From a virus, in IMG/VR virus record IMGVR_UViG_3300008116_000512, positions 1-29,399 of that record: a DNA stretch of 29,399 nt, one strand, 5' to 3'. Positions within the stretch are counted from its first letter, which is position 1; each line of letters begins with the position of its first letter. The notes beneath the pieces were generated by a model. It searched no databases and had not been told where the DNA came from. It saw nothing but the letters and a program-made list of their open reading frames with translations. The position numbers and the translations under genes were made by a program. This document shows, in pieces, positions 1-29,399 of this stretch.

Positions 1-465
1 ATCAGCAAATTTTTTCAGAGCGCTTTGAATGTTGTCTCCGCTGCTGATAATAGTATTTATGGCCTTCATGTTTTCTCTTTGGCCAGCCGTGAAACCAGCC
101 CCATAGCCTTTTTCGTACTGCAATTCCCCAACAAAATCGGTCTGTTCCATGCCTCTGTAGTAACCTGCATGCCATATGCTACTAATTTCAGATTCTTGGG
201 GTGTAACCTTATTGACTACACTTTGTATGCCCCTGATATATCCTTGATTTTCAGCAAATTGTGCATCCATTACTGGGTTGCCAAAAGCACTTGATCCGTT
301 CCTAGAAGAAATCATCTCGTTGATTTGGTCAGCATTAATTTCGTTTCTTTTCGTTTCCAGCTGAAGGAGGAACTCAGTCCTTTTCTGGCTATAGAACTGG
401 CCTATGTTGCCTGCAATCGAGGCCATTAATACAACACCGATGATTGTAGGAAGGTAAGCTCTCAT
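1..465 (-). CDS. Membrane-anchored protein of unknown function (partial, C-terminus beyond the window)
   Basis: An open frame on the minus strand starts at ATG 465 and is still open at base 1, so 155 codons are visible and the C-terminus is missing. The start is supported by an AAGGAG Shine-Dalgarno about seven bases upstream. Residues 4-18 are hydrophobic (PTIIGVVLMASIAGN) and look like an uncleaved signal or N-terminal membrane anchor. A charged, probably helical stretch (about 27-50) follows, then a region with recurring G-Y-x-x-G-type patches (GYIRG, AGYYRG, KGYGAGF). I do not recognise a family. It lies 72 bases downstream of the ADP-ribosyltransferase-like gene on the same strand and may be co-transcribed with it. 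A 25-294 plus-strand frame is its shadow. Confidence 0.7.
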   Translation of the reverse strand, partial: MRAYLPTIIGVVLMASIAGNIGQFYSQKRTEFLLQLETKRNEINADQINEMISSRNGSSAFGNPVMDAQFAENQGYIRGIQSVVNKVTPQESEISSIWHAGYYRGMEQTDFVGELQYEKGYGAGFTAGQRENMKAINTIISSGDNIQSALKKFAD

Positions 466-537
466 GACATGCTCCTTGAATGGGAATCTTTCCAATTCAA
501 ATGATACAGTTGAAGTAAACTAAATCAAGCAAAAATT

Positions 538-3006
538 TTATCTGTAGACAACGCCTTTTTTGCCAAAAATTAAGGGTATGGTTTTGGCAAGACCTTTGAG
601 TTTGGGATTTTGCAAAACAATAGCAACAAAATGTGTTGCCAGTTCGTCTAAATCAGATTGGCTCATTTTAGATTTTAACTGAAGAATAAGATTTTTAAAA
701 CTGGTATAGTTATTTGGATTACTGGTTATTATTTCGATACCTTTTTCTGGCATGGCCATAAGTATATTCTTAATATTAATATTTTGACCCCTAAGCAAAT
801 ACTCCATAATACTTGCATGTAAGGTATTTGTATATTCTATTTTACTAAGTTTTCCTATCAGCCAAGATTCAAATACAGAATTTATAGCATCAATGTCTTG
901 CTGTGTTTTATTTTTATCTTTGAAAGCTTGTGATCTAAGATTTGACACCCAAGTACTTATGCTACCGCCTTTTGTAATTTTATCTCCAAATAGCGCCTCT
1001 ACATCTTCTGTTGTCGGCATTAAAATTGGACTGTCACTAGCAGTCGAATTATTTATTTTGTTTAAATAATCTTTTAATTCTTCAGAAATCTTGTTGTTAC
1101 TTGCAATAATTTTTTGGGCTAAATATTGTTCGTTTTCAAATCTATCAACCTTATTCAAAAGGTATCTTACTTCATCGTCGGTAAGATTTGTAAAATATTC
1201 TTCAGGCAGCATTTTTATTATTTCTCTGCCCCCGCCTGAAAGATTATGGCATACATCAATAATTTTTTTAATCTGATCGTATGTCATAGTTTTTTTGGAT
1301 GTTTTTAATTTAGCAATTAGAGCATCCAAAATGAGGGCGTTGTCTTTAACACTTAAATCTGGGAAATTTTCTATTATATTTTGGAAAGCTTTATCGCCTA
1401 TTTCTTCTTTGTATTTAATAAGAAGCATGACTGTAGTTAGTCTTAATTGATATGCATATCCATTTTCCTTGTCAGCATTTGCTGGATCATTGAAATAATC
1501 TTTTATTTCTTGTGCAGGAATTAATTTTTCAATATTTTCGACAGTTAAATAAACATCAGAGCTTTCAATTAATTTCTTCAATATTTGTTGATAGGCTTTT
1601 CCCTGTGTGAAGACAAGAGGATTATTTAAATCTACTAAATATTTTATAAAATCCTCCACATCGTTCTTTGAGTAGAACGAAGTATTTGAAACCGCTCTAT
1701 ATACATCTTTATCTGTTATAGTTCCTTTATCGGCAACAATCTTAATAAATAATTTTGGATTAAAGTTTGCTATTTGTGTAATATCTACTGATTTACCAAA
1801 TTTTTCTGCTCTTTCAATAAAATCTGCAAGTACTTTAATCATTTCATCTTCAGAGTGCCCTCTGTTTTTCATGTGCAAATTAATTTCTCTGATGTTTGGC
1901 ATCTTGTCAAATGCCGATAGAATATAGTCTCGTATTGCCTCTGGTTTTGATGTCATTTTTCCAACTAACGCATAAGCTTGACTGGCGTTTCCATATGGGT
2001 CATCTTTTTGTGCATTAAGTATTTTGATAATTGCGGGATTATTGTCAAGATTAGCATTTGAATATTCATAGATTAATGATAGCAAAGCACTAGCGCCAAA
2101 AGTTTTAATCGTAGAATCTGGCATTTTTGTGAACAGTAAATTTACTGGAAGATTTTTTTCTTTTAAGAAACTTAAAGCATCTTTTAATTCTTCGTATTCA
2201 TTACTTGTACCGTTGACTAGTTTTTTTCTATCTTTTACATCTTTAATAAAAGCAACAAAATCTTTGCTTGTCATGGTTCGTAGGCCTTTTTTCGAACCAT
2301 GACCTTGAGGAACTTTATAAGCAATTTTTCTTGTTTTGACATCCAGAGTTTTTTCTGGGAAATTAACTTTGGCTAAGTTACGCAAATTATTCCATTCTAT
2401 TTGACTTGGGTTAACACCTATTGTTCTTACTTCTGCCCATGCTATAGGGGTCACATTTACAAATGGAGGATACATTAAAAGCACATATCCGTGTGGATCA
2501 TTATAAATAAGGCCTTTGCAATTAGTTGTCGAGTGATACAATTTATATTTGTGTACAAAATCTGCTACTGCATCTCCAACAACTTTCATTTCAACAGTAC
2601 CCGGAGTGAAACCTAATAAATCATCTATTTTCTTTAAATCATCATCGGATGCTGGAATGTTTATGCCCAGAGCTTTGACTTGTTTTGTGAGTGTAATTGT
2701 ATTGTCATTATAAATCTTTCTGGCCCAACTCGGAATAAACACAAGATAATTTTTTACATCATCTACCTTCATCTTGATAAGATATCTTCCATAACTAGAC
2801 ATACCTGATGATAATTGGTCTTCAAGATTCAAGGTAGAATAAAGACCGGGGCCATATGCTTCACCATGTCCAATTATATATCCAGAACTGAAAATGCCCT
2901 CAACAGATTTTTGAGGATTATCTCCTGATTTCCCAGTTCTATGATATATCGTTGCAGAATTGTTTGCGAATAACTCTTCAACTAACAGCCAGTTTCTGAA
3001 ATCCAT
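538..3006 (-). CDS. PARP-like ADP-ribosyltransferase domain protein with N-terminal packaging-tag-like sequence
   Basis: 822 residues. Residues 1-10 (MDFRNWLLVE) match the tag shared by several proteins here and end in L-V-E, a T4-gp21-type cleavage consensus. Residues about 19-95 resemble an ADP-ribosyltransferase core of the PARP/diphtheria-toxin class: Y-H-R-T with His22, G-I-F-x-S-G-Y at 37-43, then G-x-A-Y-G-P-G-L-Y-S-T with Tyr56, comparable to the H and Y of the PARP H-Y-E triad. The third catalytic residue is not obvious by eye. From about residue 230 to the end the protein is Lys/Ile/Leu-rich and helical, perhaps HEAT-like repeats; this part is unassigned. Inference: an injected enzyme that ADP-ribosylates a host target, as T4 Alt modifies RNA polymerase. 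There is no Shine-Dalgarno before ATG 3006; a TAAATA box lies 12-7 bases upstream. Confidence 0.72.
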   Translation of the reverse strand: MDFRNWLLVEELFANNSATIYHRTGKSGDNPQKSVEGIFSSGYIIGHGEAYGPGLYSTLNLEDQLSSGMSSYGRYLIKMKVDDVKNYLVFIPSWARKIYNDNTITLTKQVKALGINIPASDDDLKKIDDLLGFTPGTVEMKVVGDAVADFVHKYKLYHSTTNCKGLIYNDPHGYVLLMYPPFVNVTPIAWAEVRTIGVNPSQIEWNNLRNLAKVNFPEKTLDVKTRKIAYKVPQGHGSKKGLRTMTSKDFVAFIKDVKDRKKLVNGTSNEYEELKDALSFLKEKNLPVNLLFTKMPDSTIKTFGASALLSLIYEYSNANLDNNPAIIKILNAQKDDPYGNASQAYALVGKMTSKPEAIRDYILSAFDKMPNIREINLHMKNRGHSEDEMIKVLADFIERAEKFGKSVDITQIANFNPKLFIKIVADKGTITDKDVYRAVSNTSFYSKNDVEDFIKYLVDLNNPLVFTQGKAYQQILKKLIESSDVYLTVENIEKLIPAQEIKDYFNDPANADKENGYAYQLRLTTVMLLIKYKEEIGDKAFQNIIENFPDLSVKDNALILDALIAKLKTSKKTMTYDQIKKIIDVCHNLSGGGREIIKMLPEEYFTNLTDDEVRYLLNKVDRFENEQYLAQKIIASNNKISEELKDYLNKINNSTASDSPILMPTTEDVEALFGDKITKGGSISTWVSNLRSQAFKDKNKTQQDIDAINSVFESWLIGKLSKIEYTNTLHASIMEYLLRGQNINIKNILMAMPEKGIEIITSNPNNYTSFKNLILQLKSKMSQSDLDELATHFVAIVLQNPKLKGLAKTIPLIFGKKGVVYR

Positions 3007-3012
3007 AATAGA

Positions 3013-3020
3013 TATTTATC
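3013..3020 (-). promoter_or_regulatory. T4-late-like -10 box (GATAAATA) before the ADP-ribosyltransferase gene
   Basis: On the minus strand the sequence reads GATAAATA, seven of eight bases of the T4 late promoter box TATAAATA. TAAATA occupies -12 to -7 relative to the ATG at 3006, and no Shine-Dalgarno is present. If used, transcription would start at or next to the ATG. The box is short and the genome AT-rich, so it could be chance. Confidence 0.3.
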
Positions 3021-3088
3021 TTAGTAACGCAAAAATAATTTGATTCATCGATATGAATTTAGCATCTTTACCTATGAGAGGTGTTATT

Positions 3089-3286
3089 ATGCTTGACGCT
3101 ATGATTGTTTTTATGAGTTCAATCACGGTAGTGATGCTCATAGTAATTTTTATTGTATATTTTATTATAAAACGAGAAGATAAAAAAAGCCTGAAGAAAC
3201 AAGAGGAAAACAAACTCAAAAGATTCATGATTAAATATAACGATTATGCAAGAAAAAGAGATAAATCAGCAAACTGGTCTAATTAA
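3089..3286 (+). CDS. Small single-pass membrane protein
   Basis: 65 residues from ATG 3089, chosen over the in-frame ATG 3053 because GAGAGGTG lies at the right distance upstream. Residues about 4-28 form one strongly hydrophobic helix (core ITVVMLIVIFIVYFII). The rest is a Lys/Arg/Glu-rich, probably helical cytoplasmic tail. The 3' end overlaps the convergent ParB-like gene by 21 bases. Small membrane proteins of this form are common in phage accessory regions, but nothing indicates a specific role. It could be spurious, but the good ribosome binding site and clean hydrophobic/charged partition favour a real gene. Confidence 0.55.
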   Translation: MLDAMIVFMSSITVVMLIVIFIVYFIIKREDKKSLKKQEENKLKRFMIKYNDYARKRDKSANWSN

Positions 3287-3649
3287 AAACATCATCTCCG
3301 AAACATCTATAACCCATACAAGCGGGTCGTGCTTCTGTTTCATGAGTTCAGATATCCTTGTTTTTCCACAAATTACCTCGTATTTATTATCCGCAAGTTT
3401 TACTATAATAGGCATTTCGACTGTGCCACTTTGAATTTGTTCTTCAACCTGAACTTTTTTCACAACATTTTCTTCTGTCATTTCGAGGTTGTTGATATTG
3501 TTTCGAATTTTACTTAAATGAACTTGATATCCAGTACCCGCAAAATTTTTCCATTTTGTTTTTCCCATGTCTTGAAACTCAGGAAAAACTTCTGCTCTGT
3601 TCCATCTTTGATCAAAATTTGGTTTTTGATATTTTATTTGCTTATGCAT
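3266..3649 (-). CDS. ParB-like (ParB/sulfiredoxin superfamily) N-terminal domain protein
   Basis: 127 residues. The core around residues 77-105 has the ParB/sulfiredoxin-like pattern: hydrophobic-Pro (MPIIVKL, Pro80), an acidic turn, then YEVICGKTRISELM at 90-103, comparable to the Y-x-[VL]-[IV]-x-G-x-x-R box that binds nucleotide in this superfamily. The usual C-terminal helix-turn-helix of chromosomal ParB is absent, so this is a stand-alone domain. Stand-alone phage ParB-like proteins have been described as nucleases or CTPase relatives, but no activity can be assigned here. The N-terminal 60 residues are polar and unassigned. No convincing ribosome binding site precedes ATG 3649; an AT-rich stretch precedes it. 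It converges with the small membrane protein gene. Confidence 0.6.
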   Translation of the reverse strand: MHKQIKYQKPNFDQRWNRAEVFPEFQDMGKTKWKNFAGTGYQVHLSKIRNNINNLEMTEENVVKKVQVEEQIQSGTVEMPIIVKLADNKYEVICGKTRISELMKQKHDPLVWVIDVSEMMFLIRPVC

Positions 3650-3724
3650 AATAATTAATATATTACATTTTTACAAAAATCATTTTAAAAAGATATATAT
3701 TTGATAATTAAATTGCGAGGAATT

Positions 3725-4681
3725 ATGCTTAAGTTTTCATCTTGGTTGACAACCCTAAACGAAATTAAGTTCGAAGATTTAGAAGAAATCCATGGCTACG
3801 ATGCATCTCCAGAGCAAATGCTTGGATTGTATATCTTATATTATCAAGCGTATAGTGCAGAAGGATTGAAACCATGGAGCTACTACGATTGGTCAGGAAT
3901 TCGTGCTTCCAACTGGACATTTTTGGGAGTTTTGCCAAAAACCCAAGACCTATCAACTCTTAAAGCTGTTCTTGGTAAGCATCGTGGGGATCATCAAGAT
4001 GCAGCAAATGAAATCATAGCTGGTCCAGACAAAAATATGATGGGATATGCCGGTGGCATATCTTATCGTGATCCAGATGGCAAGTCATTCAAGATCACAA
4101 GTTCTTGGGGTACAAATCCTACTGCAAAGATGAGAGCAGCTGCCGACCTTATCAAGAAAGCAAATGAGTCTAAACCTCCAAAAGAAATATTTACGGCAGC
4201 AGATGATAGGCTCAAAGATTTAATTACTAATGCTGAAGCAAAAATGCCTAAGCTACACGCCAGAGGTCTTGTGTCAGTACCAAGCTTGGGACTTAGCACT
4301 CCACCAAAAAGTCTTATCCCCGTTCTTTACAGGGCTATTGTGCGTATGCCGGGAGCATCTGGCCATGGCACTTGGACAGGTTTTGATCCAGAGACTGGTG
4401 CGCTGAGAATGAATCTGCAAGGTGCTGGAGATGTTGAAAAATTTGTATTTGGCAACAAAGCTTTGTGGAAAAATCACTTGGGAAGAGAACTAGAACGAAG
4501 TGGCCATCTAGACAAAATAATGCAAGCCAAAAAAGTGATTGATGGCGGTGGCATGTTGGCATGGGGTGCCAAAAAAGCTGTTCTTCTGGCCCTCAACGCT
4601 GCTGTCGCCAAAATGACAGGCGACTCATCTATCAAAGTAGATGAGGAAGGCTTAATGTGGCTTTTGAAACAATTGGATTAA
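3725..4681 (+). CDS. Tagged tandem paralogue 1, predicted internal virion protein of unknown function
   Basis: 318 residues from ATG 3725, preferred over the TTG at 3701 because GCGAGG lies just upstream and because it places the conserved tag at the N-terminus (MLKFSSWL... ending L-N-E at 11-13). It aligns over its whole length with the next gene. Shared blocks include YYQAYSAEGL/YHQAYSAEGL, the NWTF-GV motif, GPDKNMM, GGISYRD, KITSS, IFTAAD-RLKDLI, VPSLGL-TPPKSL, a G-H-G-x-WTGF segment, and KKVIDGGGML-WGAKKA near the C-terminus. No membrane segment or known catalytic motif is visible. The tag suggests packaging into the capsid. I do not recognise a characterised family. Confidence 0.78.
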   Translation: MLKFSSWLTTLNEIKFEDLEEIHGYDASPEQMLGLYILYYQAYSAEGLKPWSYYDWSGIRASNWTFLGVLPKTQDLSTLKAVLGKHRGDHQDAANEIIAGPDKNMMGYAGGISYRDPDGKSFKITSSWGTNPTAKMRAAADLIKKANESKPPKEIFTAADDRLKDLITNAEAKMPKLHARGLVSVPSLGLSTPPKSLIPVLYRAIVRMPGASGHGTWTGFDPETGALRMNLQGAGDVEKFVFGNKALWKNHLGRELERSGHLDKIMQAKKVIDGGGMLAWGAKKAVLLALNAAVAKMTGDSSIKVDEEGLMWLLKQLD

Positions 4682-4683
4682 TC

Positions 4684-5637
4684 ATGTTGAACTTCCAAAA
4701 TTGGCTAGCTAAACTTCATGAAATTAAACTAGAAGATTTAGATACAAAATACGGCAGATCATTAGATGATGCCGAAACACTAGCTATGTACCTTGTTTAC
4801 CATCAGGCTTATAGCGCTGAAGGACTTAACCCTTGGAAATTCGATGATTGGTATTACAGTCGTGGCAGAAACTGGACATTTGTTGGAGTTATGCCAAGAC
4901 AAGCAGATATACAACAAATTAGACAGATTTTGGAAAAAAATGGAGGCGATAAACAAAGAGCAGCCAATGAAATACTGTCTGGACCAGATAAGAACATGAT
5001 GTCATATGTTGGTGGCATATCTTACAGAGATGCTGGCTCTGGAACAGGCGTGAAAATAACAAGTTCTTTTGGCATGAATTCTATTGCTAAAATGCGGGCT
5101 GCTGCCGAAGTAATCAGAATGGCAAACGAATCTGTTCCTCCTAAAAACATTTTCACAGCAGCAGACTCTCGACTTAAAGACTTGATTGTTTCTGCTGAAG
5201 AAAAAATGCCAAAATATTTTGCAAAGAAAATAGTTGCAGTCCCGTCTTTAGGGCTTGTAACCCCACCAAAAAGCTTGGTTGGACTATTTGCTGGCATGAT
5301 TGATCAAATTCCCGGATCAGCAGGCCATGGAAGATGGACTGGGTTCAATCCTCAAACTGGTGCCTTGAAGATGAATCTACAGGGAGTTGGGGAAGTTGAG
5401 AAATTTATTTTTGGCAACAAAGCAATGTGGAGCAGCGTTATTAAGAGAGCTTTAGAGAGAGAAGGGCATCTTGATAAAGTCATGGCAGCTAAAAAAGTAA
5501 TCGATGGCGGTGGAATGCTTGGATGGGGAGCCAAGAAGGCTCTGCTTTTAGCACTCAACACCGCTCTAGCCGTTTTCTTGAAGGGCAATTCAATCGATGA
5601 AGAGGGAATGATGTGGCTACTTGATAAGTTAAGCTAA
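4684..5637 (+). CDS. Tagged tandem paralogue 2, predicted internal virion protein of unknown function
   Basis: 317 residues from ATG 4684, two bases after the stop of paralogue 1. There is no strong Shine-Dalgarno, so translation is probably coupled to the upstream gene. The start is fixed by the tag MLNFQNWL followed by L-H-E at 11-13, matching paralogue 1 at identical spacing. By eye a clear majority of positions are identical or similar to paralogue 1, with highest conservation in the central GPDKNMM-GGISYRD and C-terminal KKVIDGGGML-WGAKKA blocks. This points to tandem duplication followed by divergence. Paralogue 1 carries a few extra residues near its C-terminus (KMTGDSSIKV). Function unknown; predicted to be co-packaged with its twin. 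Confidence 0.78.
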   Translation: MLNFQNWLAKLHEIKLEDLDTKYGRSLDDAETLAMYLVYHQAYSAEGLNPWKFDDWYYSRGRNWTFVGVMPRQADIQQIRQILEKNGGDKQRAANEILSGPDKNMMSYVGGISYRDAGSGTGVKITSSFGMNSIAKMRAAAEVIRMANESVPPKNIFTAADSRLKDLIVSAEEKMPKYFAKKIVAVPSLGLVTPPKSLVGLFAGMIDQIPGSAGHGRWTGFNPQTGALKMNLQGVGEVEKFIFGNKAMWSSVIKRALEREGHLDKVMAAKKVIDGGGMLGWGAKKALLLALNTALAVFLKGNSIDEEGMMWLLDKLS

Positions 5638-5734
5638 ATTTCTTCATAAAAACTACATCAAATATTAACAATAGCTTCATCAAATTATGAAGTCATATTT
5701 CACTAATTAAGTTGTACTTAAATTAGGAGAAAAT

Positions 5735-6811
5735 ATGAAGAGAAGAGGATTTACATTAATTGAGTTACTTGTAGTAATTGCAATTATTGCAGTTTTAGTT
5801 GGGCTTCTTGTTCCAGCTGTCCAGAAAGTAAGAGAAGCTGCAAATAGAATGAGTTGCAGCAATAATATGAAACAAATTGGTTTGGCCATGCATAATTTTG
5901 AAAGTGCTACTGGCAAATTACCAACCCCCGGACAAGTTGACAGCACAGGAAATAACGCAACACTATACACTATTCATTCATGGGCAACACAGATATTGCC
6001 GTATGTTGAGCAAGAAGCTACATATAAACTTTTCGACATGACAAGTCCTGTACCTTCTAACTATAACAGAGCTTTCTTGCACAATACATCTAGAGGTCTT
6101 GACTACGACGATCCTTCTTTTCCTAGCGGTTGGGTAGCTGCTCAAACTCAAGTAAAGACATTTGTTGGTCCTAGCACGGCCCTAGCTCCCTCTGGCAGAT
6201 CAGGAGGAGAAAATCTTGGCTGCATCGATTATATGGCAGTATCAATTACTGATATTGACGAAGGTACTGGAGCAAGGGCAGTTGGAAACGGTTCTGCACA
6301 GTACAGGGGCAAGTTTTTCGGCATGTTAAACGCTAATGGTTCAACAGTAGCATCAGTAATTGATGGCTCGTCAAATACAATTCTTGTCATAGAAGATGCA
6401 GGCAGAGCCCATCCATCAGTTGCAACTTTTGGGGCTGGCTCGGCAAGAAATTCTCCCGTAGCTTCCCCCGGCCATCCTGTAATTGGCAACGGAGGCATCA
6501 CACCTGCTCGTAGGGTATATGCATGGGCAGACCCAGACGCTTGTGCAAACGGTGTTTCGGGTCCAAGCAATTCAACCGGAAGCAAAGTTGCAAAAATCAA
6601 TAATAACCAAACCCCAACTGGTGGACCTTCATCATGCCTGTGGACAATCAATAACTGTGGTCCCAATGATGAACCATTTGCCTTTCATTCTGGAGTAGCC
6701 ATGACTTGTATGGGAGATGGATCAGTAAGGGCCATGAAAGACACAATTGACGCTCTTACATTAAAATCTATCTGTGGTGCATCTGACGGCAATATTGTTA
6801 ATATTGACTAA
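5735..6811 (+). CDS. DUF1559-family pseudopilin-like protein (prepilin N-terminus, H-x9-DG C-terminal motif)
   Basis: 358 residues. The N-terminus is a textbook type IV prepilin/type II secretion pseudopilin signal: short basic leader MKRRG, cleavage expected between Gly5 and Phe6, Glu at +5 (residue 10), then a hydrophobic helix to about 28. The next segment ([23 protein letters not shown]) and the KLPTPG stretch are typical of the large DUF1559 family of Planctomycetes. His318, nine residues, then Asp328-Gly329 form the H-x9-DG motif of the same family. The gene is intact and of usual length. AGGAGA precedes ATG 5735 and a strong terminator follows. In the host such proteins are thought to be exported and assembled by a type II/IV-like system. 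A phage copy suggests capture from the host; its role is unknown. Confidence 0.9.
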
Positions 6812-6825
6812 CTTTGATTAATTCA

Positions 6826-6861
6826 AATAATACCCCAGCAATTAATTGCTGGGGTATTATT
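6826..6861. terminator. Perfect-stem bidirectional intrinsic terminator after the pseudopilin gene
   Basis: An uninterrupted 36-base palindrome (left arm 6826-6843, right arm 6844-6861) has the GC core ACCCCAGCAATT/AATTGCTGGGGT; in RNA the central four bases would form the loop. It is flanked by T-rich sequence on the plus side (TATTATTCTTT) and A-rich sequence on the left, so it should stop transcription in both directions. It shares the ACCCCAG/CTGGGGT core with the terminator at 11471-11500. Confidence 0.85.
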
Positions 6862-6964
6862 CTTTATCCATGTTAATAATCATCAGTCCGATGCATATTA
6901 TTACAGGAAAATTTAAAACAAGTAATACAGAAACAATATAATTGGATATCAAAGTTGTGTTCAT
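6857..6964 (-). CDS. Possible 35-residue membrane peptide
   Basis: A short minus-strand frame from ATG 6964 encodes 35 residues, almost all of it one hydrophobic segment (YIVSVLLVLNFPVIICIGLM) followed by IINMDKE. Its stop falls at the edge of the palindromic terminator, as the 11212-11490 gene ends within its terminator. No Shine-Dalgarno is visible upstream, so this may be a chance AT-rich frame. The rest of 6862-7070 holds only AT-rich sequence with TATAAATT (6970-6977) and TATAAAAT (6980-6987) boxes. Confidence 0.3.
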   Translation of the reverse strand: MNTTLISNYIVSVLLVLNFPVIICIGLMIINMDKE

Positions 6965-7000
6965 GTTAATATAAATTAATATAAAATGATTTTTAATAAG

Positions 7001-7029
7001 TTGTCATTTTTTATTTTGGTCGGTAATTT
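7001..7029 (+). promoter_or_regulatory. Possible sigma70-type promoter before the alpha/beta hydrolase gene
   Basis: TTGTCA at 7001-7006 (five of six bases of the -35 consensus) is 17 bases from TAATTT at 7024-7029, a weak -10. It sits about 40 bases before the start at 7071, which has its own strong AAGGAGG ribosome binding site, so a leader of about 35 bases would result. Confidence 0.3.
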
Positions 7030-7070
7030 TCTTCTACGGTCCATTTCAATTTCAATTAAGGAGGAAAAAT

Positions 7071-7553
7071 ATGAAGGTGCTTTTGCTACATGGTTGGTTT
7101 TCTACGGGTGAAACTAAGCACAGTTCTTTAGTTTCTATGGGGCATGAAGTAATCAAGCCAAGTCTTAACAATATCTTTTTTAGCTCTGCTGTGCAAGAAG
7201 CTCAAAAAGCATATAACGAATGTAATCCAGATGTTATTGTTGGTTCGTCTAGAGGAGGCGCAGTAGCACTAAATATGCAAGCTGGAAACACTCCCATGCT
7301 TTTAATAGCTCCAGCTTGGAAACGATTTGGCAAAAAACTAGATAAGATACAAAACAACATCTTTGTTATGCATTCAGAACATGACAATACTGTGTCATAC
7401 AAAGATTCAGTTGAACTAGTGAAAATCAATCCTAATATCTGTCTTTTCACAGTTGGGAAGGATCACCAGCTTAATTGCATGGAAGGATTTAATACGATGA
7501 AAAGCATATTGAATCATATTGCAAATGGAACAGCAAATGTCAAAGTATCTTAA
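7071..7553 (+). CDS. Small alpha/beta-hydrolase fold protein
   Basis: 160 residues with the order of motifs expected of an alpha/beta hydrolase. LLLHGW at 4-9 supplies the oxyanion-hole turn. VIVGSSRGGA (G58-x-S60-x-G62) is the nucleophile elbow with predicted Ser60. HSEHDNTV at 101-108 carries the predicted acid Asp105, and GKDHQLN at 129-135 carries the catalytic His132. No signal peptide is visible, so it should be cytoplasmic. At 160 residues it is a minimal version close to the RBBP9/YdeN-like serine hydrolases, with little room for a lid domain. The substrate cannot be told; an esterase role is the general expectation. The AAGGAGG ribosome binding site is among the best in the window. 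It converges with the next gene, overlapping it by four bases. Confidence 0.85.
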   Translation: MKVLLLHGWFSTGETKHSSLVSMGHEVIKPSLNNIFFSSAVQEAQKAYNECNPDVIVGSSRGGAVALNMQAGNTPMLLIAPAWKRFGKKLDKIQNNIFVMHSEHDNTVSYKDSVELVKINPNICLFTVGKDHQLNCMEGFNTMKSILNHIANGTANVKVS

Positions 7554-7840
7554 CTATTTTTTTCGAACAGATATGCTGTGCTTTGCTCTGGAACTGAAAT
7601 CCAAATAATTTCTTTTTGGTTTTCGTTCATAGTTTTTCCAGCTATAACTGTTCCAACATTTGGAAACTGGCTCTTCCATTGTTCAGGAATTAGGCTGAAA
7701 GCATCCTCTAATTCTATTGGATCAGAGTTTTCTTTTAGCTCAGGTATAGACTCTATATCATAAGTTCCGATGAACTCATAATTGGATGAGCCAGTTTCAA
7801 CTGTTTGTCTGAAACTCATCCACTCATTAAATCTTTGCAT
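7550..7840 (-). CDS. Unknown protein, possible weak packaging tag at its start
   Basis: 96 residues from ATG 7840. A longer form from TTG 7912 (120 residues) overlaps the upstream gene by 28 bases and has AAGG only at an unusually long distance. I chose the ATG because it is a standard codon and because the resulting N-terminus, MQRFNEWM, fits the M-x-x-F-x-x-W-[L/M] tag of other proteins here, although no [L/I]-x-E follows closely. The remainder is acidic and hydrophilic, with EFIGTYDIESIPEL, a Pro/Trp-containing middle (LIPEQWKSQFP) and a C-terminal strand-like IIWISVPE. No family recognised. It lies just downstream of a small tagged protein on the same strand. Confidence 0.55.
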   Translation of the reverse strand: MQRFNEWMSFRQTVETGSSNYEFIGTYDIESIPELKENSDPIELEDAFSLIPEQWKSQFPNVGTVIAGKTMNENQKEIIWISVPEQSTAYLFEKNS

Positions 7841-7884
7841 TTTTTTTCTTTCTATCTCTGACCAGAGATAATTTATTTCCCGCC

Positions 7885-8106
7885 TCAACCCTCTCTTTGA
7901 TCTCTCTGCCAAGACTGTTTTTGACCTTGGCGAGTTCTTTCTCTATTTGGACGAGAGTCATGTGTGCCAGCACCACTCATGTGAGCTTGATGGCCAGTTC
8001 CTATTTTGCCTACTTTACCCTGAATGAGATTATCATCATTTGCTTGTGGATTTGTAGGCATGGGTTTTTTTGCCTCTTTAATCATCAGCCATTGCGTAAA
8101 CTTCAT
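7885..8106 (-). CDS. Small basic tagged protein, predicted packaged/injected
   Basis: 73 residues from ATG 8106, with a GGGGGA ribosome binding site six bases upstream. The N-terminus MKFTQWLMIKE is a clear tag (F-x-x-W-L) ending in I-K-E at 9-11. After the predicted cleavage the mature protein would be about 62 residues, hydrophilic, rich in Gln, Gly, His, Lys and Arg, without hydrophobic core residues, so probably disordered. The C-terminal third (RPNRERTRQGQKQSWQRDQR) is strongly basic and could bind DNA or RNA. Size and composition recall T4 internal proteins, which are small, basic and injected with DNA. There is no sequence family I can name. Confidence 0.65.
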   Translation of the reverse strand: MKFTQWLMIKEAKKPMPTNPQANDDNLIQGKVGKIGTGHQAHMSGAGTHDSRPNRERTRQGQKQSWQRDQREG

Positions 8107-8230
8107 ATTTTATCCCCCTTTCTTAGTTATCTATCTTTATGTCAAAAATTTAGGTATTTTTGTGCGGATTGGTTGCATCACGGGATGTCATGGATAAAAT
8201 TGTCCTAGTTCCAAACCGAGAGGTTATTTC

Positions 8231-8500
8231 ATGCGCTTAAAACAAAAAGTATCTCTGTATATCCAAGAAGAAGTTATTATAGCATTGAGTTGGGAGTTGA
8301 ATGACACAATTGTCAAGGTGTGGATTTTAGAAGATCACGATTTAAGTGGCAATGTCGATTTATGTGAAGTAACTGGGGATGAATCAAATCATGGCAATAT
8401 CAAGAATTTTATAAGAAAAATCTTGGCTGAAGGAAACTATGTCAATAAGAACCCTATGCATTTTGATACTATAGGTTTTGAATCTGTTTGCAATATATAA
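8231..8500 (+). CDS. Hypothetical protein (89 residues)
   Basis: ATG 8231 follows GAGAGG at about nine bases. The protein starts basic (MRLKQKVSLYIQEE), continues through strand-like hydrophobic stretches (VIIALSWEL, TIVKVWILEDHD) and ends with an acidic middle and a helix (NIKNFIRKILAE). The pattern suggests a small mixed alpha/beta fold, but no family is recognised. It is divergent from the small basic tagged gene (8106 minus), with a 124-base gap. It is followed four bases later by the next plus-strand gene, probably as one unit. Confidence 0.6.
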   Translation: MRLKQKVSLYIQEEVIIALSWELNDTIVKVWILEDHDLSGNVDLCEVTGDESNHGNIKNFIRKILAEGNYVNKNPMHFDTIGFESVCNI

Positions 8501-8504
8501 TTCT

Positions 8505-8798
8505 ATGGCATCAACACAATATACATATTGCAAAAATAATATCAAGTCTATTAACGCTAGCACAAATGATAGCTTGAAGCTATTTTGTACTAATGTTATT
8601 GAGGCTTACAATTCGAAAACGGCTAATCCAGTAGCTGCTGCCAAAGACTACTATTGTGCATCTGCTGGTGGTTATTTAGGCATGAAACTTCTACGCAAGC
8701 AAGACGGAGTCCTTACCATCTTGAATGGAAATGACTACAAATCTGTTAGTGAAGCCTATGTCCCCGCCATAACAGTTTGCAATCAGAATCTTTACTGA
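8505..8798 (+). CDS. Hypothetical protein (97 residues)
   Basis: The start is taken at ATG 8505, just after the stop of the preceding gene; the frame can be extended to TTG 8478 inside that gene but without support. No Shine-Dalgarno is visible, so translational coupling is likely. The protein is Cys-, Asn- and Tyr-rich (four Cys), with an Ala-rich helical middle (NPVAAAKDYYCASAGGYLGMKLL). Function not recognised. Its last seven bases overlap the 3' end of the convergent methyltransferase gene. Confidence 0.55.
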   Translation: MASTQYTYCKNNIKSINASTNDSLKLFCTNVIEAYNSKTANPVAAAKDYYCASAGGYLGMKLLRKQDGVLTILNGNDYKSVSEAYVPAITVCNQNLY

Positions 8799-9670
8799 TG
8801 TGCTAGAACAAAATCTACAAAATCTATTTCCATTTGAAGTCTTGGAAAATGTTTGTAAGGAGTATTTTCAAATATTCTGTCAAGTATTTCTCTTCTTTCG
8901 AAAAGGCCTTCTACCGGAGTGGTAGTCCTAAAATCCGACTTTATCACTAAACCAGATTGGCCAATTTGATCGGTATATGTTTTTACTGGGAAATAATACT
9001 TGTAAGTTGGCAGAGGATCAGGATTTTCTATCAGTTCAGCTATTTCAGCTTCGTTGAATACTAAATGTAAGAAAGCCTTATTAAGTTGTTTGTATAAGTG
9101 GGTTCCATGTCTGGACATATAATTGTGTCTTCTAAGATAAACTTTGCCATCTGTGTTCAATACAGACTTTACTCTTTTCAGGGCTTCAACTGGATCAAGG
9201 TCAACGAGGTGATCTAAAACATCTGAAATCAGAATTACATCATACGGGCCATGATCTTGAACAGATTTCCATTCTGTTGTGAATTGCATATTTGGTCCCT
9301 GCTTCATGAAATTATTGACTATATCATATCCCATAGCATATGCAGCACCATGTTTTGCAAGTTCTCTTGTTACATGTCCTTCACCAGTACCAAAATCTAA
9401 ACATCTTTTGCCATCAACAGGTTCAGAAACTAATACCTCCACGACACCCTCTGCTCTATTTGTTTTATCAACTTCACTTTTTTCATCACAAATCAGATCA
9501 GAAGGAACAGCCTCTGGCCACTCGTCTGAAAAGACGAGTTTTTTAAGTTCGTCAAAATCACTCTTAACAGAAGCTAATGCTTTTTCACCTTCACCACGAA
9601 CGGCATTCTCCAAGTCCGTAATCATGTTTCGTAGCTTTTGTATTTTGCCGAGTATTTCAGATTGATTCAT
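8792..9670 (-). CDS. Class I SAM-dependent methyltransferase with N-terminal coiled coil
   Basis: 292 residues. Residues 1-48 form a charged helical or coiled-coil segment. The Rossmann-like methyltransferase core follows: motif I CLDFGTGEGHV at 90-100 binds SAM, an acidic residue ends strand two (GYDIV, Asp116), and YDVILISDVLDHL at 143-155 corresponds to motif IV. A DPVEALKRVKSVLNTDGKVYLR segment follows, as in methyltransferases of the UbiE/type 11-12 group. No N-P-P-Y or D-P-P-Y DNA-amino-methyltransferase motif is present, so DNA base methylation is not specifically supported; the substrate is unknown. Start ATG 9670 has GGTG upstream. It is divergent from the SAM-decarboxylase-like gene, another SAM-linked protein, across a 126-base gap. 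Confidence 0.85.
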   Translation of the reverse strand: MNQSEILGKIQKLRNMITDLENAVRGEGEKALASVKSDFDELKKLVFSDEWPEAVPSDLICDEKSEVDKTNRAEGVVEVLVSEPVDGKRCLDFGTGEGHVTRELAKHGAAYAMGYDIVNNFMKQGPNMQFTTEWKSVQDHGPYDVILISDVLDHLVDLDPVEALKRVKSVLNTDGKVYLRRHNYMSRHGTHLYKQLNKAFLHLVFNEAEIAELIENPDPLPTYKYYFPVKTYTDQIGQSGLVIKSDFRTTTPVEGLFERREILDRIFENTPYKHFPRLQMEIDFVDFVLAHQ

Positions 9671-9796
9671 ATTTACACCTATTGAAATATATATGGGCCG
9701 AGCATTTCACTTGTTTTAAAATAAAAATTTATTGGATATTTTAAAAAATTTCAAAAATTTATTATTTATATTAGATTACAATACTTTGAGGATCAA

Positions 9797-10168
9797 ATGG
9801 AAAAGAATCACAAACATCTTATATTAAACGCAGTCGTCAAAAATCCGATTAATGATGAAGTTTCATGCAATGAGTGGCTGCAAAAACTTGTTGAAATTGT
9901 AAACATGGAAATCCTCATACCTCCACATTCAAAATACTGTGATATTCCCGGTAATGAAGGTGTGACAGGAACCGTAGTAATCACAACTAGCCATATGAGC
10001 ATTCATATTTGGCCACAACTTCCAAAACCTTACATCAGAATGGATGTCTATTCTTGTAAAGATTTTAATGCAGAACAAGTTGTTTCTTTTGTTGATAGCA
10101 CCATGGGGATTGTTGAATCTGATTATCTGTTGATTGACAGAAACGAAACCAAATTAAAACTCATCTAA
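9797..10168 (+). CDS. S-adenosylmethionine decarboxylase family (SpeD-like) pyruvoyl enzyme
   Basis: 123 residues, the usual size of class 1b proenzymes. The core GVTGTVVITTSHMSIHIWPQ at 55-74 matches the family signature. Ser65 in T-S-H is the expected self-cleavage site that yields the pyruvoyl group (the usual ESH is TSH here). His70 lies five residues on, as His68 follows Ser63 in the Thermotoga enzyme. Cys87 in MDVYSCKDF stands for the catalytic cysteine. All three processing/catalytic positions are therefore present. The canonical role is decarboxylation of SAM for spermidine synthesis; relatives that decarboxylate arginine or ornithine are known, so the substrate is open. GAGGATC precedes the ATG. 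Its stop overlaps the ATG of the HNH gene (TAATG). Confidence 0.85.
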   Translation: MEKNHKHLILNAVVKNPINDEVSCNEWLQKLVEIVNMEILIPPHSKYCDIPGNEGVTGTVVITTSHMSIHIWPQLPKPYIRMDVYSCKDFNAEQVVSFVDSTMGIVESDYLLIDRNETKLKLI

Positions 10169-10452
10169 TGGCACTTATTCGTAGCAAATTTGCTTTTAAA
10201 AAATTTGCAGGCAAGTGTGCATTCTGTGATGAAAAAGATTACGCTGTTTTAGATATCCACCGAATATTTGAAGGCTATAAAGGTGGAATTTATGATAGCA
10301 GAAACTGTGTATGTGTTTGCGCTAATCACCATAGGAAAATACATGATGATCAAATTAAGATAATCAAAAAACATATAAGCTATGGTGAAAACCAATATGT
10401 TCTTGAATACATGGAACAAGATGAAACTAAATATTTGCCTATAAATTACTAA
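10168..10452 (+). CDS. Small HNH-type nuclease-like protein
   Basis: 94 residues. C17-x-x-C20 supplies one zinc-knuckle half and a cysteine/histidine pair at C51-H54 the other. The HNH elements are DIH (His31), Asn46 in DSRNCVCVCANHHRKIH, and His55/His59 at the end of that block. Few residues follow, so there is no added DNA-binding domain. Phages use such proteins as homing endonucleases or as packaging-associated nickases; which applies cannot be told. The start codon overlaps the stop of the SpeD-like gene, so the two are translationally coupled. Confidence 0.78.
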   Translation: MALIRSKFAFKKFAGKCAFCDEKDYAVLDIHRIFEGYKGGIYDSRNCVCVCANHHRKIHDDQIKIIKKHISYGENQYVLEYMEQDETKYLPINY

Positions 10453-10507
10453 ATAATGCAAACAGTTTTTTGGAATTAAACATCTGATAAAATAATAGAG
10501 GTGCAAT

Positions 10508-11062
10508 ATGGAAGACTTGGGCTACTATGAAATGATGGAAGGTTCAAGGCCTATTAAAGTTTTGACAGAAGGTCAACAGTTTTCTGAGCATTTAGACTAT
10601 CACCTAAAAAACAATTTGAGTCTGAGCAATACTGTGTTTCGTTTAGGCTCAGACGCATGGATGGAACTAGTAAATGAGATGAGAAATCTTTATGAGCAAG
10701 GAATGATTGAAGTCAATGAAAATGATGAGTTTATTTTGATGACTGAGGCTGGCCGAACTGGTTTATATCAGGGTAAATCTGTCGCTTTAGACTCGCCTCG
10801 AAGAGCAACCTCTGGCCCAAAAAAGTTTGTGGTTTATGTAAACAGCGGAAGAAAAAATGCTGAAGGCAGGGTGGTTGCGAAGAAAATTGGTTTTGGGGAT
10901 AGGTCTCTTTCTGTCAAGAACAAAGACCCAAAACGAGCAAAAAGTTTCAGAGCAAGGCACAAATGTCATTTGAAAAACGATAAAACCAAGCCGGGGTACT
11001 GGGCATGCAGGATTGGCAGGTACGCCAAACAAGTTGGTTTGAGTTCTAGTGCTTCTTGGTAA
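10508..11062 (+). CDS. Conserved large-phage protein with SFRARHKC/YWACR motif
   Basis: 184 residues, preceded by AGAGGTGCAAT. Two parts are visible. Residues about 45-95 (SDAWMELVNEMRNLYEQGMIEV, then a G-x-Y-x-G-K-x-V-x-L-D-x-P segment) and a C-terminal domain (KKFVVYV, FGD, then KRAKSFRARHKC, DKTKPGYWACRIGRYAK and VGLS). From memory, the same two-part pattern recurs in uncharacterised proteins of many large T4-like and environmental myoviruses. The invariant Cys/His/Trp residues suggest metal or nucleic-acid binding, but the function is not known to me. It heads a short plus-strand unit with the two small genes downstream. The N-terminus does not carry the tag. Confidence 0.72.
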   Translation: MEDLGYYEMMEGSRPIKVLTEGQQFSEHLDYHLKNNLSLSNTVFRLGSDAWMELVNEMRNLYEQGMIEVNENDEFILMTEAGRTGLYQGKSVALDSPRRATSGPKKFVVYVNSGRKNAEGRVVAKKIGFGDRSLSVKNKDPKRAKSFRARHKCHLKNDKTKPGYWACRIGRYAKQVGLSSSASW

Positions 11063-11081
11063 TTTATAACTGGAGTGAAAT

Positions 11082-11219
11082 ATGTTAGATAATCTAGTTT
11101 TTTTCTTAGTTGGCTTAATTGTTGGCTGGAATGTTCTTCCACAGCCAGCATGGGTCAAAGCTCTCTATGACCTAGCGGTTTCCAAAATAAGAAGTTGGGC
11201 TGCTCCGAAAAGTGAGTGA
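11082..11219 (+). CDS. 45-residue membrane protein
   Basis: ATG 11082 follows GGAG at about six bases. The translation begins MLDNLVFFLVGLIVGWNVLPQP, a single hydrophobic segment followed by a short amphipathic tail (PAWVKALYDLAVSKIRSWAAPKSE). A small membrane protein with a G-W-N-x-x-x-Q-P-x-W-x-K pattern recurs, as I recall, in T4-like phages. The stop overlaps the GTG start of the next gene by eight bases, consistent with co-translation. Confidence 0.65.
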   Translation: MLDNLVFFLVGLIVGWNVLPQPAWVKALYDLAVSKIRSWAAPKSE

Positions 11220-11490
11220 TAAAAAGCCATACAAAGAAATAACACATGAGAACTGTGTTATTCGTTTGTTTAAACCAGATGTTGATATAGAAGACCTTAA
11301 GTGGCATCGAGACAGGGAAGATCGTTTAGTTGTTCCTCTTAACGATAACGACTGGCAGTATCAAGAAGATAATCAGCTTCCAATACCTATCAATAAAAAA
11401 ATTTTTATTAAAGAAGGAGTTTGGCACAGAGTCATTCGGGGAACAACAGATTTGAACATTTTGGTAGAAAAAAACCCCAGTCAAAAATGA
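11212..11490 (+). CDS. Small conserved phage protein, cupin-like
   Basis: 92 residues from GTG 11212, overlapping the previous gene. The central KWHRDREDRLVVPLNDNDWQYQ and the later IPINKKIFIKEGVWHRVIRGTTDL look like the paired His/Glu-containing strands of a small cupin or beta-barrel: W-H-R-D near 27-30 and W-H-R again near the end. I recall similar proteins in T4-like cyanophages, where they are uncharacterised. The stop codon lies inside the stem of the downstream terminator, so the last codons (NPSQK) are part of that hairpin. Confidence 0.68.
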   Translation: MSDKKPYKEITHENCVIRLFKPDVDIEDLKWHRDREDRLVVPLNDNDWQYQEDNQLPIPINKKIFIKEGVWHRVIRGTTDLNILVEKNPSQK

Positions 11491-11500
11491 CTGGGGTTTT
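11471..11500. terminator. Intrinsic terminator between convergent genes
   Basis: A 13-base perfect stem (AAAACCCCAGTCA at 11471-11483 and TGACTGGGGTTTT at 11488-11500) encloses an AAAA loop and is followed by TTATTTTTCTG. A-runs on the left make it work on the other strand as well, which suits its position between the plus gene ending at 11490 and the minus gene ending at 11519. The plus gene's TGA stop is inside the stem. Confidence 0.88.
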
Positions 11501-11518
11501 TATTTTTCTGATTTATAT

Positions 11519-12361
11519 TTAGTCTTCTAAACCACTTAGTGCTGATACAGGCACTTTGTCAGTAACCAGTCTATATCCTAGCTCTACATGCCCCTTATCT
11601 GCTGCTGGCAAATGGTTTAGGATTTTTGACACATTTCCTTCTTCCTTGACAACAAAATCTGGTCTTTTCCCGTCTTTAGTTGTGAAAAGATATGTGTCGT
11701 GCTGGGCGGTATCTTGCTTGCCCTTCCATATATGAAGACTTCCCATTTTATCTTGTTGGATAGTCATCATATTTGAATCATCAACATTCATATCATTCTC
11801 TTGAAGAGATTTGACTTTTACACCGTATTGCTCACAGCGTAAAAGCTCGACTTCTGCGCCAAGGTATGGAATGTACTCGAAAGTCTCGCCTCTTTTAGTT
11901 TTTACTCTGATCATGTTTCCAAATTGTTCAGCAGATTCAACAAAAATTTTCTTTTTCAGATTATGAGCAATAATTTTCTTATTCTCGTTTATTGTAGCTG
12001 AACCTAAGAATCCCCTGCCTTCATTTGCTGCACCGCAACCACCCATCATTTTATTTAGACCAAAATCGTCGTGAACTTGATCTGGTTTTTTGAGAATGGC
12101 GATCTTCAGATGGGGGTGATCGTGCTCCTCATGGTCATCATGATGGTGTTCTCCATCATGCTCTTCTTTATCATACATAAAAGCATCCTTGACATCACTC
12201 ATGGCTGCTTTAGCTACAGAAATTTTGTGTTCCATCCAGCTTTCGATTTCATCATTTTCATCAATCATTTGCATGAGCATATCAGCAAATTTACGAATTG
12301 AATGAAGATTTCTGCGAACCATATAACTGCCACTATGATGGCTTTCATTTTTCTTTTTCAT
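11519..12361 (-). CDS. Virion/scaffold-type protein with His-rich metal-binding stretch
   Basis: 280 residues. Residues about 16-62 (SIRKFADMLMQMIDENDEIESWMEHKISVAKAAMSDVKDA in pieces) match a helical segment that, from memory, recurs in many large-phage virion or assembly proteins, with the L-E-x-W-x-x-x-K-I-x-x-A core. A His/Asp/Glu-rich run follows at about 68-84 (EHDGEHHHDDHEEHDHPH), likely able to bind divalent metal. The C-terminal 190 residues are mixed alpha/beta and unassigned. AAGGTG precedes ATG 12361. The gene follows the ClpP-like protease by 25 bases on the same strand, so the two may act together in head assembly; this is inference. Confidence 0.65.
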   Translation of the reverse strand: MKKKNESHHSGSYMVRRNLHSIRKFADMLMQMIDENDEIESWMEHKISVAKAAMSDVKDAFMYDKEEHDGEHHHDDHEEHDHPHLKIAILKKPDQVHDDFGLNKMMGGCGAANEGRGFLGSATINENKKIIAHNLKKKIFVESAEQFGNMIRVKTKRGETFEYIPYLGAEVELLRCEQYGVKVKSLQENDMNVDDSNMMTIQQDKMGSLHIWKGKQDTAQHDTYLFTTKDGKRPDFVVKEEGNVSKILNHLPAADKGHVELGYRLVTDKVPVSALSGLED

Positions 12362-12373
12362 AATTCACCTTTG

Positions 12374-12381
12374 TATTTATA
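12374..12381 (-). promoter_or_regulatory. Exact TATAAATA box between the ClpP-like and His-rich genes
   Basis: The minus strand reads TATAAATAC, identical to the T4 late promoter box. It lies 13-20 bases before ATG 12361, with an AAGGTG ribosome binding site between. A start six or so bases downstream of the box would truncate that ribosome binding site, so its use as a promoter for this gene is doubtful. Confidence 0.2.
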
Positions 12382-12386
12382 TATCC

Positions 12387-13022
12387 TTAAATTTCTATTT
12401 CCTTATTATTAAGCTTAAACTTATACTCAACATTTACTTCTGTAACAAGTTCTGGGACACCGATATGATTACATATTTTATGTTTTTTAGCTGATTTAGC
12501 ATCCATGAATATTTCGGCATGGTTTTGTCTATGAAGCATTTCAAGAAAATGATTTTCAGGAAAACCGATATGCTTTGCTACCATTTCAAAAATCATCTTA
12601 TTAAGTCTATCCGTTTCGTTGGCGTTTGCCTTGACTTCTTCAACCTTGCCATATGAACCGGAACTGACTTCATGCAACATAATAGTGGCTTGGTCTGACA
12701 TGAATCTCAATCCATTCGTGCCAAACATGAAGAGCAAGGCTCCGCAAGACATGGCTTTTCCGTTGCAAATAGTTGCAACCGGCACAGGAGAGGATTTGAC
12801 TAGGCTTACCATTTCGAGGAGGCAGTATACTTCTCCACCGTATGAATCTATAACTATCGGTATAATTTTTGGTTTCTTTTCTAATGCATGATTAAAATCA
12901 TCAGAGAACTTTTCAACCATCTCATAGTTGAAAGCTTTATTCACTCTGATTACGGGTGCTGATACACCAAGATCAGATGGCTTGCAACGAATTCTTCCGT
13001 CAACTTGCATGTAGTTTTTCAT
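12387..13022 (-). CDS. ClpP-like serine protease, possible prohead protease
   Basis: 211 residues of the ClpP/crotonase fold. PIVIDSYGGEVYCLLEMV at 55-72 is the oxyanion-loop region (ClpP S-x-G-G). AMSCGALL at 90-97 carries nucleophile Ser92, MLHEVS at 115-120 carries His117, and IFMDAKSAKKHKICNHIG supplies the predicted Asp174. The Ser-to-His distance of 25 residues equals that in E. coli ClpP (97 to 122). Phages use ClpP-like enzymes as capsid maturation proteases, and the virion-type neighbour at 11519 favours that role. A cytoplasmic ClpP partner or host-ClpP modulator is the alternative. No strong Shine-Dalgarno precedes ATG 13022. No AAA+ chaperone gene is present in the window. Confidence 0.85.
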   Translation of the reverse strand: MKNYMQVDGRIRCKPSDLGVSAPVIRVNKAFNYEMVEKFSDDFNHALEKKPKIIPIVIDSYGGEVYCLLEMVSLVKSSPVPVATICNGKAMSCGALLFMFGTNGLRFMSDQATIMLHEVSSGSYGKVEEVKANANETDRLNKMIFEMVAKHIGFPENHFLEMLHRQNHAEIFMDAKSAKKHKICNHIGVPELVTEVNVEYKFKLNNKEIEI

Positions 13023-13052
13023 GCCAGAATTGTAATTGTTTAAAATTTAAAA

Positions 13053-14483
13053 TCAAACAATTTTTTTGACTTCAGCATCAAATAATTTTTTGCGAATATC
13101 TTCAAATTCGTCAGTCCTAGGAACTCTCCCTAAAAATTTTGTGTAGAGAGGATTAACTTCACGACTGCCTTGATAATCAACATACTTTCGCATCACATTT
13201 GTGAAATCATGTGTGAAAATTTTATCATAAATCTCGGAGCAATTCATAATCTGCAAAAATGTTTTAATTGTTGAATTTGGCATAGTAAATGGTTTGGCAA
13301 AGAAGTCATAAAGCAATGAAGGATTAATAAAATTGCCTCTGCAAAATTGTGCTAATTTAATAAACTTTGTAATGTTTTCTATATCATGTTTAGACCAGCC
13401 CATTTTTTCTAAAACATTAGCAACATGACCTGCCATATTTTTCTGCAAGATATATCCTGTTGCTAAAATTCTATTGTTAGTTAAATCGGCAGTAGGATGT
13501 TCAATGACACAATCTGGGAAAATATGTTTTACAAGATGAGAATGAATTAAGTTGTTAATATAGTCTTGAGTTGGTATATTAATATTTTCAACAGCGCTGA
13601 TATAATACCTTTTCAAAACCTTTTTGTCTTCATCATAATTAGAATGATCATAATTCCTAATCTTTTCATTTATATCAGCAGGTATCTTTTTATCAAACGC
13701 ATATCTTGCAGATAGGTTAGCGATCCTGTAGGGAAGATATGGGTCTTTTTCGAATGGTTGTTCTCTCTCTGATATAAGAACTATTTTGCCATTCTTCAGG
13801 TCAAATATACCACCTAGCGGGTCAATCAACTCTGTGTTCTCGCCCTCATCATTTTTGAGAGCCAAATACAAAGCGTTTATGGTAAGGTCTCTCGATTGGG
13901 CATCTTCTTCTGGAGTTGTTGCAAAGACTCGTTTCTTTGGAATCAACATGCGGTTTTTAGTATTTTTGTTGAAAGTTGATATGAAAATCTTTTGGGAATC
14001 TACCATCACAGTAAACTCCATTTCATGACCTTCACTATCCCATCTACTCGCAAAAAATACTTTTTTCTTGCCTTCTATTTCTGGAAGACTTTTATATTTG
14101 CTAAGAATCTCAATATCTTCAATTAAAGGTTTTACTTCCTTGAGGTCCGCAGCTTCTGTAGACAAAATCATTCGAATTTCATCTGGTGATGCGTCCGTAG
14201 CACAGTCATATTCAACAACCGTTTGGTTTTTAAGATGATCTCTGAGAGACCCTCCAGTCAAGTAAAGGCTTTTCCTCTTCAATGTAGGATGCTGAATTCC
14301 TTTGCCTTTGATGATTGTTGAATATCCAACCTTAATTTCACCGGAATTAGCGAAAGCTTTGACGATTGTTCTCAAACTTGGATTCGATTTGTAATCGATT
14401 ATGAATGGACGGAATTCACCACCCTTGTCTGAATCTTTCAAACGCACTTTCGAAACGATGTAATTTGGTTCTTGATCTTCCAT
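13053..14483 (-). CDS. Class II poly(A) polymerase / CCA-adding-type nucleotidyltransferase
   Basis: 476 residues. YLTGGSLRDHL at 74-84 is the class II G-G-x-[VL]-R-D motif. The catalytic pair expected as D-x-D is E91-Y-D93 (VVEYDCATDASPDEI), with the following A-T-x-A-x-P-x-E typical of the family. QSRDLTINAL at 197-206 matches the R-R-D-F-T-I-N-A-L block, and LIDPLGGIFDLKNG at 219-232 and FEKDPYLPYRIA at 244-255 match the next family blocks. The spacing between the catalytic pair and the R-D-x-T-I-N block is long (about 105 residues), implying an insertion. The enzyme would add nucleotides to RNA 3' ends; whether it repairs tRNA or makes A-tails cannot be decided. GAGGAAAA precedes ATG 14483, which overlaps the end of the upstream operon gene closely. 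Confidence 0.85.
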   Translation of the reverse strand: MEDQEPNYIVSKVRLKDSDKGGEFRPFIIDYKSNPSLRTIVKAFANSGEIKVGYSTIIKGKGIQHPTLKRKSLYLTGGSLRDHLKNQTVVEYDCATDASPDEIRMILSTEAADLKEVKPLIEDIEILSKYKSLPEIEGKKKVFFASRWDSEGHEMEFTVMVDSQKIFISTFNKNTKNRMLIPKKRVFATTPEEDAQSRDLTINALYLALKNDEGENTELIDPLGGIFDLKNGKIVLISEREQPFEKDPYLPYRIANLSARYAFDKKIPADINEKIRNYDHSNYDEDKKVLKRYYISAVENINIPTQDYINNLIHSHLVKHIFPDCVIEHPTADLTNNRILATGYILQKNMAGHVANVLEKMGWSKHDIENITKFIKLAQFCRGNFINPSLLYDFFAKPFTMPNSTIKTFLQIMNCSEIYDKIFTHDFTNVMRKYVDYQGSREVNPLYTKFLGRVPRTDEFEDIRKKLFDAEVKKIV

Positions 14484-14489
14484 TTTTCC

Positions 14490-15005
14490 TCATCTAAAGT
14501 CTGGTGTGTTTTGCACCGGAATACTTAGCCTGTAACTTATATATGCAAGTAAAAGTCCCATAATTATTTGTAGTGAAAATTGCAATATCGTTGAAAATTT
14601 GGTTTCTGTTGATTGTTTGAAAACACCCATATGAACACCTTGGATTTCAAGATCACGAAACTTCTTTTCACTTTCGTCTTTGTAACGAGATAAAGAATTC
14701 AGTCTTCTTTCAATTTCCTGTATTGTTCTTTCAAATGAGTCAACATCCCTTGCAATATCAGTTAAATTATCATGAATACTTTCAACATCTTGAGCTTCTA
14801 TATTGATAACACGCTCAAGCAATGCGTTGTAATTATCTAAAAGCTTTTCAAATCTCTGGGCAAGAGAAGTATGCGTGTTGAATAAAGTTGTTAATTTCTC
14901 CTCTAAACGAATGGTAGCTTGTGTAACCTCTGTTATAGAAGTTATTATCTGATTATGTACAGAGGGGATGGGACAAGCATCATCATTTTTATTAGCTGGA
15001 GCCAT
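14490..15005 (-). CDS. Coiled-coil, C-terminally membrane-anchored protein
   Basis: 171 residues. After a short Cys/Pro-containing head (DDACPIPSV), residues about 25-125 form an extended heptad-rich coiled coil (for example LEEKLTTLFNTH and IQEIERRLNSL). Residues 138-157 are a single hydrophobic segment (LQFSLQIIMGLLLAYIS), leaving a 14-residue tail. The layout suggests a membrane-anchored rod; spanin, holin-like and exclusion proteins can look like this, but none is specifically supported. It is the first gene of the minus-strand unit ending at 11519 and is divergent from the virion operon. No Shine-Dalgarno precedes ATG 15005; a TCTAAATA box lies just upstream. Confidence 0.72.
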   Translation of the reverse strand: MAPANKNDDACPIPSVHNQIITSITEVTQATIRLEEKLTTLFNTHTSLAQRFEKLLDNYNALLERVINIEAQDVESIHDNLTDIARDVDSFERTIQEIERRLNSLSRYKDESEKKFRDLEIQGVHMGVFKQSTETKFSTILQFSLQIIMGLLLAYISYRLSIPVQNTPDFR

Positions 15006-15010
15006 AAATC

Positions 15011-15018
15011 TATTTAGA
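15011..15018 (-). promoter_or_regulatory. T4-late-like box (TCTAAATA) for the minus-strand unit
   Basis: On the minus strand TAAATA occupies -11 to -6 relative to ATG 15005, which has no Shine-Dalgarno. Seven of eight bases match TATAAATA. Placement predicts a leaderless transcript. It forms a divergent pair with the boxes at 15032-15048. Confidence 0.35.
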
Positions 15019-15031
15019 TTTGCAAAAACAA

Positions 15032-15048
15032 AAATAAATACTTAAATA
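15032..15048 (+). promoter_or_regulatory. T4-late-like boxes before the virion operon
   Basis: AATAAATA at 15032-15039 and CTTAAATA at 15041-15048 precede ATG 15053. The second TAAATA is at -10 to -5 and continues as TAAATACTAT directly into the ATG, recalling the T4 late sequence TATAAATACTATT. No Shine-Dalgarno is present, so the operon's first gene may be translated from a leaderless mRNA. Confidence 0.4.
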
Positions 15049-15052
15049 CTAT

Positions 15053-15487
15053 ATGGATGAAAATACACAAACATTGCAAGTTCCACCTATGAATTTAATG
15101 GTTGGAAACCCCAATTCGACTGAGTCTCCTATCAATGACAACGACCTTCTGAACATATATTCAGAAATTATGGGTGATCTACGGAATGACAGAAAAGAAA
15201 TAGATTGCCTTTTGAATAACTTCGTTGAGATGGTCATGAATGAAGGTGATAGTAGTTCAGCCTCAAAAGAAGCTGTTGTCAATCTAATAAAAGTTAAATC
15301 AGACATTGCAGATAAGAAGACCAAAATTGCCGATCTTATGACAACTTTAAGATTAAAAGATAAATCTGTCTCAAAATTGACAGCTAATCAAACAAACCAT
15401 ATACATATAACAGACAAGCGTAATTTGCTGGAAACTATAAATAATCTGAAAAAGGTTAAATCAGAATCTGAAGAAGGTGTAAAATGA
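15053..15487 (+). CDS. Small terminase-like (T4 gp16-type) protein, tentative
   Basis: 144 residues. A disordered Pro/Asn-rich head (to about 28) is followed by helices. LLNIYSEIMGDLRNDRKEIDCLLNNFVEMVMNE (read in parts) recalls the helical start of T4 gp16, and KVKSDIADKKTKIADLMTTLRLKD recalls its central coiled coil. A C-terminal NQTNHIHITDKRNLLETINNL resembles the gp16 tail that follows its coil. Similarity is of pattern rather than close identity, and no large terminase gene follows, so the call is tentative. It is the first gene of the virion operon, as gp16 opens the T4 head gene cluster. Its stop overlaps the next start by four bases (ATGA). Confidence 0.5.
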   Translation: MDENTQTLQVPPMNLMVGNPNSTESPINDNDLLNIYSEIMGDLRNDRKEIDCLLNNFVEMVMNEGDSSSASKEAVVNLIKVKSDIADKKTKIADLMTTLRLKDKSVSKLTANQTNHIHITDKRNLLETINNLKKVKSESEEGVK

Positions 15488-16611
15488 GCGCACATTGGAT
15501 ACAAATCAGCGACTGGCTTTTAAAAGAAGAGGATGTGCTAGCCCCTGCACTAGACCCCGCTGCTGGTGGCCCTCCAGCTGATTCCGGTCCTCCCGGAATG
15601 CCCGGAGCCGGTGCTGCTGGTCCTCCTGCCGATGTTCCCCAAGAACCAAATCCTTTGACACAACCAGCACCCTCTGCTGGCAATACACCGCCTGCTGCCC
15701 CAACTCAGGCCATGGACGATCCAGATACTCCCGATATGCCAGATGAAAAACAAGACCTCAATTTCGAGGAATGGAAGGCCAAGTTTTTCAAGGAAAGCAT
15801 CAAGGGTGATGTTAATGCCATGATCGATATGGTTCAAAATGTAAGAAATGACCAGCTAGACGCATATCCAAGAAAGTTTGTAGAGGACAATCTGCAAGTT
15901 CTATTCTTGAGACAAAATGCAAATATCGATAAGGCTTCACAAGAAATTAGAAAATCTATTCGTGAGCAAATTGACAAGAACAATCCCGCTGTCAGCATAT
16001 CCCAGCATATGGTTGCAACCTTGCAGACCATGCCAGAGCTTTCACAAGTTTTTATCAAAATGATGGGTCTGTACAGCAACAAAGCTGACATGCACAGAAA
16101 ATTTCTTTCCGCTCTGCTGGGGGCACTTCAAGTTGGAAGCGGAGGACAGTCTGAAGATTTGATCCTCAACCAAAGAGAATACTCTATCAAAATTTCCACA
16201 AGATTAAATTCAAGATTCGGGTTGATTGATATTGGCCGATGGACTCTCAAGAAAGATGACCAAGAACAATACTTGAGTGAGCCAGAGCAAGAGAGGCTCC
16301 AAGACGGTAGTCCAGACGAGAGAGAAGTTCTACGCAAGAGAGTAATTCTGGAAAGCGTTTCTGAGTATTTCAGAAAAAGAGCTTTCATGATTAATGTTGT
16401 CAACAATGACGGTACTGTCTTCTTTTTAGGTCTAGACCTTTCCAACTCTCTAAAAGAGGCTTATACAAGTGGCAAATTAGTCGTGAAAAGTGATGAGTGT
16501 GAAAACCCTGAAGCTATGTACGATACCGATGGAGAGCTTGTCTCTGTTGTAGACATCAAGGTGATGTATACCAAAGAAAAAAGAACTTCCATTCACAGGA
16601 AATCCGAGTGA
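15484..16611 (+). CDS. Tagged virion protein with Pro/Ala/Gly-rich linker
   Basis: 375 residues from ATG 15484 with AAGGTG upstream. The N-terminus MSAHWIQISDWLLKE carries a variant tag (I-x-x-W-L) ending in L-K-E at 13-15. Residues about 18-75 are a low-complexity Pro/Ala/Gly linker (runs such as GGPPADSGPPGMPGAGAAGP), rising sharply in GC over neighbouring sequence and producing several open shadow frames on the other strand. The C-terminal domain (about 85-375) is helical then mixed, including ISQHMVATLQTMPELSQVFIKMMGLY and IKISTRLNSRFGLIDIGRW. No family recognised. Position in the operon argues for a virion or assembly component. The linker may act as a flexible tether after tag removal. 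Confidence 0.75.
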   Translation: MSAHWIQISDWLLKEEDVLAPALDPAAGGPPADSGPPGMPGAGAAGPPADVPQEPNPLTQPAPSAGNTPPAAPTQAMDDPDTPDMPDEKQDLNFEEWKAKFFKESIKGDVNAMIDMVQNVRNDQLDAYPRKFVEDNLQVLFLRQNANIDKASQEIRKSIREQIDKNNPAVSISQHMVATLQTMPELSQVFIKMMGLYSNKADMHRKFLSALLGALQVGSGGQSEDLILNQREYSIKISTRLNSRFGLIDIGRWTLKKDDQEQYLSEPEQERLQDGSPDEREVLRKRVILESVSEYFRKRAFMINVVNNDGTVFFLGLDLSNSLKEAYTSGKLVVKSDECENPEAMYDTDGELVSVVDIKVMYTKEKRTSIHRKSE

Positions 16612-16692
16612 TTTGCAAAATCTGATGCGATGTGTTCCAAGCGCAACTGAAATTATCTTGCGACAATGCTAAATAGGATTGAGGAAAACCTA

Positions 16693-17199
16693 ATGAAAAC
16701 CTTTCTAGAATTTGTAAATGTCAAGGATGACCAGCAAGTAGAAAACTTGGGATTATTGACCACAATTCTAAGGAATGATGGTCTGAAAGTCCATGAGTTC
16801 TTTAGCGATGCAAGAGAGCCATACATTTATGTTTTTAATCCTTTGGACGATCTTAGCTTTCAAGGCGTGACAGTCTACAAAAAAGGAGATATCTTAGCAT
16901 TCAGGGCTCAAAGATATGAAGATTCACAACCTTATGGTGCAGCCTACAATATAGACATGCAAGGTATCTACGATGACCTGCTTTACAACGAAAAAGACAA
17001 AAAGAAAGCTTTAGCTACGCTTTGCAAAAAACTATGCAAGAATATGCGTGATTTTTTCAGAAAGTCCAAGAAGGCCGAAGACGAGGTTCTAAAGTCACAA
17101 TTGCGTAGCCCTGAAGGTTCTGATGGTGCTGGTCAAATAATAATCCGCAACACGGGCACGGATTATTCAAACCAGATTTATAGCACAAACAGGCGATAA
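16693..17199 (+). CDS. Predicted virion protein with T4-CTS-like N-terminus
   Basis: 168 residues. I start it at ATG 16693 rather than 16666 because GAGGAAAA lies upstream of the former and nothing upstream of the latter. The N-terminus MKTFLEFVNV is strikingly like the T4 capsid-targeting sequence (MKTYQEFIAE), though it lacks the terminal [L/I]-x-E cleavage motif. The middle (YIYVFNPLDDLSFQGVTVYKKGDILAFRAQ) is strand-rich and the region 100-140 is helical and very basic (KDKKKALATLCKKLCKNMRDFFRKSKK). The C-terminus is Ser/Gly/Thr-rich. No known family is recognised. It lies between the tagged 375-residue protein and the tape-measure-proximal gene. Confidence 0.65.
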   Translation: MKTFLEFVNVKDDQQVENLGLLTTILRNDGLKVHEFFSDAREPYIYVFNPLDDLSFQGVTVYKKGDILAFRAQRYEDSQPYGAAYNIDMQGIYDDLLYNEKDKKKALATLCKKLCKNMRDFFRKSKKAEDEVLKSQLRSPEGSDGAGQIIIRNTGTDYSNQIYSTNRR

Positions 17200-17223
17200 T
17201 ATTCTGGCTGTCATACATACTGT

Positions 17224-17745
17224 ATGGCAGAAACCGCACAGCAACTTTTTGCAGAAATTTCTGGTAATTTACCGACAACGGTCAGGGCCAATCAATTTGG
17301 CCCAAGTATTCGTGATTTAAGACCGGGAGCTTTGGTTCAATTTACTTATGATCTGCAAGGAAGCAGAATAACGGATAGAACACCTCTAGTTATTCTTACA
17401 GATGTAAATGTCAAATACTTTCGTGGATTAAATCTTCATTATTTGACATTCCCTGCGATCAAAAAAATATTGCAAAAGTCTGGATTAAATGCGTGTAATA
17501 ATCCATTTTTTAACTATAAGAATAATATAAAACAAGACGAATATATAAAAACAGCATTTAGAAGATACAAAAGAATCGGTGTACGAAGATTGAAAATCCT
17601 AAACTGTGACTTTGTTTTAAATGTGATGGGTTCTGTGAGAGCTATAGACCCGCAAGAAATCCAAGCGATAGCAGACACCATCAAAGAACAAATGCAAAGA
17701 ACAGTACAGCAAACCATGCCTAATATGCCACAGGTTGAAACATGA
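17224..17745 (+). CDS. Virion-associated protein with GLNLHYL motif, T4-like
   Basis: 173 residues. RPGALVQFTY at 33-42, RTPLVILTDV at 52-61 and FRGLNLHYL at 66-74, followed by a basic region (FRRYKRIGVRRLKIL), match a pattern I recall from T4-like phage virion/packaging proteins in which R-P-G-x-[LM]-x-x-F-x-Y and G-L-N-L-H-Y-L are conserved. I cannot name its exact T4 counterpart. The C-terminus is helical (PQEIQAIADTIKEQMQRTVQQ). No Shine-Dalgarno is seen before ATG 17224. Its stop overlaps the tape-measure start by four bases (ATGA), so the two are coupled and probably act together in tail assembly. Confidence 0.68.
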   Translation: MAETAQQLFAEISGNLPTTVRANQFGPSIRDLRPGALVQFTYDLQGSRITDRTPLVILTDVNVKYFRGLNLHYLTFPAIKKILQKSGLNACNNPFFNYKNNIKQDEYIKTAFRRYKRIGVRRLKILNCDFVLNVMGSVRAIDPQEIQAIADTIKEQMQRTVQQTMPNMPQVET

Positions 17746-20700
17746 TAGAAGATTCACTAGGTCGTTCAGTTGATACAGGAGGTATGTCGCTATCTGATTT
17801 AAAAGGAATGCTTTCATCTTTGATGTCTGGGAAAACAACTGCACAACCTGTTCCTGATTCTGCAAAAACACCGGACAAATCTGCTGCTGCCAAAGAAACA
17901 TACGATCTTCTCAAACAAATAAATACAAACTTGTCCCAAAGCTTTTCACAGCAAAAAGCATATTTGGATCAGGTGATCAATTTAGTAAGGAATTCAGGCT
18001 CTGGTGGAGATTCAAATAAATCTTTGGGTTCGAATATAGAAAAATTTTCTTTGTCGCTTTCTGAGAAAACGAGTGTCTTGTCTGGTGGTCTTGAAAATAC
18101 TACTCAGGCTATGAGAACTTATGGACAAAATATATCTAAATTAGACAAAACTATGTCTTCTGTGACAGGAATGTTACGGGCTGTTATGGGTACTGCTTTG
18201 AAACAAATGGGAGGAGGAGGTGGTGCTGGGGCTGATTCAGGATTTGGAAAAATAGCATCAAAAGAATTAGCTGACTTAAACAAAAATGAAAAATCAGCAG
18301 CTGCTTTAGAAAAAGTACATGGCGGTAAATTATCTGAATTAGCAACTCATGGGCTAAAAAAAGGTAGTATTTATACTCATGATTACAGATTAGCTCAATT
18401 AAACATTGAGTTAACAAAAGCAATTTCCGATTATCATAAAGGCATCATCAGCAAATCTGATTTGGCCGCTAAGAGAGCAGATATTAATCATCAACGAGCA
18501 ATAATTGATGCTGAAAAAACTAGAGACCAGATAAGAAAGTCTAATCCAGTAAGTGTATTAAACATAATTGCAAAAGCTGCTGGTATTGCAACCAAGGTTA
18601 CTGCTGCTCCATCTATAAAAGATACGGTCATGGGAGGCCATGAAGGAAGCCCCGCTGAAGCATTTGCAGGCATGATGAATGAGCAAAGAAAAATTACTAT
18701 AGAAGCTCGTCAAATAGCTTATGAAACAGCTGGAATAACTGGTGCCACTAGAGAACTTCAAAAAGAATATCTGGTTACTGAAGAAACCTCTATGAGGACT
18801 GGTGTCAGCAGAGTTGAGCTACAAAAAAGATTATTGCAATTCCAAAGAATGGGCGTGAAGAATCAAAGTTTATTAAAAGACATTACAGTAGCAACAGCAT
18901 CCGCTGAAAAACAACTTGGATTAGAGGCTGGAGCATTGGGAGATGATTTTCTAAAGCTTCACCAAGAAGCTGGATTTACTAAAGGGCAAATTAACCAAAC
19001 CGCAAAAGGCATGATGGATGTCGCAAGGAGCAGCGGACTTTCTGGTAATGAGCTAAAAAGGGTTATGGATAGTAGCAAAGGCATTTTGCAGAACATGAAA
19101 AATGCCACAACATTAACAGCCGATGCAATTAAAAATGTTAACGCAGTTATGGCAGAAGCACAAAAACTTGGTGTTACTGAACAATTAAGCACTTTGCTCA
19201 ACGCAGCATCATCAAGTTCCAACATATTCCTCAAGGCATCTGCCGAAACAAAAACATTACTTTTTCAGGCTGCTGGATCAGTTGGAAGAATAGCTGATTT
19301 ACAAAATGGTGTTTTACTTAAAAGTAAAACAGGCATGAAAGAACTTGGTATGGGAATGGACAACATTCTCAAAAGATTCGGTGTCGATGGTGTTGATGCG
19401 ATTGAAAACATGTCTGATGAAGCCAAGGCAAGGCTAAATATTCAACTTCAGTCTGTTTACAAAATGGACCTTGGTGAATTCATGAGGTCTGCAAAGGCAT
19501 TGAAAGATGGAGCAAAAGGGTATGGAGAAAGACTTCAGGAAATTGATAAACAACTCCAAAAAAATGGAAACACACAATTAGACATAGAAGCAAAAAAACA
19601 AGCAGAAATAAAAAAGTCTGCCTTACTTCAAGAAGCAAGCAGCGGATTAGTAAATGTATTTGAAGAATCCCTAAAGGGTGCTGGAGGTGGCGCAGCTGGA
19701 ATGCAGAAAGCCATGGAAAAGTTTAATACTGCCCTAACCAAAGGCGATGCAAGAAGCAAAGACTTACAAGATTCTATAAGCGCTTTAGCAGCACAAAAAG
19801 GAATGGCCGGTCCTCTGACAGGAGAACAATCTCTGGGCTTGGCTATGGAAGTTGGCATGAAAGGCTTAAACGAGAAGCTTGCAAAAGTAGGCTTATCTGA
19901 AAAATCATTAAGTCCTGAGATGATTGCTGAAGCTATGCAAGACAAAGATAAGTTCCAAGCTTTGCAAGATACTATGCAAAAACTTGATCAAGAAGCAGCT
20001 GCCAAAGAAAAAGCAATGAGTGATCCTTCTTTGCAGGCAGAATATGAACTAATTAAGTTGAATGACAAAATAGCTGGATATGCACAAGAAGCTGGCAACA
20101 TGGCAGCAGACGCATTGGGTTACCAAGGTATGATTGCTGCTTCAGCAGCCGAATATATAGTACAATCAATGATTGCAAATGACTTTTTAAGCAATATTCT
20201 TCAAGGTATATTAGCACTACCAAGATATTTATTATCAGCAGTAACAGGCGCACTCAAGGGAACAGGTCTTGCTACATCTATGGCGGGGGTTCTAAATGCT
20301 GTCACAAGGAGACTGCCTTTAATTGGAGGCGTAGTCGATTTTGGCAGAAGGCTTGCAGCTGGAGAAGGTGTCGGCAAAGCTACTGCTGGTGGCGTTGGAA
20401 CATTCGCAGGTGGTGTGGCTGGTGCAAAAATAGGTGCTGCTGCTGGATCGTTTTTGATACCGATATTAGGGCCTCTCGGTCCAGCTTTAGGTGGAATAGT
20501 CGGAAGTGTTATAGGAATGATTACAGGAAGTAAATTTGGAGCCTTAGCATATGATTATATCATAAAACCTTTGATTGATGCGATAATAGGATTCGGAAAG
20601 AGTGTGGGAAGATTCCTTTACGACTATATTTGGACTCCTTTAGCGGGATTTTTTGGATGGGTTGGTTCAAGCATAGGCACTTTATTCATGGATTATATTT

Positions 20701-21746
20701 GGAATCCCATGCTTGGATTCTTTTCTTGGCTTGGTGGCACCGCAATAGGCGGGGTGTTTATGGACTACATATGGACACCTTTTGCTGAATTCTGGGGATG
20801 GGTTGGCACATCTATAGGAACATTCTTCATGGATTGGATTTACAATCCAATAGCAGAAAAATTCGGAGTAGTAGGAACTAAGCTTGGTGAAATCGGCAGT
20901 TGGCTTATGGACACGATCATGTATCCATTCAAAAAAATATATGATTGGCTAGGTGGCTGGGGGCCGAACCTGTGGAAATGGATCAAATCAGTAGCTGCAA
21001 AAATACCCGTAGTAGGAAAATATCTTGTTGGAGAGTCTACTGAAGAAGCTGCTCCCACGGGAGCAGCAGCAGCAGCTGCTGCTCCACCAACAGCGCCAAC
21101 ACCTACTGGCGCTTTTGCGGAAGCAGCAGGCGCTGCAAAAGGGACAACCAATTTGGCTCTCCAACAAGCACAGCAAAATGCAGCGATGGCAGCACAAAAG
21201 AGTTCTCAGACACAGAATATGCTCCAACAACGACAAGCTGCTTTGCAGCAGAGATCGATGATTATGGAGGCCCAAAAGCAGATTGAAACGATGCGACAAG
21301 TCGATCCGGCTAAAGCTGCTGAGATGCAAAAGTCTTTGAATCAAGACCTAGAGAGAAATAAATTGTCAATGCCAGCTACTCCGGGTGCGACAGCAACACC
21401 AGCGACACCCGGAGGACCAGCTGTCTCAGCTGCACCAAGCATGTCTGGACCAATGGTTCCTCCGTACCAAAACATGGCAGCGACAAAAACAGGTACTGCT
21501 GCTGTAACCATGAGTCCAACTGTTGGAGGCCTAGGAGATTTAGCCAAGGTAGGACAAAGCGAACTCGAATACGCAAAACAGCAGGTCGATTTGCTTGGCA
21601 AGATTTTGGCAAGCTTGTCTTCTGGTGGTGGTGGCGGTGGTGCAGCTACACCAGCAAAGACTGCAACTGGAGGAACAGATAATTATTTTAAATTGCCAAC
21701 AGGCAATTTTAATGAAAGCAGCATCAGAGAAGTAACTAATCTATAA
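17742..21746 (+). CDS. Tail tape measure protein
   Basis: 1334 residues, the largest gene in the window and located before the baseplate genes, as tape measures are. The N-terminal 790 residues are mostly helical and Ala/Lys/Ser-rich. Residues about 800-960 hold Gly/Ala-rich hydrophobic segments (for example VGTFAGGVAGAKIGAAAGSF and GPALGGIVGSVIGMITG), as expected for the part that helps DNA cross the inner membrane. Residues about 935-1075 contain six tandem aromatic repeats of 23-26 residues. After that come a poly-Ala/Pro linker, a Gln-rich helical stretch (residues about 1140-1210), a Pro/Thr/Ala linker and a Gly run. By the usual 0.15 nm per residue, a tail near 200 nm would be expected. 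Tape measures are often processed at the C-terminus; that cannot be judged here. Confidence 0.88.
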   Translation: MIEDSLGRSVDTGGMSLSDLKGMLSSLMSGKTTAQPVPDSAKTPDKSAAAKETYDLLKQINTNLSQSFSQQKAYLDQVINLVRNSGSGGDSNKSLGSNIEKFSLSLSEKTSVLSGGLENTTQAMRTYGQNISKLDKTMSSVTGMLRAVMGTALKQMGGGGGAGADSGFGKIASKELADLNKNEKSAAALEKVHGGKLSELATHGLKKGSIYTHDYRLAQLNIELTKAISDYHKGIISKSDLAAKRADINHQRAIIDAEKTRDQIRKSNPVSVLNIIAKAAGIATKVTAAPSIKDTVMGGHEGSPAEAFAGMMNEQRKITIEARQIAYETAGITGATRELQKEYLVTEETSMRTGVSRVELQKRLLQFQRMGVKNQSLLKDITVATASAEKQLGLEAGALGDDFLKLHQEAGFTKGQINQTAKGMMDVARSSGLSGNELKRVMDSSKGILQNMKNATTLTADAIKNVNAVMAEAQKLGVTEQLSTLLNAASSSSNIFLKASAETKTLLFQAAGSVGRIADLQNGVLLKSKTGMKELGMGMDNILKRFGVDGVDAIENMSDEAKARLNIQLQSVYKMDLGEFMRSAKALKDGAKGYGERLQEIDKQLQKNGNTQLDIEAKKQAEIKKSALLQEASSGLVNVFEESLKGAGGGAAGMQKAMEKFNTALTKGDARSKDLQDSISALAAQKGMAGPLTGEQSLGLAMEVGMKGLNEKLAKVGLSEKSLSPEMIAEAMQDKDKFQALQDTMQKLDQEAAAKEKAMSDPSLQAEYELIKLNDKIAGYAQEAGNMAADALGYQGMIAASAAEYIVQSMIANDFLSNILQGILALPRYLLSAVTGALKGTGLATSMAGVLNAVTRRLPLIGGVVDFGRRLAAGEGVGKATAGGVGTFAGGVAGAKIGAAAGSFLIPILGPLGPALGGIVGSVIGMITGSKFGALAYDYIIKPLIDAIIGFGKSVGRFLYDYIWTPLAGFFGWVGSSIGTLFMDYIWNPMLGFFSWLGGTAIGGVFMDYIWTPFAEFWGWVGTSIGTFFMDWIYNPIAEKFGVVGTKLGEIGSWLMDTIMYPFKKIYDWLGGWGPNLWKWIKSVAAKIPVVGKYLVGESTEEAAPTGAAAAAAAPPTAPTPTGAFAEAAGAAKGTTNLALQQAQQNAAMAAQKSSQTQNMLQQRQAALQQRSMIMEAQKQIETMRQVDPAKAAEMQKSLNQDLERNKLSMPATPGATATPATPGGPAVSAAPSMSGPMVPPYQNMAATKTGTAAVTMSPTVGGLGDLAKVGQSELEYAKQQVDLLGKILASLSSGGGGGGAATPAKTATGGTDNYFKLPTGNFNESSIREVTNL
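20544..20975 (+). repeat. Six tandem aromatic repeats within the tape measure gene
   Basis: Units begin at 20544, 20613, 20685, 20757, 20826 and 20904, a period of 69-78 bases (23-26 residues). Each starts with [F/L]-x-x-D-[Y/W/T]-I-x-x-P (YDYIIKP, YDYIWTP, MDYIWNP, MDYIWTP, MDWIYNP, MDTIMYP) and continues to a G-W-[V/L]-G-type turn. DNA identity between units is moderate, so the repeat is old or under protein-level selection. Confidence 0.8.
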
Positions 21747-21756
21747 TTGGTGAACC

Positions 21757-22293
21757 ATGGCAAGAGCTACTAGTTTAAATGGAAGTTTGCAAGCACTATC
21801 TGATTGCTACATCAGAGTTGGCAATGATGTTATTTACATGAAATCTTTGCCGAGCATTTCGGATTCTCATGGTGCAAACTACAATCCAGAGAATGGCATC
21901 GGTCGTTCTATGCCAACAAGGACATTTTCGAACGGTGGGGACAGAGCAATCAGCTGGGACATAACATTTGTATCAGAAGGAGATTCTGGATTAAGGCAAA
22001 ATTTAAACTATTATAGGCTACTTATGAGTTGCACATACCCTGTTGATACTGGTGGAAATGTGCCATTCTTACCCCCAAAAATTTTGAAAATAAAATGTGG
22101 ATCATTGTTGGCTGACCAAGAGTTATGTGTGATTTTGGAAAACATACAAGTAAGCTGGCCTACAGATGTGGCATGGTCTGATGTTCAATATGGATATATA
22201 CCGTATAAATTCAACTGTCAGCTATCTTTTAAAGTTGTTTATAATTCAGCTGATTTACCCGGACAACAAAGAATTTTATCATTAGGCAGGTAA
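21757..22293 (+). CDS. Tail tube/baseplate-associated protein (gp48/gp54 or CIS-tube-like), tentative
   Basis: 178 residues with TTGGTGAACC before ATG 21757. It is strand-rich; the block FLPPKILKIKCGSLLADQ, then CVILENIQVSWPTDVAW and PYKFNCQLSFKVV, resembles the P-P-x-[IL]-x-[LV]-x-x-G ... V-x-V-x-W-P pattern of proteins that cap or join the tail tube to the baseplate in contractile systems. The short SWDITFVSEGD before it also fits a tube-like fold. Gene order (after the tape measure and before gp53-like) supports a baseplate-tube junction role. The exact T4 counterpart is uncertain. Confidence 0.55.
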   Translation: MARATSLNGSLQALSDCYIRVGNDVIYMKSLPSISDSHGANYNPENGIGRSMPTRTFSNGGDRAISWDITFVSEGDSGLRQNLNYYRLLMSCTYPVDTGGNVPFLPPKILKIKCGSLLADQELCVILENIQVSWPTDVAWSDVQYGYIPYKFNCQLSFKVVYNSADLPGQQRILSLGR

Positions 22294-22294
22294 T

Positions 22295-22621
22295 ATGGCT
22301 AACGCAATTGATTATGACACACGGTTAAAAGCTTCAAGCTATGTGACATTTACAAGCAGGTACAAAACATCCGATGTCATTTTTTATGGAGATGATCGCA
22401 AGACCACATTTACAACTTATAAGAGAAATGAAATACCTCAATCTGAAACAGACACATTTTTAACAGTAACCAAGCCCATTGAATATAGACCTGATCTGGT
22501 AAGTTACCGTGCATACGGAACGCCAGATTATTGGTGGAAGATTTTAGAATTTAATCAAATTGCCGATGTTTATGACTTCAAGGCTGGACTAAATATAAGG
22601 ATACCAACTAACTTAGTGTAA
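22295..22621 (+). CDS. Baseplate wedge protein, gp53-like
   Basis: 108 residues with GGCAGG before ATG 22295. The C-terminal block EYRPDLVSYRAYGTPDYWWKILEFNQI (63-89, read in parts) followed by FKAGLNIRIPTN is the family hallmark of gp53-type wedge proteins: [Y/F]-R-P-D-L-[VI]-S-Y-x-x-Y-G-[ST]-x-D-Y-W-W ... N-x-I ... G-x-x-[LI]-x-I-P. In T4, gp53 clamps the wedge (gp6-gp7-gp25) in the baseplate. This one is shorter than T4 gp53 (196 residues) and appears to lack the C-terminal LysM-like part. It sits between the tube-junction and hub genes. Confidence 0.8.
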   Translation: MANAIDYDTRLKASSYVTFTSRYKTSDVIFYGDDRKTTFTTYKRNEIPQSETDTFLTVTKPIEYRPDLVSYRAYGTPDYWWKILEFNQIADVYDFKAGLNIRIPTNLV

Positions 22622-22624
22622 AAT

Positions 22625-24262
22625 ATGGCAACAACATGCAACCTACCATTTGAAGCAAAAAAATATGCTTGCGGGCCTATAGCTCAGCCTATGCCCGGAG
22701 CAGTAAAATCACCATTTGTTAATATGATTTTTTTCAAAGGACAAAGACAAGTTACCGTAGGGAACAAATCTTCAAATTCTGCCAGTATTGCTGGGCTTGA
22801 AGATATTGCAAATGTGGGAACAGCATTTGTAAAGTCTTTTACATATTCTTTTTCCAACGGAGCAGGCGTTGAAGCTACAATTGTCGATACATCAGGTAGT
22901 GATTTTGCTAATTTTATGACCATCATGCCAAGCAAGGAATGTGATCCTCAAAAGGGAAGTTATTCGATTGTGGGCGTAGAATTTGGCTGGATTTTTCAGG
23001 ATTGCAATGGTGTTTATCAGAAATACGGCAGCATAGAAGCAAGCTACGATGACTCCATCATAGATGTTACGACAAGCGATAAGGGCGCAGTTCAAGCTGG
23101 AAATTATCTTTGGTTCATGCTTACCACAATAACCGTGACTGAGTCTAGAGGCATTTGGGAATACAAACTTAAGCTTGAGTCGATGATGCAATCTTCTGCT
23201 CCATATACTAAAGACTCAAAAGCAATCGGCGCAGACGATCAGAAACAAGAGTTAAAAACAGCCATAGAAACAGCTTTAAAAGAATCATGCAAAAACTATT
23301 TCACCTCAAATCAACAAGAAAAGCTTGTTGATGATGCTAAAGTAAAGTTTGTTCGAGTCACTAAAAGTAACGGTGGTGGCGGTGGTTCTGGTGGTAGCCA
23401 AAGAATATTAGAAGACTTCAATTTCAAAAATTCAGATGGTGGAAAGAATGGCCCGAAGAGCGTATGGGCACCAGAACAGCAAGACCCTCTTTCAGCATCA
23501 AGAAAATGGCTCAATTCCTTCGAGACTGACAGAAATCTAGGAACGGTCATGGTAAGCGATGTGCGGGAGAAAAGACCTGTATTGATGGTAATGGAAAACC
23601 CACAAGACCCCTGTATCATTAGCACAGAATGTGCTGGTAATGAGGACAAACCGAAAAAGGTTTACATCGTAAACGGTGGCAACTGCTCTCCTGTGCTCGA
23701 TTTTAAACCATCCGTTCAACTGGTGTTTATTGAGCCTACAACAAATGTTGGTCCCAACCCAACTAGTATGAATACTACAAATGGGCAACCAAACACAGCG
23801 ACTGGAAATAATGCAACATCAAGCAAGAATTCAAATAAGTGTTATAAGGGAGAATTGAATCGCAAGGGTGTTGAAACTTCGATGTCTATTCCCGGTTCGA
23901 ATCTCAATTTCAGAACTCCAGCACAAGCAAATGCGAAGGAATTTAAGAGTATTTGGGCCAATTCAGCTGCTTCCAAAATGTATGAAGTAAGCGCACCAGT
24001 AGAATCAGATTTAGTAGTCGAAGGCGACCCAAGATATCTTGATATCATATCATGCATAGGATTAAATATAGGAATTATTTATTTAAATCCTTATGCCATT
24101 AGGAATAATGTTGGAGACTGCGACTGGGTTGCCTATCCAAATGTAAACGAGTTTTTTTCACGGACTAATTACATGATACAAAGTGTTGCACATAAGATTG
24201 ATGAAAGTGGATATCAGACTACATTAAAATTATCGTCGCCAATAGCCAATCAAAGAAGGTAG
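22625..24262 (+). CDS. Baseplate hub protein (gp27 / P2 gpD-like), tentative
   Basis: 545 residues. The N-terminal half is strand-rich (SFTYSFSNGAGVEATIVD, GVEFGWIF, YLWFMLTTITVTESRGIWEYKLKLESM, read in parts), the pattern of the tube-like domains of hub proteins. A helical stretch (about 200-235) and a Gly linker NGGGGGSGGS at about 246-255 follow, then a Cys/Asn-rich segment. The C-terminus (VVEGDPRYLDIISCIGLNIG ... YMIQSVAHKIDESGYQTTLKLSS) fits the hub signature in which a terminal domain reads G-x-P ... I-x-V-x-H-x-I-x-x-x-G-[FY]-x-T-x-L-[KR]-L. It directly precedes the gp5-like spike gene, as a hub gene should. No close similarity is claimed. Confidence 0.68.
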   Translation: MATTCNLPFEAKKYACGPIAQPMPGAVKSPFVNMIFFKGQRQVTVGNKSSNSASIAGLEDIANVGTAFVKSFTYSFSNGAGVEATIVDTSGSDFANFMTIMPSKECDPQKGSYSIVGVEFGWIFQDCNGVYQKYGSIEASYDDSIIDVTTSDKGAVQAGNYLWFMLTTITVTESRGIWEYKLKLESMMQSSAPYTKDSKAIGADDQKQELKTAIETALKESCKNYFTSNQQEKLVDDAKVKFVRVTKSNGGGGGSGGSQRILEDFNFKNSDGGKNGPKSVWAPEQQDPLSASRKWLNSFETDRNLGTVMVSDVREKRPVLMVMENPQDPCIISTECAGNEDKPKKVYIVNGGNCSPVLDFKPSVQLVFIEPTTNVGPNPTSMNTTNGQPNTATGNNATSSKNSNKCYKGELNRKGVETSMSIPGSNLNFRTPAQANAKEFKSIWANSAASKMYEVSAPVESDLVVEGDPRYLDIISCIGLNIGIIYLNPYAIRNNVGDCDWVAYPNVNEFFSRTNYMIQSVAHKIDESGYQTTLKLSSPIANQRR

Positions 24263-24264
24263 AG

Positions 24265-26370
24265 ATGAAAAAACTTGCTGATTTAGAAGCTAAAGTATCA
24301 CAGCTTGAAAATTATATGAAATCGCTGGGGCTAGACAAAGCCATGAAAGGCGGTCCAAAAAAACAAAATGTGCGCTTATTAAAACAAAAGCAATCTGTTT
24401 ACGGGGTTTACTCTGCTCTTTGTATTGATACTTTGGATGTTTATAAACAAAACAGAATAAGGTTTTTTTCACCACAGCTTCATGATCCTAATTCACCTTA
24501 CAAATCCTTACCTTTTGCCTACCCTATATCTACTTTGGGAGGTTTTGATGACAGCGGATCGTCATGGGTTCCACCAGCAGGCAGTACTGTTATGTTGGTT
24601 TTTGAAGCTGGAAATAGGTCCGTAGGCTATTATCTTGGCACTACTTGGTCTAGAGATAGGGGACCAGATGGACAACATAAATTCCCGATTCCAATACCTG
24701 AATATCAAGAAATATATGAGGGAAGAAGAGGTGGCTACTTATGTGGCCCTAACGATGGATCACAGGTTTTGCCACCATGGAATACAGAAAGCTATAACGG
24801 ATTTGATATAACTAGCATTCAAGATTTAGAAAACTCTCCAAATGCAGCAAAAAGACTGACTTACCCAAATATTTATGGATTCAAAACTCCAGAAAAACAC
24901 ATGGTGAAGATGGTCGATGGAGATGCCAAGTGCAATAGGAAGTGGAAAAGATTAGAAATCATGTCTGGCAACGGCAACTGGATGATTTTCAAAGATGACC
25001 ATCTGCACTACGCTGGTCAATGGGCGCACCCTGATTGTGGAGTCCGTGCGGGAGATACAAGTTGTGTAGAAGGCGTTCCTAATCCAGCACCAAGGAGTGC
25101 TGAAGATGTTACTTTGTTTGCAGACTATGCAAATGCAGATATTATACCAGATGAAATTGATGTCTTGAATTTTCAAACAAAAAAAACTGAAAACCCTACT
25201 TGTAACGGCAACATAATTGGTGGGTCACCCGATTACCAAGGTAAAACTACACAAAAAGGTTCTAATCCTTTTTTCAAACATGCAAACGAATGCAGGCCAT
25301 ACAAAGGTCCGCAAACACCACAAAATAATAGATGTGACTTACCACAGTCTGGTGTCCAAATATTATCAATTTCTGGACACACTTTAGTGATGGATGACTC
25401 AGTTAAAGACCCTCAAGGAAACATGGAGTGGAATAGAAGCACCAAACCGTTTGATTTTGGTTGTACCGATATGTATCTGGGCAGAACATACTGGAAGTCT
25501 GCAACTGGACATACAATAGAATTAAATGATGTTGAAAAAGGTGGAGACACCAAGCAAACCCGTGGGGCCAACAACGGTATTAGACTAAAAACTGCTTTAG
25601 GAAATGAACTTTTTCTTTGTGATGATTCAGAAGGGCCAAATTGCCCATCACCGGCAACTGAAAATCAAGGCGTTTTAATAAGAAGCACAAGTAACAATAT
25701 TATCAAGATGTCAGATAAAGGAAACAAAAGGCCTATTCCATGCCGTAAAGAAGGTGGAACTCCAGTTAATAAAGCTAGTTTTGGATATATTGTTGTAAGA
25801 ACTGGATATGGGATGACTCTTGATTTGGTTGATAATGGTTCGCAAGAAAAAACACAATTTCAATATATGCGTTTAATTTCTCCACAAAGAGACAATACTA
25901 AGCGTGGGCCACATTTCATGTTAATGGCTGAACAACCTACTGGACCGGGGACTCTTTATTTGAGAGCCGGTGGCAATTTAATTCAGTCTAGTTGTGATAA
26001 TTCAGTAGAATTTGTGGGCTATGAGCAAAAAGATGGAAAGTTTGTTGATAATCCAGCTAGCAAAATAACATTTGTTTCAGATAAAAAATATGAACAGATC
26101 AAAGACTACTCATATACAGGAGCCAACAGAGTTATATATAATGCACAAAGAGACATCATCTTGCTTTCTGGTCGAGACTATGATCTGCCAAAGGATAAGA
26201 ACGGAAAGCCTCAAGGGAAAGGTCCGGGTTGTTTTCCAGTAGTCGTGTTTGTACCCGGAAGTAATGGTGGTGGAGTGCTTAAAATAAGTGACAGAATATT
26301 TGCCAGTTGTTCTCCACAAGCTCCGACTGTATCCATATATAACATGAGACCTTATGTTAATCCAAGATAA
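24265..26370 (+). CDS. gp5/VgrG-like baseplate central spike protein with C-terminal repeats
   Basis: 701 residues with GAAGGTAGAG before ATG 24265. Residues 1-20 are a short coiled coil. Residues about 44-128 form the OB fold typical of gp5/VgrG spikes: VYGVYSALCIDTLDVYKQNRIRFFSP, then PISTLGG and WVPPAGSTVMLVFEAGNRSVGYYLG (read in parts). There is no visible lysozyme domain: no E-x8-D/C-x5-T arrangement as in T4 gp5. The middle carries a Cys-rich region. At about 370-520, five G-H-T-I-x-L-x-D-like units (SGHTLVMDD, TGHTIELND, LGNELFLCDD, NNIIKMSD, YGMTLDLVD) suggest a trimeric beta-helix spike. The C-terminus ends in a strand-rich segment. Cell-wall digestion must be provided elsewhere. Confidence 0.8.
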   Translation: MKKLADLEAKVSQLENYMKSLGLDKAMKGGPKKQNVRLLKQKQSVYGVYSALCIDTLDVYKQNRIRFFSPQLHDPNSPYKSLPFAYPISTLGGFDDSGSSWVPPAGSTVMLVFEAGNRSVGYYLGTTWSRDRGPDGQHKFPIPIPEYQEIYEGRRGGYLCGPNDGSQVLPPWNTESYNGFDITSIQDLENSPNAAKRLTYPNIYGFKTPEKHMVKMVDGDAKCNRKWKRLEIMSGNGNWMIFKDDHLHYAGQWAHPDCGVRAGDTSCVEGVPNPAPRSAEDVTLFADYANADIIPDEIDVLNFQTKKTENPTCNGNIIGGSPDYQGKTTQKGSNPFFKHANECRPYKGPQTPQNNRCDLPQSGVQILSISGHTLVMDDSVKDPQGNMEWNRSTKPFDFGCTDMYLGRTYWKSATGHTIELNDVEKGGDTKQTRGANNGIRLKTALGNELFLCDDSEGPNCPSPATENQGVLIRSTSNNIIKMSDKGNKRPIPCRKEGGTPVNKASFGYIVVRTGYGMTLDLVDNGSQEKTQFQYMRLISPQRDNTKRGPHFMLMAEQPTGPGTLYLRAGGNLIQSSCDNSVEFVGYEQKDGKFVDNPASKITFVSDKKYEQIKDYSYTGANRVIYNAQRDIILLSGRDYDLPKDKNGKPQGKGPGCFPVVVFVPGSNGGGVLKISDRIFASCSPQAPTVSIYNMRPYVNPR

Positions 26371-26381
26371 TTAGAGGAGCT

Positions 26382-26801
26382 ATGGATTTATTAGCAGCAC
26401 CGTTTCCAATAGTAAAAACCCCACTTGGCCTTTTAGCTCCCACCACGGGATTGACTGGTATCAAGGGAGATTTGATTCAGCTGCTACTTACAAATCCCGG
26501 TGATAGAGTAATGTTGCCTACATATGGCACACCACTTAGAAGACTTCTTTTTGAACCAAATACTACGATGTTAGCTGATACTGCAAGGTCTGCTATCATT
26601 CAGGCAATTCAGCAATGGGAGCCAAGAATAGTAGTAGATTCAATAGATGTTGAGAACAGCGCAACCAATGCTACATTTCCATCTGGTGATCCAAAACAGA
26701 ACCTTGAGAATTTTTTGTATATAAAAATAAAGTTCAGCACCTTTAATAATATTGATGTAGTTGAAGATTTAACATTGCAAGTACCAATAGGCGAGGCATA
26801 A
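26382..26801 (+). CDS. Baseplate wedge protein, gp25/GpW-like
   Basis: 139 residues, close to T4 gp25 (132). GDRVMLPTYGTPLRRLLFEPN at 40-60 (read in parts) is the gp25/GpW family core, followed by an ARSAIIQAIQQWEPRI helix and the VDSIDVEN strand that end the fold. It follows the spike gene after a GAGGAG site and precedes the baseplate J/gp6-like gene, the order found in T4 (gp25 beside gp6) and P2. In T4 gp25 nucleates sheath assembly on the baseplate. Confidence 0.9.
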   Translation: MDLLAAPFPIVKTPLGLLAPTTGLTGIKGDLIQLLLTNPGDRVMLPTYGTPLRRLLFEPNTTMLADTARSAIIQAIQQWEPRIVVDSIDVENSATNATFPSGDPKQNLENFLYIKIKFSTFNNIDVVEDLTLQVPIGEA

Positions 26802-26802
26802 G

Positions 26803-28356
26803 ATGGCAGAAACATGTCCTTTTGAAGTTTTACCGTATAAGTCTACGAATATACAGAATCGCCCCACGCCTGTAAATCTAAACTATACCAACCAAGATTT
26901 CTGGTCTATGAAAGCCAGATTGATAACATTCATAAAAGAAAGATTTGGCGATCAGTTCAATGATTTTGTAGAATCAAGCCTTGCTTTGATGTTGATCGAG
27001 AACTGGTCTTTTATTGCAGATACTCTTTCATTCAAAATCGATCAAATTGCAAATGAAGTTTTTATCGATACTGTCACAGAAATAGAGAATGCATTTAGGT
27101 TGGCAAAACTTGTTGGCTACCAACCCATGCCACCTATAGCTTCTAAATGTCTGTGGACAGCAAGAATAAATGCACCCCAAACAATCGACCTCACAATTCC
27201 AACTCCTTTCGATGTAAGCTTGGTAAACAACGGTGCTGGGGTTAATTTCGAACTATTTCCAGCCGATGTCTTCAATAGACCTATTTTTGACCAACCTATT
27301 ATCATCCCAGCTGGTGCAATCACCAATTCGAATATTGTTGGAGTAGAGGGTCAGACATTTACCGATACCTTTGTGGGAACAGGAGAAATTAACCAAAATA
27401 GTTTGTTAAATTTTAGACCAGTACTTATGGATTCCATACGAGTTGATGTTGATGGACAAAGATGGGAACAAGTTCCTTTCTTTACGGATTCACAACCCCG
27501 AAGAGAATATCGTGTTGAGTACACATCTGATTACAGCGCTTTCATCATATTTGGCAACAATCGTGCTGGATTGATCCCTCCCGCTGGAGCCGTGATCACA
27601 GTCACTTATCGTGTGGGTGGTGGTACAAACGGGAATATAGTTACGAATTTTGCAAATGTAGAAACTTTGATTCCTATTGAAGGTCAGGATTTTAGCGTAC
27701 TGGTCAATCTGAGTAATTATACCCGTGGTGAGTTCGGGTATAACGGAGATACAGTAGAAGATATTAGGAGAAAACTTCCTAACTATAATAGGACACAAGA
27801 TAGGGCAGTAACAGGTTCTGACTATAAGACATTGTGTGATAATTTTGTAACACCATATAATGGTGTAATGGGAAAATCAACTGCTGCATTAAGACATAAC
27901 GGATGTGCTGCAAATATTGTTGATATTTACGCTCTGGTTAAGCAAGGTGATAATGGGCTGACCTTGGCTTCGTCACAGTTCAAGGCAGAACTTACCGACT
28001 ATCTGAACACCAAAAAAATGTTGACAGATTTTATTTGTATCAAAGATGGTGTTATAGTTCTTACATCCTTATCAATAGATGTTGTCTTGGACAAATACTA
28101 CAGAACATTTGAGGAAAATATCAGGGCCAAAATAGAAAGAAACCTTGCTATTTTCTTCAACTTGAATAACTGGGATTATGGTCAGATTCTAAGAAATACG
28201 GATGTTATAAAAGCTTTGTCAAATATTTCTGAACCATATCGTTATGAGGTAAACTTGACTACATCTGATCCGAATAATAGTGGCTCTCAGGTAACCACCA
28301 AGTTTTATGAAATAATTCGACCAGACAACATTCAGATTGATTTCCAATATGAGTAA
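26803..28356 (+). CDS. Baseplate J / gp6-like wedge protein
   Basis: 517 residues; ATG 26803 has GAGG upstream, one base after the gp25 stop. The N-terminal half (NDFVESSLALMLIENWSFIADTLSFKIDQIANEVFIDTV in pieces, then AFRLAKLVGY) is the helical wedge core common to baseplate J-like proteins. The middle GTGEINQNSLLNFRPVL and the IIFGNNRAGLIPPAGAVITVTYRVGGGTNGN region (read in parts) are typical of the J family: the F-G-[DN] ... P-P-x-G ... [IV]-x-[VI]-x-Y-R-x-G-G-G-x-x-G-N motif. The C-terminal half (VTGSDYKTLC, ... YGQILRNTDVIKAL) also fits. It would form the wedge ring with gp25, gp53 and the tail I-like protein. Confidence 0.9.
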   Translation: MAETCPFEVLPYKSTNIQNRPTPVNLNYTNQDFWSMKARLITFIKERFGDQFNDFVESSLALMLIENWSFIADTLSFKIDQIANEVFIDTVTEIENAFRLAKLVGYQPMPPIASKCLWTARINAPQTIDLTIPTPFDVSLVNNGAGVNFELFPADVFNRPIFDQPIIIPAGAITNSNIVGVEGQTFTDTFVGTGEINQNSLLNFRPVLMDSIRVDVDGQRWEQVPFFTDSQPRREYRVEYTSDYSAFIIFGNNRAGLIPPAGAVITVTYRVGGGTNGNIVTNFANVETLIPIEGQDFSVLVNLSNYTRGEFGYNGDTVEDIRRKLPNYNRTQDRAVTGSDYKTLCDNFVTPYNGVMGKSTAALRHNGCAANIVDIYALVKQGDNGLTLASSQFKAELTDYLNTKKMLTDFICIKDGVIVLTSLSIDVVLDKYYRTFEENIRAKIERNLAIFFNLNNWDYGQILRNTDVIKALSNISEPYRYEVNLTTSDPNNSGSQVTTKFYEIIRPDNIQIDFQYE

Positions 28357-28365
28357 TGAGGAGTA

Positions 28366-29399
28366 ATGGCAATTTTATATTACAACAATCCGAAGGTAAC
28401 TGACCAGATTGAATTTGATTTCTATACTCCAGACGCAGATGGTTGCTTCTTTGCTGATCCTTATGCCGTTGAAAACATCAAAATTTACTTTGTTGAAAGA
28501 AATCTCAATGGTACCAAAGATACACTTTCTTTGGTTGATCAATTTGATGTTTCTAAACAAAAAGAATATTTAGACGCTCAACAATTGGCTTGTGATGATC
28601 CGACTGAAACAAATATTGCAAATGCCTTTAAATTAAAAAAACAATTCGAAGCTACGAGCATCTATAACAGCACTTGGTATACCCAAGCAGACATAATTTT
28701 CAATGTTGGAACTTCAACTTATCCAGTTTGGACTGCTGCTGGTCCAAATACTGATTCAATTATTTCTAAAATTACTGGAGCAAGCGGAGAAGTCCAAAAC
28801 GGTCATTTCAAATTTATCTGGTCACCAAACGGAACTATCAGGGAAGGTGATTTTTATTTATGCTGGACATGGGCTCCAAACTTAGCTGGTGACAGGTTTT
28901 CTGCCTACCTGCATTTTTATGTAAATAGCAACATATCAAATGAAGTTACCAGCCCAGCGCATATTGTTGATCCAAATAAGTACAAAAATCTTCTGGATTC
29001 ATACCTCCCAGAGATGTACAAAATGTCATATGCAAAAGATGATCTAACAGTACCAACATTAGATAAATTAAACTATGCAATAGGTGATGGATTTACCGTA
29101 CTAGATAACCTTGGTGTTCAGCTTGTTGACATAACGGATGCAAATGCAACTCAGGAACCGATTTTAGGATATTTAGCCAATTTCTTTGGTATGCCTCTCA
29201 GGTCCACAGATGTGACACTTTGGAGAAGGCAAATAAAAACAGCAATACCTTTGTGCAAGAAAAAAGGAACTTATGATGGGCTCAAAGAAGCATTATCTAA
29301 TGCAGGCATAGGGTTGCTGAACTATTCCCAACTTTGGCAATGTAGAACAAATGCAGTTTTTACCGAGACTTTTGAGTTTACAGGAAGTTATAATTTTAC
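28366..29399 (+). CDS. Tail protein I-like baseplate protein (partial, runs off the right edge)
   Basis: The frame opens at ATG 28366 (GAGGAG upstream, nine bases after the previous stop) and is still open at the last base, so 344 codons are visible. The N-terminal 200 residues are strand-rich (Ig- or carbohydrate-like) with no catalytic motif. From about residue 205 a baseplate module begins: NLLDSYLPEMYKM, then LDKLNYAIGDGF, YLANFFGMPLRS at about 267-278, and a helix LWRRQIKTAIPLCKKKGTYDGLKEAL (read in parts) ending in NAGIGLL. This matches the tail protein I (gpI) signature, which closes the wedge and connects to tail fibres. Position directly after J-like is as in P2. The remaining C-terminus is outside the window. 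Confidence 0.78.
   Translation, partial: MAILYYNNPKVTDQIEFDFYTPDADGCFFADPYAVENIKIYFVERNLNGTKDTLSLVDQFDVSKQKEYLDAQQLACDDPTETNIANAFKLKKQFEATSIYNSTWYTQADIIFNVGTSTYPVWTAAGPNTDSIISKITGASGEVQNGHFKFIWSPNGTIREGDFYLCWTWAPNLAGDRFSAYLHFYVNSNISNEVTSPAHIVDPNKYKNLLDSYLPEMYKMSYAKDDLTVPTLDKLNYAIGDGFTVLDNLGVQLVDITDANATQEPILGYLANFFGMPLRSTDVTLWRRQIKTAIPLCKKKGTYDGLKEALSNAGIGLLNYSQLWQCRTNAVFTETFEFTGSYNF

Follow-up and report, generated by a model that had tools for sequence, protein, structure and literature searches.

Results

Organization of the locus

The locus comprises two adjacent genes encoded in a 29.4-kb IMG/VR record, the whole of which was analysed and is termed the window here. The genes and their N-terminal tags are as follows.

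3725..4681, plus strand: first tagged paralogue, 318 aa; ATG at 3725, with GAGGA ahead of the ATG
3725..3763, plus strand: N-terminal tag of the first paralogue, MLKFSSWLTTLNE, predicted cleavage after E13; the pattern recurs on unrelated proteins
4684..5637, plus strand: second tagged paralogue, 317 aa; ATG at 4684; 61% identity to the first
4684..4722, plus strand: N-terminal tag of the second paralogue, MLNFQNWLAKLHE, predicted cleavage after E13; the pattern recurs on unrelated proteins

The geometry proposed in the initial annotation of this DNA, i.e. genes of 318 and 317 residues that lie two bases apart (4682-4683) and align end to end, is borne out: the alignment runs from end to end, interrupted by two gaps of 1 and 2 residues, and all of the named sequence blocks are present. 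Conservation is lowest over the first ~100 residues (46-50%) and higher over the remainder (62-70%). The same annotation had envisaged quick divergence after duplication; by contrast, the dN/dS check (dN about 0.32-0.33; dS about 1.9-2.6, which is saturated; omega about 0.13-0.17) reveals that the pair is an old duplication under purifying selection.

Both tags are followed directly by Ile-Lys, and their common form is MLxFxxWLxxLxE/IK, where the slash marks the predicted cut. Residues F4, W7, L8, L11, E13, I14 and K15 are identical in the two, and each propeptide ends in a phi-x-E sequence motif (LNE13 and LHE13), so that the tag and cleavage motif do occur, as had been claimed, at the same residue numbers in both proteins. 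In T4 IPIII, capsid targeting depends mainly on residues 4 and 7, with processing involving residues 8 and 10 (PMC9026906). F4 and W7 of the pair coincide with the two IPIII head-targeting positions (PMC9026906); the phi-x-E motif is displaced to L11-x-E13, a spacing that is shared by the tagged relative protein MITFNEWLEKIDE (locus L152).

The tag in the window and in related phages

We scanned for the pattern M-x(0-3)-F-x-x-[WFY]-[LMI]-x(1-6)-E at start codons, and took as the baseline its occurrence at internal positions within the same set of proteins. The window has 4 tagged gene starts out of 32, where internal positions predict 0.11; the corresponding values for four related phage records are 20/209 against 0.42 expected (G008), 6/312 against 0.31 (G024), 12/427 against 0.34 (G036) and 6/487 against 0.57 (G034). 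Across the window and these four records, the tag is thus enriched 10-50 fold over chance at starts. Outside the tag the tagged proteins are unrelated, with a mean column identity of 7%. Of 70 proteins with the aromatic core, 40 have the phi-x-E motif in the stretch of 9 residues that starts at the W/F, compared with 8 and 6 for the two stretches that follow. Of 40 F..W[LMI] tags, 22 have Phe at position 4. A single 181-kb record holds 20 tagged genes. In G008, the closest large relative, 11 of the 20 tagged genes lie within 16 kb, an arrangement matched by none of 2000 random placements.

It could be argued that the N-terminal motif is a matter of chance, or a generic amphipathic start, and that the pair are ordinary cytoplasmic accessory proteins. 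Since the motif is enriched 10-50 fold, and at start codons alone, and given also the clustering and the phi-x-E enrichment, we regard this proposal as very unlikely; the tag is a genuine, non-chance signal. A literature search, largely of freely readable papers, found none on such a tag in huge phages or on tagged anti-CBASS cargo.

Four other genes in the window carry, or may carry, the tag.

538..3006, minus strand: neighbouring tagged protein, 822 aa (MDFRNWLLVEE), same tag as the pair
7550..7912, minus strand: possibly a tagged protein if begun at an inner ATG (MQRFNEWMSFRQ, 96 aa), looser tag; 56% identity to a tagged G008 protein
7885..8106, minus strand: small tagged protein, 73 aa (MKFTQWLMIKE), same tag as the pair
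15484..16611, plus strand: conserved protein, tag of the looser form (ISDWLLKEEDVLA), in all close relatives

The N-terminal ~210 residues of the 822-aa protein are related to a tagged G008 protein (33-39% identity). By eye, its N terminus (YHRTG...GPGLYSTLN) is like that of an ADP-ribosyltransferase, making it a possible analogue of T4 Alt; a profile search of the PDB for this assignment gave no match.

The tagged repertoire differs among close relatives. It includes a 450-aa protein that ends in an S-adenosylmethionine lyase domain (record G034, L137:7179-8531, plus strand; PF23780, 6.8e-12), whose family serves to counter restriction. It also includes one protein that matches a methyltransferase weakly and one radical-SAM protein whose tag is looser. 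An Acb1/2'-5' RNA ligase-like protein with a tag-like start (record G036, L124:3432-4025, minus strand) was considered as tagged anti-CBASS cargo and set aside; its relatives in G040 and LR756511 are without a clear tag, and for this reason the gene is not used here as support.

Genomic context and the candidate processing protease

The window encodes a T4-type tail module, including baseplate wedge gp53-, gp25- and gp6-like proteins and a DNA end protector-like protein. Records as long as 343 kb, and also LR756511, a phage of 595 kb, encode relatives of the gp6-like protein, which makes it probable that the window is a piece of a large T4-like phage genome. The T4 late promoter TATAAATA is not in surplus in the window (63 counted, 58 expected). 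Further genes of relevance are listed below.

5735-6811, plus strand: prepilin-like protein (DUF1559, E 5.7e-44; N-methylation motif; H-X9-DG match)
9797-10168, plus strand: small S-adenosylmethionine decarboxylase-like protein, conserved in relatives
12387-13022, minus strand: ClpP-like protein, the only protease in the window, conserved in close relatives
13053-14483, minus strand: PolyA polymerase/CCA-adding-like protein, conserved in relatives

The DUF1559 prepilin-like protein is of a kind expanded in planctomycetes, and is a hint that the host is of planctomycete type. The decarboxylase-like protein may be linked to polyamines for DNA packing. A PolyA_pol domain is also present on one tagged protein.

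Synteny with relatives runs from position 8792 rightwards; leftwards of it the gene content changes, and the counterpart content in relatives includes other tagged genes. This arrangement bears on the proposal that the pair are structural or scaffold-core head proteins of the gp67/gp68/IPIII kind, aiding assembly rather than acting on the host. The pair proteins are basic and tagged, as such proteins might be, and loss of IPIII slows T4 head assembly (PMC9026906); against this, no copy of the pair was found in relatives that have retained the structural block, and it lies in a variable zone beside non-structural genes. We therefore consider a structural role improbable.

Matches over the cut-off to the T4 gp21-type protease (Peptidase S77, Pfam PF03420) came from 6 of the 11 relative records; the 14 control genomes gave none. 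In the relatives, this protease is encoded separately, besides the ClpP-like protein. The gene order in G008 is possible portal, 602-aa protein, protease, possible scaffold and capsid, the names of the neighbours being our reading, and the G008 capsid protein has an INE/TST site at residue 48, making a Glu-directed cut plausible. The window has no gp21 gene, with the head genes lying outside the fragment. The best phage match of its ClpP-like protein is a head maturation protease (phrog_94), and this protein could be the processing enzyme in place of the gp21 type.

The mature proteins

After the predicted cut, the mature proteins have 304-305 residues, a mass of 33.3 kDa, pI values of 8.94 and 9.31, and no cysteine. 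The suggestion in the initial annotation that they belong to no recognised family is upheld in all of the collections searched, including by the profile search for homologues that it had proposed. Pfam, PHROGs, NCBIfam and PADLOC profiles gave no convincing match to the pair; tblastn against phages at E values up to 10 gave chance matches alone; and a PDB sequence search gave no match. No homologue was found in viral contigs with each protein, the pair alignment or two sub-alignments as queries, or in genome contigs, in collection searches that rely on exact short peptide matches, which distant homologues can escape. A profile search of 50 relative records and hmmsearch --max on all loci likewise returned no pair homologue, and a scan for the motif GHGxWTGF gave 11 stretches, all of which are unrelated. 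Residues 75-100 of the second protein have a weak Fis-HTH/CUE/UBA-like match (E 0.01-0.1), on which we do not rely.

Structure prediction had been put forward as a check: both models from two AlphaFold2 runs on the pair are poor (mean pLDDT 55.7, with the strand region below 50), and there is a weak acetyltransferase-like hint in the N-terminal half. Foldseek with the pair models gave no match at E<=0.001. With VIA-align, the N-terminal half of the second model was matched by five chains, four of them GNATs (8yv7, Z 3.8; 2r8v, Z 3.6; 5kf1, Z 3.0; 7ovu, Z 2.1), and the GNAT chain 8a9o was aligned to the first model (Z 2.9); the models are of low confidence, and all of these values are under 4, a range that the tool itself describes as noise.

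These alignments (Z 2.1-3.8 over the two models), along with a strand-strand-helix-(possible strand)-helix order around GGISYRD...KITSS[WF]G...AKMRAAA...IFTAAD, raise the possibility that the pair are packaged enzymes that have a GNAT-like N-terminal half and act by modifying a host protein. The IFTAAD strand in this order is our reading and is outside the models. Such enzymes would be comparable in role to Rac of phiKMV-like phages or to T4 Alt, Rac being a GNAT of those phages (named in PMC7824862). Given the low pLDDT values and Z scores, the lack of a Foldseek match at the threshold used and of a match to the Pfam GNAT profile, and the absence of the usual R/Q-x-x-G-x-G/A loop, we view the GNAT assignment as doubtful; it would in any case refine, rather than oppose, the explanation that we favour. 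The acetyltransferase-like hint is a lead for deeper alignment and no more.

Discussion

The explanation that we prefer, to which we assign a probability of roughly 70%, is that the pair are duplicated T4-style head proteins that are packaged, processed and injected. The first 13 residues would act as a capsid targeting sequence, docking the protein in the prohead core, after which the gp21-type prohead protease of the phage would cut after E13. The resultant basic mature proteins of 33 kDa would remain with the packaged DNA and be ejected along with it, so as to act in the host cytoplasm ahead of any phage gene expression. We infer packaging, cleavage and injection; the proposal in the initial annotation that a T4-like tag directs packaging gains support from the enrichment and clustering of the tag, the residues at positions 4 and 7, the phi-x-E motif, the gp21-type protease of the relatives and the basic nature of the mature proteins.

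By analogy with other tagged proteins, the likeliest class of action for the pair is host takeover or counter-defence, both because the recognisable tagged domains of relatives are non-structural (S-adenosylmethionine lyase, weak methyltransferase, radical SAM) and because close relatives differ in their tagged repertoire. Within this class, a counter-defence role is plausible. T4-like phages inject a few tagged proteins. More tentatively, it may be that in a clade of large T4-like phages, of which this one perhaps has a planctomycete-type host, a single F-x-x-W-L tag delivers a large set of enzymes and effectors, unrelated to one another and exchanged rapidly, in which case the pair would represent an orphan effector family, possibly of divergent acetyltransferases.

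If the tag is valid across the clade, it provides a simple sequence handle with which to list the injected proteins of large uncultured phages. Most such proteins are without a recognised family, and the pair adds one orphan, duplicated member. Since injected proteins act first in infection, they are a good hunting ground for new counter-defence and host-takeover activities.

Among the closest known systems are the T4 internal proteins IPI, IPII and IPIII. Like the pair, they have a short tag at the N terminus, in which positions 4 and 7 hold the key residues and after which comes a Glu cut site, as well as a basic mature part and a gene content that is variable in T4-type phages. The pair differs from them in that its predicted cut follows residue 13 and not residue 10, in that no sequence relation to them was found, in that the second aromatic residue of the tag is mainly Trp here, and in the size of the mature part, 304-305 residues compared with 76 for IPI*. 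Given this difference in size, the likeness to IPI is one of delivery only, and neither PHROG nor Pfam matches indicated a sequence relation to IPI, the GmrSD inhibitor. T4 Alt, a packaged ADP-ribosyltransferase, is similar in being a large non-structural protein carried in the head; no ADP-ribosyltransferase domain is seen in the pair, whereas the tagged 822-aa neighbour may be a nearer analogue. The head ejection proteins of giant phages, phiKZ and SPN3US among them, offer a parallel of another type, in that a gp21-related protease cleaves many of the cargo proteins on the C-terminal side of Glu, although the phiKZ motif is S/A-x-E and the tags described here are closer to those of T4. The pair would join a known kind, the CTS-tagged internal head proteins, with an orphan mature domain.
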